In this document: positions 1 to 64,000 of the stretch, in pieces
How the letters are laid out: each line of letters begins with the position of its first letter
How positions within the stretch are numbered: the stretch's first letter is position 1
Assembly: GCA_003223645.1 (NCBI GenBank)
Contig: QHVT01000005.1
Location: 1 to 64,000, forward strand
DNA from: Acidobacteriota bacterium
Lineage (GTDB): Bacteria > Acidobacteriota > Thermoanaerobaculia > Gp7-AA8
Direction: 5' to 3'
Length of the DNA stretch: 64,000 nucleotides
Notes under the pieces: model-generated
What the model was told of the DNA's origin: nothing
The model's database searches: none
The model's input: the letters and a program-made list of their open reading frames with translations, nothing else
Translations under genes and position numbers: made by a program

Positions 1-2
1 AC

Positions 3-119
3 CTCCGTGCAGTTTTCTCGACGCTCTTCAGCGGCTATCTTCTTGTCTCGGCCCGCACCATCCCCTTGAGTTCTTCGCGGCTCGAGGTCTCGCGCACGCC
101 ATCATCTCGCTCCTTCTGA
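3..119 (+). CDS. possible C-terminal end of an incoming plus-strand gene
   Basis: An open frame enters from the left edge and stops with TGA at 117-119, giving 38 residues. Its codons mostly end in G or C, as in the surrounding real genes, which is the only support. No domain can be recognised. The bases after the stop hold the right half of a CATCCTGAG-type repeat near 146-163. It could equally be non-coding. Confidence 0.25.
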   Translation, partial: LRAVFSTLFSGYLLVSARTIPLSSSRLEVSRTPSSRSF

Positions 120-180
120 CTCGCTTCTGTCGCCGATCGCGAATCCTTCACAGCCTCTCAGGATGACGCGTCTCCGCGCG

Positions 181-651
181 TCACTCTTCCGCCAGAATCG
201 TGTGCAGCGCGAGCATCACCGTCATCGACGCCAGCACGAACACGATCCCGAAGAAGGAGAGCGACAGCGACTGCGCGCCGGCCGCGTTGTGCACGATTCC
301 GGATGGCGTGAAGCCGCCGATCCAGGTCTGGACGGCTTTCCACTTCCACGTCAGGAGGAACGCCCAGCCGCCGGCGACGATGCAGTAGGCGACGAGCTGC
401 ACGATGGTGATCGGACGCGAGGCGCGAGCAACGTCGGCGCTTCCCTTCAGCAGCTGCGCCTTCAGCCAGACGATCGACGGATCGGGAAGGATGTGCTCGC
501 GGTCGCTGATGCGCGCGAAGCGCGTCATCCACGGCGCCGCCGCTGCCGCGGCCGCGCAGTCCGCGCATTCCGCCACGTGCGCGCGCAGCGACTCCGTCCA
601 GCGGTCCTCCGCGGCGGCGTGCATCACGTTCGGCTCGTGAGCGCAGTTCAT
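181..651 (-). CDS. zinc-finger anti-sigma-like membrane protein (module 1)
   Basis: A 156-residue protein with a zf-HC2-like motif, H25-x3-C29-x2-C32, followed by a linker and two hydrophobic segments near residues 81-103 and 130-153. This is the usual build of a membrane anti-sigma factor that holds an ECF sigma factor until a signal arrives. Its ATG overlaps the TGA of the sigma gene in an ATGA overlap (648-651), so the two are probably translationally coupled. The linker before the first membrane segment, RASRPITIVQ, is nearly the same as AASRTITIVQ in the product of 33726-34184, which also follows a sigma gene. The role as anti-sigma is inferred from the motif and position. Confidence 0.8.
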   Translation of the reverse strand: MNCAHEPNVMHAAAEDRWTESLRAHVAECADCAAAAAAAPWMTRFARISDREHILPDPSIVWLKAQLLKGSADVARASRPITIVQLVAYCIVAGGWAFLLTWKWKAVQTWIGGFTPSGIVHNAAGAQSLSLSFFGIVFVLASMTVMLALHTILAEE

Positions 652-1220
652 GGCGCGAGTCCTTTTTTGGTCAACAATTCGCCGAGGCGTTTGCGCGCGC
701 GGAAGAGCAACACCTTCACGCTCTTCGCCTTCACGCCGAGAGCCACGCCGATGTCTTCGTGGTCCACTTCTTCCACGTGCGCGAGCCAGAGCAGCGCGCG
801 CTCGCGCGGCTTCAGCTCGGAGAAAATTTTCATCATGTCGTGCCGCAGCGTGTCGCGCGTCTCGAACATCGACACCGCCTCGGAGATCTGTTCCGCGATC
901 TTCGTGCGCTCGCGCTTCGTCTCGCGGAAGTAGTCGAGCGCGAGGTTCGTCGCCGTGCGGAAGATCCACCGGCGCATGTGCTCATCGCTCGCCAGCGTCG
1001 GGTTCGCGCGTAAGTAGCGGAAGAACGTTTTCTGCAGCAGGTCGTCCGCGGTCGACTCGTTGCCGGTCAGACGGAAGAGGTACGACCAGAGGCTTCCCGC
1101 GGTGCGGCGGTAGAAGGCCTCGAATCGCGCCTCGTCCATCGGCTTAGGGCTTCCACCCGTGCGAGCCAGCGGCTCGCTGGTGGCGAAGAGTGCCGGCAGT
1201 GTCATATCGGCAGCGAACAT
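648..1220 (-). CDS. ECF RNA polymerase sigma factor (module 1)
   Basis: A 190-residue sigma-70 family protein of the ECF type. Region 2 (FEAFYRRTAGSLWSYLFRLT, then DDLLQKTFFRYLRA) and region 4 (ERALLWLAHVEEVDHEDIGV with a helix-turn-helix ending LLFRARKRL) are both clear, and no region 3 is present. The gene lies 3 bp after a small membrane protein and overlaps its presumed anti-sigma factor. The start is uncertain. The ATG at 1220 has no clear ribosome site, while an in-frame ATG at 1139 (MDEARFEAFYRR) follows GGTGGAAG at a fair distance and leaves both sigma regions intact, giving about 163 residues. Confidence 0.88.
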   Translation of the reverse strand: MFAADMTLPALFATSEPLARTGGSPKPMDEARFEAFYRRTAGSLWSYLFRLTGNESTADDLLQKTFFRYLRANPTLASDEHMRRWIFRTATNLALDYFRETKRERTKIAEQISEAVSMFETRDTLRHDMMKIFSELKPRERALLWLAHVEEVDHEDIGVALGVKAKSVKVLLFRARKRLGELLTKKGLAP

Positions 1221-1223
1221 GGA

Positions 1224-1640
1224 TCACTTTGCAGCGAGAGTCGTCGAAAGCTTCCACGACACGATGGTAGCGATGAAGTAGCCGATGCCGAGGGAAAACA
1301 GCAGCGCGGCCGGAATCGCGAAACCGTCGTCTTCGGAAAACGCGAGGAACACGAAGCCGCCGCCGAGCGCGGTGAGAACGATCGAGCGCGTGAAGCTGCC
1401 GATGATGCGGTCGCGCAGAAGCGTTTCCGGAGCCGACTGCACGCCGGCGACGAACTCGCGGCCGGCATCGGACTGCAGGAACGCGACCATTTCCGACGCC
1501 GAACCGAAGCGGTCGATCAATTTCGACTGCATGTCGGTCTGCAGTTCCACGCGCCGCTGCCGCGTCCGGGTGATGAAGTACATGATGAGGACCGCCGCCC
1601 CGAATGAGGAGAGGATGGCGACGATTGGGATCATTTCCAT
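1224..1640 (-). CDS. small membrane protein heading sigma module 1
   Basis: A 138-residue protein with an N-terminal membrane helix (about residues 3-19), a charged cytoplasmic middle, and two closely spaced hydrophobic segments near the C-terminus. The ATG at 1640 follows GGAGGT at 9 bases, so I prefer it to longer starts. The middle segment, with QSKLIDRFGS, resembles the middle of the protein at 32258-33151 (HNKLLDRFAS), and both genes sit directly in front of an ECF sigma gene. I do not know a named family. A sensing or sigma-regulating role is inference from this repeated arrangement. Confidence 0.75.
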   Translation of the reverse strand: MEMIPIVAILSSFGAAVLIMYFITRTRQRRVELQTDMQSKLIDRFGSASEMVAFLQSDAGREFVAGVQSAPETLLRDRIIGSFTRSIVLTALGGGFVFLAFSEDDGFAIPAALLFSLGIGYFIATIVSWKLSTTLAAK

Positions 1641-1743
1641 GTGTGACTTACCTCCGATTGTTCGGGTGTAATACGGCGGAGGAGCCGTCCGGGTTAACAA
1701 GGGCCCGGATTTCAAGATAGAATGCCTCCCTCACGGGTTCGGC
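1641..1743. promoter_or_regulatory. divergent intergenic region between sigma module 1 and PilZ gene
   Basis: About 100 bases separate the two divergent start codons, so promoters for both directions should lie here. On the minus strand a strong Shine-Dalgarno GGAGGT (complement of 1650-1655) precedes the ATG at 1640. I see no convincing -35/-10 pair. Confidence 0.4.
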
Positions 1744-2385
1744 ATGACAATCGAAGTCAAAGAATTGCGCAGCGGGCAGCGCTACGTCCTGGATACACCG
1801 CTGCCCGCGAGCTTCGGCGCGACCGAAGTCCAGATCGTCAACATCAGCACGGGCGGCGTGCAGATCATCCATCCGCTTCCGCAGCGGATCGGATCGGCGT
1901 CGCGCCTCCACTTCCGCGTCGGCGACATCACGGTCTCGACGACCGCGCGCATGCTCTGGAGCCACCTCTCCAAAACGCCGAACACGGGCGGCCAGATGAC
2001 GTACCAGTCCGGGCTGCGCATCGATGATCCCGAGTTTGCCGCGTCGGTACAGGCGCTCGTCGAGCGCGGGTTCGTCAACGTGGACAGCGACTCCCTCGAC
2101 CGCAAGCGCAAGCGGCTGATCGAAAAAGAGCGCGAGCGGAGCGACAAACATCTCCTGCGCACGTTGCCGGGAACCGAGCCCTCGATCTCGTCGGAACAAC
2201 TGCTGCTCATCCAGCACGCGCGCGAGCGTTTGAAGGCGAACTCCGCCGAGGCGGCGCGCCTGTATCACATCGCCAGGACCGCGGACGCGGCGAAGGACGT
2301 GCGCGAAGACGTGCTCGCGGTATGGGAGTACCTCGAGCGCTCGATCCCGCTGGCGACGATCACGCGGGTGTTCGAGGCGAAGTGA
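1744..2385 (+). CDS. PilZ domain protein
   Basis: A 213-residue soluble protein. Residues 8-100 look like a PilZ domain: an RSGQRY segment comes first, then NISTGGVQI, the usual second half of the c-di-GMP binding signature ([D/N]xSxxG). Residues about 115-210 are charged and helical with a run of K, R and E, and match nothing I know. The first part of the motif (RxxxR) is not perfect, so c-di-GMP binding is likely but not sure. It is divergent from the sigma module and stands alone. The ATG at 1744 lacks a clear ribosome site. Confidence 0.72.
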   Translation: MTIEVKELRSGQRYVLDTPLPASFGATEVQIVNISTGGVQIIHPLPQRIGSASRLHFRVGDITVSTTARMLWSHLSKTPNTGGQMTYQSGLRIDDPEFAASVQALVERGFVNVDSDSLDRKRKRLIEKERERSDKHLLRTLPGTEPSISSEQLLLIQHARERLKANSAEAARLYHIARTADAAKDVREDVLAVWEYLERSIPLATITRVFEAK

Positions 2386-2463
2386 CGGAGAAACGGTTGC
2401 TCGGTTGCGCAGTCGCGCGGTTGGTTCTGCCGCGCAACTGCGTGACCGCGTAACCGCGCGACC
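2386..2463. repeat. short palindromic spacer between convergent genes
   Basis: The gap between the PilZ gene and murB is built of GCGCGGTTG...CAACTGCG-type inverted repeats. Related GGTTGCG and CCGCGCAAC words flank the larger repeat at 40313-40560. It could act as a weak two-way terminator, although no T-tract is present. Confidence 0.4.
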
Positions 2464-3471
2464 TTACGCCAGGATCACCGGCTCCGGCTGCAGCTCCACG
2501 CCGAACGTTTCCCGCACGCGATCCTGAATCATCCGCACGAGCTCGAGCACTTCGGCGGCGGTGCCGCCGCCGCGATTGATGATCGCGAGCGTGTGTTTCG
2601 TCGAGATGCCGACGTTGCCGTGCACGAATCCTTTCGCGAAGCCGGCGTGCTCGATGAGCCATGCGGCCGAGAGTTTCACGCCGCCTTCGGCCGGGTAGTG
2701 CGGCGCGCCGGGGATCGGCGCCGGCACGATCGGATTCATGAAGAACGATCCGTCGCTGCGCGTGTCGGGATCGTTCCGATCGAGGACCATGCCTTTGCGT
2801 TTGCGGATCGCGATCACCGATGCGCGCACGCCGCGCAAATCGTCGAGCGAGATTCCGTGCTCGTCGATGTAGCGCTGCAGCTCGGGATACTTCACGCTCG
2901 CCGTTCCGCCGCGTTTCAAACGGAACGTGACGGAGACGACGACGTACCGATCGCGCTCGACGTTCTTGAAGAGACTCGAGCGATATCCGAAGCGGCACTC
3001 TTCATTCGTGAACCAGACCACGCGATCGGTCGTGCGGTCGAGCGCTTCGACGCGCGCGATCGTCTCGCTGACATCCTGTCCGTACGCGCCGACGTTTTGA
3101 ATCGGCGTCGCGCCGGTCGATCCGGGAATGCCGGACAGGCACTCGATGCCCGCCCATCCCCGATTCACCGCCGTCTTCACGAAGTTGTCCCACCGCTCGC
3201 CCGCCGCGACCTTCACCATCGCGTATTCGTCTTCGCTCTCGACGAAGACGCCGCGCAGATCGAGATGGATCACGAGTCCGTCGAAGCCGTCGTCGGGCAG
3301 GAGGAGATTGCTGCCGCCGGCGAGGATGAAGGCGCGTTGTTCGCGCTCGCGCGCCCAGGCAAGCGCGTCGCGCACGTCATCGACGTTGGCCGCACGGATG
3401 AAAAATCGCGCCGGACCTCCGATCCCGATCGTGGTCAGCGGCGCGAGTGGAACGTTTTCTTCGACGTTCAC
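2464..3471 (-). CDS. murB: UDP-N-acetylenolpyruvoylglucosamine reductase (MurB)
   Basis: A 335-residue FAD enzyme that reduces UDP-GlcNAc-enolpyruvate to UDP-MurNAc in cytoplasmic peptidoglycan precursor synthesis. Clear landmarks are TIGIGGPARFF, the FAD-binding GGSNLLLPDDGFDGLVI, GIPGSTGATPIQNVGAYGQ, FGYRSSLFK, the catalytic-serine segment SDGSFFMNP and the end segment SAAWLIEHAGFAKG. Length and the YRSSLFK/GSFF pair fit type I MurB, as in E. coli. I place the start at GTG 3471, which shares bases with the TAG stop of the upstream transporter (TAGTG). An in-frame extension upstream would run inside that gene. Confidence 0.93.
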   Translation of the reverse strand: MNVEENVPLAPLTTIGIGGPARFFIRAANVDDVRDALAWAREREQRAFILAGGSNLLLPDDGFDGLVIHLDLRGVFVESEDEYAMVKVAAGERWDNFVKTAVNRGWAGIECLSGIPGSTGATPIQNVGAYGQDVSETIARVEALDRTTDRVVWFTNEECRFGYRSSLFKNVERDRYVVVSVTFRLKRGGTASVKYPELQRYIDEHGISLDDLRGVRASVIAIRKRKGMVLDRNDPDTRSDGSFFMNPIVPAPIPGAPHYPAEGGVKLSAAWLIEHAGFAKGFVHGNVGISTKHTLAIINRGGGTAAEVLELVRMIQDRVRETFGVELQPEPVILA

Positions 3472-4994
3472 TAAACCCCGGGCATCGCGCGCTTCAATGG
3501 GCGCAGCAACACGAGCAGCACGAACGCCATGAACAGCGCCATCGACGCGAGGATGATGAAGAAGTTGGCGTGACTCCAGAGGTCCCAATACTTCGCGACG
3601 CCGGTCAACTTATTGCCGATCGCAGTCGCCGCGAACCAGCCGCCCATCATCAGTCCGCGCATGCGCACTGGTGCGACCTTCGACACGAGCGAGAGTCCCA
3701 TCGGACTGAGCATCAGTTCGCCGAGGGAGAGCACGCCGTACGCGAAAATCAGCCACCAGCGCGACACGCGCGCCACCGGCGTCACCGCGATGGCATTCCC
3801 CGCGAAGTTCTCCAGTCGCACGTACTCGCCGGTCTTTGCATTCGGCGCGCCGCTCACCAGCCAGCCGTCGGTTTTCTCGTCGATCTTCGTTCCCGGCGTC
3901 GCGATGCCGAGGTGCTCGCGCGCCTCGGGGGAGATCGCGACCCACGTCTGCGCCGCGTCGGACTTCACGACTTTGAACACCGGCTTCGTGAATCCGCCCG
4001 TGCGCGCGGCGATGAACAGAATCACGAAGGAGAGGCCGGTGAGGAGCATGCCGATCATGATCTTCGTCGGCGTCGCCGGCTCTTTCCCCTTCTTGTCGAG
4101 CCACGACCAGAAGCTCGCCAGCGGCAGCGAGAGCAGGATGATGTAGAGCGGATTGATCGCGTTGGAGAGGATGCCCGGCAGTTTGTAGCTGTGATCGTTG
4201 GCCCAGAACGTGAGCGAGATCGAGTTCTGGTGAAAGACCATCCAGAAGACGATGACGATCAGGAAGATGACGATCAGCGCGCTGATGCGCTTCCACTCCG
4301 GAATCGCGTCGATCGGCCGCGACGATTCTTTCAGCGGCGCCAGATCTTCCGTCACCGCGACCGCGTTCGCGTCGGGATTCTTCCCGCGCACGCGATCGGC
4401 GTGGCGGACGTACTTCTGATTCAGCGAGAAGACGATGAGCGAGATGGTCATCCCGATCGCGCCCATGAAGAAGGCAGGATGGAATCCCCAGCGCGGCTGG
4501 ATGAAGTTCGCGAGCAACGGCGCGGTGAACGCGCCGATGTTGATGCCCATGTAGAAAATGAGGTACGCCTTGTCCTTGAGGTGACTCCCCTCCGTGTACA
4601 GATTGCCGACCATCGAGGAGACGTTCGGCTTGAACAAACCGTTGCCGATGACGAGACACGCCAGCGCGGCGTAGACGATCATCAGATTGTTCGGAACGGC
4701 GAGCAGCGCGTGACCGGCGATGAAGAAGACCGCGCCGATCAGGATCGCCTTGCGGAAGCCGAGGAAGAGGTCGGCGAGCAATCCACCGAAGAGCGGCGTA
4801 AAGTAGACGAACGCCTGGTACGACGAGCTGACCGACGCGGCGTGCGCGTTGGAAAAGTTGAAGCCCTGCACGTTATCGCGGAGGTACAGCGAGAGCATCG
4901 CGTTGACGGTGTAGAAGCTGAAGCGCTCCCACATCTCCGTGCCGAAGAGAACGTACAGTCCGCGCGGATGCCGCTCCGTGGTCGTACCGTTCAT
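3471..4994 (-). CDS. POT/PTR2 family proton-dependent peptide transporter
   Basis: A 507-residue integral membrane protein of the proton-dependent oligopeptide transporter family, part of the major facilitator superfamily. It carries the family marks EMWERFSFY in the first helix, GNGLFKPNVSSMVG and FYMGINIGAF. About 12-14 membrane helices are expected. A soluble stretch of roughly 90 residues sits between helices in the C-terminal half, longer than in the partner at 5075. The ATG at 4994 follows GGGAGG. murB starts on its stop codon, so the two may be co-transcribed, perhaps linking peptide uptake to cell-wall recycling (inference). Confidence 0.9.
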   Translation of the reverse strand: MNGTTTERHPRGLYVLFGTEMWERFSFYTVNAMLSLYLRDNVQGFNFSNAHAASVSSSYQAFVYFTPLFGGLLADLFLGFRKAILIGAVFFIAGHALLAVPNNLMIVYAALACLVIGNGLFKPNVSSMVGNLYTEGSHLKDKAYLIFYMGINIGAFTAPLLANFIQPRWGFHPAFFMGAIGMTISLIVFSLNQKYVRHADRVRGKNPDANAVAVTEDLAPLKESSRPIDAIPEWKRISALIVIFLIVIVFWMVFHQNSISLTFWANDHSYKLPGILSNAINPLYIILLSLPLASFWSWLDKKGKEPATPTKIMIGMLLTGLSFVILFIAARTGGFTKPVFKVVKSDAAQTWVAISPEAREHLGIATPGTKIDEKTDGWLVSGAPNAKTGEYVRLENFAGNAIAVTPVARVSRWWLIFAYGVLSLGELMLSPMGLSLVSKVAPVRMRGLMMGGWFAATAIGNKLTGVAKYWDLWSHANFFIILASMALFMAFVLLVLLRPLKRAMPGV

Positions 4995-5074
4995 GCCGCC
5001 TCCCAAGCCGCTCGTGGCCCGGCAGAATACAAGTTCTTTACCAGACGCTGCCGAAAACCTATTGTTGCACGCAC

Positions 5075-6391
5075 ATGAACGCACACGAGAAAACCTGGCT
5101 GGGACATCCGCGCGGTCTGGCGACGCTCTTCATGACAGAGATGTGGGAGCGCTTCAGCTACTACGGAATGCGCGCCTTACTGCTGCTCTACATGACGGGT
5201 TCCGTTTTGCAGCCGGGTCTCGGATTTCGTGAGAAACGCGCCAGTCTGATCTACGCGCTCTACGTCGGGACCGTGTATCTCATGGGCGTCCCCGGCGGCT
5301 ACGTAGCCGATCGCTGGCTCGGCCATCGCCGCGCTGTGTTTGTCGGCGGCGTCTTCATTGCGGCCGGTCACTTCAGCATGGCGTTTTCCAGCATGACGAC
5401 GTTCTACTTGGGTCTGTGTCTAATCATTCTCGGCACCGGACTGCTGAAGCCGAATGTGTCTACGATCGTAGGCACGCTCTACACGAAAGACGACACGCGC
5501 CGCGACGCCGGCTTTTCACTGTTTTATATGGGGATCAATCTCGGCGCGTTCATCGGTCCGATCATCTGCACTCCTCTCGGCCAGCAGATCAACTGGCACA
5601 TCGGATTCGCATGCGCCGGCGTCGGCATGGTGCTCGGCCTGATTCAATACGTGTTCGGTCAGAAGTATCTCGTTCCAGTGTCAGAGGCGAAGCCGTCGAA
5701 GATCGAGCCGCTGGCGCCGGAACCGATTGCTCCGAAAACACCATTCACGCGCGAGGATTGGGGGCGCATCGCGGCAGCATCGATCCTCACGCTGTTCGCA
5801 CTGATTTTCTGGGCAGGATTCGAACAGGCAGGATCGAGTCTGACGCTGTTCGCCGATCGCGCCACGCGCCTGACGTTCTTCGGCCGTACGTTCGCATCGG
5901 GCCTCTTCCAATCCGTCGAGCCGTTCTTCGTGATTGTCTTCTCGCCGGTCTTTGCGTGGCTGTGGCTGAAACTTGGATCGCGCAATCCTTCGAGTCCGGC
6001 GAAGTTCACCTTCGGACTCTTCTTCCTCACACTGTCCTTTCTTCTGATTCTTCCAGCAGCGAAGTATTACCAGACGCATCAGGTGCGCGTCAGTCCGTTC
6101 TGGCTGATCGGTCTGTACTTCCTGCAGTGCATGGGCGAGTTGTGTCTCAGTCCGGTGGGGCTGTCGATGATCACGAAACTCTCGCCCCCTCGCATCGTCG
6201 GATTCATGATGGGTGTGTGGTTCTTGGCGACCGCGGGGGGAAATTACCTCGCCGGTTGGGTCGCCGGGTTTCTCGAGAACCGAACCTACAGCGAAGTGTT
6301 CACGATTGCGTTCGCGACAGCTGCAGCAGCAACGCTCATCGCTGCATTGATGATCCCGGTGATTCGCAGGTGGATGGGCGGCGTCCGCTAG
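5075..6391 (+). CDS. POT/PTR2 family proton-dependent peptide transporter
   Basis: A 438-residue membrane protein of the same family as the divergent neighbour, with [25 protein letters not shown] and [10 protein letters not shown]. It lacks the long inter-helix insert of the partner. The starts lie 80 bp apart, so the pair is probably an old duplication with a shared promoter region. Substrate (di- or tripeptide) cannot be read from sequence. Its TAG stop overlaps the stop of the convergent gene in the palindrome CTAG at 6388-6391. Confidence 0.9.
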
Positions 6392-6900
6392 AACGCGCGG
6401 AACTGCGCGTACTCCGCGTCGCCGGCGACGAACATCCTCGACATGCCGGAGTTGCAGAACGACCAGTCGTGGCTGATGCCGGTGAGCATCAGCTCTTCGT
6501 CGGGACAGAGCTCGCTGAGCGCGCGGCCTAACGTCTGCACGTCGGTGCGATCGTCGGACTGAATCACAAACGTCGACTCGAACGGCAGATGCACCACGAC
6601 ACCGAGGCGGTGCACTGCGTCGTGCAGCTCGGAGTAGTCCGCGTTCGGCGTGAGACTGTGGCGGACGAGAAGAAAGTCGCGCGCGGTCGTGAACTGCGTG
6701 CACGCGACGAGGATCCGCGCCTCGTGCGAAATGTGCGAGCGGATGTAACGCACGAGCGGAGCGGAGTGCCGTCCCGCGGGAAGAAACACGGTCCAGCTTT
6801 GATCGAAATTCGGCTCCGCCCCGAGCTTGCGCATCACGTGAGACACGCCGACCGTCAGCTCGCCTTCATAGCAGATCTGGAACTGCCTGACCTCGCCCAT
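6388..6900 (-). CDS. hypothetical protein, 170 residues
   Basis: I do not recognise this protein. It is soluble by composition, with no signal peptide or membrane helix, and has an even alpha/beta look (RILVACTQFTTARDFLLV, then HLGVVVHLPFESTFVIQSDD-like strands). ATG at 6900 sits 5 bases from GGGAGG; a GTG at 6903 is also possible. It ends exactly against the stop of the convergent transporter. The codon pattern matches neighbouring genes, so it is probably expressed. Confidence 0.7.
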   Translation of the reverse strand: MGEVRQFQICYEGELTVGVSHVMRKLGAEPNFDQSWTVFLPAGRHSAPLVRYIRSHISHEARILVACTQFTTARDFLLVRHSLTPNADYSELHDAVHRLGVVVHLPFESTFVIQSDDRTDVQTLGRALSELCPDEELMLTGISHDWSFCNSGMSRMFVAGDAEYAQFRAF

Positions 6901-6950
6901 CACACCCTCCCGCCCCGTCAGTTCTTGTTTGGTGGGTGAGGCAATGGTAG

Positions 6951-7110
6951 CAAATGAAGGCAGAAAGCAGAAAGCAGAAAGCAGAAAGCAGAAAGATTGA
7001 ACGCAGAACGCAGAACGAAGAATTCAGAATGGAGAACTCGTTGGGCGGCGGTTTCTTACTTCTGCATTCTGCGCTCTGCGCTCTGCGTTTCCGGGCCGGG
7101 CGCGCCAGGC
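6951..7110. repeat. AGAAAGC tandem repeat with inverted partner
   Basis: Five to six tandem copies of the heptamer GCAGAAA at about 6960-6998 run into GCAGAAC copies. Inverted partners (TCTGCGCTCTGCG) follow near 7070-7090, so the segment can fold as a long hairpin. The same GCAGAAA words occur inverted at 14740-14760 and 15058-15083. The rest of the gap up to 7164 holds nothing I recognise except the likely promoter of the PhyH gene. Confidence 0.7.
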
Positions 7111-7164
7111 ACGGCTCGACAGGAGTTTTCAACTTACGCCGCACGTTCCCGTCCCCCGTAGACA

Positions 7165-8160
7165 ATGTCCACTCTTTTCGAAACGGAAGTCGCCGCGCTC
7201 AACCGGCCGTGGGTCGACTCTCCATATTTCCCTGACCTGCTGAAGCGGGCCGGGCTTTCTCCGGAGATGGAGCAGCTCGTGCGCACCTTCGCGCGCGACG
7301 GCTACGTGATTCTCGATCCGAAGATCGATGACGAGACGATCGAAGCGGCCGCGCGCGACATGCGCAAGATCCCGCCGGAGAAGCTGCTGTTCTCGGATGG
7401 GACGCGATTGCAGGATGCGTGGACGATGTCGGACGCCATCCGTCGCATCGCCATCGCGACGGCGGTGATGGATGCGCTGAAGGCGCTGTATCAGCGGCAG
7501 CCGTATCCGTTTCAGACGCTCAGTTTCCGCTGCGGCTCGCAGCAGAAGACGCACAGCGACACGATCCACTTCGGCTCGATCCCGTACGGCTTCATGTGCG
7601 GCGTGTGGGTCGCGCTGGAAGACATCGACGAGGCCAATGGTCCGCTGCATTACTACCCCGAGAGCCAGAAGCTGCCGATCTACGACCTCCTCGACATCGG
7701 CGTCACGGCGTTCACGCAGGCGCAGGCGTTCGAGCATTACGCGCGCTACGAAGAGTTCGTCGAAGGAATGATGGTCCGCGAAGGACTCGAGCGTCTGGAG
7801 CTGCACGTCAAACGAGGACAGGCGCTGATCTGGGCGTCGAACCTCTTTCACGGCGGCACGCCGATCCGCGACCTCGCGCGCTCGCGCCTCAGCCAGGTCA
7901 CGCACTATCACTTCCACGGCTGTATGTATTTCGCCCCTCTCCTCTCCGACCCCGGCCTCGGCCTCCTGCATGTCAGAAATTTGACCGACATCACGACCGG
8001 CGAGGCGATCCCGCAGTTCTACAACGGCATCGCCATCGAGAACCCGGGCGAGTGGCCGCCGAAGCTGAACATCGACCGCGCGCAGCAGGCGATGATCAGC
8101 GACGCGCGCCGCTCATCGAGCGTCGTGCGTCGCGCGAAGCGGTTTTTGTTCGGGCGATAA
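7165..8160 (+). CDS. phytanoyl-CoA dioxygenase (PhyH) family protein
   Basis: A 331-residue protein with the fold marks of Fe(II)/2-oxoglutarate oxygenases of the PhyH family. The iron triad is H130-x-D132 in QKTHSDTIHF and H229 in NLFHGGTPI. The segment GVWVALEDIDEANGPLHYYPESQK between them is typical of the family. These enzymes hydroxylate small molecules or lipids; the substrate here is unknown, and no biosynthetic neighbours help. It stands alone and ends in a long hairpin shared with the convergent peptidase. Confidence 0.82.
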   Translation: MSTLFETEVAALNRPWVDSPYFPDLLKRAGLSPEMEQLVRTFARDGYVILDPKIDDETIEAAARDMRKIPPEKLLFSDGTRLQDAWTMSDAIRRIAIATAVMDALKALYQRQPYPFQTLSFRCGSQQKTHSDTIHFGSIPYGFMCGVWVALEDIDEANGPLHYYPESQKLPIYDLLDIGVTAFTQAQAFEHYARYEEFVEGMMVREGLERLELHVKRGQALIWASNLFHGGTPIRDLARSRLSQVTHYHFHGCMYFAPLLSDPGLGLLHVRNLTDITTGEAIPQFYNGIAIENPGEWPPKLNIDRAQQAMISDARRSSSVVRRAKRFLFGR

Positions 8161-8237
8161 GACGAATAGGACAGATAGGACGAATAAGACAGATAGGACA
8201 GATAGGTCCTATTCGTCCTATTCGTCCTATTGGTCCT
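8161..8237. terminator. long hairpin between convergent genes
   Basis: The gap between the PhyH gene and the peptidase consists of repeated GACGAATAGGACAGATAG units followed by their inverted copies GTCCTATTCGTCCTATTCG. It can form a long imperfect stem and probably ends transcription from both sides. There is no T-tract, so intrinsic termination is not certain. Confidence 0.55.
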
Positions 8238-10356
8238 ACTTCACCAACCCTACCTCAGTCAGCAGCCACGCATAATCCGCCGCATCGTCTTTCAGGCGGT
8301 CGTACCGTCCCGATGCACCGCCGTGTCCCGCGCCCATGTTCACGCGGAGGAGCAGCGGGTGGTCGTCGGTCTTGTTCGCGCGCAGCTTGGCGACCCACTT
8401 CGTTCCTTCCCAATAGCCGACCTGGCTGTCGTTGAGCGACGTGCGCACGAGCATCGACGGATATTTTTTCTTCGCGACGTTCGAGTAGGGGTCGTAGCTC
8501 TTCATGTAAAAGTACGCGTCCTTGTCGTTCGGATTGCCCCACTCGATGTACTCCTGCGTCGTGAGCGGCAATGTCGGATCGGACATCGTGTTCATGACGT
8601 CGACGAACGGCACGTACGCGAGCACGGCCTTGAAGAGATCGGGACGCATGTTCACGACCGCGCCCATGAGCAATCCGCCGGCGCTGCCGCCGGAGATCGC
8701 CAGCTTGTCCTTCGACGTGTAGTTCTGCTTGACGAGATAGTCGGCGACGTCGATGAAGTCGGTGAAGGTGTTCTTCTTCGTCATCATCCGTCCCGCTTCG
8801 TGCCACTCCTTCCCCATCTCGCCGCCGCCGCGGATGTGCGCGATCGCGTAGATCATCCCGCGATCGACGAGCGAGAAGCGGTTGGAGCTGAAGCTGTCCG
8901 GCGTCGACGATCCGTACGAGCCGTAGGCGTAGAGCATCAGCGGGTTCTTCGCCTTCGGATGGAGGTCCTTGCGATAGACCATCGCCACCGGGACCTGCGC
9001 GCCGTCGGCGGCGGGGACGAAGAAGCGCTCGACTTTGTATTTCGCGGGATCGTAACCGCCGAGGACTTCCGTGCGCTTGAGAAGCGTCTGCTTGCGCGAG
9101 TCCATGTCGTAGTCGTAGATCGAGTTCGGCGTGATCAGGGAGTTGTAGCTGTAGCGATAGACGCCCGTGTCGAACTCCGCATTCGCCTGTCCGCCTAACG
9201 CATACGCCGGCTCGGGGAAAGACACGCGGTGCATCTTGGCGGCGGGCTGAGAGCCCGCCGCTCCACCGCGCAGGTCGTAGATCTCGAGCTGCGACAAACC
9301 GCCTTCGCGCAACCGCACGACCATGTGGTTCCTGAAGAGATCGGCGCTCTCGACGCGCACGAACTTGCGATATGGAACGAGCTCTTTCCAGTTCGCTTGC
9401 GCGTAGTTGTCGACCGGCGCGGTGACGACGCGGTAGTTGATGCCGGCGTCGTTGGTGACGATGTAGAAGAGATCGCCGCGATGATCGACGTAGTACTTGA
9501 GATCGTTCTTGCGCGGCACCATCACGACCGGCGCCGTGTCGGGCTTCGCCGCGGGGATGAGCTGCGTCTCGCTCGTGGTCTTGCTGTCGGAGATGATGAA
9601 GATCCAGTCGCCGCTGCGCGTGCGGTCGACGTAGGTGTCGTACAGCTCGTCTTTTTCTTCGAAGAGCTGCTTCGCTTCGCTGCCGACGACCTGGCGGAAG
9701 ATGCGGTCGCTGCGCTTCGCGTCGTTCTCGGTGCTGTAGAAGAGCGTCTTGTTGTCCGGCGCCCAGACCAGCGACGTCACGCGTTCGGCAATCGGTCCGG
9801 TGACCTCGCCGCTGCGCAGGTCCTTCACGAACAACTTGTATTGGCGATAGCCGTTGTCGTCGGTCGTGTAGGCGAGGAGGTTCGTGTCGTCGGAGACGAC
9901 GTAGTCGCCGAGGGACATGAACTTCTTTCCTTCGGCGAGCTTGTTGACGTCGAGGAGAATCTCTTCCGCCGCGTCGAGGCTGCTCTTCCTGCGCGCGTAG
10001 ATCGAGTACTGCAGTCCCTTCACCGTGCGCGAGTAATAGAAGTAGCCGTCCTTGCGGTACGGCACGTTCTCGTCGGTCTGCTTGATACGGCCGAGCATCT
10101 CGTCGTAGAGCGTGGCGGCGAGCTTCTCGTTGCCCTTCGTCATCGCGTCGGCGTAGGCGTTCTCGGCCTCGAGGTAGCGAAGCGTCTCGGGACTCTTCTT
10201 GTCGCGCAGCCAGCCGTAGTCGTCGACGCGCTCGTCGCCGTGCATCGTCACGCTTTTCGGGATCTTCTTCGCGACGGGCGGCTTCAGTGCTTCGTCGGCG
10301 GACAGAGGGAACGCGAGTGCAGTCATGAGCAGGGACGTGAAGAGCAGATTCTTCAC
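8236..10356 (-). CDS. oligopeptidase B-like secreted peptidase (S9A)
   Basis: A protein of about 706 residues with a signal peptide (LLFTSLLMTALAFPLSA), an N-terminal beta-propeller and a C-terminal alpha/beta hydrolase. The catalytic serine is in SGGSAGGLLMG (about residue 558), the acid in SLNDSQVGYWEGTKW and the histidine in GAGHGGASGR. The YWEGTKWVAKLR segment is typical of oligopeptidase B, which cuts short peptides after basic residues. Export is unusual for that family but common in bacteria of this kind. GGAGGT at 10367-10372 supports GTG 10356 or TTG 10359. A palindromic repeat inside the gene (9239-9266) encodes RGGAAGSQPAAK in the propeller. Confidence 0.88.
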   Translation of the reverse strand: MKNLLFTSLLMTALAFPLSADEALKPPVAKKIPKSVTMHGDERVDDYGWLRDKKSPETLRYLEAENAYADAMTKGNEKLAATLYDEMLGRIKQTDENVPYRKDGYFYYSRTVKGLQYSIYARRKSSLDAAEEILLDVNKLAEGKKFMSLGDYVVSDDTNLLAYTTDDNGYRQYKLFVKDLRSGEVTGPIAERVTSLVWAPDNKTLFYSTENDAKRSDRIFRQVVGSEAKQLFEEKDELYDTYVDRTRSGDWIFIISDSKTTSETQLIPAAKPDTAPVVMVPRKNDLKYYVDHRGDLFYIVTNDAGINYRVVTAPVDNYAQANWKELVPYRKFVRVESADLFRNHMVVRLREGGLSQLEIYDLRGGAAGSQPAAKMHRVSFPEPAYALGGQANAEFDTGVYRYSYNSLITPNSIYDYDMDSRKQTLLKRTEVLGGYDPAKYKVERFFVPAADGAQVPVAMVYRKDLHPKAKNPLMLYAYGSYGSSTPDSFSSNRFSLVDRGMIYAIAHIRGGGEMGKEWHEAGRMMTKKNTFTDFIDVADYLVKQNYTSKDKLAISGGSAGGLLMGAVVNMRPDLFKAVLAYVPFVDVMNTMSDPTLPLTTQEYIEWGNPNDKDAYFYMKSYDPYSNVAKKKYPSMLVRTSLNDSQVGYWEGTKWVAKLRANKTDDHPLLLRVNMGAGHGGASGRYDRLKDDAADYAWLLTEVGLVK
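9239..9266. repeat. GGCGGGCTGAGAGCCCGCC palindrome inside peptidase gene
   Basis: A compact palindrome of the GCGGGCT(A/G)AGAGCCCGCCGCTCCA type. A second copy lies at 16357-16384 at the end of glnS. Here it is in frame within the oligopeptidase gene. Confidence 0.75.
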
Positions 10357-10410
10357 CAAGATTTTCACCTCCGGTGGATCGCTAGGACGCTGAAAGAGAT
10401 GCCGGCGTGA

Positions 10411-10608
10411 ATTGTATTCCGTGCGTGCCCGTGCCCGCGCCCGCTCCCGCGCCCGGGGTGGGCGGATGTCGTCGCTTCGCTGATGCCCCCGCCCCGGGCG
10501 CGGAAGCGGGCACGGGCTCGGGCGCGGCGCGGGAGGCAAATCGTCGCTTCGCTGATACCCCCGCCCCGGGCGCGGAAGCGGGCGCGGGCTCGGGCTCGGG
10601 AGTTCGCG
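10411..10608. repeat. GC-rich direct repeats upstream of the peptidase
   Basis: About 200 bases of alternating GCCCGC and GGGCGCGG words. A segment starting TCGTCGCTTCGCTGAT occurs at 10469 and again at 10541, 72 bases apart, each followed by CCCCCGCCCCGGGCGCGGAAGC. The spacer lies between queA (ending at 10609) and the peptidase start; the two genes point the same way. A related GC-rich block lies at 44630-44690. No gene is supported here. Confidence 0.7.
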
Positions 10609-11658
10609 TTAGAGAATGAGGTGCAAGTCCCCAAACTCGTGCCAGAGGTAGCGCCCGCCTAACGCCGCCGCGTAGGCCTTGTCGACGCGCTCGCGTCCGG
10701 CGATCGCTTCGAGCATCGCGAGATGCGTTGCGCGCGGCTCGTGGAAGCCGGTGAGCAAGCCGTCGACGACTCTGACGCCGCGCTCCGGCGTGATCACGAG
10801 ATCGGTCCAGCCGCGGGACGCGATCACGTTGCCGGCGCGATCGGTCGACGACTCGAGCGCGCGCACGACGGTCGTGCCGACGGCGATGACGCGGTTGCCG
10901 CGCTCTTTGGCACGGCGCACTTCGTTCGCGGTGCGCAGCGGCACCTCGAAGTACTCCTCGTACGGACGCTCGTGCGTCTCGAGACTCGCGACGCCCGCGT
11001 GCAGCACGAGCTTCGCGAGGCGGACACCGCGGCGGCGCAGGCAGACGAGCATGCCGCGTGTGAACGCGCGTCCGGCCGACGGCATCTCCGCCGAACCCGG
11101 CGCGTCGGCGTAGACGGTTTGATATGTGTCGATGCCGAAGTTGCGGTCGATGTACGAGTAGGCGATCGGGCGGCCGAAGCGCATCAGGTACTCGCGCAGG
11201 TTCGCAACGTCGATGCGTGCGATCCATAGTCGTTGCGAGTCGCGATAGCGTGTCAGCAGTGTGGCGGTGACTTCGCCGGGAAGCGCGAAACGTTCGCCTT
11301 CGCGTACGTCGGTGTTACGCGGCTCGACGACCACGAGTCCGCCGGGAAGCGGAGTCGAGAAGTGCAGCATGATCGCGTCCTGGTGTGGGACAGGCTTTCC
11401 AGCCTGTCCCCCGGGGGGCAGGTTAGAAAACCTGCCCCACACCGCGGATGGCAGTGTCGCGGTCGTGTTGAGCACGAGGAGATCGCCGGGCTCGAGGAAT
11501 CGCGGCAACTGTCGAAAGTGCGCATGCACGATCGAGTCGTCATCGCGTTTCGTGACCAGCAGTCGCACGTCGTCGCGTCCGTCGCCGCGCAGCTCCGCCG
11601 GCTCGCGCGCCTCCAGTTCAGGAGGGAGAACGAAGTCGACCGTTGTCAGCGCCGTCAT
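10609..11658 (-). CDS. queA: S-adenosylmethionine:tRNA ribosyltransferase-isomerase-like (QueA)
   Basis: A 349-residue QueA family protein. QueA moves the ribosyl part of AdoMet onto preQ1-tRNA in queuosine synthesis. Family marks are LLVLNTTATLPSAVWG, YQTVYADAPGSAEMPSAGRAFT, LHAGVASL, VIAVGTTVVRALES and a C-terminal GFHEP...AYAAAL..GYLW-like region. Several usual residues differ (NTTA for NNTR), so it is a divergent member and the exact substrate is open. A palindromic repeat at 11382-11443 adds about 20 residues (GGQAGKPVPHQ) in frame. The ATG overlaps the TGA of the upstream SDR gene (ATGA, 11655-11658). Confidence 0.8.
   Translation of the reverse strand: MTALTTVDFVLPPELEAREPAELRGDGRDDVRLLVTKRDDDSIVHAHFRQLPRFLEPGDLLVLNTTATLPSAVWGRFSNLPPGGQAGKPVPHQDAIMLHFSTPLPGGLVVVEPRNTDVREGERFALPGEVTATLLTRYRDSQRLWIARIDVANLREYLMRFGRPIAYSYIDRNFGIDTYQTVYADAPGSAEMPSAGRAFTRGMLVCLRRRGVRLAKLVLHAGVASLETHERPYEEYFEVPLRTANEVRRAKERGNRVIAVGTTVVRALESSTDRAGNVIASRGWTDLVITPERGVRVVDGLLTGFHEPRATHLAMLEAIAGRERVDKAYAAALGGRYLWHEFGDLHLIL
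11382..11443. repeat. GACAGGCTTTCCAGCCTGTC palindrome inside queA
   Basis: GGTGTGGGACAGGCTTTCC and its inverted continuation form two stem-loops, CAGGCTTTCCAGCCTG and CAGGTTAGAAAACCTG, bounded by GGTGTGGG and CCCACACC. The outer ends form a perfect terminal inverted repeat, as in a small mobile palindrome. It lies in frame in queA. Confidence 0.75.
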
Positions 11659-12284
11659 GCGGCCGCCAGTTCGACAATCTTCGGCGCAACGCTTTCCGGT
11701 TGCGCGAGCTGCGAGACGTCCGCGTCCGGAATGGCGAGCCGGTGCATCTCCGTGTCCATGTCGCCCGGATCGACGGCGACGACGCGCACGCCCGTTCCTT
11801 CGAGCTCCGCGGCGAGCGTGCGCGACGCGTGCTCGAGCGCGGCCTTGCTCGCACCGTAGCCGCCCCAGCCCGGATAGGCGTTGATGCCGGCGTCGGAGAT
11901 GATGTTGAGGATGACGCCCGCGCCGCGCGCCTTCATGCGCGGCAGCACGAGCTGCGCGAGATGGATCGGTGCGATGACGTTGACCTTGAACACGCGCAGG
12001 AGCTCCGGCCACGGATAGTTCTCCAGCAGCGGCATCGGCAGCGGGCCGAGCTCGGAGGCGTTGTTGATGAGGATGTCCGTATCGCCGGCAGCAGCCGCGA
12101 TTTCTTCCGCGACTTCCGACACATCGCCGGGAACGGCGATCGCGCCGAGCTCGCGCGCAAGCGCGAACAGCGGCTCAGGACGGCGGGCGTTGAGAACGAG
12201 ACGGACACCGCGCGCGGCTAGGAGGCGTGCGACCGCACGGCCGAGTCCCTGCGAGGCGCCGGTAATGATGGCAGTTGTTGTCAT
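11655..12284 (-). CDS. short-chain dehydrogenase/reductase
   Basis: A 209-residue SDR with the Rossmann motif TGASQGLG at the N-terminus, NNAS, the catalytic NIISDAG serine segment and YGASKAA. NADP preference is suggested by NARRPE after strand 2. The substrate is not predictable. The ATG at 12284 gives a normal SDR N-terminus. Its stop overlaps the start of queA, so the two are translationally linked. Confidence 0.88.
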   Translation of the reverse strand: MTTTAIITGASQGLGRAVARLLAARGVRLVLNARRPEPLFALARELGAIAVPGDVSEVAEEIAAAAGDTDILINNASELGPLPMPLLENYPWPELLRVFKVNVIAPIHLAQLVLPRMKARGAGVILNIISDAGINAYPGWGGYGASKAALEHASRTLAAELEGTGVRVVAVDPGDMDTEMHRLAIPDADVSQLAQPESVAPKIVELAAA

Positions 12285-12370
12285 GCACACACGATGCGTC
12301 CGGAACGCAACGCGCGGCTTCGTCCGGAAGGGCAAACGGCACCTGTACGAAAGGGTTAGCATGCGCGCGG

Positions 12371-13003
12371 ATGCGCAGCACGCAGCTCGATCTCTCGAAG
12401 TACGAGACCGACAAGATCACGAACGGCTATCTCCGCTGGTACGACCGCCTGATCGGTGATGCATGGGAGCGTTTCGGCGCGGTGCTCGAGATCGGCGTGC
12501 ATCACGGCGGGTCGCTGGCGTTGTGGCGCGATTACTTTCCGAAGGCGCGCATCGCCGGCGTCGACGCCGATCTTTCCAAGGTGAGCTGCACGGGTGTCGA
12601 GCTGTTTGAAGGGCAGCAGAATGATGAGGCGTTTCTGCGCGGCGTCGCGCGCAAGGCCGCGCCGGATGGATTCGATCTCATCATCGACGACGCGTCGCAC
12701 ATCGGCTGGCTGACGCAGGTCACCTTCAAAGCGCTGTTCTACGATCACCTCAAGCCCGGCGGCTTGTACGTCATCGAAGACTGGGGCACGGGGTACCTGC
12801 AGGAGTGGCCGGACGGACGAACGCGCAAACGGCCGAGGCGATGGATGCGCACGCTGCGACGCCGCTGGCTGAAGTTTCCGTGGCCGTCGCACCGCCACGG
12901 CCTCGTCGGATTCGTGAAGATGCTCATCGACGAACAAGGCGCGGACGCGTTCGAGGAGATGACGATCACCGGCGGATTGGTCGCCATCCGCAAACGCGTG
13001 TAA
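12371..13003 (+). CDS. class I SAM-dependent methyltransferase
   Basis: A protein of about 210 residues. KYETDKITNGYLRWYDRLIG, then LEIGVHHGGSLALWRDYFP, VDADLSKV and FDLIIDDASH are the pattern of methyltransferases related to macrocin and demethylmacrocin O-methyltransferases and of rhamnosyl O-methyltransferases. The acceptor is probably a sugar or polyketide-like compound, but no biosynthetic cluster is near. I chose ATG 12371 because earlier in-frame codons would overlap the divergent SDR start. The ribosome site is weak (GAAAGGG). Confidence 0.82.
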   Translation: MRSTQLDLSKYETDKITNGYLRWYDRLIGDAWERFGAVLEIGVHHGGSLALWRDYFPKARIAGVDADLSKVSCTGVELFEGQQNDEAFLRGVARKAAPDGFDLIIDDASHIGWLTQVTFKALFYDHLKPGGLYVIEDWGTGYLQEWPDGRTRKRPRRWMRTLRRRWLKFPWPSHRHGLVGFVKMLIDEQGADAFEEMTITGGLVAIRKRV

Positions 13004-13011
13004 TTTTGCGT

Positions 13012-13077
13012 GGAGTGGTGCGCGCCTCCGGCGCGCCTTGGGGGGCCGGGAGGCGCGCCGGAGGCGCGCACCACTCC
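13012..13077. repeat. GGAGTGGTGCGCGCC palindrome
   Basis: A 66-base palindrome with GGAGTGGTGCGCGCCTCC at one end and its complement at the other. Related copies are at 31421-31453 (inside lhr) and 58773-58819 (inside the M28 peptidase). It lies between the methyltransferase and the response regulator and may also serve as a two-way terminator. Confidence 0.8.
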
Positions 13078-13659
13078 CTAAACCAACCCGCGCTCGATCG
13101 CGATCGCCACCGCTTGCGCGCGATTCTCCGCGCCGAGCTTGTTGAAGATCGACGTCACGTGAAACTTCACCGTTCGCTCGGCGATGTCGAGCGCCGACGC
13201 GATCTCCTTGTTCGCGCGTCCCGCCGCGACGAGGCGCAGTACCTCGCGCTCGCGCGCCGACAAACGCGGCGCGCCGGAGAGCGCGATGAGGCGCGATGCG
13301 ACTTTCTGATCGAGGTACGTCTGCCCGCTCGCAACCGCGCGGATCGCGCGCTCGATGTCGTCGACTGACGCGCCTTTCAGCAGATAGCCGCGCGCGCCGG
13401 CGCGCAGCACGGCGTCGATCTGCTCGTCGTTCGCGTACGCGGTCAGGACGAGCACCGGCTTGCCGACGCGCGCGATTGCGTCGACGCCGCTCATTCCCGG
13501 CAGCTCGAGATCGAGCAGCACGACGTCGGCGTCGAATCGTGCCGCGAGCAGCTCCTCCGCGGATCCGAAGGAGGCCGCGATCGTGAAGCCGCGATTCGAC
13601 AGCGCGGCCGCGAGTCCCTCGCGCACGACCGGGTGATCGTCGACGATGGCGATCCTCAT
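13078..13659 (-). CDS. NarL/FixJ-type response regulator
   Basis: A 193-residue two-component regulator. The receiver domain has the acidic pair D7-D8, phospho-acceptor D50 in VVLLDLELPG, T/S in LVLTAYA and the lysine in GYLLKGAS. The C-terminal LuxR-type helix-turn-helix runs from LSAREREVLRLVAAG to TVKFHVTSIFNKL. The ATG overlaps the TGA of the upstream histidine kinase (13656-13659), making this a coupled two-component pair. Targets are unknown. Confidence 0.95.
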   Translation of the reverse strand: MRIAIVDDHPVVREGLAAALSNRGFTIAASFGSAEELLAARFDADVVLLDLELPGMSGVDAIARVGKPVLVLTAYANDEQIDAVLRAGARGYLLKGASVDDIERAIRAVASGQTYLDQKVASRLIALSGAPRLSAREREVLRLVAAGRANKEIASALDIAERTVKFHVTSIFNKLGAENRAQAVAIAIERGLV

Positions 13660-14735
13660 CGCGGCACTCTCACTTCGATTCGCGTGCCCGGGCCCGTCCG
13701 GATGCGTAGCGTTCCTCCCGCGAGCCGCGCGCGCTCGCGCATGCCGCGCAGTCCATGCCGGTCGTCGGGCACGCGTCGCGGCGAGAAGCCGACGCCGTCG
13801 TCCTCGATCGTCATCGTCGCCGCGGCTCGCGTGCAGCGCAACGTCAGGCGCACGTTCTTCGCGCGCGCATGCTGGCGCACGTTCGCGAGCGACTGCTCCG
13901 CGATGCGGTACAGCTCCGCTTCGACCGCGAGCGGCAGCGCGCACGCATTCGCCGCATCGAGCGCGACGCGGATTCCGGATTGCGACGTGAACTCGCGCAC
14001 CAGCACTTTAAGCGCCTGCGCGAGCGGCTTGCCAGCCAGCGGCTCCGCGCGCAGGTTCATTACCGAGCGGCGCGCCTCGTCGAGCGTCGCGCGTGTGATG
14101 CGCAGCGCCTGGTCCGTCCGCCCGGCCTCGATCTCCAGCGCGATCGCGGTGAGGCTCTGCGCGATCGTGTCGTGGATTTCGCGCGCGAGACGCGTCCGCT
14201 CGTCGGCGCGCGCGTGCGTCGCGTTCTCATCCGCAAGCCGCGCGCGCTCGATGGCGATGCCGAGCTGCGATCCGATCAGCGAGAGCAAGCGCAGCTCGCG
14301 CGCAGACAGCCGCCGCAGCTCCGGCGCCGTCACGTTCATGATGCCGAGCGGCTTCGATTGAAAGTAGAGCGGCACCGATGCGTGATGCGCGATGTTGCGC
14401 GTCAGATCCTCGCGGCTCTCGCGCACCGCCGGACGCAGACGGCTGCAGCCCATCACGTCGACGTTGCTCGCATCGAGCTCGCCGGCGCGGAACTGCTCGA
14501 TGCACCAGCACGTCGCGCCGGTCATGCGCACCGGCTCCTGCAGATACGGCGGCAGATTCCGCGCGGCCGCGCTGTAAATGTGCCCCGTCTCCGGATCGAC
14601 GAGCCATACCCATCCCGTGTCGAGCTGCAGCTCGCGCGCGATCACTTCGAGCGTGCTCTCCAGCGCCGCCTGCACCGTCGGCGCGCGGTTGAGCGACTCG
14701 CTGATCGAAGCGATGATCTCCAGTTCGCGTTTCAT
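13656..14735 (-). CDS. GAF-domain sensor histidine kinase (HisKA_3)
   Basis: A 359-residue soluble kinase without membrane helices. Residues about 15-175 form a GAF sensor domain that includes ATCWCIEQF and SVPLYFQSKPLGIMNV. The dimerisation box has H188 in LAREIHDTIAQSL, and the ATPase domain ends with DDGVGF and HGLRGMRERA. It should phosphorylate the response regulator that overlaps its stop codon. ATG 14735 is the first sensible start; upstream codons run into the GCAGAAA repeat. Cysteine-rich GAF segments can bind a ligand or a metal, but which one cannot be told. Confidence 0.92.
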   Translation of the reverse strand: MKRELEIIASISESLNRAPTVQAALESTLEVIARELQLDTGWVWLVDPETGHIYSAAARNLPPYLQEPVRMTGATCWCIEQFRAGELDASNVDVMGCSRLRPAVRESREDLTRNIAHHASVPLYFQSKPLGIMNVTAPELRRLSARELRLLSLIGSQLGIAIERARLADENATHARADERTRLAREIHDTIAQSLTAIALEIEAGRTDQALRITRATLDEARRSVMNLRAEPLAGKPLAQALKVLVREFTSQSGIRVALDAANACALPLAVEAELYRIAEQSLANVRQHARAKNVRLTLRCTRAAATMTIEDDGVGFSPRRVPDDRHGLRGMRERARLAGGTLRIRTGPGTRIEVRVPR

Positions 14736-15092
14736 GAAAAAGCAGAAAGCAGAAAGCAGAAATGTTTCCGTCACCCTGAGAGGCTGTGAAAAAAATCCGT
14801 GTCATCCTGAGCCGCGAAGACGGCGAAGGATCCCCCGCCGACGGAGCGTCAAGCGTTCTTGCGCCGGGGATCCCTCGCTGCGCTCGGGATGACACTATTT
14901 TTCCACAGGCTCTCCAGTCACGAAGACGACGAGGGTCTCAAATCACGAGTATCGCATTTCGAGATCCTTCGCTTCGCTCAGGATGACGAAGCAGTTCTGC
15001 AACAGGAAGTTTCAGGAAATTCCAGCAAGCGAAGAGGCATCATTCCGCTTGCCTTCACTTTCTGCTTTCTGCTTTCTGCCTTTTGATTTGAT
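14736..15092. repeat. composite repeat region between divergent genes
   Basis: No gene is seen in these 357 bases. GCAGAAA repeats at 14740-14760 pair with inverted TTTCTGC repeats at 15058-15083. Between them lies a palindromic element at 14778-14913 with ends GAGAGGCTGTGAAAAA and TTTTTCCACAGGCTCTC and an inner GTCATCCTGAG...CGGGATGAC pair. A second half-copy GAGATCCTTCGCTTCGCTCA follows at 14961-14987. Promoters of both divergent genes must lie in or beside these repeats. Confidence 0.75.
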
Positions 15093-16355
15093 ATGACCCA
15101 AATCGTCTTCCTGACGCTGTTCCTGGGTCTCACGATGGGACGGCAGCCGGTTGCGGTCAGCGTCACCGGTGCGCCGGCGGCGCGCGTCGAGATCACGCTC
15201 GACGGACAGCCGGTTGCGAATATCGCGCGCGAGCCGTGGAAGGCGAGCGTCGACTTCGGCGACCATCTCCTCCCGCGCCGCCTTGTCGCGCGCGCGCTCG
15301 ACGCCAACGGCAACGAGCTCGCGCGGGTAGAGCAGCGCGTGAACCTGCCGCGGCGCGTGTCCGAGGCGTCGCTGGTGATGGAAGGGAGCTCGGCGCGGCT
15401 GGTGTGGCAGTCGCTTGAAACGGAAAAGCCGAAGGACATCCACTGGATGCTCGACGGCGCGCGAATTTCGTTCGCGTCGACGCGCGTGTCGCTGCCCGCG
15501 TACGATCCGGAGAAACCGCACCTGCTTCGCGCGGTCGCAACGTCGGCGTCGGGTCTCATCGCCGAGGCGGAGCTCGTGTTCGGCGGAGGACTCGCGGACT
15601 CCGCGGGCGCGTCGCTCACGCCGATTCCGGTGCGCATCGAGAAATCGGAAGCGGAGATCAAGAACGCGATCACGGTGAACGGCGAGCCGGCGCAGATCGT
15701 CGCGATCGAGAAGCTGCCCGCCGACATCATCTTCGTGCGCGAGCCGTCGCTGGCCAACTTCGCGTTCCGCGTCGACGTCGAGAGCCGCGTGCACGGACGC
15801 GAAGGATTCAACGTCGTCGGCGGCGCCGCCGTTCCGCTGGAACGCCAGCAGGGCACGCGATTCATGTGGCCGGTCGCGATCCGGATGAAAGGGACGAGCG
15901 AAGCGGACCTCTTCGCATCGTCGCGCACGTTCATGGTCGGCGACGCTCCCGGCGTGCGCAATGTGTTGGGCCGCGTCTCCGCGCCGCCGTCGGAGAATCT
16001 GCGTTTCGCCGACGCCGTCGCCGTTGCCGGACTGCAAGCCGCAGGCTCGCGCCGCCCGCGCGCGGTCGTCCTCATCACCGGCGCGAAGTATCGCGACTGG
16101 AGCCAGCTCCCGCCGAAGAAGGCGAAGGAGTACCTCGCCTCGATCGGCGTGCCGCTGTACGTCTGGACGGTCGGCGATGCGACTCCCGCCGCATGGGGAG
16201 AGCCGCGCCGCATCGACAGCGGCGATCGCGTCAGCGACGCCGCGCGCGAGCTCCTCGACGACGTGCAGCACCAGCGCATTGTGTGGATTGCGGGGGATCA
16301 CATGCTCGGCGATGTTCACATCGCCAGCGACACCGTGCGTCCGTTGTGGAACTAG
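15093..16355 (+). CDS. secreted protein with VWA-like C-terminal part
   Basis: A 420-residue protein with a short hydrophobic N-terminus (IVFLTLFLGLTM) that may act as a signal peptide. The first 200 residues look like Ig-like beta domains. The later part (DIIFVREPSL, then PRAVVLITGAKYRDWSQLP and IGVPLYVWTVGD) resembles the Rossmann-like strands of the VWFA-related proteins common in Acidobacteria, but the metal site DxSxS is absent (VREPS instead). I infer a degenerate VWA domain. No partners are evident. Confidence 0.6.
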   Translation: MTQIVFLTLFLGLTMGRQPVAVSVTGAPAARVEITLDGQPVANIAREPWKASVDFGDHLLPRRLVARALDANGNELARVEQRVNLPRRVSEASLVMEGSSARLVWQSLETEKPKDIHWMLDGARISFASTRVSLPAYDPEKPHLLRAVATSASGLIAEAELVFGGGLADSAGASLTPIPVRIEKSEAEIKNAITVNGEPAQIVAIEKLPADIIFVREPSLANFAFRVDVESRVHGREGFNVVGGAAVPLERQQGTRFMWPVAIRMKGTSEADLFASSRTFMVGDAPGVRNVLGRVSAPPSENLRFADAVAVAGLQAAGSRRPRAVVLITGAKYRDWSQLPPKKAKEYLASIGVPLYVWTVGDATPAAWGEPRRIDSGDRVSDAARELLDDVQHQRIVWIAGDHMLGDVHIASDTVRPLWN

Positions 16356-16356
16356 T

Positions 16357-16384
16357 TCAGCGGGCTAAGAGCCCGCCGCTCCAC
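16357..16384. repeat. GGGCTAAGAGCCCGCCGCTCCA palindrome at the end of glnS
   Basis: A copy of the same short palindrome as at 9239. Read on the minus strand it encodes the last residues of GlnS (SGAAGS) and supplies its TAG stop at 16365-16367. Confidence 0.7.
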
Positions 16385-18023
16385 TGACCTTCGCCCACGT
16401 GTCTTTCAGCGTTGCCGTGCGATTGAAGACGAGTCGCTCCGCGCTCGAGTCGCGATCGACGCAGAAGTAGCCGAGGCGCTCGAACTGGTAGCGGGACGCC
16501 CGAGGGGCGTTGGCGACTGAGGGCTCGAGCTTGGCGTGCTCGATCACTTCGAGCGAATGCGGATTGAGGTGCGCGAGAAAGTCGCCGCCTTCTTCCGGAT
16601 CTTCGACGTTGAACAAGCGGTCGTACAGCCGCACCTCGGCGTCGATCGCGTGCTCCGCCGACACCCAATGCAGCGTCGCCTTCGGACGGCGGCCGTCGGG
16701 TGCGTCGCCGCCGCGCGTGGCGGGATCGTACGTCGCGCGCAGCTCGACGATGTTGCCGGCGTCGTCCTTGATTGTGTTCGTGCAGGTGACGAAGTACGCG
16801 GAGCGGAGCCGCACTTCGCGTCCCGGCGCGAGCCGGAAGAATTTCTTCGGCGGATCTTCCATGAAGTCGTCGCGCTCGATATACACGACGCGAGAGAACG
16901 GCACCTTCCGCGTGCCCATCGACGCATCTTCAGGATTGTTCGGCGACTCGAACTCTTCGCTTTCTCCCTCGGGAAAGTTCTCGATCACGACGCGCAGCGG
17001 ACGGAGCACGCCCATCACGCGCGGCGCGGTGAGGTTGAGGTCCTCGCGAAGGGAAAATTCGAGGAGGCTGACGTCGATCACGTTCTCGCGCTTGGCGACG
17101 CCGACGCGCTCCGCGAAATTGCGGATCGACGCCGGCGTGTAGCCGCGCCGCCGCAGCGCGGCGATCGTCGGCATGCGCGGATCGTCCCAGCCGCGCACGT
17201 GTCCCTCGGTCACGAGGCGCAGCAGCTTCCTCTTCGACATCACCGTGTAATTGAGGTTCAGACGCGCGAACTCGTACTGCCTCGGCCGCCACGGCACCGG
17301 CACGTTTTCAATGAGCCAGTCGTACAGCGGCCGGTGGTCTTCGAACTCCAGCGTGCAGAGCGAATGGGTGATGCCTTCGATCGCGTCGGACAGCGGATGC
17401 GCGTAGTCGTACATCGGATAGATGCACCACTTGCCGCCGGTGCGGTGATGGTCCTCGTGCTTGATGCGGTAGAGCACCGGATCGCGCAGGTTGATGTTCG
17501 GCGAGGCCATGTCGATCTTCGCGCGCAGCACCGCCGCGCCGTCTTCGAGCGCGCCGTCGCGCATGCGGCGAAAGAGATCGAGATTTTCTTCGACGCTGCG
17601 ATTGCGATACGGCGACTCTTTTCCCGGCTCGGTCAGCGTTCCGCGATGTGCGCGGATCTCGTCGGCCGACAAACTGTCGACGTACGCGAGCCCGGCGTTG
17701 ATGAGATGCTCGGCCCACGCGTACAGCTGATCGAAATAGTCGGACGCGTGCAGCGGCTCGCCGCCCCAGTCGAAGCCGAGCCAATGCACGTCGTCGACGA
17801 TCGCGCGCGCGTACTCCGCTTCTTCTTTCTCGGGATTCGTGTCGTCGAAGCGCAGATTGCAGTGGCCGCCGTACTCGATCGCGACGCCGAAGTTGAGACA
17901 GATCGACTTCGCGTGGCCGATGTGAAGGTAGCCATTCGGCTCGGGCGGGAAGCGGGTGACGACGGTTTTGTGCGTTCCGTTGCGGAGATCTTCCTCGACG
18001 ATCTCCCGAATGAAATCGGTCAT
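16365..18023 (-). CDS. glnS: glutaminyl-tRNA synthetase
   Basis: A 552-residue class I aminoacyl-tRNA synthetase that charges tRNA-Gln. The HIGH motif is in [15 protein letters not shown] and the KMSKS equivalent is VMSKRKLL. Further marks are [31 protein letters not shown] and the GlnS-type beta-barrel anticodon-binding domains with [18 protein letters not shown]. The length equals that of E. coli GlnS. The ATG at 18023 overlaps the stop of the upstream membrane protein. The last six residues come from a palindromic repeat. No gatCAB is seen in the window. Confidence 0.95.
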
Positions 18024-19267
18024 GCGCTGCGCGTTATAGCACTGAAGAAGAACAGCACGAGCGGCGTCATGAGCACGCGCTGCGCCGACCACTCCAGGTG
18101 CGCCTCGGGGCGTGCGTAAGTGAGGACCATGAAGGCGAGGAAGACGATGGCGGCGACGAGCAGTGGAGCGGCGGCCGCCCTCGGCCGCCGAATGAAAACG
18201 TGCCGAGATGGATGCAGCTGTTCGTTTCGGCGGCCGAGGGCGGCCGCCGCTCCACAGGCGATCCACGGCAAATACCAAAGCCCGAAGGACAATTGCCCCG
18301 CGAGCTGCTTCATCGCGGGCCACACGTACGCAACCGAAAACGCGTAGCGCGGATCGCTCGTCCCGAACAACCCGTTCGTCTTCGCGAACACGAGCCACGC
18401 GGCAAGCACGACCAGCGGAATGATCGCCAGCTTTCTTCGCCACAAAAACACGATGAAGAGGATCGCGAAGACCGCTCCTTCCATTTTCGTGAGGATCGCG
18501 CCGCACAAGGCGATCGCGGTCACGACGTCGTCCTGTGGAGCAGCGGCCGCCCTCGGCCGCCGAGTTGTAGCGTCGCCACTCGCGAGAACCCCGGCCGCCG
18601 AAGCGGCCGCCGCTCCACAAGCCACCACTTCGAAAAAAATCAACGCCGGCTCCGCGTTGCCGGCAACGTCGTTGCGGATGAACAGCAGCGCGAACATCGC
18701 CGCGAAGAGTGCTTTGTTCGCGTCGCCGCGAATCGCGAGCGTCGCCAGCGCGAGAAACAGAATCGCCGACGCCATGGCGCCGAACCAATCCAGCTGTTGC
18801 GCGCCGAGCATCGTCCACGCGTAGTACAGCGGCACGAGCGGCGGATACTCGGGATGCATCACGACGTGATCGGGATTGCGGAGAAACGCCGTGTCGAGCA
18901 TCCGCTCCTGCCCGAAGATCTGTCCCTTCGTGCCCCAGAAGAAGACGAAGTCGCCCGACGTCGCGGCCGCGGACATCACCGTCAGCGCGTACACCGCCAA
19001 CGCGACGCACGCGACGATGAGAAACAACAGGTGATACTTCGACGCGTCGTGCGGCGCATTGCGCGGAATCAACGCGACGATCACCGGCACGATCAGCAGC
19101 AGCGGGATCGACCACCGCACGCCAATCGCCGAGAGCACGATCATCTCGATGGTCAGCGTCGCGAGTCCCGCCGCGAACCACTCGACGAAGGTCGCGCGAT
19201 ATCGCCGCGACCACGCGCCCGCCACGAACACGAGCAGCGTCATGATCACGAATCGCGCGGTGATCAT
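18020..19267 (-). CDS. multi-helix membrane protein, glycosyltransferase-like
   Basis: A 415-residue protein with about 9-10 membrane helices. The loop with [29 protein letters not shown] and a short YY motif resembles GT-C type dolichyl-phosphate mannosyltransferase-like proteins, in which such loops carry the catalytic acid. This is inference. Two alanine-rich stretches, about 30 residues each ([12 protein letters not shown] and [11 protein letters not shown]), come from palindromic repeats inserted in frame at 18164-18254 and 18534-18619, probably in loops between helices. It overlaps glnS downstream and a small secreted-type gene upstream by ATGA. Confidence 0.7.
18164..18254. repeat. TGGAGCGGCGGCCGCCCTCGG palindrome, copy 1
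   Basis: A 91-base element with ends TGGAGCGGCGGCCGCC and GGCGGCCGCCGCTCCA, in frame inside the membrane protein gene. Its ends resemble those of the copy at 18534-18619, but the inner loop differs. Confidence 0.8.
18534..18619. repeat. TGTGGAGCAGCGGCCGCC palindrome, copy 2
   Basis: An 86-base element with ends TGTGGAGCAGCGGCCGCC and GGCGGCCGCTCCACA-like, in frame in the same gene as copy 1, about 280 bases away. Confidence 0.78.
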
Positions 19268-19656
19268 CGCACCCGCTTCCAGATGCTGCCGGCCGGCGCC
19301 TCGTAGATTTTCTCGAAGTGCGGATCCTCGAGCGGCGCATCGATTGCGATGATGAAGTCGGGCATGTCACCGGCTGGCACTGCATGCTGCCGCGGCAACT
19401 GCCCGTGCGCCACCGCGAGCATCCCCGCGTCATCCCATCGTCCGCGCGGCTTCACCAGCGCCACGCGCGCGTACTGCGGCAGCGTGCGCGATGCGTACTG
19501 CAAAAGCAGCAGCCCCGCTTCCGCGCGCTCCGGCGCGAGCCCCGAATGCGAGATGACGGTGCGCGGACGCGACACGCCGCCGCGCGCGACGAGCTCGCGC
19601 ACTGACAGCGCGAGGAATCCGAGGGAGAAGAGGAAGATCGTAATGACGCGGGTCAT
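19264..19656 (-). CDS. hypothetical protein with signal anchor
   Basis: A 130-residue protein with an N-terminal hydrophobic helix ([16 protein letters not shown]) and a mostly polar remainder. [16 protein letters not shown] and [16 protein letters not shown] give no family I know. Its TGA overlaps the ATG of the membrane protein (19264-19267), which in turn overlaps glnS, so the three genes form one coupled operon. It may work with the membrane protein at the cell surface (inference). Confidence 0.65.
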
Positions 19657-19682
19657 CCGGTCCAGCCTTTGCGCGAGCGCGC

Positions 19683-19797
19683 TAACGATGAAGGATGAGA
19701 GATGAAGGATGAAAGATGAATCGCCGAAATTGTCATCTCTTCCGGCCCCTCATCCTCCATCGTTCATCCTTCATCCCTCATCCTTCATCGTTAGCGT
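19683..19797. repeat. GATGAAGGATGAG repeat with inverted partner
   Basis: Tandem ATGAAGGATGAG words at about 19685-19718 pair with inverted CTCATCCTTCATC words at 19760-19795, giving a hairpin of roughly 110 bases. It lies upstream of the small secreted gene and downstream of the metalloprotease-like gene. No gene is supported in 19657-19851. Confidence 0.75.
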
Positions 19798-19851
19798 TCT
19801 CGCGCAAATCACCATTCGAGCCCCCACTCGCGTACAACGTTGGATCTCGGA

Positions 19852-22032
19852 TCAGTGCCGCGCCGCCCGCTTCTTCGGCACCGTCACGTAGTCCGTCTCG
19901 ATGCGCCCGCGCTGTCCCGTCGCGATCGCGAAGTTGCGCTCGAGGATTCCGCGCCACTCGTTGACTTTCGCGATCTCGATCGGCGTCGGCTCCGTGCCGT
20001 CGGTGACCAGCACGAACAGCACGCGGAACAGCCGCTGGCTGAGTGCCGTCGACGGATTGCGCGCTCCTTCCGCGCCGGTGAGCTGATTGATCGTCACGTC
20101 GCGCCGCGTTCCCGTCACCGACACGCCCTCGGCCGGCCAATATTCATTCGGCAGCGCCGGGCTCGTATTCGAGATGTAGTACCACGGCGGCACTTCTTCC
20201 GGCGCCGCGAGTCCCATCAGATAAAGGTCCGTCCAGCTGTAGCCGTAGTTCGTCGCGTGCGCGACGTATCGTCCGCCTTCGAAGTTGAACGTCGCCCCGC
20301 CCATCACCGACGACTCGCCGTCCTCGAACACCTTGAATGCCGCCGGCGTCGACACGAAGCCGGCCGGATGCGCGCTGACCGGATTCAGCGAGCGCGTCGG
20401 CGCGCCGCCTTCGAGAATGCGGAAGAAGTAGAGCCAGCGATGTCCGAGCTCGTGCAGGATCACGTTCGACGCGTTCTTCGTCGTCGCGTTCCATCCGTAC
20501 GTGAGCTGGTTCATGTGCAACAGCGCGGGCGCGCGCGGGATGGTCGTGCCGCGCACTGTCGACGGCGGCGCGATGCCGTCGACCGCGGGATTGCCGCCCG
20601 TCGAGTACGCGCCGGCGTAGAAGATGATGTCGGTGTAGAACGACTGGTACATCGCAATGCCGTCGTAGTCGTAGCTGCTCAAGCCGTACGTCTTCTGCAT
20701 GCGGCCCCACACCGCGGCGGGATCGAACGTGCCGAGGACGAAGGGCTCGGTGATCGGGAGCTGCAGCTCGACGGAGGCGACCGACGACAGATCGGTCGCG
20801 ATCTGTTTCTGCGGCACGTCGAACGTGACCGACGTCGTTGCGAAATCGATCGTGCGATTCGTCGACGGCTGCACCGACCATGCACGAAGGACGTCCGTCA
20901 GGCCTCCGTCAGGCGGCATCTGTGTCCCATAAAACTCGACCGTGTTCCCGCTGATCCTCGCCTCGGGGCCGTTGCTGTTGCTGCTGTTGGAGCCGAACGG
21001 GGTGATCGACCAGCCGTTGCGGTCGACGTCCAGCCACGCCTGCGACGTTCCGAGCTGCGCGACGTAGCGCAGCGACTGCCCGACGGGGATCGACGCGTAA
21101 TTCACCGCCCCGTTCAGCGTGAAGCGCACCACGAAGAGATTGCTCTCACCGAGGCGCAGGACTTCCACGCGGCGGATGTCGTTCGCGTCGGTGAGCGTCG
21201 ACGGCGACAGTCCGGCCACGAGATCGCCGCGCGAGTCGTCGATGAAGTTGAGCGAACGCGCCGCGGTCGCGGGATCGAAGCCGCGCGACACGATCGGCGT
21301 GCCCCAGCGGATGTCGCGCATCTCGCGATACGAGAACACGATCGATCCGTCCGGATGCAGCTCCGCCTGGACGTCGTAGCCGAACGAAACGCCGGTCGTG
21401 CTGCGCCAGGTGATGACGACGTTCGCGCCGTCGCGATTGACGAAGAGCAGCGGCAACGCGAGGCGCGACGGCTTGCGATTCGTGATCAAGAGCGGCGAGA
21501 CCACGGCGTCGGGATAGATCGCCGCTTCCAGCGCATCGATCTGATACGCGCCCGACTCTTTCGGCGGAATGAGATGAATCCCGTTGAACGCGCTGATGTA
21601 AATCGTCGACACGGATTGGCCGAAGAGCTGCGGCAGCGTTCCGGTGATGTCGTAGCGGACATAGTTCGCCGGCGCGGGATTGTTCGTCGCGGCAAAATCG
21701 CGCAACGGCTCGCCCGTCGGCTCGACCCAGTGCAGCGCGACGCGCCGCACTTTGAATCCGCTGCCGCTCGGCTCGAGGACGAGCGACTGCCCTTGCAGAT
21801 CGAACGGCCGATAGCCGGGAACGAGCTTGTCGTCGCGCTGGATGTAGAACGCGCCTTCGCGCGCCAGCACCGGCGTGTCGGCGTTCTCGATCCATCCGCG
21901 GCGCGCCTGATTGCGCTCGTGCAGCGCGCGCAGATACGCGTCATTCGACTCGCTCGTCGCGCAGACGAAAGGCTCCTCGGCGGTCGCAAATGGAGCGGCG
22001 GCAAGCAGGAACAGCGACAGCAGGATTCGCAT
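19852..22032 (-). CDS. large secreted zinc metalloprotease-like protein
   Basis: A 726-residue protein with a clear signal peptide (ILLSLFLLAAAPFATA). The first 400 residues are beta-rich without a known domain. A zincin motif HELGHRW follows N-I-L in the second half; the H-E-x-x-H is intact and a later MGG or D may complete the site. DLYLMGLAAPEEVP downstream resembles the region after HExxH in some M6-like and uncharacterised zincins. It is probably secreted and could be a protease. GGGGGA precedes the ATG at 22032. It is not obviously in an operon. Confidence 0.65.
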   Translation of the reverse strand: MRILLSLFLLAAAPFATAEEPFVCATSESNDAYLRALHERNQARRGWIENADTPVLAREGAFYIQRDDKLVPGYRPFDLQGQSLVLEPSGSGFKVRRVALHWVEPTGEPLRDFAATNNPAPANYVRYDITGTLPQLFGQSVSTIYISAFNGIHLIPPKESGAYQIDALEAAIYPDAVVSPLLITNRKPSRLALPLLFVNRDGANVVITWRSTTGVSFGYDVQAELHPDGSIVFSYREMRDIRWGTPIVSRGFDPATAARSLNFIDDSRGDLVAGLSPSTLTDANDIRRVEVLRLGESNLFVVRFTLNGAVNYASIPVGQSLRYVAQLGTSQAWLDVDRNGWSITPFGSNSSNSNGPEARISGNTVEFYGTQMPPDGGLTDVLRAWSVQPSTNRTIDFATTSVTFDVPQKQIATDLSSVASVELQLPITEPFVLGTFDPAAVWGRMQKTYGLSSYDYDGIAMYQSFYTDIIFYAGAYSTGGNPAVDGIAPPSTVRGTTIPRAPALLHMNQLTYGWNATTKNASNVILHELGHRWLYFFRILEGGAPTRSLNPVSAHPAGFVSTPAAFKVFEDGESSVMGGATFNFEGGRYVAHATNYGYSWTDLYLMGLAAPEEVPPWYYISNTSPALPNEYWPAEGVSVTGTRRDVTINQLTGAEGARNPSTALSQRLFRVLFVLVTDGTEPTPIEIAKVNEWRGILERNFAIATGQRGRIETDYVTVPKKRAARH

Positions 22033-22151
22033 GGGGTCCCCCGGTATTCAGCAAAAAACACGCATCAGGCGACGACCGTGCCGGAGGCTGGGCCAACCAG
22101 CGCAGCCGGCCGTGCCGGCATGATACGTCGCGTTGGCGTTACAGTACTGTC

Positions 22152-23501
22152 ATGACCGCGGAGGATGTGGGCCGCCGTTACGGCGACTATGACATCGAGT
22201 CGTTCCTCGGAAAGGGCTCGATCGGCAAGGTCTACCTCGCGCGTCATCGCCGCATCGGCCGCCGCGTCGCGCTGAAAACCGTCCACCTCGAACAGAAATT
22301 CGAAGACGATGAAGACCGCACCGAGTTCTACAAACGCCTGCAGCGCGAAGCCGAGCTCTGCGCGCAAATGCAGCATCCCAACGTCGTCACGCTGTACGAC
22401 GTCGGATACGAAGACGATTTCGTGTCGTATCTGGCCACCGAGTACATCGACGGCGAGTCGCTGCTCGCGCGACTGCGGCGGACGCGGCCGCTGCCGCTCG
22501 CCGAGGCGCTGGCAATCGCGTTCGATGTGCTGCGCGGCCTCGCGTACGCGCATTCGAAAGGGATCATCCATCGCGACATCAAGCCGGCGAACATCCTCCT
22601 GACCGCGGAAGGACAGGCGAAGATCGCCGACTTCGGCGTCGCGCGTCCGCTGAACTCGAGCCTGACGACGACGCGGTCGCTCGTCGGCACGCCGAACTAC
22701 ATGTCGCCGGAGCAGGTGAAGACGACGCCCGTCTCGCCACGCTCCGACCTCTTTTCCGCGGGCGTCGTGATCTTCGAGATGCTGACCGGCACCAAGCCGT
22801 TCGCGTCGCCCGACCTCAGCGGGATTCTGTACAACGTCGTGAACCTCGCGCCGGCGTTGGCGAACGAGATCAATCCCGAGGTGCCCAAGAGCGTCGGCAT
22901 CGTCGTCGACAGGCTTTTGGCAAAGAAAGCGGAGGAGCGATACGAGAGCGCCGTCGAGGCACTGGCCGATCTCGACCGCGCGTCGCAGAACGCCGAGGAG
23001 ATCCGGCCGGCGGCGGACATCGAGACCGTGTTCGTCGCCGACACCGTCGACACCACCACGAAGCATCGCCGGCCGGTTCCGGCGATCTGGTTCTGGGCGA
23101 TCACACTCATCCTCGCGTTGAGCCTGACCGCGTCCGTCGTCGGATTGCGCAAACGCATCACCAAAACCGAAACGCCGACGGCAGTCCTCACGCGAGCGCA
23201 GGTCGAGGAAGCGATGGCCAAAGAGCGCGCGCTCGACGTCGCGCGCACATTGGCGCAATCCGGCCGATACGAGGACGCCTTGCGCAATTACGACGCCTAC
23301 CTCCTGCGCTACCCACAGAGCATCGTCGCCCGCAATGAGCGCGACACCGCAGCGCGATTGTTCGAGGAATCGAAGCCGAAGGCGGAAATTACGAAAACCG
23401 CGCGCAAAGGAAAGCCGCAGGAGGCGGAAGCCGCGCCGCCCGTTCCGCCGAAGCCATCATCGCGATGGCAGCGATTTAAAAAATGGTTGCGCGGTAAATA
23501 G
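22152..23501 (+). CDS. Hanks-type serine/threonine protein kinase with membrane anchor
   Basis: A 449-residue kinase. The catalytic domain (residues 10-275) has the glycine loop GKGSIGKV, K42, E in the C-helix, HRDIKPAN with catalytic D142, the DFG motif and SPEQ. One membrane helix spans about 310-333 (IWFWAITLILALSLTASVVG). The outer part is short and looks like one or two TPR-like helices (ALRNYDAYLLRYPQS). This is the usual PknB-type layout. ATG 22152 is taken because the region before it is within the divergent promoter. Targets are unknown. Confidence 0.93.
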   Translation: MTAEDVGRRYGDYDIESFLGKGSIGKVYLARHRRIGRRVALKTVHLEQKFEDDEDRTEFYKRLQREAELCAQMQHPNVVTLYDVGYEDDFVSYLATEYIDGESLLARLRRTRPLPLAEALAIAFDVLRGLAYAHSKGIIHRDIKPANILLTAEGQAKIADFGVARPLNSSLTTTRSLVGTPNYMSPEQVKTTPVSPRSDLFSAGVVIFEMLTGTKPFASPDLSGILYNVVNLAPALANEINPEVPKSVGIVVDRLLAKKAEERYESAVEALADLDRASQNAEEIRPAADIETVFVADTVDTTTKHRRPVPAIWFWAITLILALSLTASVVGLRKRITKTETPTAVLTRAQVEEAMAKERALDVARTLAQSGRYEDALRNYDAYLLRYPQSIVARNERDTAARLFEESKPKAEITKTARKGKPQEAEAAPPVPPKPSSRWQRFKKWLRGK

Positions 23502-23563
23502 ATTTCGCCAATTGCTCGCCTGGTCCTCGGCGACCCGCCCCTTTTTCCGAGTACGATCCCCGT

Positions 23564-24589
23564 ATGTGGATGATTTATGGAGCCGCCGGCTACACCGGCG
23601 CGCTCATCGCCCGCGAGGCGGTGAAGCGCGGCGAACGTCCGATCCTCGCGGGACGCAGCGCGGAAAAGCTCGAGCCGCTCGCGCGTGAGCTCGGGCTCGA
23701 GACGCGCGTGTTCGACGTCGGCGCGCCCGACCTCTCCGGCGTCGAGCTGGTGCTGCATTGCGCGGGACCGTTCCTGCACACGAGCAAGTCGATGGTCGAC
23801 GCGTGTCTCGCCGCCGGCGTGCACTACGTCGACATCACCGGCGAGATCGCGGTGTTCGAGCCGGTGCTGAAGCGCAATGACGAAGCCGTGCAGCGTGGCG
23901 TTACGCTCCTTCCCGGCGCGGGGTTCGACGTCGTGCCGACCGACTGCCTTGCGGCGATGCTGAAGGAACGCCTCCCCGACGCGACCGAGCTCTGGCTCGC
24001 GTGGCACGCCGGGAAAGACCACGCCAGCCGCGGCACCACGAAGACGATCATCGAAGGCCTCGGCACGGGTGGCGCCATTCGCAAAGACGGCCGCATCCAA
24101 GGCGTGCCGATGCTCTACGACGTGCGCGAGATTCCGTTCTCCGTCGGCAAGCGCATGTCGATGACGATCCCCTGGGGCGACGTCTCGACCGCGTATCACA
24201 CCACCGGCATCCCGAACATCCGCGTCTACAAGTCGATGCCGCCGAAGCTGATCGCGAAACTGCGCCGCTTCGCGTGGCTCCTGCCGATCGCGCAGTTCAA
24301 GCCGATCAAGAAGTTTTTGCTGCGCCGCGCCGACCGCATTCAAGGGCCGGGAGAGAAGCTGCGCGAAGAAGGCCGCACGCATTTGTGGGGCCGCGTGACG
24401 AATGCGAAGGGCGACGAAGTGACGCTGACGATGACGGTGCGCGAGGGCTATCAGTTCACCGTACTCTCCACGCTCGCCGCCGTGCATCGGATTCTGAGCT
24501 CGCCGCGCAAGCCGGGCGCATTCACGCCGGCGAAATTGTTCGGCGCGGATTTCGTGAAGGGGATCGAGGGGACGGAGCTGACGTCGTGA
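23564..24589 (+). CDS. saccharopine dehydrogenase-like NAD(P)-binding reductase
   Basis: A 341-residue protein whose N-terminus MWMIYGAAGYTGALIAREA is the nucleotide-binding start of the saccharopine dehydrogenase NADP-binding family. It continues with LAGRSAEKL, LVLHCAGPF and GVHYVDITGE, all typical. Relatives include trans-acting enoyl reductases of lipid synthesis and putative oxidoreductases of unknown substrate. It lies 63 bp after the kinase and its stop is close to the beta-lactamase-like gene, so co-transcription is possible. Confidence 0.82.
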   Translation: MWMIYGAAGYTGALIAREAVKRGERPILAGRSAEKLEPLARELGLETRVFDVGAPDLSGVELVLHCAGPFLHTSKSMVDACLAAGVHYVDITGEIAVFEPVLKRNDEAVQRGVTLLPGAGFDVVPTDCLAAMLKERLPDATELWLAWHAGKDHASRGTTKTIIEGLGTGGAIRKDGRIQGVPMLYDVREIPFSVGKRMSMTIPWGDVSTAYHTTGIPNIRVYKSMPPKLIAKLRRFAWLLPIAQFKPIKKFLLRRADRIQGPGEKLREEGRTHLWGRVTNAKGDEVTLTMTVREGYQFTVLSTLAAVHRILSSPRKPGAFTPAKLFGADFVKGIEGTELTS

Positions 24590-24638
24590 AGCGGGTGATG
24601 TTCATTCTCGCTTTGACGTGGGCAAAGGAGACACCCTA

Positions 24639-25652
24639 TTGGTACCGCTCCGGATTCTAAGGAAATGTAGCGACCGCTGCCCTCAGCGGTCGCGCGGCGC
24701 CAAGCGCCGCTGGCCGGCGAAGCCGGCGGTGCCGCTGAGGGCAGCGACACCCACAAAGCTTCTGACCAGCGCGCTCGTCGCGCTGTCGCTCGTCGCGTGC
24801 GCGACGACGACGGCCACTGTCGACCAGCGCATCGACCGCATCATCGCCGCGCATCCCGATAAGACGATCGGCGTCGCGTACTGCGAGCTTCGTGGAGGAG
24901 AGGCAATCCTGCCTGTCCAGGACAGGCGAGATCGCCCTTGCATCCTCCGCAACGAACGCGTCACCTTCCATGCCGCGAGCACGATGAAAGTGCCGGTGAT
25001 GTTCGGTGTCATGCAGGCCGTCACGCACGGCGAGTTGCGGCTCGATCAGCCGGTGCGTGTGAAGAACGATTTCGTCAGCATCTTCGACGGCTCGCACTAC
25101 GCGCTCGAGGCGCGCGAGGACTCCGATCCGCAGCTGTACGAGATGATCGGACGCGAGCTCCCGCTCGAAGAACTCGTGCGGCGGATGATCGACCGCAGCT
25201 CCAACCTCGCGACGAACATCGTCATCGAATTCATCGGCGCGCCGCGGATCATGGAGCTCATGAAATCGATCGGCGCGAACGACATTCGCGTTCTACGCGG
25301 CGTAGAAGACGACAAGGCGTATCACGCCGGCATGAACAACACGACGACCGCGCTCGACCTGATGCTGATCTTCCGCGCCCTCGGCGAACGCACGGTCATT
25401 TCGCGCGAAGCATCCGATCGCATGATCGAGATCCTGCTCGCGCAGGAGCACAACGACGGCATCCCCGCCGGCCTCCCGCCCGGCACGCGCGTCGCGCACA
25501 AGACCGGCTGGATCACCGGCATCACCCACGACGCCGGCATCGTGTTCCGCCCCGACGGATCGAAGTACGTGCTCGTCGTCCTCACGCGCGGCTTCAAGAG
25601 CGAGAAGCAGGCGAAGCGCGTCCAGGCGCGCATCGCCCGCGCGACGTGGTGA
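24639..25652 (+). CDS. class A beta-lactamase-like lipoprotein
   Basis: A serine-hydrolase of the class A beta-lactamase family, about 337 residues. The active-site serine is in ASTMKV (SxxK), SSN stands for the SDN loop, and HKTG is the KTG motif. A lipobox LVALSLVAC precedes the mature part. The start is unsure. TTG 24639 has AAGGAG at 8 bases but puts a palindromic repeat (24667-24751) into the signal peptide's n-region. GTG 24729 gives a compact lipoprotein signal with no good ribosome site. A second repeat-like insert at about 24895-24945 encodes ILPVQDRRDRPC. Activity on beta-lactams is not certain from these motifs. Confidence 0.78.
   Translation: MVPLRILRKCSDRCPQRSRGAKRRWPAKPAVPLRAATPTKLLTSALVALSLVACATTTATVDQRIDRIIAAHPDKTIGVAYCELRGGEAILPVQDRRDRPCILRNERVTFHAASTMKVPVMFGVMQAVTHGELRLDQPVRVKNDFVSIFDGSHYALEAREDSDPQLYEMIGRELPLEELVRRMIDRSSNLATNIVIEFIGAPRIMELMKSIGANDIRVLRGVEDDKAYHAGMNNTTTALDLMLIFRALGERTVISREASDRMIEILLAQEHNDGIPAGLPPGTRVAHKTGWITGITHDAGIVFRPDGSKYVLVVLTRGFKSEKQAKRVQARIARATW
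24667..24751. repeat. GCGACCGCTGCCCTCAGCGG palindrome
   Basis: An 85-base palindrome with GTAGCGACCGCTGCCCTCAG at one end and CTGAGGGCAGCGACAC at the other, placed at the 5' end of the beta-lactamase-like gene. A short relative, GTGGCGACCGCTGAGGCAGC, lies at 44880-44908. Confidence 0.8.
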
Positions 25653-25655
25653 AAC

Positions 25656-25739
25656 GTCATCCTGAGCCGGCGAAGCGCGGCGAAGGATCTCGAGCTGCGT
25701 AACCTGAGATCTTTCGTCGTCTTCGCGGCTCTGGATGAC
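25656..25739. repeat. GTCATCCTGAG palindrome between convergent genes
   Basis: An 84-base element with ends GTCATCCTGAGCCGGCGAAG and CTTCGCGGCTCTGGATGAC. It fills the gap between the beta-lactamase-like gene and the convergent zinc-ribbon gene. The same family occurs at 14778-14913, 30509-30597 and 31992-32140. Confidence 0.82.
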
Positions 25740-25740
25740 G

Positions 25741-26493
25741 CTATTTCACCTTGTATTTGCCGGGGTCGAAGTTGCGCACGTCGAACTCGAACACCGGCGA
25801 TCCCTGCTGATAGACGTTGACGGAGATCTTCACGGACTTCGCCTTCAGCATGCGGTTGACGAAGCCGTTGTAGTCGCGGATGAAGATCGTCTCCGTGCTG
25901 TTGTCCTCCGGACCGTCGGCGCTGTAGCTGATCGACTGCCCGTCGTCGAAGCGCACCAGCGCCTTGCAGCCGCCCGAGAAGGAGTGGCAGGGGATCTGGC
26001 CCTTCTGAATATTGAAGAGGAGGTTCTTGCCGTAGCGCGGATGCGTGCGCAGCGTGAGCGTGCCGTGCTGCTCGCCCTGATACGGGAACGTGAACTCGAC
26101 GGTGTTGGTGCTCTCAACGCTCGCCTCCGAGACCGTGCCCTTCGCCATCGTGTCCTGCGTTTGGTTGTACGTCCACTTCGATTCCGGCGCGGCCGGCTCG
26201 GTCGACGTTGCCGGCGTCGTCTTCGTGCCGAACGTCACTGTCGAAGTCGAAGTCGACGAAGTTCGCGAGCTCGACACGCCGTTGAAGACGAGACTCCCGA
26301 TCAGTCCGATCAGGACGAGCACCGCCAACACGATGCAGCCGATCTTCAGGCACCCCGTTTTCTTCGGAGGCGGAGGTAGTGGAGCAGTCGGAGGCGCGTA
26401 CGCCCGCATCGCAATCGGGGCGCCGCAATTCGGGCAGGTCGGAGCTTGATCAGAGACCTGTTGCTTGCATTCCGGACATTGAATCATCGCCAT
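25741..26493 (-). CDS. zinc-ribbon membrane-anchored protein
   Basis: A 250-residue protein. An N-terminal zinc ribbon CPECKQQVSDQAPTCPNCG (residues about 5-23) is followed by a proline-rich linker, one membrane helix (LKIGCIVLAVLVLIGLIGSLVF), a Ser/Thr-rich stretch and an outer beta-rich domain of 130 residues that I do not recognise. Such layouts are common in bacterial zinc-ribbon proteins of unknown role. ATG 26493 follows GAGAGGA. It is divergent from the metallophosphoesterase. Confidence 0.75.
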   Translation of the reverse strand: MAMIQCPECKQQVSDQAPTCPNCGAPIAMRAYAPPTAPLPPPPKKTGCLKIGCIVLAVLVLIGLIGSLVFNGVSSSRTSSTSTSTVTFGTKTTPATSTEPAAPESKWTYNQTQDTMAKGTVSEASVESTNTVEFTFPYQGEQHGTLTLRTHPRYGKNLLFNIQKGQIPCHSFSGGCKALVRFDDGQSISYSADGPEDNSTETIFIRDYNGFVNRMLKAKSVKISVNVYQQGSPVFEFDVRNFDPGKYKVK

Positions 26494-26588
26494 CTGTCGA
26501 TCCTCTCGCAAAATCGAAGTCTGGTGAGAGTGCGAAATTCTCGCCTGCGCGCCGCGGCGATCACGACTAACATTTCGGTGACGCGAAC

Positions 26589-27530
26589 TTGAAGCCTCCA
26601 TCCCGCCTGCCGTACGTCCTCGCCGCCGCGATGCTCGTGGCAATCGTGTTTCTCACGAAAAGCGCGACTCCGCATCCGTCTCCGACGCCGCCCGGCGCGT
26701 TTTCTTTCGCCGCCCTCGGCGACGCGCCGTACTACATCACCGAGGATCTGCAGTTCCGCGTCCTCATGCGCGAGCTCGATGCGACGGACCTCGCCTTCAC
26801 GATTCACGTCGGCGACATCTTCTGGCATCCGTGCAGCGACGCGATGTATCAGAAGGTGAAGCAGCGCTTCGATCACCTCCGCGCGCCGGTCGTCTACACG
26901 CCGGGCGACAACGAATGGACGGACTGCTGGCAGCGCGGCTCGGGCGCGTATCGGCCGCTGGAGCGGCTCGCGCGCATCCGTCAAATTTTCTACAGCGGAC
27001 GACCGAGGATCGCGGTGGTGCGGCAGCAGCGCTTCGTGGAAAACGCGCGCTGGCAGCACGACGGCGTGACGTTCGCGACGGTCGATCTCGTGGGCAGCAG
27101 AAACGCGATGAGACCGTTTCCCGGACGCACGGCCGCCGACGACGCCGCGGCCGCGGAGCGCACGAACGCGGACATCGAGTGGATGCATGCGGCGTTCGCC
27201 GATCAAAACGCCCGCGCCGTCGTGATCGCGTTTCACGCGAGTCCGCCGTTCGAGGACGCGCCCGGTCATCGCAACCCCTTCGAGCCGTTTCTCGCCGCAC
27301 TCGAAGAAGAAGTCGCGCGCTTCAAGAAACCGGTGCTGCTGATCCACGGCGACGGTCACGAATACACCGTCGACTCGCCGGTCATCAGCCGTCACACCCT
27401 CCCGAATTTCACGCGCCTCGAAGTGCCGGGATCGCCCGACGTCGGATGGGTGCGCGTGTTCGTGAAGCCGGGCACCACGACCACGTTTGCATTCGAGAAG
27501 CATGTCGTGCCACGCTGGAAGTACTGGTGA
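26589..27530 (+). CDS. calcineurin-like metallophosphoesterase, exported or anchored
   Basis: A 313-residue protein with an N-terminal hydrophobic segment (LPYVLAAAMLVAIVFL). The metal-binding order of the calcineurin fold is visible: ALGDAPY, HVGDIFWHP, PGDNEWTD, FHASPPF and HGDGHEY. Relatives hydrolyse phosphoesters; the substrate is unknown. The start is a TTG (26589) without a clear ribosome site, which is a weak point, but the signal-like N-terminus begins right after it. Confidence 0.8.
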   Translation: MKPPSRLPYVLAAAMLVAIVFLTKSATPHPSPTPPGAFSFAALGDAPYYITEDLQFRVLMRELDATDLAFTIHVGDIFWHPCSDAMYQKVKQRFDHLRAPVVYTPGDNEWTDCWQRGSGAYRPLERLARIRQIFYSGRPRIAVVRQQRFVENARWQHDGVTFATVDLVGSRNAMRPFPGRTAADDAAAAERTNADIEWMHAAFADQNARAVVIAFHASPPFEDAPGHRNPFEPFLAALEEEVARFKKPVLLIHGDGHEYTVDSPVISRHTLPNFTRLEVPGSPDVGWVRVFVKPGTTTTFAFEKHVVPRWKYW

Positions 27531-27537
27531 GCTTCGC

Positions 27538-27650
27538 CGATGGCGGCTGCGCTGATGGCCGTTCGGGTACTGGGTGCTGGGTGCTGGGTGCTGGGTTACT
27601 CAGCACTCAGCACTCAGCACCCGAACGGCCATCCGCGCAGCCGCCATCAG
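27538..27650. repeat. GATGGCGGCTGCGCTGATGG palindrome
   Basis: A 113-base palindrome just before lhr. The outer arms GATGGCGGCTGCG and CGCAGCCGCCATC pair, and an inner set of GGGTGCT copies (three) pairs with AGCACTC copies (three). The lhr start codon lies 18 bases after it. Confidence 0.8.
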
Positions 27651-27667
27651 GCAAAGCCAGAAAAACT

Positions 27668-30600
27668 ATGCCCCTCTCCCGATTTCACCCCGTCATCCAA
27701 CGCTGGTTCTCGGAGACCCTCGGCGAGCCGACGCCCGCGCAGCGGCAGGGGTGGGCGGCGATTCGCGAGCGCAAGCACGCGCTGATCGCGGCGCCGACCG
27801 GCTCCGGAAAAACGCTCGCGGCGTTTCTCACCGCGCTCGACGATCTCTTCGTCGAAAGCCTGCAGGCACCGCTGCCCGACGAAGTGCGCGTCGTCTATGT
27901 CTCGCCGCTGAAGGCGCTGAGCGCGGACATTCACAAGAATCTCGCCGAGCCGCGCAAAGGAATCCGGCGCATCGCCGAAGAAATGGGACTCGATGCGCCG
28001 CGCATTACCGCGGCCGTGCGCACGGGCGATACGACGCAATCCGAGCGCGCGGCGATGCTGCGCACGCCCCCGCACATCCTCGTCACCACGCCCGAGTCGC
28101 TCTACCTATTGTTGACCGCGGAGAAAACGCGGCAAATGCTGCGCACCGCGCGGACGGTGATCGTCGACGAGATTCACGCCGTGATCGGCACGCGCCGCGG
28201 CGCGCACCTCGCGATCACGCTGGAGCGATTGCAGCAGGTCGCGGAGTCGCCGCTGCTGCGACTTGGATTGTCGGCGACGCAGAAGCCAATCGAGGATGTG
28301 GCGAAGTATTTAGTAGGCGCGACCCCTCATCCGCCCTTCGGGCACCTTCTCCCCGCAAGCGGGGAGAAGGGCAACTTGGGAGCAGCGTCGTTTGTGGCCC
28401 CTCGCCCCGCTTGCGGGGAGAGGGTGGCCGAAGGCCGGGTGAGGGGCGTCGTCATCGTCGACGAAGGCCATCGCCGCGCGATGGATCTCGCGATCGAGGT
28501 CCCGCGCTCCGCGCTCGAGCCGGTGATGGCGCACGAAGTGTGGGAAGAGTATTTCGATCGCATCACCGCGCTCATTCACGAACATCGCACGACGCTCGTG
28601 TTCGTGAACACACGCCGCATGGCCGAGCGCGTCGCGCGCCATCTCAGCGATCGCCTCGGCGAAGACGCCGTCACGGCGCATCACGGCAGCCTGTCGAAAG
28701 AGAAACGCCTCGACGCCGAGACGCGCCTCAAGAACGGACAGCTGAAGGCGCTCGTGGCGACGGCGTCGCTGGAGCTCGGCATCGACATCGGTTACGTCGA
28801 TCTCGTCTGCCAGATCGGATCGCCGCATCGCATCGCGACCTTGCTGCAACGCGTCGGACGCTCGGGTCACACCGTGTCCGGCACACCGAAGGGACGCGTG
28901 TTTCCGGTGTCGCGCGACGATCTCGTCGAATGCGTCGCGCTGATGCGCGCGATCAAAGAGGGGGAGCTCGATCGCATCGTCGCGCACGAAACGCCGCTCG
29001 ACGTGCTCGCGCAGCAGATCGTCGCGGAGTCGGCGTGTGCGGACTACACCGAAGACGAGATGTTCGCGCTGATGCGCCGCGCGTGGCCCTATCGCGATCT
29101 CGCGCGCAAAGACTTCGACGATGTGCTGAAGATGGTGGCGGACGGATTCGCGACGAAGCGCGGACGCCGCGGAGCGCTCGTGCATCGCGACGAAGTGAAC
29201 GCCGAAGTACGCGGACGAAGAGGATCGCGCATGCTCGCGATCACGAGCGGCGGAGCGATCCCCGAGGTTGCGGACTATCGCGTGATCCTCGAGGGAGAGG
29301 ACACGTTCATCGGCACGCTGAACGAAGACTTCGCGATCGAGAGCAACGCCGGCGACATTTTCCAGCTCGGCAACGCGTCGTGGCTGATCCTGCAGGTAAC
29401 GAGCGGCACGGTGCGTGTCGCCGACGCGAAAGGCGCGCCGCCGACGATCCCGTTCTGGCTCGGCGAAGCGCCCGCGCGCAGCGACGAACTGTCGCGCGCG
29501 GTAAGCGAATTGCGCGTCAATCATTCAACACTGGTCGACGACGGCATTCCCGAAGTTGCCGCAACAGAGATCACCAACTACTTCGCCGAGTCCCAACGCA
29601 TTCTCGGCGAATTACCGACGCAGGACACGCTCATCGCCGAGCGTTTCTTCGACGAGTCGGGCGGCATGCAGCTCGTCATTCATTCGACGTTCGGCAGCCG
29701 CATCAACCGCGCGTGGGGACTCGCGCTGCGCAAGCGATTCTGCCGGCAGTTCAACTTCGAGCTGCAAGCGGCGGCAACGGAAGACGCAATCCTGCTCTCG
29801 CTCGGCCCGCAACATTCGTTTCCGCTCGCCGACGTCTTCCGCTATCTGCATCCGGCCACCGCGCGCGATGTGCTCGTGCAGGCGATGTTCGACGCGCCGG
29901 TGTTTCAGACGCGCTGGCGCTGGAACACGACGATCTCGCTGGCCATCCCGCGCAATCGCCACGGACGCAAGATTCCGCCGCAGCTGCAACGCGCGATGGC
30001 CGACGATCTGATGGCCGCTGTGTTCCCTGATGCAGCCGCGTGTTTCGAGAACATCGCCGGCGATCGGCAGATCCCCGATCATCCGCTCGTCAATCAAACG
30101 GTGCGCGACTGCCTCGAAGAGGCGATGGACTTCGACGGACTCGCGAGCGTGCTGACGCGCATTCACGACGGCACGATCCGCTGCATCGCGCGCGACACGC
30201 CCGAGCCGTCGCCGCTCGCGCACGCGATCCTCACCGCCGCGCCGTACGCATTCCTCGACGACGCGCCGCTCGAAGAGCGCCGCACGCAGGCCGTCTACAC
30301 GCGACGTGCATCGGGCTCCGACGACGTCGGCAAGCTCGATCTCGCGGCGATTGAGCGCGTGCGCGACGAAGAGAGTCCCGATCCGCGTGACGCCGACGAA
30401 TTGCATGACGCGCTGCTCACCGCGTCGTTCCTCACGGACGACGAAGCGTCGCAACTTCCGCGCGAGCTGTTCGACACGCTCATCGCATCGCGACGCGCGA
30501 CGCCCCTCGTCATCCCGAGCGTAGCGAGGGACCTGGGCGGGCGGGGCGCGTTGCACGAGCCTCGTGGTCCGGATTCCTCGGTCACGCTCGGGATGACACT

Positions 30601-31972
30601 CTGGATCACCGCCGAGCGCCTCCCCGAATTGCTCGCCGTCCATCCATCGCTCACCGCGCCGATCAACGCGCCCGCATCGCGCAATCGCGCGTGGACGCGC
30701 GAAGAGGCGCTCGTCGAGTTGATCCGCGGACGGATGACGCTCACCGGTCCGACGACCGCCCGCGCGCTCGCAGCTTCGCTTGCGATCGAAGAACGCGACG
30801 CCGATCAGGCGCTGCTCGCCCTCGAATCGGAAGGCGCGGTCCTGCGCGGCTCGTTCGAGTCTCGCGAGTTGGAATGGTGCGATCGCCGGTTGCTCGCGCG
30901 CATCCATCGCTACACGCTCAATCGCCTCCGCGCGGAGATCGAGCCGGTCACGGCGACCGACTTCATGCGCTTCCTCTTTCAATGGCAGCACGCGACTCCG
31001 TCGTCGCGTCTCGCCGGCATCGACGGATTGCAGGAAGTGATCGCGCAACTCGACGGCTTCGAAGTCGCCGCGAGCGCGTGGGAGCGCAACGTCCTCCCGC
31101 TCCGCGTCGCCAACTACGAGCCCTCGATGCTGGACATGCTCTGCCTCGGCGGCGAAGTCCGTTGGGCACGCCTCTCCTCCGCTCCAACGTCGCTCGTCTC
31201 AGCCACTCCCATCGCCCTTTGGACTGCCACGCCGCCCTGGACCGCGGCGGCTACGCCGGCGCTCTCCGAAGACGCACAACGTATCCTCGAAATCCTCCGC
31301 ACCCGCGGCGCGTCCTTCGCGCGCGATCTCGGCTCGCACGAAGCCCTCGGCGAGCTCGTCTCGGCCGGTCTCATCACCTCCGACGGCTTCGCCGGACTCC
31401 GCGCCCTCATCTCCTCGAATGGAGTGGTGCGCGCCGGAGGCGCGCACCACTCCATCGCAGGACGTTGGTCGTTGGTGGAAGCAACAGAACAGATCGACGT
31501 CGAGGCGCAGGCACGCGTGCTTCTGCGCCGCTACGGCATCGTCTTCCGCCGCCTCGCCGTGCGCGAGGCGAACGCCGCTCCGTGGCGCGAGCTCGCGCGC
31601 GTGTACCGGCGCATGGAAGCGCGCGGCGAGATTCGCGGCGGACGGTTCGTCACCGGCATGTCGGGCGAACAGTTCGCGCTGCCGGAGGCAGTCGAGAGAA
31701 TGCGCGAGGTGCGGCGCACGCAGCACGACCAAATCCTGCACGTCATCAGCGCCGCCGACCCGCTCAACCTAACCGGCATTCTCACCAGCGGCGAGCGCGT
31801 GCGCGCCGTCGCCGGAACGCGCATCGCCTACCGCGACGGCGTCGCGGTGTCGGTCATGGAAGGCGACTACCTCCGCCCGCTCGACGACAGCGGCAGCGAC
31901 CTCACCGTCGCCGCAGCGCTGGCCGGGCGGCGGGTGGCGGTGGGCAGCGGGTTCGTGGGGAGAGTCTCTTAG
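27668..31972 (+). CDS. lhr: Lhr-family ATP-dependent helicase
   Basis: A 1434-residue superfamily 2 helicase of the Lhr type, which unwinds DNA-RNA or DNA duplexes with 3'-5' polarity. Walker A APTGSGKT is at about residues 41-48 and DEIH at 167-170. SAT follows near 201 and motif VI QRVGRSGH is at about 395-403. The long C-terminal Lhr core and winged-helix parts follow. Three palindromic repeats are inserted in frame: 28323-28447 (about 41 residues between the SAT motif and RecA2), 30509-30597 and 31421-31453. The ATG at 27668 has no canonical ribosome site. Confidence 0.93.
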   Translation: MPLSRFHPVIQRWFSETLGEPTPAQRQGWAAIRERKHALIAAPTGSGKTLAAFLTALDDLFVESLQAPLPDEVRVVYVSPLKALSADIHKNLAEPRKGIRRIAEEMGLDAPRITAAVRTGDTTQSERAAMLRTPPHILVTTPESLYLLLTAEKTRQMLRTARTVIVDEIHAVIGTRRGAHLAITLERLQQVAESPLLRLGLSATQKPIEDVAKYLVGATPHPPFGHLLPASGEKGNLGAASFVAPRPACGERVAEGRVRGVVIVDEGHRRAMDLAIEVPRSALEPVMAHEVWEEYFDRITALIHEHRTTLVFVNTRRMAERVARHLSDRLGEDAVTAHHGSLSKEKRLDAETRLKNGQLKALVATASLELGIDIGYVDLVCQIGSPHRIATLLQRVGRSGHTVSGTPKGRVFPVSRDDLVECVALMRAIKEGELDRIVAHETPLDVLAQQIVAESACADYTEDEMFALMRRAWPYRDLARKDFDDVLKMVADGFATKRGRRGALVHRDEVNAEVRGRRGSRMLAITSGGAIPEVADYRVILEGEDTFIGTLNEDFAIESNAGDIFQLGNASWLILQVTSGTVRVADAKGAPPTIPFWLGEAPARSDELSRAVSELRVNHSTLVDDGIPEVAATEITNYFAESQRILGELPTQDTLIAERFFDESGGMQLVIHSTFGSRINRAWGLALRKRFCRQFNFELQAAATEDAILLSLGPQHSFPLADVFRYLHPATARDVLVQAMFDAPVFQTRWRWNTTISLAIPRNRHGRKIPPQLQRAMADDLMAAVFPDAAACFENIAGDRQIPDHPLVNQTVRDCLEEAMDFDGLASVLTRIHDGTIRCIARDTPEPSPLAHAILTAAPYAFLDDAPLEERRTQAVYTRRASGSDDVGKLDLAAIERVRDEESPDPRDADELHDALLTASFLTDDEASQLPRELFDTLIASRRATPLVIPSVARDLGGRGALHEPRGPDSSVTLGMTLWITAERLPELLAVHPSLTAPINAPASRNRAWTREEALVELIRGRMTLTGPTTARALAASLAIEERDADQALLALESEGAVLRGSFESRELEWCDRRLLARIHRYTLNRLRAEIEPVTATDFMRFLFQWQHATPSSRLAGIDGLQEVIAQLDGFEVAASAWERNVLPLRVANYEPSMLDMLCLGGEVRWARLSSAPTSLVSATPIALWTATPPWTAAATPALSEDAQRILEILRTRGASFARDLGSHEALGELVSAGLITSDGFAGLRALISSNGVVRAGGAHHSIAGRWSLVEATEQIDVEAQARVLLRRYGIVFRRLAVREANAAPWRELARVYRRMEARGEIRGGRFVTGMSGEQFALPEAVERMREVRRTQHDQILHVISAADPLNLTGILTSGERVRAVAGTRIAYRDGVAVSVMEGDYLRPLDDSGSDLTVAAALAGRRVAVGSGFVGRVS
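28323..28447. repeat. CCCCTCATCC...GGGTGAGGGG element inside lhr
   Basis: A 125-base palindromic element with CCCCGCAAGCGGGGAGAAGG and CCCCGCTTGCGGGGAGAGGG as two inner stem-loops and CCCCTCA/TGAGGGG ends. It adds residues PHPPFGHLLPASGEKG and more to lhr. Other copies are at 40351-40490, 55282-55401 and 60534-60715. Confidence 0.88.
30509..30597. repeat. GTCATCCCGAGCGTAGCGAG element inside lhr
   Basis: An 89-base element with ends GTCATCCCGAGCGTAGCGAG and GTCACGCTCGGGATGAC, encoding VIPSVARDLGG... in the C-terminal half of Lhr. It belongs to the GTCATCCTGAG family. Confidence 0.85.
31421..31453. repeat. GGAGTGGTGCGCGCC palindrome inside lhr
   Basis: A 33-base near-perfect palindrome, GGAGTGGTGCGCGCC then GGAGGCGCGCACCACTCC, encoding GVVRAGGAHHS in Lhr. 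Confidence 0.85.
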
Positions 31973-31991
31973 TCTCCGAATCGCCTAGTCT

Positions 31992-32140
31992 CCCAGGGAA
32001 GCTCTGAACAAGTCAGGATGTCCGTCATCCTGAGCCGCGAAGACGGCGAAGGATCTCGAAATACGAAACGTTTGCGTCGATCGAGATCCTTCGTCGCGCT
32101 TCGCCGACTCAGGATGACGAGTTGTTCAGAGCTTCCCTGG
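31992..32140. repeat. TIR-bounded repeat element
   Basis: A 149-base element between lhr and the next operon. Its ends are perfect 19-base inverted repeats, CCAGGGAAGCTCTGAACAA and its complement at 32122-32140. Inside is a GTCATCCTGAG palindrome (32030-32118). Downstream, up to 32257, are AGACCAGGA direct repeats (32164-32194) and the promoter and ribosome site (CAGGAG) of the next gene. No gene is seen. Confidence 0.85.
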
Positions 32141-32257
32141 AGGTCCGCGGGGTGTGCGGGTCTATGAGACCAGGAGACCAGGAAACCAGGAGACTGTTAA
32201 CCCTCCACCCCACCCCGCGTAACTAGCGGTCGTAGAAAACGTACACAGGAGCTACGA

Positions 32258-33151
32258 ATGACCGCTATCTTTCTCCGTCGCATCATGATTTTGATCTTCG
32301 CCGCGCTGCCCGTCTTCGCGCAGCAGCCGACGACCACCAACCCGGCGTCCGCACCGTCGTCGCCGTCCGCACCGCCTGTCCTGCCCGCGCCGACCGCGCT
32401 TCCGATGGTCGACAGCGCCAACACGCGCGCGCAGTTGCAGGAAGTGCTGAACAGCCTTCCCCCGCAAGTCGGCAAGACGCTGAAGCTCGATCCGACGCTC
32501 TGGTCGAACCAGGCCTACCTCGCGAACTATCCCGCGCTGGCGTCGTTCATCGGCGCGCACCCCGAGGTGCCGCACAGCCCCGCGTATTACCTCGAGGACG
32601 TCTGGATTCCGAGCGATCCGGCCCCGACGACGTCGGGATTCCGCATGTGGAACCAGCTGCTCGAAACGATCTCGATCTTCGGCGGCTTCGTGTTCTTCGG
32701 CGGGATCCTGATGTGGCTGATCCGCACGATCGTCGACCATCGCCGCTGGAACCGCCTCACGCGCACGCAGGCCGAGGTCCACAACAAACTGCTGGATCGC
32801 TTCGCGTCGAATGAAGACCTGCTGAAATACGTCAGCACGCCGGCGGGACAGCGCTTCCTGGAGTCCGCGCCGATTCAGCTCGATCCGGGGCCGCGCTCGC
32901 TCGCGTCGCCGGCGGGCCGCGTGCTTTGGTCCGTGCAGGTCGGCATCGTGCTCGCCGCGGCGGGAATCGGATTCAACATCATCAGCTGGTCCGCCGTCGA
33001 TAAAGACGTCGCGCAGCCGCTGGCAGCGATGGGCATCCTCGGCATCGCCATCGGCATGGGCTTCATCGTCGCCGCCGCGGCGTCCTTCGTCCTGTCGCGC
33101 CGGCTCGGATTGTGGCAAGCTCCCGCAATGGGGAGTCAGGCCAGCGACTAA
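32258..33151 (+). CDS. membrane protein heading sigma module 2
   Basis: A 297-residue protein with a signal peptide (ILIFAALPVFA), a Pro/Ala-rich linker, an outer domain of about 90 residues, a membrane helix near residues 140-160 (IFGGFVFFGGILMWLIRTIV), a cytoplasmic loop and two C-terminal helices. The loop has HNKLLDRFASNEDLLKYV, which resembles QSKLIDRFGSASEMVAFL in the module 1 protein at 1224-1640. The ribosome site CAGGAG is well placed for ATG 32258. Its stop overlaps the sigma start (TAATG at 33149-33153). The added outer domain suggests that this copy senses something outside the membrane (inference). Confidence 0.78.
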   Translation: MTAIFLRRIMILIFAALPVFAQQPTTTNPASAPSSPSAPPVLPAPTALPMVDSANTRAQLQEVLNSLPPQVGKTLKLDPTLWSNQAYLANYPALASFIGAHPEVPHSPAYYLEDVWIPSDPAPTTSGFRMWNQLLETISIFGGFVFFGGILMWLIRTIVDHRRWNRLTRTQAEVHNKLLDRFASNEDLLKYVSTPAGQRFLESAPIQLDPGPRSLASPAGRVLWSVQVGIVLAAAGIGFNIISWSAVDKDVAQPLAAMGILGIAIGMGFIVAAAASFVLSRRLGLWQAPAMGSQASD

Positions 33152-33729
33152 TGCGAATCAGCGTGGACGCAATCATGGGCGGCGCGCTCACGGAAGTCGG
33201 CGATCGTGCGGGCGCGGAGGCTCGCACGATCGTGCTGATGGACGAAGAGACATTCCGCGCGTTTTACGACCGCACCGCGCGCAGCGTGTGGGCCTATCTC
33301 GCGCGGATGACCAACGACCGCCAATTGGCCGACGATTTACTGCAGGAGACGTATTACAAGTTCTATCGCGCCGGTGCGCATTATGAAAATGAGACGCACC
33401 GGCGCAATGCGCTCTTCTGCATCGCCACGAACCTCGCGCGCGATGCTTCGCGGCGCCGGCGGCACGTCGAACTCGTTCCATTGCCGGAGCATGACGAATT
33501 CACGGCCGACGATCACACGGCCAGCCGCGCCGCCAATCGCACCGACCTCGCGCGCGCCATGGAGCGATTGAACCCGCGGCAGCGCGAAATGCTCTGGCTC
33601 GCCTACGCACAAGGCGCGTCGCACGAAGAGATCGCGCAAATCCTCGGCGTAAAAGCCGCAAGCATCAAACAGCTGTTGTTCCGCGCGCGGCGCAAACTAG
33701 CCGCGCTCCTCCGCAGGAGTCACGCATGA
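33151..33729 (+). CDS. ECF RNA polymerase sigma factor (module 2)
   Basis: A 192-residue ECF sigma factor. Region 2 is FRAFYDRTARSVWAYLARMT with DDLLQETYYKFYRA, and region 4 is LNPRQREMLWLAYAQGASHE with a helix-turn-helix ending LLFRARRKL. These parts match the module 1 sigma (FEAFYRRTAGSLWSYLFRLT, LLFRARKRL) closely. The ATG at 33151 overlaps the preceding stop, and a later in-frame ATG at 33238 (MDEETF) would give a core-only protein. It overlaps its anti-sigma gene by ATGA at 33726-33729. Confidence 0.88.
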   Translation: MRISVDAIMGGALTEVGDRAGAEARTIVLMDEETFRAFYDRTARSVWAYLARMTNDRQLADDLLQETYYKFYRAGAHYENETHRRNALFCIATNLARDASRRRRHVELVPLPEHDEFTADDHTASRAANRTDLARAMERLNPRQREMLWLAYAQGASHEEIAQILGVKAASIKQLLFRARRKLAALLRRSHA

Positions 33730-34184
33730 CCTGCCCCCGCGAATCCGAAATTCTCGATGCCCTGATGACCGCCCGCTGGCCGGAAGCCTGCGAAGACGAA
33801 TTGCGCGCGCACGCACAGTCGTGCGCATTGTGCGCCGACCTCGTGCTCGTCGCGACCGCCATTACGAACGACGTGCCGGAGGCGCACGTTCCCACCTCCG
33901 GCGTCGCCTGGTGGCGCATGCAGCGCCGCGACCGCGAAGAAGCCGCGCGCGCGGCGTCACGCACCATTACGATCGTGCAGGCGTCGTCGATCCTCGCCGC
34001 CATAGCCGTCGTGCTCACCATTCTCGGCGGCGTCTCCGCAATGAGCGAATCGTGGCGCAACGGAATCGCGCATGGGTTGCAGCTGCTCAACAGCCTCCCG
34101 CAATGGGGCTTACCGCTGCTCCTGACGCTGGCGCTCGTCCTCGCGGCCGCGCCGGTCGCGTTGTATTTCGCGGTGCGAGATTGA
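33726..34184 (+). CDS. zinc-finger anti-sigma-like membrane protein (module 2)
   Basis: A 152-residue protein with H29-x3-C33-x2-C36, a linker with AASRTITIVQ, and two membrane segments near residues 82-105 and 120-148. Layout and linker match the product of 181-651. It should bind the overlapping sigma factor. A hairpin follows directly after its stop. Confidence 0.8.
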   Translation: MTCPRESEILDALMTARWPEACEDELRAHAQSCALCADLVLVATAITNDVPEAHVPTSGVAWWRMQRRDREEAARAASRTITIVQASSILAAIAVVLTILGGVSAMSESWRNGIAHGLQLLNSLPQWGLPLLLTLALVLAAAPVALYFAVRD

Positions 34185-34242
34185 TGGCGGATGGCAGATG
34201 GCCAAGATCGTTTTTGCCATCCGCCATCCGCCATCCGCCATC
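34185..34242. terminator. GGCGGATGGCAGATGGC hairpin between convergent genes
   Basis: TGGCGGATGGCAGATGGC pairs with GCCATCCGCCATCCGCCA across a loop that contains TTTTT. It sits between two convergent stop codons and likely ends transcription from both sides. Confidence 0.6.
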
Positions 34243-34248
34243 CGGTCG

Positions 34249-34842
34249 TTACTGCCTCACCTCCAACGCATCCCGTTCTGACGGCTGTACGCGCGCCTTC
34301 GCCGTGCCCGCTAATGCCCGAATGGACTCGCGATTGAACGCCGGTAAATCGTCGGGCTTGCGGCTGCTGACCCAATTTCCGTCGCGAATGACTTCCTGAT
34401 CCTTCCAGTTCGCGCCGGCATTGCGCATATCGTCCTCGAGCGTCGGCCAGGTCGTGATCGTGCGGCCTTTGACGAGGCCGGCAGAAATCAAAATCCATCC
34501 GCCGTGACAGATGACGAAAACCGGTTTGTTCGCGCGATCGATGTCCTGCATGAATTCCTGCGCCTTTTTCACAATGCGCAGCGCGTCGCCATTGATCACG
34601 CCGCCGGGCAGCAGCACCGCATCGAAATCCTGCGCGTCCGCGCGGTTCAATGACAGCTCCACGTCGAATTTGTCGGCTTTGTCGTGGTGCTTGAAGCCCT
34701 GCACCTTGTCATCCATGTTCGAGATCAGGATGCATTTCGCGCCGGCTTTCTCCAGCGCCTCGCGCGGACTCGTCATTTCGATCTGCTCGAAGCCGTCGGT
34801 AACCAGGATCGCCACACGTTTTCCCTCGAGTTCGTCACTCAT
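34249..34842 (-). CDS. DJ-1/PfpI family protein
   Basis: A 197-residue protein of the DJ-1/PfpI superfamily. The nucleophile cysteine is in VFVICHGGW, preceded by ALLLPGG-type VLLPGGV, and the N-terminus VAILVTDGFEQIEMTSPREAL is typical of the PfpI/YhbO branch. Members act as deglycases, chaperones or proteases, and which applies here is not clear. ATG 34842 follows GGAGGT. The neighbouring carbonic anhydrase lies 98 bp upstream on the same strand. Confidence 0.9.
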   Translation of the reverse strand: MSDELEGKRVAILVTDGFEQIEMTSPREALEKAGAKCILISNMDDKVQGFKHHDKADKFDVELSLNRADAQDFDAVLLPGGVINGDALRIVKKAQEFMQDIDRANKPVFVICHGGWILISAGLVKGRTITTWPTLEDDMRNAGANWKDQEVIRDGNWVSSRKPDDLPAFNRESIRALAGTAKARVQPSERDALEVRQ

Positions 34843-34939
34843 TGATGACCTCCGGAATGCTGTGCGCTGCAAATTCCGGTCACTCGGCTGTTTGATCGAG
34901 AGCCGGAAGCCAGGCGATCGCAACACTTTTCCGGGGCCA

Positions 34940-35533
34940 TCAGTCCTCCTTCTCCGCGACCTCCCGCAGGAGGCCGTCGCTGATGTCGTAAATCCAGCCG
35001 TGGATCGACAGCGCCTGCCCGCGCGCCAACGCGTCGCGGACGATCGACGTCTTCTTGACGTTCGCCACCTGTTCCAGGACGTTGAGCTCGCACAATCGGC
35101 TGTGCCGCGACACTTCGTCGCTCAGCGCGTCCACGTCCGCCGCTCGTTTCCAGCGCACGTCCTGTACATGCCGGAGCCAGTTGTCGATCAGCCCCAGCTT
35201 GTCATCGCGTAATGCGGCGAGCACGCCGCCGCAGCCGTAATGGCCGCAGACAATGACGTGCTCGACCCGCAGGACGTCGACGGCAAACTGGATCGTCGAC
35301 AGGCAATTGAGGTCCGTGTGTACGACGACGTTCGCGACATTGCGATGCACGAACATGTCGCCTGGCAACAAACCGACGATCTGGTTCGCGGGGACCCGGC
35401 TGTCCGAACAGCCGATCCACAAATAGCGCGGCGACTGTTGCTGCGCCAGACGCGTAAAGAACGCCGGATCCTGCCGGCTCATCTCCTCGGCCCAGGCGCG
35501 GTTGTTGGCAAAAAGATTTTCGAGAGCACGCAT
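34940..35533 (-). CDS. can: beta-class carbonic anhydrase
   Basis: A 197-residue zinc enzyme that interconverts CO2 and bicarbonate. Zinc ligand C42 with the D44-R46 dyad is in CSDSRVPA, the other ligands are in CGHYGCGG, and HRNVAN lies between. The length fits plant-type bacterial beta enzymes such as Can. ATG 35533 opens the usual N-terminus (ALENLFANNRAWAEEM). Confidence 0.95.
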   Translation of the reverse strand: MRALENLFANNRAWAEEMSRQDPAFFTRLAQQQSPRYLWIGCSDSRVPANQIVGLLPGDMFVHRNVANVVVHTDLNCLSTIQFAVDVLRVEHVIVCGHYGCGGVLAALRDDKLGLIDNWLRHVQDVRWKRAADVDALSDEVSRHSRLCELNVLEQVANVKKTSIVRDALARGQALSIHGWIYDISDGLLREVAEKED

Positions 35534-35572
35534 GCGCGCGACACTCTATCCGAAGGATTCGGGCGAAAAAGA

Positions 35573-35660
35573 AAAAGGCGGCTTGGAAGCCGCCCCTACG
35601 AGCCCACCACTGCGCCGGGTCTAAGCCATTCGGCATGCTGCGAACCCGGTTTGGCTCTAG
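35573..35660 (-). terminator. intrinsic terminator with conserved leader element, copy A
   Basis: On the minus strand, after the C45-type gene, GGGGCGGCTTCCAAGCCGCC is followed by TTTTTCTTTTT, a standard intrinsic terminator. The 45 bases before it (35598-35645) match the sequence before the terminator at 50194-50266: GAATGGCTT-AG-CCCG and CGTA-GGGCGGC are shared. This is more than a random terminator. The rest of 35534-35753 holds no gene. Confidence 0.75.
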
Positions 35661-35753
35661 AGCAATCGGCGTTCCAACCTGCACAAGAGAGAGTGCAGGC
35701 CGCCCGGCGTCCAAAAAATCGGATTCCCCGTTCAGATTTCAGACAACGACGAA

Positions 35754-36824
35754 TCAATGACGCGCAGAGCGGCGACGCGGAATGGCCGTGCAGACATCCG
35801 ACTCCGGATGCAGCGCCGTTTCGATCCGGTCGTCTTCGGTCGCGCCGGCGAGAAACGGAGTCTCGTCGTACGCCGTGTTCACCAGTGCCATGTTCGCGGC
35901 CGTCGTGTAGTCGGCGAAGAGCGGCGCAACGTCGCTCGTGCCCTCGCCGTTGATGTCCAGCATCTTCACGGGCGAGGAACAGCCGAGGTCGAAGGAAGAG
36001 AACGACACAAACCGCATCTCGGGATTCCTGTCGGTGCGGAAGTAGATCGTTCCGTCCGCGGGGTCGTAGACCACGGTCCAACGCGTGTAATCCGGCTGAT
36101 GGACCGAGTCGAGAATCGCGAACGCCCGTTCGACGGCATCGGCGGAAGCGGAGGTCGTGCGCATGAGCGAGGCCGCGCGCGCAAGACGTTCGAGCGAGCC
36201 GATTCCGGAGGGCACGGACGCGTGTCCGCCAAAGCCTGTGATCGTGCGCAAGTAGGCGATCGATTCGTCGCAGGTATTGTTCGTCAGTACAGCGACGGGA
36301 AGCGCGCTGTCCTGGTGCGTGACGAGCTGGCCCGAAAGATATTCGAGTGTGAGCGCGCGTCCGCTGCGGTCCGCAATCAGATAATGCAAACCCTTTCCGC
36401 CCTGGGCAATGCGGATCTGTTGTGCGTGCGCTACCACGTCGTCGATCGTCGCGGAGACGTCGAGCTGGTACTGGATCCAGTCGAGGATGCCGGTCGATGG
36501 ACGACTGTCGACCGCCGGATATTGCGTGACATCCAAGCCCATCAGCGCAATGACCAGCCCCGCCTCGTTCATCCCACCGGTCGGAAACTCGCGCCCATAT
36601 TGATTCAGCGTGATCGACGCGTATTGCGACATCCAATGAACGGGTCGGCCGGTCAGTGATTGTTTCGTGACCCAGCGCTTGTTGACCATCACCATGCCGA
36701 TGCCGGTATCCCAGTCGTAATTTGCGCCGAATACGGCGTGCCCATTCACGTTCATGCAGAACGTCGTGCAGGCCACGACAGGCGCCGCGACGGCGAGGAG
36801 CGCCGCCAGAAAGAGACCACGCAT
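35754..36824 (-). CDS. C45/C59-type linear amide hydrolase, exported
   Basis: A 356-residue protein with a signal peptide ending just before a cysteine (APVVA then CTTFCMN). In choloylglycine hydrolase-like Ntn enzymes the mature N-terminal Cys is the nucleophile, and here signal cleavage would expose it. ANYDWDTG, NEAGLVIALMGL and the NNT segment at the middle are typical. Relatives are bile salt hydrolases, penicillin V acylases and N-acyl-homoserine lactone acylases; the substrate is open. ATG 36824 gives the signal peptide. Confidence 0.83.
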   Translation of the reverse strand: MRGLFLAALLAVAAPVVACTTFCMNVNGHAVFGANYDWDTGIGMVMVNKRWVTKQSLTGRPVHWMSQYASITLNQYGREFPTGGMNEAGLVIALMGLDVTQYPAVDSRPSTGILDWIQYQLDVSATIDDVVAHAQQIRIAQGGKGLHYLIADRSGRALTLEYLSGQLVTHQDSALPVAVLTNNTCDESIAYLRTITGFGGHASVPSGIGSLERLARAASLMRTTSASADAVERAFAILDSVHQPDYTRWTVVYDPADGTIYFRTDRNPEMRFVSFSSFDLGCSSPVKMLDINGEGTSDVAPLFADYTTAANMALVNTAYDETPFLAGATEDDRIETALHPESDVCTAIPRRRSARH

Positions 36825-36915
36825 CGCACCGCAGATTACTCGTGTGGCAGGCAACGGGCGCGGTTTCGACACGAACGGCGTCGCGGGCGCAACGAGCGGT
36901 CTAGAATGCGGCGCC

Positions 36916-37320
36916 GTGACCATCGACGAAGTAATCGCCGCGCTCTATGCATCGTGCTCGTTCGCGGCGGGCGAGCGTCCCGACTGGAACAAGCAGCGCG
37001 AGATCCTCGCGCCGAACGCGCGCATGGTCCGCGTCAATGACAACGGCGTCTTCGAATTCACGCCGCGGACATTTCGCGAGAATCTCGAGCAGATGATCGA
37101 CTCCGGCTCGCTGCCCAGCTTCTGCGAGCACGAGCTGCGGCACGAGACCCAGGAATTCGGCGACATCGCGCACGTCCTCAGCGTTTACGAAACCCGCATG
37201 ACCGCCGAGAGCGACGTGATCGACCACGGCGTCAAGAGCATTCAATTGTTTCTGAAGGACGGGCGGTGGTGGATCAGCGCGATGATTTGGCGGCGAGGGT
37301 TTTCAGGCGGGGACTCATGA
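36916..37320 (+). CDS. SnoaL/NTF2-like small protein
   Basis: A 134-residue protein with the alternation of helices and strands of the SnoaL-like/DUF4440 fold. It begins IDEVIAALYASCSFA and ends HGVKSIQLFLKDGRWWISAMIWRR, where the last strand DGRWWI is the most typical part. Such proteins bind small ligands or act as enzymes of unclear function. Starts at GTG 36916. It is divergent from the amide hydrolase. Confidence 0.72.
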   Translation: MTIDEVIAALYASCSFAAGERPDWNKQREILAPNARMVRVNDNGVFEFTPRTFRENLEQMIDSGSLPSFCEHELRHETQEFGDIAHVLSVYETRMTAESDVIDHGVKSIQLFLKDGRWWISAMIWRRGFSGGDS

Positions 37321-37471
37321 GAGCGCGCCAGCCTCGTCCGGCGTGAGACGCGGGCTCGAAAGAAGGTGTGACCAGCATGGATGTCGAGCGCGTGTTCGAG
37401 CGGTACCTAACCTGAAGTGGGGGCGGACCGGACGTGAGCCGGCTTGTAGGTGCGGCATATCGCTTGCGTAA

Positions 37472-37512
37472 GGAACCGCGTCTAACCATCAGTATTGACT
37501 CGAGGCGGTTCC
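37472..37512. promoter_or_regulatory. inverted repeat over a -35-like box, upstream of the large regulator
   Basis: GGAACCGC at 37472-37479 and its complement GCGGTTCC at 37505-37512 are separated by 25 bases. TTGACT at 37495-37500 lies between them, only 22 bases before the start codon at 37523. The repeat could be an operator or an RNA hairpin at the start of the regulator gene. The rest of 37321-37522 has nothing I recognise. Confidence 0.4.
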
Positions 37513-37522
37513 AAAACGCGTC

Positions 37523-40312
37523 ATGACTTACGCGGACGGATCGGTTCTGCAATTCGGCGCTTTTCATCTCGCGCACGGCGTCGAGCTGTTGTATCGCGGC
37601 GACGTCGTCGTGCCGCTCGAGCCTCGCGCCGTGCGCGTGCTGCGCTATCTCGTCGAGCACAATGACCGTGTGCTCTCGAAGGAAGAGCTGCTGGAGGAAG
37701 TGTGGTCCGACGTCTTCACCACGGACGGCGTGCTGAAGAAAGCGGTCTCGCAGATCCGGCGCACGATCGGCGACGATGCGGAGCAGTCGCGCTTCATCGC
37801 CACGTATCACGGCCGCGGCTATCGATTCATCGCTCCGGTGACACGAGTTGGCGCCGCGACGCCAAAAATTGTCAGAACGCCGGTCTCGGAGCTCGTTCCG
37901 AACCTGGTGCCCAACTACGACCAGCTCGCCGCGCGCGACGCGGAGTTGCTCACGCTGCGCGCCGAATTTCTCAGTGCGCTGGAAGGGGCGCCCCGGCCTG
38001 TCGTGATCACGGGCGAGCCGGGCATCGGCAAGACGCAGCTGGTGCGGCATTTCCGGCGATGGTCGGTGCAGCAGGGTGCGATTTCGCTATACGGCCGCTT
38101 CTTCGACTATCGCGGCGCGCGCCTCGCGCCGTACGAGCTGTTCATCGATCTGCTGCGCACCGCGGTGATCAACGGCAGGCCGCCCGACGGCACACCGCTG
38201 CGCGATTCGATTGAAGCAGCATGCGGCGTGCGGTTGCCGGCGGAGCTGTTCGAATCCAATCGCAGTGATGCGGTTGGCGGCAACGCCGGCGATCAATTCC
38301 GTTTCATCGTTCCGATCTGCCGCGCGTGGCTCGCGTTGAGCCGGCGGCAGCCGCTCGTCATCGCGCTCGACGATCTGCAGTGGGCCGATCCCGCCAGTCT
38401 CGACGTTCTCGGTTGTCTGATGCGAATGATCGAGAGCGAGCCGCTGATGCTCATCGCCATCATTCGCAGCAACGAAGCGGAGACCGGGGATCATCGCGCG
38501 CGCACGTGGCTCGCCGAGCAGGCGGCGCGCCGGACGTACACGACGCTGCGCCTGCAGCGGCTCGCCGAGGGTGATTGCCGCGAGATGATCGGCAAGGTCT
38601 TCGGCGTCCGGCGGCGCGGCGAAGTACCGCGCAACGACGTCGAGACGTTGTATGGACTCACCGGCGGCAATCCGTACTTCCTGGTCGAGACGCTGCGGCA
38701 TCTCGTCGCCGTCGGAGCGATCGCGCCGGACGACGTCTCGCAATGCTGGCGATGGAACGGAGTGCGCGATCTGTCGCTGCCGGAGACGATCCTCACCGCC
38801 GCGCGCGCGAAGGTCGGTCGCCTTCCCGAGCGCGTGCGGGAGATGCTCGAGCACGCGTCGGTGATCGGCGAAGAGTTCCACGTCGCGACGCTCTGCGCGA
38901 TCAACGGCGCGAGCGCCGCGGACGTCGAGGACGTGCTGAGTGAAGGTGTCCGCCTCGGCGTACTGTCGATTCAGGGTCTCAGTCCCGGAGAGGATTGCCG
39001 ATTCCACCATTCGATCCTGCGTCACGTCGTGTACGACGCGATTCCGCCGCGCCGCCGGCGCGAGCTGCATGCGCGCGCGGCCGCGGCGCTGGAGGCGGTG
39101 TACGGCGCGGAGAGCGAGCGCGTGGCCGAGGCGCTGGCGGCGCATTTTTCGGCGGCGGGAGATCAGCGGCGCGCGTTCGACGCCGGCATGCGCGCATGGC
39201 GCGCGGCGAGCAGCCGCTCGGAATGGCGCAAGGCGGTTGCGCTCATCGAGCGCGTCGAATTGACGTCTCGTTTTCTCACGCTGACCACCGGCGAGTCGCT
39301 CGACGTGCTGCTGGCCCTCGGCGAATCGTTTCGTGAGGCCGGGCGGATCCGCGAGTCAGCGACGGTCCTCGATCGCGCCGTCGCGATCGCCGTGGAGGAC
39401 ATGCAATCTTGCCTGGCGGGACAGGCCCACCTCGGTCACGCGCTCTTCCTGCGCGGCCTCACCGAATTCGCGCTGAGCGATTACACGGCTGCCCGAGCGT
39501 CGTTGACCCAAGCGCTCGATTTCTTTCTCGATCGCGAGAGCGGTCCGGCAATCCCGCGCACGCTCGTGCATCTCGCGGCCGTCGAGGCGGCGACCGGCAA
39601 TTACGCTCGTGCGGCATCGCTGATCGAGGATCTCCACGCCGCCCAACCCGCCGCCGAGCTTGCGGCGCTCGCCGACGGCATCATGGGCTGGTCGCTCGCG
39701 CTGCGCGGCGAGTATGAACAAGGCGCGGTGCACCTCACGCGTGCGCTCGACTATCACGATCGCACGGGAGCCATCCGCGAGCGCGCGCAGCTGCTGCGCC
39801 GATTGCACTGGACGCATCTCTCGCGCGGCGACTACGACAAGGCAATCGAGCTCGCGATCCGCGCGCGCACGGACTCGGCGACGGTCGGCGACGCGAACGG
39901 CGAAGCAAAAGCGAACATGGGCATCGGCCAGGCGCACCTCGCGCAGCACGAGCACGGCGAGGCGATCTCGTTCCTCACGCGCGCGATCGCTCAACTGAAG
40001 ACGGTCGGCGACGCGCATTGCGAGGCCGAATGTCTCTGGCTCCTCGGCCGCGCGCGCTGCGAAATGGGCGCACTCAACGAGTCGGCGCAACTTCTCGATC
40101 GCGCGCTGACGATGATCCGCGAGATCGGCGACCGCGACGACGAGTTCCGCATCCTCACCGACATGGCGCGACTGAAGATCGCGCGCGGCGACTACGACGC
40201 TGCACGCGAGCGTGCGCTCGCCGCGCGCGACATCGCGTCCTCGCTGAAGAACCGGCAGGGCGTGGAAGAAGCGGAGGCCGAGTTGGCGCGCTGTGACTTG
40301 GTAGGCGCGTAA
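37523..40312 (+). CDS. winged-helix/AAA/TPR transcriptional regulator
   Basis: A 929-residue regulator. Residues 8-105 form an OmpR-type winged helix (PLEPRAVRVLRYLVEHNDRV, then GVLKKAVSQIRRTIGDD and YHGRGYRFIA). An AAA ATPase follows with Walker A GEPGIGKTQ at about 163-171 and Walker B VIALDDLQWADP near 290. The C-terminal 400 residues are TPR-like helices (EAEAKANMGIGQAHLAQHEHG and others). This layout resembles SARP/LAL-type regulators and is common in Acidobacteria. It likely senses a ligand or protein through the TPR part. Targets are unknown; its own start has an inverted repeat. Confidence 0.88.
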   Translation: MTYADGSVLQFGAFHLAHGVELLYRGDVVVPLEPRAVRVLRYLVEHNDRVLSKEELLEEVWSDVFTTDGVLKKAVSQIRRTIGDDAEQSRFIATYHGRGYRFIAPVTRVGAATPKIVRTPVSELVPNLVPNYDQLAARDAELLTLRAEFLSALEGAPRPVVITGEPGIGKTQLVRHFRRWSVQQGAISLYGRFFDYRGARLAPYELFIDLLRTAVINGRPPDGTPLRDSIEAACGVRLPAELFESNRSDAVGGNAGDQFRFIVPICRAWLALSRRQPLVIALDDLQWADPASLDVLGCLMRMIESEPLMLIAIIRSNEAETGDHRARTWLAEQAARRTYTTLRLQRLAEGDCREMIGKVFGVRRRGEVPRNDVETLYGLTGGNPYFLVETLRHLVAVGAIAPDDVSQCWRWNGVRDLSLPETILTAARAKVGRLPERVREMLEHASVIGEEFHVATLCAINGASAADVEDVLSEGVRLGVLSIQGLSPGEDCRFHHSILRHVVYDAIPPRRRRELHARAAAALEAVYGAESERVAEALAAHFSAAGDQRRAFDAGMRAWRAASSRSEWRKAVALIERVELTSRFLTLTTGESLDVLLALGESFREAGRIRESATVLDRAVAIAVEDMQSCLAGQAHLGHALFLRGLTEFALSDYTAARASLTQALDFFLDRESGPAIPRTLVHLAAVEAATGNYARAASLIEDLHAAQPAAELAALADGIMGWSLALRGEYEQGAVHLTRALDYHDRTGAIRERAQLLRRLHWTHLSRGDYDKAIELAIRARTDSATVGDANGEAKANMGIGQAHLAQHEHGEAISFLTRAIAQLKTVGDAHCEAECLWLLGRARCEMGALNESAQLLDRALTMIREIGDRDDEFRILTDMARLKIARGDYDAARERALAARDIASSLKNRQGVEEAEAELARCDLVGA

Positions 40313-40350
40313 GGAGTTACGCGGTTGCGCAGATCTCGAATCGAATGACC

Positions 40351-40490
40351 GCCCCTCACCCGGCCCATCGCTCGCTCAGGGCCACCCTCTCCCCGCAAGC
40401 GGGGCGAGGGGCAACAACACGAATATCGAGATTTGTGGCCCTTCGCCCGCTTGCGGGGAGCAGGTGTCGCGAAGCGACGGATGAGGGGCG
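40351..40490. repeat. CCCCTCACCC...GGATGAGGGG element
   Basis: A 140-base copy of the element seen in lhr at 28323, with inner CCCCGCAAGCGGGGCGAGGG and CCCGCTTGCGGGGAG stem-loops. It is intergenic, and GGTTGCG-type short repeats flank it on both sides (40313-40350 and 40495-40555). No gene is supported in 40313-40616. Confidence 0.85.
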
Positions 40491-40616
40491 CGTCATTGCA
40501 ACGTAGTCGCGCGGCAACGTTTCTGCCGCGCAACCTGCGTAACCGTCCACCCGCCGTCACCAAAGGGTCACCCAATCGTCAGGAGCTTTCGCGACGCGCG
40601 CCCTAACTTCCTCTTT

Positions 40617-43600
40617 GTGCGAACGCTCAGAGCTGCCTCTCTCATCTTCATCGCATTCGCTTTGTCGGTCAGCGCGCAGATCGCCGTCTCCGGCGACGCA
40701 TTTCCGCCGAGGCTGCGCGAGGCGATGGCGCATGTCGACGCGCGGCGGTATCACGTCGTGCCGCAACCGGTGGCCGGCGAGAGCCGGCTGACGGGATTCG
40801 ACCGGCTGCAGCGCGACTCTCCCGGCGCGCGGAGCGTGCAGGCGGATGTTCGGGCGGCGATTCCTCTGATCATTCAGGGAACCGGGATCCCGTGGATTCC
40901 GGGATCGGGCAATCGGCTGACGCAGGGAGCGGCCATGGGTCCGAACGACGTCATCGCGATCGCTGCCAATTTCACGGCGCAGTACAGCGATCTTCTGGGC
41001 ATCGCGGCCGAGGATCTCGTCGCCGACCGGCATACGCTCGCGCACTTCGGCGAGAACAACCGCTATTGGTCGCTGCGCCTGCATCAAGTCGTGCGCGGTA
41101 AGGAATTCGGGATCGTGCCGGTGCGCGACGCGTATGTCTTCTTCCGGGTCAGTCACGGCAATCTGATCCAGTTCGGCAATTTCCTGGCAGTTCCGCCGCG
41201 TGCTCTGTCGTTCAGCGACGTCATCAGCCGCGCCGATGCCGTGCAGAAGGTGCTCGCGCTGACCGAGGATCTCGCACACGTGAAGGTCGCCGACGCCGCA
41301 CTCGACCTCGGGCAAACGGATCGCAGTCTCGAGGTCGTCCTGGTCAACGCTCCGAACGGCACGATCGGGCATCAACTCGTCCGCGCGTTCATCGTCAGCG
41401 GCGAAGACTATGAGGCCGAGGTTTGGATCGACGCGCACAGCGGCGACGTGGTGAACGTCCTCGATCGGGCCGAAGACGTCAATGGCACCGTGCGCGGCGG
41501 CATCTATCCCAACACCAACACCGCGGCAACGGAAGAGCTGCGCGCGCTGCCGTTCATCCAGGTCACGAACAACGGACCGAAGGTCGCGAATGCCTCGGGC
41601 GTGTACGACTACACGGGCTCACTGGCCACGGCATCCCTGTTCGGTCCATACGTCAAGATCGTCGACAACAACTGCGGCACCGGTACGACTTCGGTCTCGA
41701 CGTCGTTGCCGCCGGGCGATCTGACGTTCGGAGGCGGCGGCGGCAGCGGCCTGGGCACCGATTGCGTGACGCCGGGCCTCGGCGGCGACGGGAACACGCA
41801 CGCCGCGCGCACGACGTTCTATCACCTCAATCTCATCCAGGAGAAAGCGCGGAAGTACATCGACTTCGAACCGTGGCTCACCGCTCAGCTGAAGGCGAAC
41901 GTCAACAAGACGACGAAGCCGTGCAATGCGGGATGGTCGGGGTCGGAGCTCAACTTCTACGCCAGCGTCTTCGCCGGACCTGGCGGCTACGACTGTACCA
42001 ATAGCGGCGAGATCGCCGCGGTCCTTCTGCACGAGTTCGGACACGGCCTCGATCAGATGACCAACGGCATTCCCGACGCCAGCAGCGCCGAAGCGTACGC
42101 CGACACGATGGCGTTTCTGCAGACTCACGACTCGTGCGTGGGCCCGGGCTTCACGCCGGGACATGTCTGCCAGGACGACTGCGGCGCGTGCACCGCTCTG
42201 CGCAACGTGTTTCACACGATCAAGCTGAAGCCGTCGAACATCGCGTCGTCTCCGGTCAACTGCACGAGCGATTTGCACTGGTTCGACGGCATGGATCTCG
42301 TCCGTGACTGCCCGTTTTCCGGCGGCGGCGGGGTGATGGGTTACGAGCCGCACTGTGAATCCATGATCGCTTCGGGCGCGGTATGGGACATGGCCCAGGC
42401 TCTCGTCGCGAAGTACGGCGACGGCGCGGGATGGGCGCTCGCCGATCGCCTCTGGTACGAGTCGGTCTATGACACGGGGAGCGCATATCAGCTCGTGTCC
42501 GGCGGGCCGTGCAATCAAAACGCGAACGTCAATGGCTGCAGTCCCGACAACTGGTACACCGTGATGCTGGCAGTCGACGACGACAACGGCAATCTCGGCG
42601 ACGGCACGCCCGACGCCGACATCATCTGGAACGCGTTCAACGCTCACGGCATCGCCTGCCTCGCACAAGCACCGCAGGTGTCCCAGAACTGCGTCCCTCC
42701 GGCTACGCCGATGCTCACCGCGACGCCGGGAACCGGCCAGGTCGATCTGAGCTGGACCGCGGTACCGAATGCCAGCTATAAGATCTATCGCAACGAGATC
42801 GGCTGCGGCTCGGGTTACACGCCAATCAAGAATGTACCGCCGGGGACGACGACGTATTCCGATACTACCGTCGCGAATGGCGTCACGTACTACTACAGCG
42901 TACAGGCGGTGAGCACGGCGAGCGACACGTGCGTGTCGGCTTTCTCCACCTGTGAAATCGCTACGCCGGTCGCGCCGCTCGTGGCGACCGACATCTACAT
43001 GGTGCTCGATCAATCGGGGAGTATGTCGGAACCGACATTCGGCGCGAACGAGAAAAAAATCGACGCGCTGCACGACGCGGGAGACATGGTCACCGATATC
43101 GTCGCGGATTACGCGGCGAACGTCTTCCTCCTCGGCGCGATCAGTTTCTCGGACAATGTCACCGGCGACTCCAATCTGCTGGATCTCTCCGTCGCCGGGC
43201 AAAAGAACGCGCTGCATACGTTCATCGACGGCCTGACGCCGACGTTCACCACGGCGATCGGAAAGGGGATCAACGGCGCAACGGCCAAGCTGGCGAATTC
43301 GCCGCATCAAAAGGTCGTCATGCTGCTCTCGGACGGCATTCAAAATGTGAAGCCGTCTCTCGAGCTGAAGGCGCCGCCTCCGGGAGCGGCGGTCGGAGGA
43401 ATCGCGCTGCCGTCCGACATCCGGTTCTATACCGTCGCCCTCGGATCGAACATTCAGGACGATCTCTTCGACGACCTCGCGACGACCGGCGGCGTCCCGG
43501 GCTTCTATTACAAAGGGGGCACGCCGGAGATCAAGAGCAATTTCACGTTCTGGATCGCCGACGTCCTCGGCCTGGATCCCGCCGGAGCGTACTCGCCGGG

Positions 43601-44612
43601 CTCACCAAGTCGGTTGATGAAGGAAACCTCGCAGCCGGGCGATACGCACTATCGCTTGAACAAGAGCGTGCGGCGCGTGACGTTCCTCGTGACCTGGCCG
43701 GACAAGGGAAACAATCTTCAGTTCGAGCTGCAGACGCCGGTCGGAACAATTCATCCTCCCGCGTCGAGCTTCCATCCCGCGCAGGGTTACGCCGAATACA
43801 CCGTGCGGTTCCCGCTGCGCGGACACGAGCCGAACGATCACGTCGGCGAATGGATCGTGAACGTCACGAACAATCCGCAACAGCTTCCGTTCACCGCGTA
43901 CGCGCTGTTCGACGATCCGGTACTCAACCTCCAGTACAAAACCGGCGGCGATGATCCGATTGCCGGGCAGCCGCTGCCGCTCGAGGCGCGCGTGTTCGAG
44001 AACGGAAAAGCGATTTCCGGTTTGATCGTGAAGGCGATGCTCGATGGGCCGGGGATGGGCCTGGGCGAGGCGCTGTCCGCTTCGACTGTGTCGCCGGCTC
44101 CGCCGTCCGGCGATCCGGCAAGTGCCGCCGACCGCAAACTCGCGTCGCTGTTCCGGCTCGATCCGAACGTCCTCGGTCACTCCGTCAACAGCATTGCGTT
44201 GATCGAGAGCGAGCCGGGCGTCTATCGCGCCGAGCTTCCCGCATCGCAGACGCTCGCGGCGGGAACGTACGTCGTCAACTTCAGCGTGGCCGGCCACGGC
44301 ATCGTGAACGGCGCGTTCGAACGGACACAGCGCTTCTCGCGCTACCTGCGAGTGAAGCCGGAGATCGGCAACACGAACGTGATCGTCACCTCGCAAGCCG
44401 GCGTCTTCCACGTCACGTTCACTCCACGCGATCGGAACAACTTCCGGCTCGGGCCGGGATGGGGCGATTCCGTCAAGGTGACGGCGAGCGCCGGCACGGT
44501 CGGACGGCTCGTCGACAACCTCGATGGCTCGTACTCGACAACGATCGAGGGCGCGACGGCGGAGCCGAGGATCACGATCGCGGTGCGCGGAGAGACGGTG
44601 GTTTCGAGGTAG
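40617..44612 (+). CDS. secreted metalloprotease with FN3 and VWA domains
   Basis: A 1331-residue protein with a signal peptide (AASLIFIAFALSVSA). A propeptide-like region spans to about 300. The zincin motif HEFGHGLD is at residues 472-479, with conserved cysteines after it. An FN3-like domain lies near 695-780 (TPMLTATPGTGQVDLSWTAV), then a VWA domain with the metal site DQSGS at 798-802. The last 350 residues are beta-rich, with PDKGNNLQFELQTPVGTIHP. The domain set suggests a surface or secreted protease that binds proteins. The start is GTG 40617 without a clear ribosome site. It stands alone. Confidence 0.85.
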   Translation: MRTLRAASLIFIAFALSVSAQIAVSGDAFPPRLREAMAHVDARRYHVVPQPVAGESRLTGFDRLQRDSPGARSVQADVRAAIPLIIQGTGIPWIPGSGNRLTQGAAMGPNDVIAIAANFTAQYSDLLGIAAEDLVADRHTLAHFGENNRYWSLRLHQVVRGKEFGIVPVRDAYVFFRVSHGNLIQFGNFLAVPPRALSFSDVISRADAVQKVLALTEDLAHVKVADAALDLGQTDRSLEVVLVNAPNGTIGHQLVRAFIVSGEDYEAEVWIDAHSGDVVNVLDRAEDVNGTVRGGIYPNTNTAATEELRALPFIQVTNNGPKVANASGVYDYTGSLATASLFGPYVKIVDNNCGTGTTSVSTSLPPGDLTFGGGGGSGLGTDCVTPGLGGDGNTHAARTTFYHLNLIQEKARKYIDFEPWLTAQLKANVNKTTKPCNAGWSGSELNFYASVFAGPGGYDCTNSGEIAAVLLHEFGHGLDQMTNGIPDASSAEAYADTMAFLQTHDSCVGPGFTPGHVCQDDCGACTALRNVFHTIKLKPSNIASSPVNCTSDLHWFDGMDLVRDCPFSGGGGVMGYEPHCESMIASGAVWDMAQALVAKYGDGAGWALADRLWYESVYDTGSAYQLVSGGPCNQNANVNGCSPDNWYTVMLAVDDDNGNLGDGTPDADIIWNAFNAHGIACLAQAPQVSQNCVPPATPMLTATPGTGQVDLSWTAVPNASYKIYRNEIGCGSGYTPIKNVPPGTTTYSDTTVANGVTYYYSVQAVSTASDTCVSAFSTCEIATPVAPLVATDIYMVLDQSGSMSEPTFGANEKKIDALHDAGDMVTDIVADYAANVFLLGAISFSDNVTGDSNLLDLSVAGQKNALHTFIDGLTPTFTTAIGKGINGATAKLANSPHQKVVMLLSDGIQNVKPSLELKAPPPGAAVGGIALPSDIRFYTVALGSNIQDDLFDDLATTGGVPGFYYKGGTPEIKSNFTFWIADVLGLDPAGAYSPGSPSRLMKETSQPGDTHYRLNKSVRRVTFLVTWPDKGNNLQFELQTPVGTIHPPASSFHPAQGYAEYTVRFPLRGHEPNDHVGEWIVNVTNNPQQLPFTAYALFDDPVLNLQYKTGGDDPIAGQPLPLEARVFENGKAISGLIVKAMLDGPGMGLGEALSASTVSPAPPSGDPASAADRKLASLFRLDPNVLGHSVNSIALIESEPGVYRAELPASQTLAAGTYVVNFSVAGHGIVNGAFERTQRFSRYLRVKPEIGNTNVIVTSQAGVFHVTFTPRDRNNFRLGPGWGDSVKVTASAGTVGRLVDNLDGSYSTTIEGATAEPRITIAVRGETVVSR

Positions 44613-44629
44613 CGACGACGCCTCACATC

Positions 44630-44690
44630 GCGCCCGAGCCCGCGCCCGGCGCCCGCGCTCGGGTTCGCGATCGGCGCGGGGACGGAGAGC
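44630..44690. repeat. GC-rich GCCCGAGCCCGCGCC block
   Basis: GCCCGAGCCCGCGCCCGGCG pairs imperfectly with GCGCTCGGGTTCGCG. It is of the same composition as the block at 10411-10608 and follows the large protease gene, where it could terminate transcription. Confidence 0.5.
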
Positions 44691-44707
44691 AACAACGAAT
44701 ACGGAGG

Positions 44708-44866
44708 ATGACTCATGACACGAGCTCGATTCCCGGCCAGCGCATCACCACAGACGTGATCGCGACTCCGGCCGATACCGGCGCAACATCGCGCGTATCG
44801 ATCGTCGAGCGCTCGAAGGGCAAAATCTTCGGCGGAATCGTGATGCTGCTGCGGCCGAGGATGTAG
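44708..44866 (+). CDS. possible small protein, 52 residues
   Basis: An open frame with MTHDTSSIPGQRITTDVIAT at its start and a short hydrophobic end (GGIVMLLRP). GGAGG lies directly before the ATG, which is too close for normal use. Codon ends are GC-rich. No family is recognised, and it may be chance. Confidence 0.25.
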   Translation: MTHDTSSIPGQRITTDVIATPADTGATSRVSIVERSKGKIFGGIVMLLRPRM

Positions 44867-44879
44867 TTGCACACCGTAT

Positions 44880-44908
44880 GTGGCGACCGCTGAGGCAGCG
44901 GTCACCAC
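44880..44908. repeat. GTGGCGACCGCTGAGGCAGCGG palindrome
   Basis: A 29-base hairpin, GTGGCGACCGCTG with its complement, at the 3' end of the small secreted gene. It is a short relative of the repeat at 24667-24751. Confidence 0.55.
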
Positions 44909-44914
44909 AACGAA

Positions 44915-45421
44915 CTATCTTCGCGCCGCCTTCGCCGCACGGAAGGCGCTCGCGAAACGGGCTACATCCGCGGGAGAGAAGTCACGCAGCACGTCTGTTC
45001 CGTTCACTTTCAGCTCGGTGAACACCGGCTTGTTGTCGGCGCCGATCACGCGCAACGCGCCATTGCTGTAGTCGAGGACGTGGATGTGCTCGATCGGATA
45101 CTCGATCGACTTGCCGACCGCGAGCTTCACACCGGCGACGATGAGATCCTCGAGAAAGCTGGTGTCTTTCTTTTTCTTCTCCGCGTCGAGCTCGTTCATC
45201 GCCTTATCGGAGAGCTGCATCGCGACGACGTCATCGAGGAGCAGAAGGACGACCGCGCGGTCTCGCGTGGCGATGGTCGCACGCGCGTGGCGCACGTCGT
45301 GGCGGTCGCCGAACTGCGTGCGCGAATCGTCGGAGCTGAGGGAAAGGGAGATGCCGTCCTTGGCCAGAGCGGTACCGCTCGCCAGGAGCACGGCCAATGC
45401 GCACGCCGCGAATGTTTTCAT
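44915..45421 (-). CDS. hypothetical secreted protein
   Basis: A 168-residue protein with a good signal peptide (KTFAACALAVLLASGTALA). The mature part is charged, with DKAMNELDAEKKKKD in the middle and VLDYSNGALRVIGADNKPVF near the end. No family is recognised. It is a single gene followed by a short hairpin. Confidence 0.68.
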   Translation of the reverse strand: MKTFAACALAVLLASGTALAKDGISLSLSSDDSRTQFGDRHDVRHARATIATRDRAVVLLLLDDVVAMQLSDKAMNELDAEKKKKDTSFLEDLIVAGVKLAVGKSIEYPIEHIHVLDYSNGALRVIGADNKPVFTELKVNGTDVLRDFSPADVARFASAFRAAKAARR

Positions 45422-45475
45422 GACGCTTGATACGGCGGAACGTCCGCCGTGGTTGCACGGCCGAAAAGCTGCCCC

Positions 45476-46444
45476 CTACCAGCTCAGGATCGTACGTCCC
45501 GCCGCGCCGGTGAGGCTCCCCGTCGCCAGCACGATGTCGAGGTGGTGTTGCGTGGCGCGACCGACCTCCTCGTGCAGAGACGCGCCGAGGCCGAGGTGGA
45601 GGCCGTGGTGGCGCTCGTGCCAGAGACAGCCGACCTGCTCTTTGTGCGCGGCGCGGGAGACGGCTTTCGACTGGCCGATTCCGAGCTCGGCGACGCGTCG
45701 CAGGCCGGGGAGCAGAGTGAATGCGGTGTCGAGCTCATTGCACAGTGATCGGTTGTTTCCCGCGACGCCGACAACTTCGCCGTCGCGAAAGCGAAGCGTG
45801 AGCTGCGACGGAGCGATGCGGCCGTACTTGATGCCGAAGAGAATCGTTCCGACGATCCAGCCATTCACGTCGACTTTGCCGTCGACGGATTCCGGAACGC
45901 ACTCGATCTCGCCGCTCGGAAGAATGTAGTCGTCCTTCTCGAGTCCCGAATGAACTTCCCATTCCTCCGCGCGGCATCGCAGCGTCGCGCGCGTTTTCCC
46001 CGCGGTCAGCATCAGCCGTTGCTCGTTGTTCAGACGGCGGCGCAGTCTCTCTCCGCGATTCTTCACGAGCCGCGGCGCTTCGGAGAAGAGGTCGCGGAAA
46101 TTCGCGTCCGTCACATCGAAGCAGAGCCGCACCCGTTCGGAAGGCCATTCGGCGAACGGCATCATCGCGTCCTGATAGGGCGAGCGATCCTCTCCGTCGA
46201 AGCAGAGGAACTCGAGCAATCCCACCTCGGCATCCTCACGATGGCGAAGAGCGATCGAATGAACGCGTTGCGGAGTGTCGATCCCAAGCACGATCGACTC
46301 GGAGATCGGCAGTGCATCCGAAAGAAGCGGCGCGATCGCGCGCTGATAGCCGCGATCGCAGACCAGCACCCAGTGTGTGATCCCGGGCGGCAGGCAGTCC
46401 GTGAAATTCCGGATCGCCGCCGCCCAGGACGTCAGGCCCACCAA
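45476..46444 (-). CDS. M29 aminopeptidase-like protein
   Basis: A protein of about 322 residues that resembles M29 metallo-aminopeptidases (AmpS, AmpT) and the related NicX dioxygenases. ILPSGEIECVPESVDGKVDV corresponds to the family's LPxGEVFTAP segment, and ELGIG, WHE, LHLGLG and HHLD give the order of acidic and histidine ligands expected. The N-terminal half is divergent. It starts at TTG 46444 or GTG 46441, overlapping the end of a short upstream gene by 13 bases, so the two are co-translated. Peptidase activity is inferred. Confidence 0.6.
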   Translation of the reverse strand: MVGLTSWAAAIRNFTDCLPPGITHWVLVCDRGYQRAIAPLLSDALPISESIVLGIDTPQRVHSIALRHREDAEVGLLEFLCFDGEDRSPYQDAMMPFAEWPSERVRLCFDVTDANFRDLFSEAPRLVKNRGERLRRRLNNEQRLMLTAGKTRATLRCRAEEWEVHSGLEKDDYILPSGEIECVPESVDGKVDVNGWIVGTILFGIKYGRIAPSQLTLRFRDGEVVGVAGNNRSLCNELDTAFTLLPGLRRVAELGIGQSKAVSRAAHKEQVGCLWHERHHGLHLGLGASLHEEVGRATQHHLDIVLATGSLTGAAGRTILSW

Positions 46445-46683
46445 AGTCCGCCGGCGCCGTTCAGGACACTCTGTGCAAACCGCGCCCGCGCGTCGGCGCC
46501 GCCGAGCACCGTCGTCAATTCCTGCAGCCGCAGATTGAGATCGGGCCGAAGACGCAGCGCGGTGATGTCGACCTTCCCTTTCGTTTCGCGCTTGATCTGC
46601 GCGGCTTGTTCGGGGGTGAGCTGGATGTCGATGACTCCGGGTTCCGCCTTGGGTGCTTTGGATGCCGCTCGTTTTGTCGCCAT
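46432..46683 (-). CDS. short protein ending in GGLWWA, overlapping the M29-like gene
   Basis: An 83-residue protein starting at ATG 46683 (MATKRAASKAPKAEPG). The first 15 residues are basic, the middle (QLTPEQAAQIKRETKGKVDI) is a charged helix, and the end VLNGAGGLWWA is small and aromatic. A leader-like middle and a short hydrophobic end before a peptidase-like gene recall a precursor peptide with its processing enzyme, but no modifying enzyme is seen. It could also be a small subunit of the M29-like protein. I do not know a family. Confidence 0.55.
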   Translation of the reverse strand: MATKRAASKAPKAEPGVIDIQLTPEQAAQIKRETKGKVDITALRLRPDLNLRLQELTTVLGGADARARFAQSVLNGAGGLWWA

Positions 46684-46753
46684 TCCGTCAATATGGGGAT
46701 CGGGATCGCGGAAAGCAACAGCCGATGCCCATTTCAACCTTCAACAACCGACT

Positions 46754-46918
46754 GTGCGGACCGTCGTGCCGATCGCAGTTACGGTGTGGGCGTTCGCGCG
46801 CTTCTACTACTTCTGTTTCTATGTCATCGAGCGCTATATCGACGGGTCGTTCCGGTTCTCCGGGCTTTCCTCGGTGGCGGCGTACCTGCTGCGTAAGCGC
46901 GCGAGAGCGCGCGAATGA
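46754..46918 (+). CDS. small membrane protein, 54 residues
   Basis: GTG 46754 opens a frame with one hydrophobic helix (VVPIAVTVWAFARFYYFCFYVI) and a basic end (LLRKRARARE). It is divergent from the short protein above, and a hairpin follows its stop directly. Size and basic tail fit a real small membrane protein, but no homolog is known to me. Confidence 0.45.
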   Translation: MRTVVPIAVTVWAFARFYYFCFYVIERYIDGSFRFSGLSSVAAYLLRKRARARE

Positions 46919-46941
46919 AGGGCGGCGTTTCCGCCGCCCTT
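46918..46941. terminator. two-way intrinsic terminator
   Basis: AAGGGCGGCG-TTTC-CGCCGCCCTT is a perfect 10-bp stem with a 4-base loop between two convergent stop codons (46918 and 46949). Downstream T-richness is weak. Confidence 0.75.
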
Positions 46942-46946
46942 CTCCG

Positions 46947-47477
46947 TTAGACTTTGCCGGACGGTGCCGGTGCCGGTTCGACAATCGGCGCGGGGGCGGG
47001 GTTCGAAGTCGTCTTCCGCGGCCGCTTGCGCTTGGCAAGCTTCTTCTGCATGTCTTCGACAAACGGACGAAGCTCGGCGCCGTCTTTTTGTTTGCTGAGG
47101 CGTCGTGCAACGGCGAGGATGTCGAGCGCGCTCGCTCCTGCGTCCGCGCGCTGGATCACGATGGTGAACGCGACGGAGCGCGCAAACGCAAACGCCTCCT
47201 TCACGACCGCGTCGTACGACAAGGCGAAGTTGAATGCGTTGCGCAGTCTCGCGGCGTCGGTCCCGATGGCCTTTTCGAGCCGGGTGAACGTCTGAACAGA
47301 CACCCCAGCCGACTCCAGGAAGCCGTCCGGAACCGTGTATTTCTGAAGAAGCTTGCGCTTCTCCTCCGGAACCTCATGCACGAAGCCCGGAACGTCGTCG
47401 CGCAGCGCGCGGATTTTGTCGAGTAGAGCCTTCACCACTTCCGTGTGCGGTGAGGGCGTCGAGTCATTGGTTGCCAT
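46947..47477 (-). CDS. hypothetical protein, 176 residues
   Basis: A helical soluble protein. Residues 10-140 are mostly alpha-helix with LLDKIRALRDDVPGFVHEVP and VPDGFLESAGVSVQTFTRLE, followed by a basic stretch KKLAKRKRPRK and a proline/alanine tail. No family is recognised. Downstream of the 21-bp repeat region on the same strand, it may be co-transcribed with it. ATG 47477 has no noted special site. Confidence 0.6.
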   Translation of the reverse strand: MATNDSTPSPHTEVVKALLDKIRALRDDVPGFVHEVPEEKRKLLQKYTVPDGFLESAGVSVQTFTRLEKAIGTDAARLRNAFNFALSYDAVVKEAFAFARSVAFTIVIQRADAGASALDILAVARRLSKQKDGAELRPFVEDMQKKLAKRKRPRKTTSNPAPAPIVEPAPAPSGKV

Positions 47478-47540
47478 GATCTGATCCTTTCTATTTTTCT
47501 CGGTCTTGTGGTGGACGTGTCACAGGGTGAGATTCCAGGT

Positions 47541-47966
47541 TCAGCTCCGAGGCGGCCCGCGCGCGAGACCGGCTGAGCTCACGAATCGACGATGCCGGTT
47601 CATGAAGTGGCCGTTCCGGTGATCGAACTGAGCGCGCCAGTTCATGAACTGACGGCTCCAGTTCGTGAACTGACGGTTCCAGTTCGTGAACTGGCCGCTC
47701 CAGTTCGTGAACTGGCCGTTCCAGTTCATGAACTGACGCTCCCAGTTCGTGAACTGGCCGTTCCAGTTCATGAACTGACGCTCCCAGTTCGTGAACTGGC
47801 CCGCCCAGTTCGATAACTGGCGCTTCCAGTTCGACAACTGGCAGGTGCAGTTCGCGAGCTGGCGCCGCCAGCTCCATCTGCGCCGACGACCCGCGGAACG
47901 CCACCGTCCGGCGCAATCACCTCGTCCGGTCCAGTTCTCGCCGACTCCTGTGCTATTCGTGTTCAT
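47541..47966 (-). CDS. possible heptad-repeat protein (NWxxQFx repeats)
   Basis: An open frame of 141 residues from ATG 47966. Its middle is about 13 copies of a seven-residue repeat, mostly NW-x-x-QF-x (NWERQFMNWNGQFTNW). The repeat comes from a 21-base tandem array that is open in several frames. In this frame codons end mostly in G or C (AAC TGG GAG CGT CAG TTC ATG), as in real genes of this genome, while the other open frames end mainly in A or T. That favours this frame if any is coded. The N-terminus and end are Arg/Ser-rich and unremarkable. Confidence 0.38.
   Translation of the reverse strand: MNTNSTGVGENWTGRGDCAGRWRSAGRRRRWSWRRQLANCTCQLSNWKRQLSNWAGQFTNWERQFMNWNGQFTNWERQFMNWNGQFTNWSGQFTNWNRQFTNWSRQFMNWRAQFDHRNGHFMNRHRRFVSSAGLARGPPRS
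47595..47883. repeat. 14-unit array of a 21-bp repeat carrying a 16-bp palindrome
   Basis: Units start every 21 bases at 47595, 47616, 47637, 47658, 47679, 47700, 47721, 47742, 47763, 47784, 47805, 47826, 47847 and 47868, without a single slip. The core is CCAGTTCRTGAACTGG, a perfect palindrome in the middle units, while the outer units decay. The 5-base spacers vary. The array lies 170 bp upstream of an XRE-type regulator gene, which runs in the other direction from the frame above. Confidence 0.95.
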
Positions 47967-48037
47967 ACCTGCACCATAAATGGGCGTCAAGCTCAAGTTC
48001 GTCAACCTTAGTTGTGGCACAAATTAGCAGTTGGTGC

Positions 48038-48051
48038 TATAAAATGATCAC
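48038..48051 (+). promoter_or_regulatory. -10-like box just before the XRE regulator
   Basis: TATAAAAT at 48038-48045 is the best -10 match in the area and lies only 6 bases before the ATG at 48052. If used, transcription would start at or next to the start codon and give a leaderless mRNA. There is no Shine-Dalgarno before this ATG. The -35 is weak (TTGTGG at 48012, spacing 20). Confidence 0.4.
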
Positions 48052-48483
48052 ATGCTCTGGCACGACGCAATCCGGGCCGCCCGGAACGACATGGGATACA
48101 GTCAAAAGAGGCTGGCGGAACTGGCAAAGGTGCAGCGCCGTCAGCTGGCGACGCTCGAGAGCGGCGGGAACGTGACGCTGTCCACGCTCCGGAAGGTGCT
48201 GGCTCAGCTCCCGAATCTCACGAGCTTCAGCATGGACGGCGTGCACATCGACGCGATCCACGCCGACCCGCTGTCGGACCCGGAGTACTTCCAGACGGTC
48301 ACGATGATGTGCGATGCAATCGAAGGGATGGCGGAATCACTGATCGCGCACCGGAAAGCCAGCCCCCGCGACATCACCGCCCTCCGCGCCGTCAACATGC
48401 GCTTCGGCGTGCGATTCGACGAGAAAGGCGAGCCGACCGAGGGGACGGGGGTCGCGCAGGCGTCGCCGGATGATTCGGAGTGA
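48052..48483 (+). CDS. XRE-family helix-turn-helix regulator
   Basis: A 143-residue protein with an N-terminal HTH of the Cro/CI type (residues 4-55: AIRAARNDMGYSQKRLAELA, then QLATLESGGNVTLSTLRKVL). The C-terminal part is helical (MMCDAIEGMAESLIAHRKAS) and probably for dimerisation. A possible target is the adjacent palindrome array, but that is inference. It may alternatively be an antitoxin-like regulator; no toxin gene is near. Confidence 0.85.
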   Translation: MLWHDAIRAARNDMGYSQKRLAELAKVQRRQLATLESGGNVTLSTLRKVLAQLPNLTSFSMDGVHIDAIHADPLSDPEYFQTVTMMCDAIEGMAESLIAHRKASPRDITALRAVNMRFGVRFDEKGEPTEGTGVAQASPDDSE

Positions 48484-48849
48484 GGAAGAGGGCGGCCTTC
48501 GCCGCTGCTTCGCGGATTGTTCTTGAGAGACCCCAAGTGCGCGACGGTCACCAAAGATCGGGGAGTTGATCGCGTAGAGTCAAAGCGCGATGCCCATCGG
48601 CCGTTACCTGCGCGCGGGATCCGGTCGGCCTAACGTTCGTCGCTTCACCTGCGCGGCCGAGGCCCACGTGCCGAAGCCGACGCGGCACGGCCGTTGCCGC
48701 GGAGGACGCGCGAAGACGCAAGCCGCGATCTGCAACGGCCGTGTCGCCATGGCTCTTGTGAGTTGACTAATCGGCTCAGCCGCGTGCGGCTCGGCCGGCG
48801 GGCCAGCACCGGTCCGCGTCAGGTGCTAGCAGGAGTTAGCCGGCGCCAG
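48484..48849. other. gene-free region with attC-like long palindrome
   Basis: No gene is seen. GCCTAAC at 48628-48634 and GTTAGCC at 48835-48841 bound a 214-base imperfect inverted repeat. On the minus strand, the end GTTAGGC fits the attC R' box GTTRRRY, and CACCTG/CAGGTG next to the boxes can pair as L boxes. Inner arms CACGGCCGTTGC and GCAACGGCCGTG (about 48687-48744) form a further stem. It follows the cyclase stop codon by 9 bases, as attC sites follow cassette genes. It is longer than usual and one end box is imperfect. Confidence 0.35.
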
Positions 48850-49545
48850 CTAGAGCGACCACCAATACGTACTTCCGTAGATCGTCTGATCCGCCATACT
48901 CGACCACGTCAGCGCTGTCCACATATTGAATCCCTTTGCCGAGTTGATTACGCTTTCGTGGATATTGTTTCGTACGGTGGCGGTGATATACGTCGGATAC
49001 GAGGGAGATTCGGCCGATAACTTCGCTGCATAATTCGCCGCTCGACCGACCCAGACTAGGTCATTCGAACCGCGGATGCCGGTTCGAGCCACGTAGAGCT
49101 CGCTCGAGTCGATTCCGACGGTATGCTTGACTTGATACGTGGAGTTGGGATACTGCGCCTTCAGTTTGACATTAACGATGTATTGGCGCGCCCAGTTGAT
49201 CTTGAGGGCCGTTCGGACGGCCGAGGTATTCTTGGAGTTACCTAGATACACGGCCATGATCCTATCCCCGTCGTAAGCCGTGACGACTCCGCCTTCAGAC
49301 GTGATGATCTTCGCGGCACAATGAAGGTATGCTTTGTAGATCTCGGTGGCAAACGGAGCTTTGTAGCTGTCTACCAGCTTGGTAGAACCTGACATGTCAG
49401 CGTAAAGCGCCGTTCCTGTTAACTTAACGGCGTCATTTGTTAGCTTGATATCTTCGGCATCGGGTACCACCGTACCATCCCGCTCGGTCCACGCCTGCCG
49501 GAAGATTTCACCCACTCTTGTTTCGAGATCCTCTTTTAAACCCAT
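48850..49545 (-). CDS. pycC: Pycsar-type pyrimidine nucleotide cyclase
   Basis: A 231-residue class III nucleotide cyclase. TGTALYADMSGSTKLVDSY gives the first metal aspartate and AYDGDRIMAVYLG the second. VGIDSSELYVARTGIRGSND and VWVGRAANYAAKLS form the dimer and transition-state part. In Pycsar such enzymes make cCMP or cUMP after phage infection. ATG 49545 has GGGAGAG at 5 bases. The gene is 14 bp behind the effector gene. GC content is about 50%, clearly below the neighbours, which suggests recent arrival. The nucleotide made is not predictable here. Confidence 0.78.
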   Translation of the reverse strand: MGLKEDLETRVGEIFRQAWTERDGTVVPDAEDIKLTNDAVKLTGTALYADMSGSTKLVDSYKAPFATEIYKAYLHCAAKIITSEGGVVTAYDGDRIMAVYLGNSKNTSAVRTALKINWARQYIVNVKLKAQYPNSTYQVKHTVGIDSSELYVARTGIRGSNDLVWVGRAANYAAKLSAESPSYPTYITATVRNNIHESVINSAKGFNMWTALTWSSMADQTIYGSTYWWSL

Positions 49546-49559
49546 GCGAACTCTCCCGG

Positions 49560-50051
49560 TTACTGCGCGTCGCGAAACAGCAAATAGGCGGCGATGAGCC
49601 ACGGCAGTACACTCGTCGCAAGTAGGATGCTGGCGAACTTCACCCAGTAATATTTCCGTCCCGCATACAGCGCATTAATATGGCACTGCTGAATAAGATC
49701 TTCCTCATAAGTCTCATCGGAGAGAGACTGCATCTCGGCCCTGAAGTCGTCGACCGTGCCGCGCGCGACGCCACCGAAGAACACTACAGAATATTTCGGG
49801 CCCTTCGTACGCGGGAAGATCGTAAAGACCACGCAAGCAAGGCTGCCGAGCAACAGTAAGGAGCCGATGGCTGTGAACGTCACACCGGGCACCGTCCATT
49901 TTCCATACGACGGAGCGGCCGAAGCCAAAAGCCCGAGCATTGCGGTGGCGATGCCAAAGACAAACCCCGCCTTCGCATCCGAAGCAGCAATCCACCCGAG
50001 GTGACGAGCGAGAGTGCTCTCGAGAATTTCAATACGACGAGACGTGTCCAC
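49560..50051 (-). CDS. pycTM: Pycsar transmembrane effector (PycTM, DUF5706-like)
   Basis: A 163-residue membrane protein. HLGWIAASDAKAGFVFGIAT with AMLGLLAS, IFPRTKGPKYSVVFFGGVAR, and the later DLIQQCHINALYAGRKYYWV match the layout of the Pycsar effector domain PycTM. Membrane helices are near residues 25-45, 57-80 and 135-158. In this system the cyclic pyrimidine nucleotide activates the effector, which damages the membrane and stops phage spread. Starts at GTG 50051. It heads the two-gene operon with the cyclase. Confidence 0.8.
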   Translation of the reverse strand: MDTSRRIEILESTLARHLGWIAASDAKAGFVFGIATAMLGLLASAAPSYGKWTVPGVTFTAIGSLLLLGSLACVVFTIFPRTKGPKYSVVFFGGVARGTVDDFRAEMQSLSDETYEEDLIQQCHINALYAGRKYYWVKFASILLATSVLPWLIAAYLLFRDAQ

Positions 50052-50193
50052 AGTGCGAGTCTACCTCACGCGGAGGGGATGCCCGTTATTGTCTGCTCGG
50101 CGTAGAGTCCGCGTCCGGCTCACTCGTCATTAAACACCCACCTCTTCATTCACCTTTCTTATTACATCGCCTTCAAATCCTCTTCTTAAAGCC

Positions 50194-50266
50194 AAAAAGG
50201 GCGGCCTCTCGGCCGCCCTTACGAATGCCCCGTGCGACGGGACTCAAGCCATTCGTCGCATGACTA
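50194..50266 (-). terminator. intrinsic terminator with conserved leader element, copy B
   Basis: On the minus strand after nrdJ, AAGGGCGGCC-GAGA-GGCCGCCC is followed by TTTTTGG. The bases before it share GCGACGAATGGCTTGAGTCCCG and CGTAAGGGCGGC-type words with the element after the amide hydrolase (35573-35660). In this copy the conserved part starts at the nrdJ stop codon itself. The remaining gap up to 50051 holds nothing else that I recognise. Confidence 0.75.
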
Positions 50267-53143
50267 CGAGCATCCACTGGTCGAGCCGCAGTTGAGGCAT
50301 TTGTAGCAGGCGCCGTTACGGACCATGATCGAGCCGCAGTCGCTGCAGCTGGGGGCGTCCTGCTGGTAGAGGAACGTGCCCTGTTTGATGGGGTTGGGCT
50401 TGTCGGCGTCTTTGGGCGGGATCATGAAGCCGACCACTTTCCCCGGCTCGGCGGCGATTGCGGTTGGCGCGAGTGGGGCGGTGGCGGTGGCGATCCTGTC
50501 GATGAAGGAATAGTCGCTCGCGGTGGGAGGGGTGACGTTGGACGCCGACGCCTGTAGGCCGGACGGCGACTCTTCGCGGAGGACTACGCCGGCGTGCTCC
50601 TGGCTCTCGCGATCGAGGAATTTGATCGCCAGCCATTTGAAAATGTAGTCCATGATCGATTTGGTCATCGGGATTTCGGGGTTTTTGGTGAATCCCGAGG
50701 GCTCGAATCTCGTGTGAGTGAATTTGTCGACGAGGAGCTGGAGCGGGACGCCGTGCTGTAATGCGAGGGACGTCATGGTGGCGAAGCTGTCCATGAGGCC
50801 GGAAATGGTCGAGCCTTCTTTGGCCATGGTGATGAAGATCTCGCCGGGGCTGCCGTCCTCGTATTTGCCGACGGTGATGTAGCCTTCGTGGCCGCCGATG
50901 GAGAATTTGTGGGTAATGGACTCACGCTCGTCGGGGAGTTTTCTCCGGACGGCGGTCGGGGTGACGCCGAGGGCCTCGAGCTGCGATTTTTCTCTCGCGG
51001 TGGAGAGAGGCTGGGAGCGTTTGCAGCCGTCGCGGTAGACGGCAACGGCCTTCAGTCCGAGCTTCCACGCTTCGTAATAGGCGTTCTCGATCTCCTCGAC
51101 CGTGGCCGTCGAGGGCATGTTGATGGTCTTGGAGATCGCGCCGCTGATGAAGGGCTGGACGGCGCCCATCATCTTGAGGTGGCCCATGTGGTGGATCGAG
51201 CGCGTGCCGTTGGCGGGCTTGAACGCGCAGTCGAAGACCTGCAGGTACTGGTCGATGAGATGCGGCGCACCTTCAATGGTGTCGTTCTCGTTGATGTACT
51301 CGACGATTTCCTTGGCCTGCTTGGCGTCGTAGCCGAGGCGCTTCAATGCCGTCGGAACGGTATTGTTGACGATCTTCAGCATTCCGCCGCCGACGAGCTT
51401 CTTGTATTTCACGAGCGCGATGTCGGGCTCGATGCCGGTGGTGTCGCAATCCATCATGAACGCGATCGTGCCGGTCGGCGCGAGGACGGAGATCTGGGCG
51501 TTGCGATAGCCGTGCTCCTGGCCTAACGCATAGGCCTCGTCCCAAACCGTGCAGGCGGCGTCGGCGAGATCGGCCGGCAGCGAGCGGACGTCGATGCGAT
51601 AGGCGGAGCGGCGGTGTTTGTCGATGACGCGGAGGAACGGCTCTTCATTGGCGGCGTATCCGGCGAACGGCCCGAGCTTCGCGGCAATGCGCGCCGACTG
51701 CGCGTACGACTCGCCGGAGAGAATCGACGTCATGGCGGCGGCGTACTGGCGGCCTTCTTCGCTGTCATAAGGAACGCCGCGGGCCATGAGCAGTGCGCCG
51801 AGGTTTGCGTAACCGATGCCGAGGGGACGGAAGGCGTGCGAATTTTCCTCGATGGCCTTCGTCGGATACGACGCGTAATCGACGACGATTTCCTGCGCCG
51901 TAATCACCACGCGCAATGCGGCGCGATAGGCCTCGACGTCGAATCCGGCGGTCTCGCTGTAGAACTTCATCAGGTTCAGGGAAGCGAGATTGCACGCGGA
52001 GTCGTCGAGGAACATGTACTCGCTGCAGGGATTGGAGGCATTGATGCGCGCGGTGTTCGGGCAGGGATGCCAGTCATTGACGGTCGAGTCGAACTGCAAT
52101 CCCGGATCGCCGCAGACCCACGCCGACTGCGCCATGCGGCGCATGAGATCGCGCGCTTTGTAGGTGTCCATGACACGTTTATCGGTGACCGCGTGCGTGC
52201 TCCAGTCGTTGTCCTTCTCATACGCGCGCATGAATTCGTCGGTCACGCGCACGGAGTGGTTGGCATTCTGGAAATGGACGGAGTCATACGCGCCGCCGGG
52301 TGCGTTGAACGCGCCGTCATAACCGGCTTCAATGAGGGCCCACGCTTTGCGCTCTTCGCGCTCTTTGCACTCGATGAAATCGACGACGTCGGGATGGTCG
52401 GCATTGAGGATGACCATCTTCGCGGCGCGGCGGGTCTTGCCGCCCGACTTGATCACGCCGGCGAACGAGTCGTAGCCGCGCATGAAGGAGACCGGACCGG
52501 AGGCGGTGCCGCCGCCGGCGAGCAGCTCGCGCGACGAGCGAATGCTCGAAAGGTTCGATCCTGTCCCCGATCCATACTTGAACAGCATCCCCTCGGTCTT
52601 CGCGAGTCCGAGGATCGACTCCATCGTGTCCTGGACGGAGTTGATGAAGCACGCCGAGCACTGCGGGCGCTCTTCAATGCCGACGTTGAACCAGACCGGC
52701 GAATTGAATGAGGCCATCTGATAGAGAAGGATGTGCGCGAGCTCGTCGCGGAACGTGTCGCCGTCGGCCTCGGTGGCGAAATAGCCGCCTTCGCGTCCCC
52801 ACTGCGTGATCGTGCGGACGACGCGGCCGATCAGCTGGCGCGCCGATGTCTCGCGGTCAGGCGTGCCGAGGTGGCCGCGGAAGTATTTCGAGACCACGAC
52901 GTTGGTCGCCATCTGCGACCAGAACCGCGGCATCTCGACTTCCTTCTGCTCGAAGACCACCGAGCCGTTCTCGTTGGTAATGGCGGCGGTGCGGAGGTCC
53001 CATTCACAGGTGTCGTAGACGTCGACACCCGGCTTCGTGAAATAGCGCTCGATCTCGATTCCGCCTGTTTTCGTCTCCTTCTTCGCGGCCTTGCTGCCGC
53101 GAGATGACGTGCGCGAGCGAACCGACAAATCGATGGTGGTCAT
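50264..53143 (-). CDS. nrdJ: adenosylcobalamin-dependent (class II) ribonucleotide reductase
   Basis: A 959-residue enzyme that reduces ribonucleotides to deoxyribonucleotides with vitamin B12. NPCSEYMFLDDSACNLASLNL holds active-site residues, and APTGTIAFMMDCDTTGIEP is the conserved loop. SACFINS, KYGSGTGSNLSS and GGGTASGPVSFM fit NrdJ, as does the C-terminal zinc-binding tail with CSDCGS and CYKCLNCGS. The length is typical of single-chain NrdJ. ATG 53143 follows AAGGAGAG. Two NrdR-box-like sites lie about 440 bases upstream. No other ribonucleotide reductase is in the window. Confidence 0.95.
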   Translation of the reverse strand: MTTIDLSVRSRTSSRGSKAAKKETKTGGIEIERYFTKPGVDVYDTCEWDLRTAAITNENGSVVFEQKEVEMPRFWSQMATNVVVSKYFRGHLGTPDRETSARQLIGRVVRTITQWGREGGYFATEADGDTFRDELAHILLYQMASFNSPVWFNVGIEERPQCSACFINSVQDTMESILGLAKTEGMLFKYGSGTGSNLSSIRSSRELLAGGGTASGPVSFMRGYDSFAGVIKSGGKTRRAAKMVILNADHPDVVDFIECKEREERKAWALIEAGYDGAFNAPGGAYDSVHFQNANHSVRVTDEFMRAYEKDNDWSTHAVTDKRVMDTYKARDLMRRMAQSAWVCGDPGLQFDSTVNDWHPCPNTARINASNPCSEYMFLDDSACNLASLNLMKFYSETAGFDVEAYRAALRVVITAQEIVVDYASYPTKAIEENSHAFRPLGIGYANLGALLMARGVPYDSEEGRQYAAAMTSILSGESYAQSARIAAKLGPFAGYAANEEPFLRVIDKHRRSAYRIDVRSLPADLADAACTVWDEAYALGQEHGYRNAQISVLAPTGTIAFMMDCDTTGIEPDIALVKYKKLVGGGMLKIVNNTVPTALKRLGYDAKQAKEIVEYINENDTIEGAPHLIDQYLQVFDCAFKPANGTRSIHHMGHLKMMGAVQPFISGAISKTINMPSTATVEEIENAYYEAWKLGLKAVAVYRDGCKRSQPLSTAREKSQLEALGVTPTAVRRKLPDERESITHKFSIGGHEGYITVGKYEDGSPGEIFITMAKEGSTISGLMDSFATMTSLALQHGVPLQLLVDKFTHTRFEPSGFTKNPEIPMTKSIMDYIFKWLAIKFLDRESQEHAGVVLREESPSGLQASASNVTPPTASDYSFIDRIATATAPLAPTAIAAEPGKVVGFMIPPKDADKPNPIKQGTFLYQQDAPSCSDCGSIMVRNGACYKCLNCGSTSGCS

Positions 53144-53540
53144 GACTGAACTCTCCTTCTCACTTTCACTCTCACCGTTCCAGAAACAAAAAAGTAGAGG
53201 AGGATCGTTCGACCTGCCATCGAAGGAATTCAGCCGGCGGCGCTCAGTCGGACCTTGTGCAGAGCAGCACCGGGACTCTGACGTCCCTCTGATCGAAAAA
53301 CCGTCCCCTACCTCCCCCATCACCGTGAAGCCGAAGCTTCACATCGACATCAACGAAACGAGGCGCGGGCCATCCCTGACGATGGCACTTGAGGCACCGC
53401 GGACTTGACTTGGACTGACACCTGAAAATCGCGAATCCGGAGCGAAACGGAGTGCACCGGGGTGCGGGTTCCAGGACGAATCTGATGCTTCAAATCGTTC
53501 ATGTCCTCCCTCGCTTCGCTACGTTGTTTTGATGGGAGAC

Positions 53541-53570
53541 AAGCTACGCCCGGCACCTCCTGCATGTCAA
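53541..53570 (-). promoter_or_regulatory. nrdJ promoter candidate
   Basis: On the minus strand TTGACA (complement of 53565-53570) and TAGCTT (complement of 53541-53546) are 18 bases apart. They lie just downstream of the NrdR-like boxes. If used, the leader before nrdJ is about 390 bases long. Confidence 0.5.
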
Positions 53571-53578
53571 GTAGAGCG

Positions 53579-53625
53579 ACACAATATCTTGTGGTCGCCT
53601 GCAAATAGAACACAACATCATGAGT
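53579..53625 (-). promoter_or_regulatory. tandem NrdR boxes
   Basis: ACACAATATCTTGTGG (53579-53594) and ACACAACATCATGAGT (53610-53625) match the NrdR consensus ACACWATATATWGTGT at about 13 and 12 of 16 positions. Their centres are 31 bases apart, the usual spacing for NrdR, which represses ribonucleotide reductase genes when dATP is high. Confidence 0.7.
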
Positions 53626-54015
53626 AAGTATTCGTTTTTGCAGTGGTTTACCGGATTACAGTCGAATTCTGGAACGTGAGGCTTTTCCGCCACTCTTCCT
53701 TAGATTTCTGACAGGTTTTCCGCAGGGTTATTCACAGAGAGCAACCGCGAATTTATCAAGTTTTAAGCGGTTTTTTGACAGGTTTTGCACAGCTTTTCCG
53801 TGGCAATTATCAGCAACACAGGCAATTCGAATTTCATCAGCTTTTTCGAAGTCATTTCCGGAGCGAATTAGCGGACCCGAGCATAGAAAAAGTGGCGAAA
53901 AGCAGGCGGTATGGCCCGGCTGCGGAAAATCGATCCGCGGCGTGGAGGAATCCACTATTGGTAGTGGCTGCGCGCCTGTTTGCACACAAAATGTGGCACG
54001 TGGAACAGTGCTGCG
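53626..54015. other. AT-richer gene-free region with DnaA-box-like words
   Basis: This 390-base stretch is richer in A and T than its surroundings. TTATTCACA at about 53727 is one base off the DnaA box TTATCCACA. A direct repeat TGACAGGTTTTNCNCAG occurs near 53710 and 53778. TTTTGCACA and TTTTCCGTGG words are also present. No gene is seen. It may be regulatory for nrdJ or a DnaA-bound site; dnaA and dnaN are not near. Confidence 0.35.
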
Positions 54016-54975
54016 TCAGTAGTCACCGGACGCGCCGGCGCCGCCGAACTCGCCGCCGCCATCTTCGCGCGACGTTGTGACATTTGATGTGTGATGCGCC
54101 GGCTGCATGGCAATCGTTGCCGCAATCGCGAGCACGTCGTCGGCCGTCGTGAGTTTTTCCCGCGTCGCGACGAAACCTCGGGTGCGGTCGCGCAGGAGGC
54201 GCGAGACGACGATCGACATTGTGAGGAGAAACGCGCCGCCGATCGCGAGCTTCGCTTCGAGCACGAGCATCGACAGCTCGCGACCGATCTCGATCGATGC
54301 GATCGCGAATCCGATCGCGGAGGCGAGAAAGAATGCGTGATGGCGCCTGGCGATCGCGAACGCGACTGCGATGCAGCCGAAGGCGGCGTACAACGCGATG
54401 GTCGTCCATCGCCACGCCGCATCCGCTTCGGCGTAACCGGCGATTGGCAGCGTGAGCGCGATGGCGATGAAGAGCCACTCCGTCGATGGCCGTCGCCAGG
54501 TGCGCGACAGCAGCACGATCGCGATCGTCGCGACGACGAGCGCGAACAAAACGCCGAGGTCCCACTTCCGCTCGAAGTAGTGCATCGCGAATCCGGCGGC
54601 GAGCGCGCCGAAGAGCGGGTTGCGCACGCGCGCGCCGGCGATCGCCGCGGCCGCGCCGAGAACGAGCATCGCCTCCGGCTTGCCGCTGTTCGGCAGCTCG
54701 GAGATGAACGCGAACAGCGCGCCGATCCAGAGCGCGGACTCGACGCCGGTGCGAAACCAGCGCTGGCGGCGGATCAGGTACTCCGCGAGCGCGAGCGCCG
54801 CGATGCCGGTGATGATGCCGTGATCGCCGGCGGCTTTGTAGAGCGTGTAAACGCCGATGCCGGTAAGGACGAAGAAGACGGCCTGCGCGAAGAGGTTGTA
54901 GGCGCGCCAAGGCACGTCGATCGCGACTCCGGTCAGCTCGCGCACGGCGAGCGCGCGTTCATGTTCTACGTTCAT
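54016..54975 (-). CDS. multi-helix membrane protein (DUF4401/DUF2157-like)
   Basis: A 319-residue protein with about 9-10 membrane helices and short loops. It overlaps the end of the upstream DUF2157-like gene by 17 bases. In many bacteria DUF2157 genes are followed by a DUF4401 gene and a GDYXXLXY gene, and this gene has the position and topology of the second. The end GGGEFGGAGASGDY is glycine-rich. The function of this family is not known. Confidence 0.65.
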   Translation of the reverse strand: MNVEHERALAVRELTGVAIDVPWRAYNLFAQAVFFVLTGIGVYTLYKAAGDHGIITGIAALALAEYLIRRQRWFRTGVESALWIGALFAFISELPNSGKPEAMLVLGAAAAIAGARVRNPLFGALAAGFAMHYFERKWDLGVLFALVVATIAIVLLSRTWRRPSTEWLFIAIALTLPIAGYAEADAAWRWTTIALYAAFGCIAVAFAIARRHHAFFLASAIGFAIASIEIGRELSMLVLEAKLAIGGAFLLTMSIVVSRLLRDRTRGFVATREKLTTADDVLAIAATIAMQPAHHTSNVTTSREDGGGEFGGAGASGDY

Positions 54976-55984
54976 GGAAGCGATTGCGAATGAAGATCAG
55001 GGCGACGACGCCTGCGATCATGGAGACGAAGACCGCGAGCGCGAGTTGTGTGTCTTGGAGATGCTTGAACAGCGGAGCATCGGCCGCGATGAGCGCGTAA
55101 ATGAATCCGTAGAGCACGAAGGATTCAGCGCGCCGCCGGAAGCCCCACCAGATCACGAGCAGCGCGAACGCGAGCGCGAGGACGCAGCCGAGGTAAAAGG
55201 TCTCGTCTTCGCGGAGCAGCGACAGCGAGCCCCACAAAGTGAGATTCGCGGCAAAGTGCTCGAAAACGCGAAGGAATTCACGCCCCTCATCCGGCCTTCG
55301 GCCACCTTCTACCCGCAAGCGGGGAGAAGGGCCACCCTCCCCTTCGTCGCCCCTCGCCCCGCTTGCGGGGAGAGGGTGGCGCGGAGCGCCGGGTGAGGGG
55401 CCGAGCGTGACACGATGAAGTTGCCGCCACCCGAGCACGAGTCCCGCCGTCACGAACGCGCGCGGCGCAAAGTCGTCGGAGAAAATCAACGCGCTTCGCT
55501 CGATCCCCATCCATGCCGCCAATGCGCTGATCGACAGCGACAGCAGCATCCGCGATCGATACGCATACGCGCCCGCTCCATGCAGCACCGCGAGAATCAA
55601 GAAGTGCCTCGGCCACGCGTGGTCGAGCAGATGAAACTGCGCCTCGATGAATGCGAAGTCGCCGCTGAGGAGGAGCGCGCCGAGAAGGAGGACATAGTCG
55701 TCGGCGATCGTCGCGCGTGTGCGGCGCCACCAGACCCACGCGTAGCACGCGATCGCCGCGAGCGCCATCAGCATTGCCAGCGCGACCGGGCCGATGCGAT
55801 CGAGGTTGTTCTTCAGCACGATGCCGGCGGCGGTGGCGAGCAGCATCGCGCCGGCCCACGCGGCGATGCGCAGCTCGGGATAGAGCGAGAAGACTTCGCG
55901 GCGCTCGCGCGCGATCAGCGCATCGGCGCGGATGTCGCCGAGGGTGGGGCGAAGCTGGTCGATCTCTATTTCGAGGGAGAGCAC
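54959..55984 (-). CDS. DUF2157-like membrane protein with repeat insertion
   Basis: A 341-residue protein that begins with a short soluble N-terminus (LRPTLGDIRADALIARERRE) and has about 8-9 helices (AWAGAMLLATAAGIVL, DDYVLLLGALLLSGDFAFIE, FLILAVLHGAGAYAYRSRML). A CCCCTCATCC-type element at 55282-55401 adds about 40 hydrophilic residues (RHPLPASGARGDEGEG) in a loop. The start GTG 55984 has no clear ribosome site. It heads a two-gene operon with the next membrane protein. Confidence 0.68.
   Translation of the reverse strand: MLSLEIEIDQLRPTLGDIRADALIARERREVFSLYPELRIAAWAGAMLLATAAGIVLKNNLDRIGPVALAMLMALAAIACYAWVWWRRTRATIADDYVLLLGALLLSGDFAFIEAQFHLLDHAWPRHFLILAVLHGAGAYAYRSRMLLSLSISALAAWMGIERSALIFSDDFAPRAFVTAGLVLGWRQLHRVTLGPSPGAPRHPLPASGARGDEGEGGPSPRLRVEGGRRPDEGREFLRVFEHFAANLTLWGSLSLLREDETFYLGCVLALAFALLVIWWGFRRRAESFVLYGFIYALIAADAPLFKHLQDTQLALAVFVSMIAGVVALIFIRNRFHERRT
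55282..55401. repeat. CCCCTCATCC...GGGTGAGGGG element inside DUF2157-like gene
   Basis: A 120-base copy of the family at 28323, with inner CCCGCAAGCGGGGAGAAGG and CCCCGCTTGCGGGGAGAGGG stems. It is in frame in the membrane protein gene. Confidence 0.88.
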
Positions 55985-56095
55985 GTCACCATGAGTTTAA
56001 TGAAACCATCGCAGTCTCGCGCGCATCGCGCGTGGGCAGTTGCCTGCCGGGATGACCGGAGATCCCGCGTCTGCGCGCGGGATAAACTGAAAGAG

Positions 56096-57094
56096 TCAGA
56101 CAAGATACGCCACTGCGAATCCCACCTGCGCGGCCATCATCATCAGATACATGTGCCGCCATGACGGATGGTTTTCCGTCGACGTCAGCTCGTCGGGATT
56201 GCGGACGATCAGCCACACGGTGTACGCGCCCCACAGCGCGAGGACGATGCCGAGGATGGTGAGGAACGTGGCGTTGCCGGTGAGAATGCCGCTGCGCGCG
56301 CCGACCGGCATGAGCAGCCACGGGAAGATGAAGAACGGCGAGATCATCCATGCGGCTTTGCGCACGCCATAGCGGATCGGCAGCGTGCGGCAGCCGCCGG
56401 CGCGATCGCCTTCCATGTCGCTGAAGTCTTTCGTCGACGCGGCACCGAGGAGGAAGAGCATGAAGATCGAGCCGATGAACCACGGCTCGGCGAAATGCGC
56501 GCGCGCGACCATCGTCCAGCCCGCGACTTTGAGCAGACATCCGCGCGGGATCGCGATCGTCAGGTTCGCGCCGATCGGATGCGCCTTCGTGCGGCCGAAC
56601 GCGGGGACGGAGTAGACGAACGTCGAGACCAGCGCGATGACGTAGATCAAAAAGCATTCGTGCCATCGCAGCGGCGCGAAGAGTTTCTGCGTCCAGGCGG
56701 TGAACGGATAAACGACCACGAGCCAGGTCGGGATCGTGCCGAGGGCGTACATGATCCAGGTGAAGATCCAGGCCTCGCGGATCGAGACGTCGCCGGTGAC
56801 GATCGGGCGATTGGGTTTGTTGATGCGATCGATCTCGAGGTCGTAGATCTGGTTGAGCGTGTTGTTGGCGGCGTTGAGGAACGCGGCGCAGAGGGAGCCG
56901 AGCGCGACGGTCAGGATGACGGACGCGGTGACGGCGCGCGTGGGATCGGGATTGTGCGCGGAGCCCCACGCGCAGATGGCACCGGAAATGATGCCCAGGA
57001 GCGGCGGGAGGAGCGTGAAGGGGCGCGCGAGCCTAAGGTAGCGGTTCAAGGCGGCCGTAGTGTATGGGATGATGCGCGCCGTGGTTGCACGCAA
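56096..57094 (-). CDS. UbiA-family prenyltransferase
   Basis: A protein of about 332 residues with 8-9 membrane helices. The first aspartate motif is NNTLNQIYDLEIDRINKPNR (the usual NDxxDxxxD with D-x3-D kept) and the second DFSDMEGDRAGGCRTLP. Both bind Mg-prenyl diphosphate. Relatives attach isoprenoid chains to aromatic rings or to glycerol phosphate; NKPNRPIV is common to chlorophyll synthase-like and geranylgeranylglycerol-phosphate synthase-like enzymes. The acceptor is unknown. The start is unsure: TTG 57094 or TTG 57049. Confidence 0.85.
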   Translation of the reverse strand: MRATTARIIPYTTAALNRYLRLARPFTLLPPLLGIISGAICAWGSAHNPDPTRAVTASVILTVALGSLCAAFLNAANNTLNQIYDLEIDRINKPNRPIVTGDVSIREAWIFTWIMYALGTIPTWLVVVYPFTAWTQKLFAPLRWHECFLIYVIALVSTFVYSVPAFGRTKAHPIGANLTIAIPRGCLLKVAGWTMVARAHFAEPWFIGSIFMLFLLGAASTKDFSDMEGDRAGGCRTLPIRYGVRKAAWMISPFFIFPWLLMPVGARSGILTGNATFLTILGIVLALWGAYTVWLIVRNPDELTSTENHPSWRHMYLMMMAAQVGFAVAYLV

Positions 57095-57146
57095 GCCTTT
57101 ATTCGATAATGAGGAAGCCGATTATGGCGATTCCGCCCGCAGCACC

Positions 57147-57902
57147 ATGAGCGAAAACAAAATTGCCCTGTTCATCGACTTCGAGAACATCGCCATCGGG
57201 GTGATGGACGCGAAGTACAAGAAGTTCGAGATCAGTCTCCTCCTCGAGCGCATTCTCGAGAAGGGGAAGGTCGTGGTGAAGCGCGCGTATTGCGACTGGG
57301 ACAAGTTCCCGGACTACAAGCGCGAGCTGCACGAGGCGGCGATCGAGCTGATCGAGATCCCGGGACGCGGATATTCGGGGAAGAACTCGGCCGACATCCG
57401 CATGGCCGTCGACGCGATGGACATGTGCTGGTCGAAGGAGCACATCGACACGTTCGTCGTGGCGTCGGGCGACTCCGACTTCTCTCCGCTGGTGTCGAAG
57501 CTGAAGGAGAACGACAAGTACGTGATCGGCGTCGGCGTGAAGAACTCGTCGAGCGATCTCCTGATCGACAACTGCGACGAGTTCATCTTCTACGAAGACC
57601 TCGTGCGCGTGGTGCAGAAGGCGCCCGCGGTGGCGATGGGCGACAAGAAGAAACAGGAAGTGTTCAAGCTGCTCATCGACTCCATCAAGGCGCTCATGCG
57701 CGAGAACAAAGAGATTCTCTGGGGCTCGATGGTGAAGCAGACGATGCAGCGCAAGAAGCCGACGTTCAACGAGGAGTATTACGGCTACAACACGTTCAGC
57801 GATCTGCTCGAGGACGCGCAGACGAACAACATCATCAAGATCAAGAAGGATCTGAAGTCGGGGTCTTACGTGATCACGGGGTTTGCGCAGCCGGCGGCGT
57901 GA
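57147..57902 (+). CDS. NYN-domain protein with C-terminal LOTUS/OST-HTH domain
   Basis: A 251-residue protein. The NYN (PIN-like nuclease) domain covers residues about 5-155: IALFIDFENIAIG gives the first aspartates, and SADIRMAVDAMDM and VVASGDSDFSPLV the others. Its acidic set is complete, so RNase activity is likely. Residues 175-245 fit an OST-HTH/LOTUS RNA-binding domain (LIDSIKALMRENKEILWGSM, then FNEEYYGYNTFSDLLED). This pair is known from LabA/DUF88 proteins. Substrate is unknown. ATG 57147 is chosen for the N-terminus of the fold. Confidence 0.88.
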   Translation: MSENKIALFIDFENIAIGVMDAKYKKFEISLLLERILEKGKVVVKRAYCDWDKFPDYKRELHEAAIELIEIPGRGYSGKNSADIRMAVDAMDMCWSKEHIDTFVVASGDSDFSPLVSKLKENDKYVIGVGVKNSSSDLLIDNCDEFIFYEDLVRVVQKAPAVAMGDKKKQEVFKLLIDSIKALMRENKEILWGSMVKQTMQRKKPTFNEEYYGYNTFSDLLEDAQTNNIIKIKKDLKSGSYVITGFAQPAA

Positions 57903-57904
57903 AA

Positions 57905-58068
57905 GGCTCATGGGCTCATGGGCTCATGGGCTCATAGGAGGCCGCCGCCCACCCACGGTTCTTCTATGCGGCTATGAGCCTGTGCGCCTCTGCGCCTATG
58001 AGCCTGTGCGCCTCTGCGCCTATGAGCCTGTGCGACTATGGCGCCTGTGCGCGCCTATGAGCCTGCGT
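57905..58068. repeat. GGCTCATG and 24-bp CCTATGAGCCTGTGCG repeats
   Basis: Four GGGCTCAT copies (57905-57938) are followed by a spacer and three tandem copies of a 24-base unit starting CCTATGAGCCTGTGCG (about 57975-58045). The two sets are inverted relative to each other. The end of the block supplies the TAG stop and last codons (AGS) of the M28 peptidase. Confidence 0.8.
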
Positions 58069-58855
58069 CAACCACCGTGATCATGCGCAGCACGAGCCTG
58101 TACGTGTCGTTCAAATAGCGCGCGTCCACGGCGTGGAAGTCGTCGTGTCGCGAGTGCGGGATGCCGTAGTTGCCAGGGGCGAGGCCGTGGATGCTGAGGA
58201 CCGGGACGCCGCGCTCGTGGAACGGGAACGAATCCATGATGCCGGAGCCGTCGAGGCTGGAGTCGACGAGCTCGAGGTTCATCTCCTTCGCGAGCTCGCG
58301 TAAACGGCGCACGAGTCTGCGATCGGACTTCGTGCCCCATACGCGCGTCGCGGCCATGCCGGCGCCGTCGAGGTTGATCATCGCGTCGATGTCGTCGAGG
58401 TTCGTGCTGCGGAGGTAATGGCGCGCGCCGACGAGTCCCTCTTCCTCTTCGCTGAAGCCGATGAAGACGATCGTGTGTTGCGGGTTCGTTGCGCGCAGCG
58501 ACTCGTAGAAGCTCGGCAGCAGCGACGCGCTGCCCCAGTTGTCGCCGACGCCGAGGCCCGGGCCGGTCATGTCGAAATGCGCGGTGACGAGGATGCGGCG
58601 CGCGCTGGCGCCGGGGAGTGTGCAGATCACGTTGGAAGGCTTCGCACGCGCGAACGGCTGCTCGGTGACCTCGCATCCGGCGCTGCGGAAGAGCTGCACG
58701 AGAATGGCGTGACGCGCGTCGTTGCCGCGCGTCGCCATCGCGAGGCGCGACTCGATCGTGGAGCGGGGGACGGGAGTGGTGCCCCCGCCCCAAGGCGCGC
58801 CGGAGGCGCGCACCACTCCAACCGCGACCAACAACAGCAGCGCGAGTCTTCTCAC
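58055..58855 (-). CDS. M28-family zinc aminopeptidase-like protein, exported
   Basis: A 266-residue protein with a hydrophobic N-terminus (LALLLLVAVGVV). Metal ligands of M28 are in order: HFDMTGPG, GDNWGSAS, SEEEEGL, NLDGAG and IPHSRHDD. It lies within the periplasmic Zn-aminopeptidase group. A GGAGTGGTGCGCGCC repeat (58773-58819) encodes VVRASGAPWGGGTTP right after the signal region, and the C-terminus DAGS is from another repeat. The catalytic part is intact, so it may still be active. Confidence 0.83.
   Translation of the reverse strand: MRRLALLLLVAVGVVRASGAPWGGGTTPVPRSTIESRLAMATRGNDARHAILVQLFRSAGCEVTEQPFARAKPSNVICTLPGASARRILVTAHFDMTGPGLGVGDNWGSASLLPSFYESLRATNPQHTIVFIGFSEEEEGLVGARHYLRSTNLDDIDAMINLDGAGMAATRVWGTKSDRRLVRRLRELAKEMNLELVDSSLDGSGIMDSFPFHERGVPVLSIHGLAPGNYGIPHSRHDDFHAVDARYLNDTYRLVLRMITVVDAGS
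58773..58819. repeat. GGAGTGGTGCCCCCGCC palindrome inside the M28 gene
   Basis: A 47-base copy of the GGAGTGGTGCGCGCC family; the right arm CGCGCCGGAGGCGCGCACCA is well kept. Confidence 0.8.
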
Positions 58856-58881
58856 GCGATGCAGACTACAATCGCCGCCGC

Positions 58882-60534
58882 GTGGCGACGCTGACGAATC
58901 GCGAACATTTTCCGGCGCTCGTGATCGGGACGGGGATCGCCGGCCTCACGACCGCGTTCTCGCTGGCGAGCGCGGGACTCAAAGTGCTGCTGGTGACGAA
59001 GGCGACGGATCCGGCGGACTGCAACACCGCATGGGCGCAGGGCGGGATCATTTATCAGGGCGAGAACGACTCGCCGGACAAGCTGGTGCACGACATCCTC
59101 CGCGCCGGCGCCGGAATCTCGAACGAAGAAGCGGCGCGCTTTCTATCCGAAGAGGGCCCGAAGGTCGTGAAGACGCTGCTGCTCGACGAGATGCACGTGC
59201 CGTTTTCGACGGCCGAAGGCGAGCTCGATCTGACGCAGGAAGGCGCGCACTCGACGCCGCGCATCATCCACGCCGGCGACGCGACCGGACGCGCGATCGA
59301 GACGACGCTGCTCAATCGCGTGAAGGCGGAGCCGAACATCACGCTGGCGACGAACATCACCGCGATCGATTTGCTGACGACGCATCACCATCCCACCGAC
59401 ATCCAGGTTCGCTATCGCCTCACGAACGAATGCCTCGGCGCGTATCTGCTCGACAACAAGACGAACGACGTCTTCACCGTCTTTGCCGATTACACCGTGC
59501 TCGCCACCGGCGGCGTCGGCCAGATCTATCTGCACACGACCAACACGCGCAGCGCGATCGGCGACGGCGTGGTGATGGCGCATCGCGCGGGCGCGCGGAT
59601 CATGAACGCGGAGTACGTGCAGTTCCATCCGACCGCGCTTGCCGATAAAAAGGCAAACCACTTTTTGATCTCGGAGGCTTTACGCGGTGAAGGAGCGCGG
59701 CTCCGCAATCAGCGCGGCGAATACTTCATGGAGCGCTATGCGCCCGATCTGAAGGACCTCGCGCCGCGCGACATCGTGGCGCGCGCGATCGTCGAGGAGA
59801 TGACGCGCAGCAAGGACGAATTCGTCTACCTCGATCTCGCGAATTTCTACAACGGCCACCAGCCGCCGCACGAGCGCTTCCCCAACATCTCCAAAGCCTG
59901 CAAGGACCTCGGCGTCGACATCGAGCGCGATCCGATTCCGGTCGTTCCCGCCGCGCACTACTTCTGCGGCGGCGTGCTCGTGAACACGGCGGGCGAGACG
60001 ACGCTGAGCCGCCTGTATGCGATCGGCGAGACGTCGTGCTCGGGTCTCCACGGCGCCAACCGCCTCGCGTCGACGTCGCTGCTGGAAGGACTGACGTGGG
60101 GTTACTACGCCGCGCAGTCGATTCTCGCGAAGCGCTCGAGCGCGTCGAGCAGCGCGTCGCCGGCGGTGCACCGCGCGTTCTCATCCATGGGCGCGGGGAC
60201 GGGCACGGTGCCGCTGGCGATTCTGCAAACGGTGCCGGACTGGCAGGCGCCGGGAAAAGAGAATCGCGAAGATCCCGCGCTCATCCTGCAGGACTGGACG
60301 ACGATCCAAAACACGATGTGGAACTACGTCGGCATCGTGCGCACGGTCGAGCGCCTCAAGCGCGCGCTTTCCGATATGCAGCACCTCGGCTCGCGCCTGA
60401 CGAAGTACTACCACGAGTCGATGATCAGCAAGTCGATCGTCGAGCTGTTTCACGGACAGCAGATGGCGACGATCGTTTCGCAGGCGGCGATTCGGAATCC
60501 GCGGTCGATCGGGGCGCATTTTCGGAAGGATTAG
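58882..60534 (+). CDS. nadB: L-aspartate oxidase
   Basis: A 550-residue flavoenzyme that oxidises L-aspartate to iminoaspartate, the first step of NAD synthesis. The FAD-binding start is VIGTGIAGLTTAFSLASAGL, and CNTAWAQGGI, HSTPRIIHAGDATG and EALRGEGARLRNQRGEYFM are typical. The C-terminal helical domain is present. The start is GTG 58882, 26 bases from the divergent M28 gene, so promoters must overlap the first codons. nadA and nadC are not in the window. Confidence 0.93.
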   Translation: MATLTNREHFPALVIGTGIAGLTTAFSLASAGLKVLLVTKATDPADCNTAWAQGGIIYQGENDSPDKLVHDILRAGAGISNEEAARFLSEEGPKVVKTLLLDEMHVPFSTAEGELDLTQEGAHSTPRIIHAGDATGRAIETTLLNRVKAEPNITLATNITAIDLLTTHHHPTDIQVRYRLTNECLGAYLLDNKTNDVFTVFADYTVLATGGVGQIYLHTTNTRSAIGDGVVMAHRAGARIMNAEYVQFHPTALADKKANHFLISEALRGEGARLRNQRGEYFMERYAPDLKDLAPRDIVARAIVEEMTRSKDEFVYLDLANFYNGHQPPHERFPNISKACKDLGVDIERDPIPVVPAAHYFCGGVLVNTAGETTLSRLYAIGETSCSGLHGANRLASTSLLEGLTWGYYAAQSILAKRSSASSSASPAVHRAFSSMGAGTGTVPLAILQTVPDWQAPGKENREDPALILQDWTTIQNTMWNYVGIVRTVERLKRALSDMQHLGSRLTKYYHESMISKSIVELFHGQQMATIVSQAAIRNPRSIGAHFRKD

Positions 60535-60715
60535 CCCCTCACCCGGCGCTCCGCGCCACCCTCGCCCCGCGAGCGGGGCGAGGGGCCACCACCCCTCGCC
60601 CTTCTCCCTGTCTGCCGAGGAGAGCGGGCATCCTGCCCGCCTCCCGGGGGCGGGCGGGACGCCCGCTCTCCTCCTTGCGGGGAGAAGAAGGTCGCCCAAG
60701 GCCGGATGAGGGGCG
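60534..60715. repeat. nested repeat: CCCCTCACCC element containing a second palindrome
   Basis: The outer element has CCCCTCACCCGGCG and GGCCGGATGAGGGG at its ends. Within its second arm sits another palindrome at about 60621-60675, GGAGAGCGGGCATCCTGCCC with GGGCGGGACGCCCGCTCTCC. The outer arm continues after it (CTTGCGGGGAGAAG). The nested one therefore came later. Confidence 0.85.
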
Positions 60716-60729
60716 TGATAATTCGCAGA

Positions 60730-61554
60730 ATGGACGCTCTGCCCAAAATCGGATTCGGCGGGATGCCTTTGTCGATCAAAGGGCGGCCGCCGGAAGACGT
60801 CGCGCGACGCGTATTGAATGCGGCGATCGATGCGGGAATGACGTTGATCGACACCGCCGATGTGTATTGCCTCGACGATGACGACATCGGGCACAACGAG
60901 CGCTTGATCGCTTCGATCGGCCAGCGCGACAAGATTCGTGTCGCGACGAAGGGCGGGTTGGCGCGGCCGGGCGGCGCGTGGGTGAATGCGGGGAACCCGC
61001 AACAGATTCGCGCGGCGTGCGAGCGGAGTTTGCGTGCGCTGCAAACGGAGCGGATCTGGCTGTATCAGTTTCATGCGCCGGATCTGAAGGTGCCGTTCGA
61101 GAAGAGTATTGAAGCGTTTGCGGAGCTGCATCGCGAAGGAAAGTTCGAGCACTTCGGCTTGAGCAACGTGTCGATCGAGCAGCTCGATCGCGCGGCGCGC
61201 ATTCTTCCGGTGGCGTCGGTGCAGAACCGATTGAGTCCATACGCGCGCGAGTCCGTTCCGATCGCGCAGGAGTGCGCGCGTCGCAACATTCTCTTTCTCG
61301 CCTACAGCCCGCTCGGCGGCTCGCGGCTCGCGAAGAAGCTGCACGAGCTCGCGCCGCTGCGGCGCATCGCGGAAACGCGGGGCATTTCGGTGCAGCAGGT
61401 CGCGATCGCGTGGACGCGCGCGCAGGCGGCGACGGTCGTTCCGATCCCCGGCGCACGCTCGGTGGAGCATGCCGTCGACTGCGCGCAGGCCGCGGGTCTC
61501 GATTTAACGAGTGACGAGTTGAATTTGCTTTATTCTTCGCGCGGAGGAATCTGA
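60730..61554 (+). CDS. aldo/keto reductase
   Basis: A 274-residue NADPH-dependent reductase. The catalytic set is D-Y in LIDTADVYC, K in VATKGG and H in YQFHAPD; GLSNVSIEQL and VPIPGARSVEHA bind the cofactor. The substrate is unknown. ATG 60730 is used because longer starts run into the repeat element. The gene ends 7 bp before speA, so the two are probably one operon. Confidence 0.9.
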   Translation: MDALPKIGFGGMPLSIKGRPPEDVARRVLNAAIDAGMTLIDTADVYCLDDDDIGHNERLIASIGQRDKIRVATKGGLARPGGAWVNAGNPQQIRAACERSLRALQTERIWLYQFHAPDLKVPFEKSIEAFAELHREGKFEHFGLSNVSIEQLDRAARILPVASVQNRLSPYARESVPIAQECARRNILFLAYSPLGGSRLAKKLHELAPLRRIAETRGISVQQVAIAWTRAQAATVVPIPGARSVEHAVDCAQAAGLDLTSDELNLLYSSRGGI

Positions 61555-61561
61555 CGGGAAA

Positions 61562-63508
61562 TTGACCACGCACGCCGAAGAAATCATCGAAGCACAGCAG
61601 CGCGACTGGACGATCGACGACGCGATCTCGCTGTACATGATCGATCGCTGGGGCGGCGGCTACTTCGATGTCCAGGCCGGCGGCGAGATGACGGTCGCGC
61701 CGCTGCAGTCGAAGGGAATCTCCGTTCCGATCATCGACGTCGTCCGCGCCGCGCAGAGCCTCAGTCTCGCCACTCCGATTCTCATCCGTTTCCAGGACCT
61801 CCTGCGCCATCGCGTGGAAACGCTGAACAGCGCGTTCACGAAGGCGATCGACGACCACAGCTATCGCGGCTTGTATCGCGCGGTGTTCCCGCTGAAAGTG
61901 AATCAGCTGCGTGAAGTCGTCGAGGAGATCCTCGACGCGGGACGGCCGTTCCATCACGGCATCGAAGTCGGATCGAAGCCGGAGATCTTCGCCGGACTCG
62001 CGGTCCATCACGATCCCGACTCGCTGATCATCTGCAACGGCTACAAGGACCGGAACTACATCCGCACGGCGCTGATCGGGCGCAAGCTCGGAAAGAAAAT
62101 CATCATCGTCGCGGAGAAGGTCTCCGAGGTCGAGATGATCACGACGATCGCGGCGGAGCTCGGCGTCGAGCCGTGGATCGGCTTGCGTGTGCGCCTGCTC
62201 TCGAAAGGCTCCGGCAAGTGGGCCACCTCGGGCGGCGAGCACGCGAAGTTCGGGCTCTCGACTGCCGAGATGCTGGAAGCGATGGAGATCATGGCCGAGG
62301 CCAACATGAGCTCCGCGTTCAAGCTCCTGCACTTCCACATCGGCTCGCAGATCCCCGACATCCTGACGATCAAGCGCGCGGTGCGCGAAGCGGCGATGTA
62401 CTACGCGAAGCTGTACAAGAGCGGACACAAACTCGAGTACGTCGACGTCGGCGGCGGACTGGCCATCGACTACGACGGCTCGCGCTCGACGTTCCACTCG
62501 TCGATGAACTACTCGGTCGAGGAGTACGCGAGCGACATCGTCTACAACATCATGGATGTGTGCGACGACGAGAAGGTGCCGCATCCGACGATCGTGTCGG
62601 AGTCGGGACGCGCGACGGTCGCGCATCATTCCGTGCTGGTGGTGCAGGCGTTCGGCGCAATCGAGAAGACGCCGCTCGAGCCGCGCGTGATCCGCGCCGC
62701 CGATCACAAACTGGTCAAGGAGCTGATCGACATCGATCAGCGGCTCGCGGACGTCAACGTGACCGAGGCGTGGCATGACCTGCAGCTGATCAAAGAGCAG
62801 GCGCAGACGATGTTCGAGCTCGGCCTGCTCGCTCTCGACGTGAAAGCGCGCGTCGAGTCGCTGTACTGGCAGATCGCCGAGCGGACCCAGACGATCGTCA
62901 GCGCGATGGATGCGACGGAAGTACCGGAGGACGTGCGCGATCTGAAGATCGAGCTCGCCGATCAGCACATCTGCAATTTCTCGGTCTTCCAGTCACTGCT
63001 CGACCACTGGGCCCTCGGGCAACTGTTCCCGATCGTCCCGATTCATCGCCTCGACGAAAAGCCGATGTACGAGTCGACGATCGTCGACATCACGTGTGAC
63101 TCGGACGGCAAGGTCTCGAAGTACATCGACCTCAACGACGTGCGCGACACGCTTCCGCTCCACGAGATCCGCCCCGAAGAGCCCTACCTCCTCGGCGTGT
63201 TTCTCACCGGCGCCTACCAGGACATCATGGGCGACATCCACAACCTCTTCGGCCGCGTGAACGAGGTGCACGTGTTCCTCGATCCCGACGAAGAAGCCGG
63301 CTTCTACATCGAGGAAGAGATCCCCGGCCAGCCGATCGGTGAAGTGCTGGCGATGACGCAGTGGGACTGGCGCGATCTCGAGAAGCGGATGAAGCAGCAG
63401 ATCGACGTCGCGATCAAGCAGGATATCGTCAAGCCGAACGAAGGGATGCGCCTGCTGCAGGAATACGAGCGCGGCCTCAAGGATCAGACATATCTGACGT
63501 TCGAGTGA
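61562..63508 (+). CDS. speA: biosynthetic arginine decarboxylase
   Basis: A 648-residue PLP enzyme that turns arginine into agmatine in polyamine synthesis. The N-terminus WTIDDAISLYMIDRWGGGYF is characteristic, followed by FPLKVNQ with the PLP lysine, LHFHIGSQIP, VDVGGGLAIDYDGS and ESGRATVAHHS. The length fits SpeA. The start is TTG 61562 with GGAGG 13 bases before it, which is loose. Downstream agmatine enzymes are not in the window. Confidence 0.95.
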   Translation: MTTHAEEIIEAQQRDWTIDDAISLYMIDRWGGGYFDVQAGGEMTVAPLQSKGISVPIIDVVRAAQSLSLATPILIRFQDLLRHRVETLNSAFTKAIDDHSYRGLYRAVFPLKVNQLREVVEEILDAGRPFHHGIEVGSKPEIFAGLAVHHDPDSLIICNGYKDRNYIRTALIGRKLGKKIIIVAEKVSEVEMITTIAAELGVEPWIGLRVRLLSKGSGKWATSGGEHAKFGLSTAEMLEAMEIMAEANMSSAFKLLHFHIGSQIPDILTIKRAVREAAMYYAKLYKSGHKLEYVDVGGGLAIDYDGSRSTFHSSMNYSVEEYASDIVYNIMDVCDDEKVPHPTIVSESGRATVAHHSVLVVQAFGAIEKTPLEPRVIRAADHKLVKELIDIDQRLADVNVTEAWHDLQLIKEQAQTMFELGLLALDVKARVESLYWQIAERTQTIVSAMDATEVPEDVRDLKIELADQHICNFSVFQSLLDHWALGQLFPIVPIHRLDEKPMYESTIVDITCDSDGKVSKYIDLNDVRDTLPLHEIRPEEPYLLGVFLTGAYQDIMGDIHNLFGRVNEVHVFLDPDEEAGFYIEEEIPGQPIGEVLAMTQWDWRDLEKRMKQQIDVAIKQDIVKPNEGMRLLQEYERGLKDQTYLTFE

Positions 63509-63562
63509 TGTTTGACGTCGTTGCAATCCAACAGAGGGATTCCAACCAGAGGAGACAAGCCC

Positions 63563-64000
63563 ATGCGTAAAACACTTGCGCTCTGCCTGCTGACGTTGCT
63601 CTTCGTTGTGGCGAACGCGTTCGCCGCCGGCGAGGCGCGCATCAACGGCAAAATCGTCGATGCCGCGACGAAAGACCCGATCCCGAACGCCACGGTCACG
63701 CTCGACGCGACGCAGGCGAAGACGGTGCATCAGGAAACGAAGTCGAAGAAGGACGGCTCGTATGCGTTCTTCGTGCTCGACGGCACGATTCCATACAAGT
63801 TCACATGGTCGGCGCCCGGTTATGCGCCGCACCAGGAAGTGATCAAGTTGAAGCTCGGCGAGCCGAATCCCAAGGACGTCGAGCTGTCGAAGGGCGACGT
63901 GGCTCCGGAGGGCGGCGCGCCTGTGAAGGCCGCGGGCGACCCGGCGGCGATCGCGTACAACGAAGGCGCGGGGCTGGCGAACGAAGGCAAGACCGCCGAG
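63563..64000 (+). CDS. secreted protein with carboxypeptidase regulatory-like domain (3' partial)
   Basis: The visible 146 residues start with a signal peptide (TLALCLLTLLFVVANAFA). The region GKIVDAATKDPIPNATVTLD, then GSYAFFVLDG, is a carboxypeptidase regulatory-like beta domain, followed by a hydrophilic part with AAIAYNEGAGLANEGKTAE that resembles the start of TPR repeats. ATG 63563 has GGAG at 8 bases. The gene runs off the right edge. Confidence 0.8.
   Translation, partial: MRKTLALCLLTLLFVVANAFAAGEARINGKIVDAATKDPIPNATVTLDATQAKTVHQETKSKKDGSYAFFVLDGTIPYKFTWSAPGYAPHQEVIKLKLGEPNPKDVELSKGDVAPEGGAPVKAAGDPAAIAYNEGAGLANEGKTAE

Follow-up and report, generated by a model that had tools for sequence, protein, structure and literature searches.

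How does one palindromic repeat come to lie inside another, which of the two arrived first, and what could have moved it? The question is raised by a repeat composite of 179 bp, at 60535-60713 of the window, which is the whole stretch of 64,000 nucleotides that we analysed from an Acidobacteriota genome. The composite is intergenic, with a nadB-like gene and an aldo/keto-reductase-like gene on either side. The first-pass annotation had described, in the interval 60534-60715, a palindrome (about 60620-60676) that interrupts the second arm of another repeat. This interruption is real, and the limits given for the interval and the palindrome are correct within a few bases. The features of the locus are the following:

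58882..60534, + strand: nadB-like gene (L-aspartate oxidase; name from reading the translation), whose stop codon abuts the outer repeat; matched in 8 of the 8 relatives searched.
60535..60585, + strand: outer unit A, intact, with tag CCCCTCACCC, hairpin 1 (GGCGCTCCGCGCC) and hairpin 2 (CTCGCCCCGCGAGCGGGGCGAG); from the sequence and a palindrome search.
60592..60616, - strand: outer unit B (inverted), distal part, which is the hairpin 2 strand as far as the tip; from alignment to the empty composite L010.
60617..60673, no strand: inner element, a 57-bp palindrome; from the palindrome search and the arm pattern.
60619-60671, no strand: 53-bp core of the inner element, made of a GGAG-tagged REP (ATCCT type), a short spacer and an inverted REP (GTCCC type); from the arm pattern and pair extraction.
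60674..60713, - strand: outer unit B, proximal part, with the second strand of hairpin 2, hairpin 1 and tag CCCCTCATCC (on the + strand, GGATGAGGGG); from alignment to the empty composite.
60706..61554, + strand: aldo/keto-reductase-like gene (name from reading the translation), downstream; from the translation and relatives.

The outer repeat consists of two inverted CCCCTCAYCC units. In each unit, two hairpins, one small and one larger, accompany the CCCCTCAYCC tag. The inner palindrome has arms at 60617-60644 and 60646-60673 (28 nt, 89% complementary) and splits unit B at the loop of its main, larger hairpin. In the predicted fold of the whole composite, the inner palindrome would cap the end of an outer stem.

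The inner element belongs to an abundant family. Its arm pattern (up to 3 mismatches) has 100+110 matches in the genome of 6.38 Mb, against 5+7 for the reversed-pattern control. Among the matches listed, 71 loci hold 59 complete inverted pairs and 15 single arms; these loci were drawn from 100 of the arm places, with later contigs under-sampled. The 53-bp core is present in 44 of the 59 pairs. The arms are hairpins with loops of 3 nt, and the bases that close the loop covary: 74 of 118 arms have G..C and 44 have A..T, with no mixed case, under a search pattern that permitted mixed bases. Beyond the GCTCTCC end, the first base outside the element is T at 63 of 68 ends. These two counts, and the comparison of core types below, use a curated list with 26 nested loci. 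As in REPINs, doublets outnumber single arms (59 vs 15 among the matches listed), and two inverted REPs with a short spacer fold as one hairpin (59 pairs; the fold of the window copy is predicted). The tag of the arm is GGAG, and the GTAG/GTGG tetranucleotide found 5' of the hairpin in canonical GTAG REPs is absent. Membership of the CGTC REPs was also rejected: GTCCC or ATCCT forms the loop region of the hairpin, and not an end tag. Beyond this genome, the inner pair occurs in at least 101 stretches of named genomes, with proteobacteria, verrucomicrobia, planctomycetes, chloroflexi and acidobacteria among the matches listed. Longer relatives of the inner element exist at L062, L072, L079, L097 and L101, with extra GGGC-RTCYY-GCCC-like hairpins between the GGAG ends.

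The outer family is abundant too. Its tag pattern (up to one mismatch) gives 60+69 matches in the genome of the window and 1+1 in the control. Three of its composites in the window are empty, that is, without the inner element:

28323..28446, - strand: empty outer composite; from the outer pattern and alignment.
40352..40490, + strand: empty outer composite, more diverged; from the outer pattern and alignment.
55283..55400, - strand: empty outer composite; from the outer pattern and alignment.

Further empty copies were found at L010-L012. The inner sequence is then not a constant part of the outer repeat, which is what the first-pass annotation said would have spoken against nesting. We also compared arms and tags in 60 genomes (the genome of the window and 59 relatives). 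Inner arms are absent from G002 and G008, where the outer tag occurs 98 and 104 times. Three other relatives are rich in the inner and poor in the outer: G010 (232 arms, 1 tag), G011 (31 and 1) and G017 (26 and 2). As far as these genomes go, inner and outer are independent families. Palindrome and outer repeat might still be read as one family whose long version is the nested form, and they do often occur together (25 of 60 copies). This reading is hardly credible to us, given the outer-rich genomes without the inner, the inner-rich ones nearly without the outer, and the inner copies that lie inside genes, away from outer repeats. The same-genus relative G001 has 0 inner arms, and 1 outer match vs 2 in its own control. 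The element would probably have multiplied in the lineage of the window after the split from G001.

Nesting is recurrent. The flanks align to the empty outer composite (summed score of at least 45) in 25 of 60 inner copies (the 59 pairs and L008). As a control, 300 random places at 200-57000 of the window gave a median of 32, a 95th percentile of 42, a 99th percentile of 110 and a maximum of 183. The high control scores probably come from the three empty outer composites in this stretch. In 16 of the 25 nested copies, the right junction is close to the loop of hairpin 2 (about 79), at 76-84 of the empty composite of 114 bp; in the other 9 it lies away from the loop, as aligned. For the left junction, 8 nested copies have it at 75-82 and 7 at 36-42, where the other unit has its corresponding loop. 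So the tip position recurs in many copies. Among loci L228-L247 of the relatives, a small sample, no nested copy was seen.

The inner is more uniform than the repeat around it. In ten nested copies, its identity is 98.3%, against 88.4% for the outer arm over aligned bases and 73.5% counting gaps. These ten come from 18 nested copies; seven without a recognisable outer arm end, and L080, were left out. In the six full-length nested copies, the values are 99.4% for the inner and 90.1% (84.9% counting gaps) for the outer. This greater uniformity makes the inner probably the younger of the two. The first-pass annotation had proposed that the outer was already there when the inner moved, and this order gains support from the empty outer copies, the independence of the families and the uniformity of the inner.

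The number of insertions is a different matter. Spacer identity is 79-89% among L004, L005 and L007 and 86% between L001 and L002, compared with 48-70% for most other pairs of the eight examined. The copies with related spacers may descend from one composite, or may be separate insertions into related outer copies. Consequently, the count of nested copies is not the number of independent insertions. It could be that one or a few nesting events were followed by spread of the outer-inner-outer composite, so that most nested copies are descendants. The related spacers favour this, and so do the cores: 18 nested 53-bp cores are all of the A/G type and 97.7% alike, compared with 91.8% for 26 free cores. 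Conversion among inner copies could also mask a common origin. Nevertheless, the inner is 98% alike while the surrounding outer arms reach 88% over aligned bases, spacers and junctions vary between groups, and the A/G type is also that of 17 of the 26 free cores. We consider the spread of composites unlikely as the main process.

The flanks of the element were compared in copies that a loose outer pattern sorted into 29 nested and 30 free ones. Direct repeats of at least 5 nt between the flanks occur in 7 of the 30 non-nested copies (23%), against 21% of mismatched flank pairs. Hence, the direct target-site duplication for which the first-pass annotation suggested looking does not rise above background. 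A MITE of a DDE transposase was rejected on the same result, as direct target-site duplications were not above the control. Inverted flanks behave differently from their control: a score of at least 16 is reached by 3 of the 30 free copies (L063, L064, L083) and by none of 180 mismatched controls. In the purH copy (L083 = L116, around 2340-2470), the left flank repeats 11 bp of the right one in inverted orientation and is absent in 4 of 4 relatives. An inverted target duplication is possible there. At L063 and L064, the inner lies between short tandem repeats, and those on one side of it are inverted relative to those on the other.

These flanks bear on an explanation without any transposase, in which the insertions arose during replication, through template switching or fold-back copying at palindromes already there. 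It would account for the hairpin-tip placement and the inverted flanks. The lack of direct duplications above control, the three free copies with inverted flanks where the 180 controls have none, and the inverted purH flank that the four relatives lack would all fit. On the other hand, a conserved 53-bp unit stands at unrelated places, 27 of the 30 free copies stay below an inverted-flank score of 16, and the inner co-occurs with one clade of RAYT transposases. We therefore regard fold-back copying as very improbable as the general origin, although it may account for single copies.

The co-occurrence with RAYT genes was followed in named genomes and in relatives. A Y1-transposase match was found at 9 of 101 palindrome loci of the named genomes, which had been picked only for the palindrome. 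In six of these nine (L141, L203, L127, L202, L155, L168), the Y1 gene has inner-type REPs on either side, no farther away than 900 nt; L192, L147 and L208 lack this arrangement. In a tree of 14 Y1 proteins, midpoint-rooted and read without taking branch support into account, the six REP-flanked proteins group with genes of G009, G010 and G016. Inner-type REPs flank RAYT genes in several relatives and named genomes, which span several phyla, and they are associated with this one clade in both.

The relatives give a second view of the same association. We searched 18 of them with the G009 protein. The cut for the clade (E < 1e-40) was set after seeing a gap between 1e-42 and 3e-25. With this cut, the clade is present in 8 of the 8 relatives with at least 20 arms (G005, G009, G010, G011, G014, G015, G016, G017), which are not independent, since three come from genus g5 and two from g9. 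It was found in 0 of the 10 relatives with 2 arms or fewer, counting G007 as uncertain. G007 has one arm, and beside it (L329, G007:C30) a partial clade RAYT runs into the contig end, which is the reason for the uncertainty. This piece may be a complete gene truncated in the assembly, or a remnant, and G007 possibly has the gene with almost no arms. The total number of Y1 genes does not track the number of arms; only the clade does. Likewise, 11 of the 22 clade-type loci have a loose REP motif no more than 500 nt away on one side or both (L292 is a poor match), compared with 1 of 20 other Y1 loci. Searching with the G009 protein gave these 22 loci: the G007 piece, and 21 whose matches have E < 1e-32. 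Near the other 11, some of which stand at contig ends, no REP motif was found; among the motifs that are present, several are variants.

The genome of the window breaks this rule. It has 166 arms, and no clade gene was found in an assembly that is 96.67% complete. Its only Y1 gene found (L009) is a distant outgroup in the tree of 14 proteins. A RAYT flanked by inner REPs in the same genome, as for REPINs, was not found among its genes, and so we call the element REPIN-like and do not file it as a REPIN member. The L009 gene (1236-1965; G000:C4, about 52.9-53.6 kb) is flanked by a third palindrome family (GGAGCGGCGCCCGCTTCGGGCGCCG...), and part of this palindrome encodes the C-terminus of the Y1 protein. 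At L288 (G009:C39), another Y1 gene stands amid GTAG-containing palindromes (GTGTAGGACAGGCTTTCCAGCCTGTCC). It suggests that several repeat-transposase pairs may coexist in the bacterial family.

Our preferred explanation, which we judge likely, is that the inner is a GGAG-tagged, non-autonomous REPIN-like element, spread as single-stranded DNA by the RAYT of this clade and inserted at the main-hairpin loop of the older outer repeat without direct duplication. The clade transposase (RAYT-type, Y1, HUH) would be the mover, and its substrate would be single-stranded. The element would insert into a pre-existing and unrelated repeat, where the loop of an extruded hairpin, being single-stranded, could be an accessible target. 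The transposase would once have been present in the genome of the window, and would then have been lost or lie within the roughly 3% that is not assembled. Outer-inner-outer composites may also be copied as units. Several points count against this explanation. The tag is GGAG instead of GT[AG]G, and in the genome of the window, with its 166 arms, the one Y1 gene found is the distant L009. Total Y1 counts do not track the arms, the relatives are not independent samples, and G007 may have the clade gene with almost no arms. In addition, half of the clade-type loci show no REP motif nearby, and 9 of the 25 nested copies have their right junction away from the loop. More tentatively, and with more doubt than confidence, we suggest a target rule. 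A single-strand transposase would prefer the unpaired loops of extruded hairpins, so that elements stack tip on tip, leave the host hairpin or reading frame intact and sometimes produce an inverted duplication, as in purH.

The kind of element is already known; its placement at a hairpin tip and the orphan population are the parts of interest. In the sections available of PMC3116915 and PMC8266576, the REPINs of Pseudomonas fluorescens SBW25 and E. coli are REP doublets that form hairpins and go with RAYT/TnpAREP. The inner shares with them the inverted REP pair, the short spacer, the hairpin, the high copy number and the RAYT genes flanked by the same REPs. Unlike them, it has GGAG in place of GT[AG]G, many copies in frame within genes, and no cognate RAYT found in the genome of the window. 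The TIRYT/TIRtrons, as far as the available text of PMC3733652 describes them, are Y1 transposases flanked by non-GTAG repeats, and include a sharply defined acidobacterial group. Here also non-GTAG repeats flank a Y1 transposase and form dispersed dimers; the likeness is one of organisation, and the inner might belong to one of the published TIR families. REPs are known to serve as targets of insertion sequences, according to the part of PMC1525189 available, and Pseudomonas putida has composites of GTAG-1 with unrelated stem-loops (PMC3733652). In these cases, going by the same available text, a palindromic repeat is likewise the target or partner of another element, whereas in ours a REP pair is the guest, and it occupies the tip of the hairpin that hosts it.

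We found neither a GGAG-tagged REP family nor a REP pair at the tip of another repeat in the open-licence literature, for which the tag was not a query term. The string 'ggag' is absent from the text of PMC6006769, and 'ggagag' from that of PMC3733652. The portions available of PMC12306157 and PMC8049555, which had no term match, hold nothing decisive on the inner. It has an unusual tag and an unusual landing place for a known kind of element. It also extends the REPIN-like elements to a family with a non-canonical tag, present in several phyla, whose copy number follows one RAYT clade in the bacterial family. As the arm count goes with the clade, the mobilisation of REPs by RAYTs, an open question, could be tested by natural presence and absence. 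The repeated placement in hairpin loops suggests a concrete target rule. Moreover, the genome of the window looks like an element population that outlives its own transposase.

Inner copies also lie inside genes. Of 40 loci outside outer repeats, 16 have the element in frame within a gene, 15 by coding-frame reading and hisD by homology. Half of these 40 were picked by eye for coding-looking flanks (15 in frame, hisD included), and 1 of the 20 others is in frame. Over the 71 extracted loci, at least 16 are in frame, so most inner copies may be extragenic. The coding-frame classification left out L069, L072, L085 and L088. It also missed hisD (L115), where homology places the element in frame. 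The PEP synthase copy (L117) is not counted, because the family matches start just after the element. Translation runs through the inner with no stop codon, which adds peptides such as EESGRPARPxxAGGTPALL.

Among ten proteins scanned, family models span the element in purH, hisD, PBP1A, metG, an NRPS adenylation domain and the E1 gene. The element is absent from 18 of 18 orthologue segments of the PDH/BCDH-E1-like, purH, PBP1A-type, YyaL-like (name from reading) and hisD genes. In the YyaL-like and hisD orthologues, other residues occupy its place, and in metG it lies within a variable linker. Against solved structures, the best phmmer alignments of purH and hisD gap or break at the element. 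The copies in purH, hisD and the PBP1A-type gene show a route for adding peptide segments to housekeeping proteins. In-frame REPs are already known from O. terrae and R. conorii, as are the Rickettsia palindromic elements (available parts of PMC3733652 and PMC10969869), so this is not a new phenomenon. These too are palindromes translated in frame within known genes, and their dimers add 20 to 30 residues. The inner differs from them in sequence family and host; the R. conorii ones are CGTC repeats without a known transposase in the text available.

The genes around the window copy have a different order in relatives. In 6 of 6 relatives with a close orthologue of the aldo/keto reductase, nadB was not seen upstream of it. 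From the other side, nadB is followed by a gene different from that of the window in 5 of the 5 nadB loci inspected (8 genomes matched). Because the neighbouring genes differ, the relatives offer no true empty site for the window copy. The junction between nadB and the aldo/keto reductase may be a rearrangement at the repeat. One of the five loci (L345, G010) has an inner-type arm about 1 kb downstream of nadB. The genes after nadB at L342-L346 are varied, and in 3 of the 5 the gene is methyltransferase-like (from reading). A promoter or terminator role of the repeat was rejected, as no consensus site is present. Finally, the ATG of the longest open reading frame of the aldo/keto-reductase-like gene (60706) falls within the outer tag, and the in-frame ATG at 60730 fits the N-termini of the relatives better, by eye.
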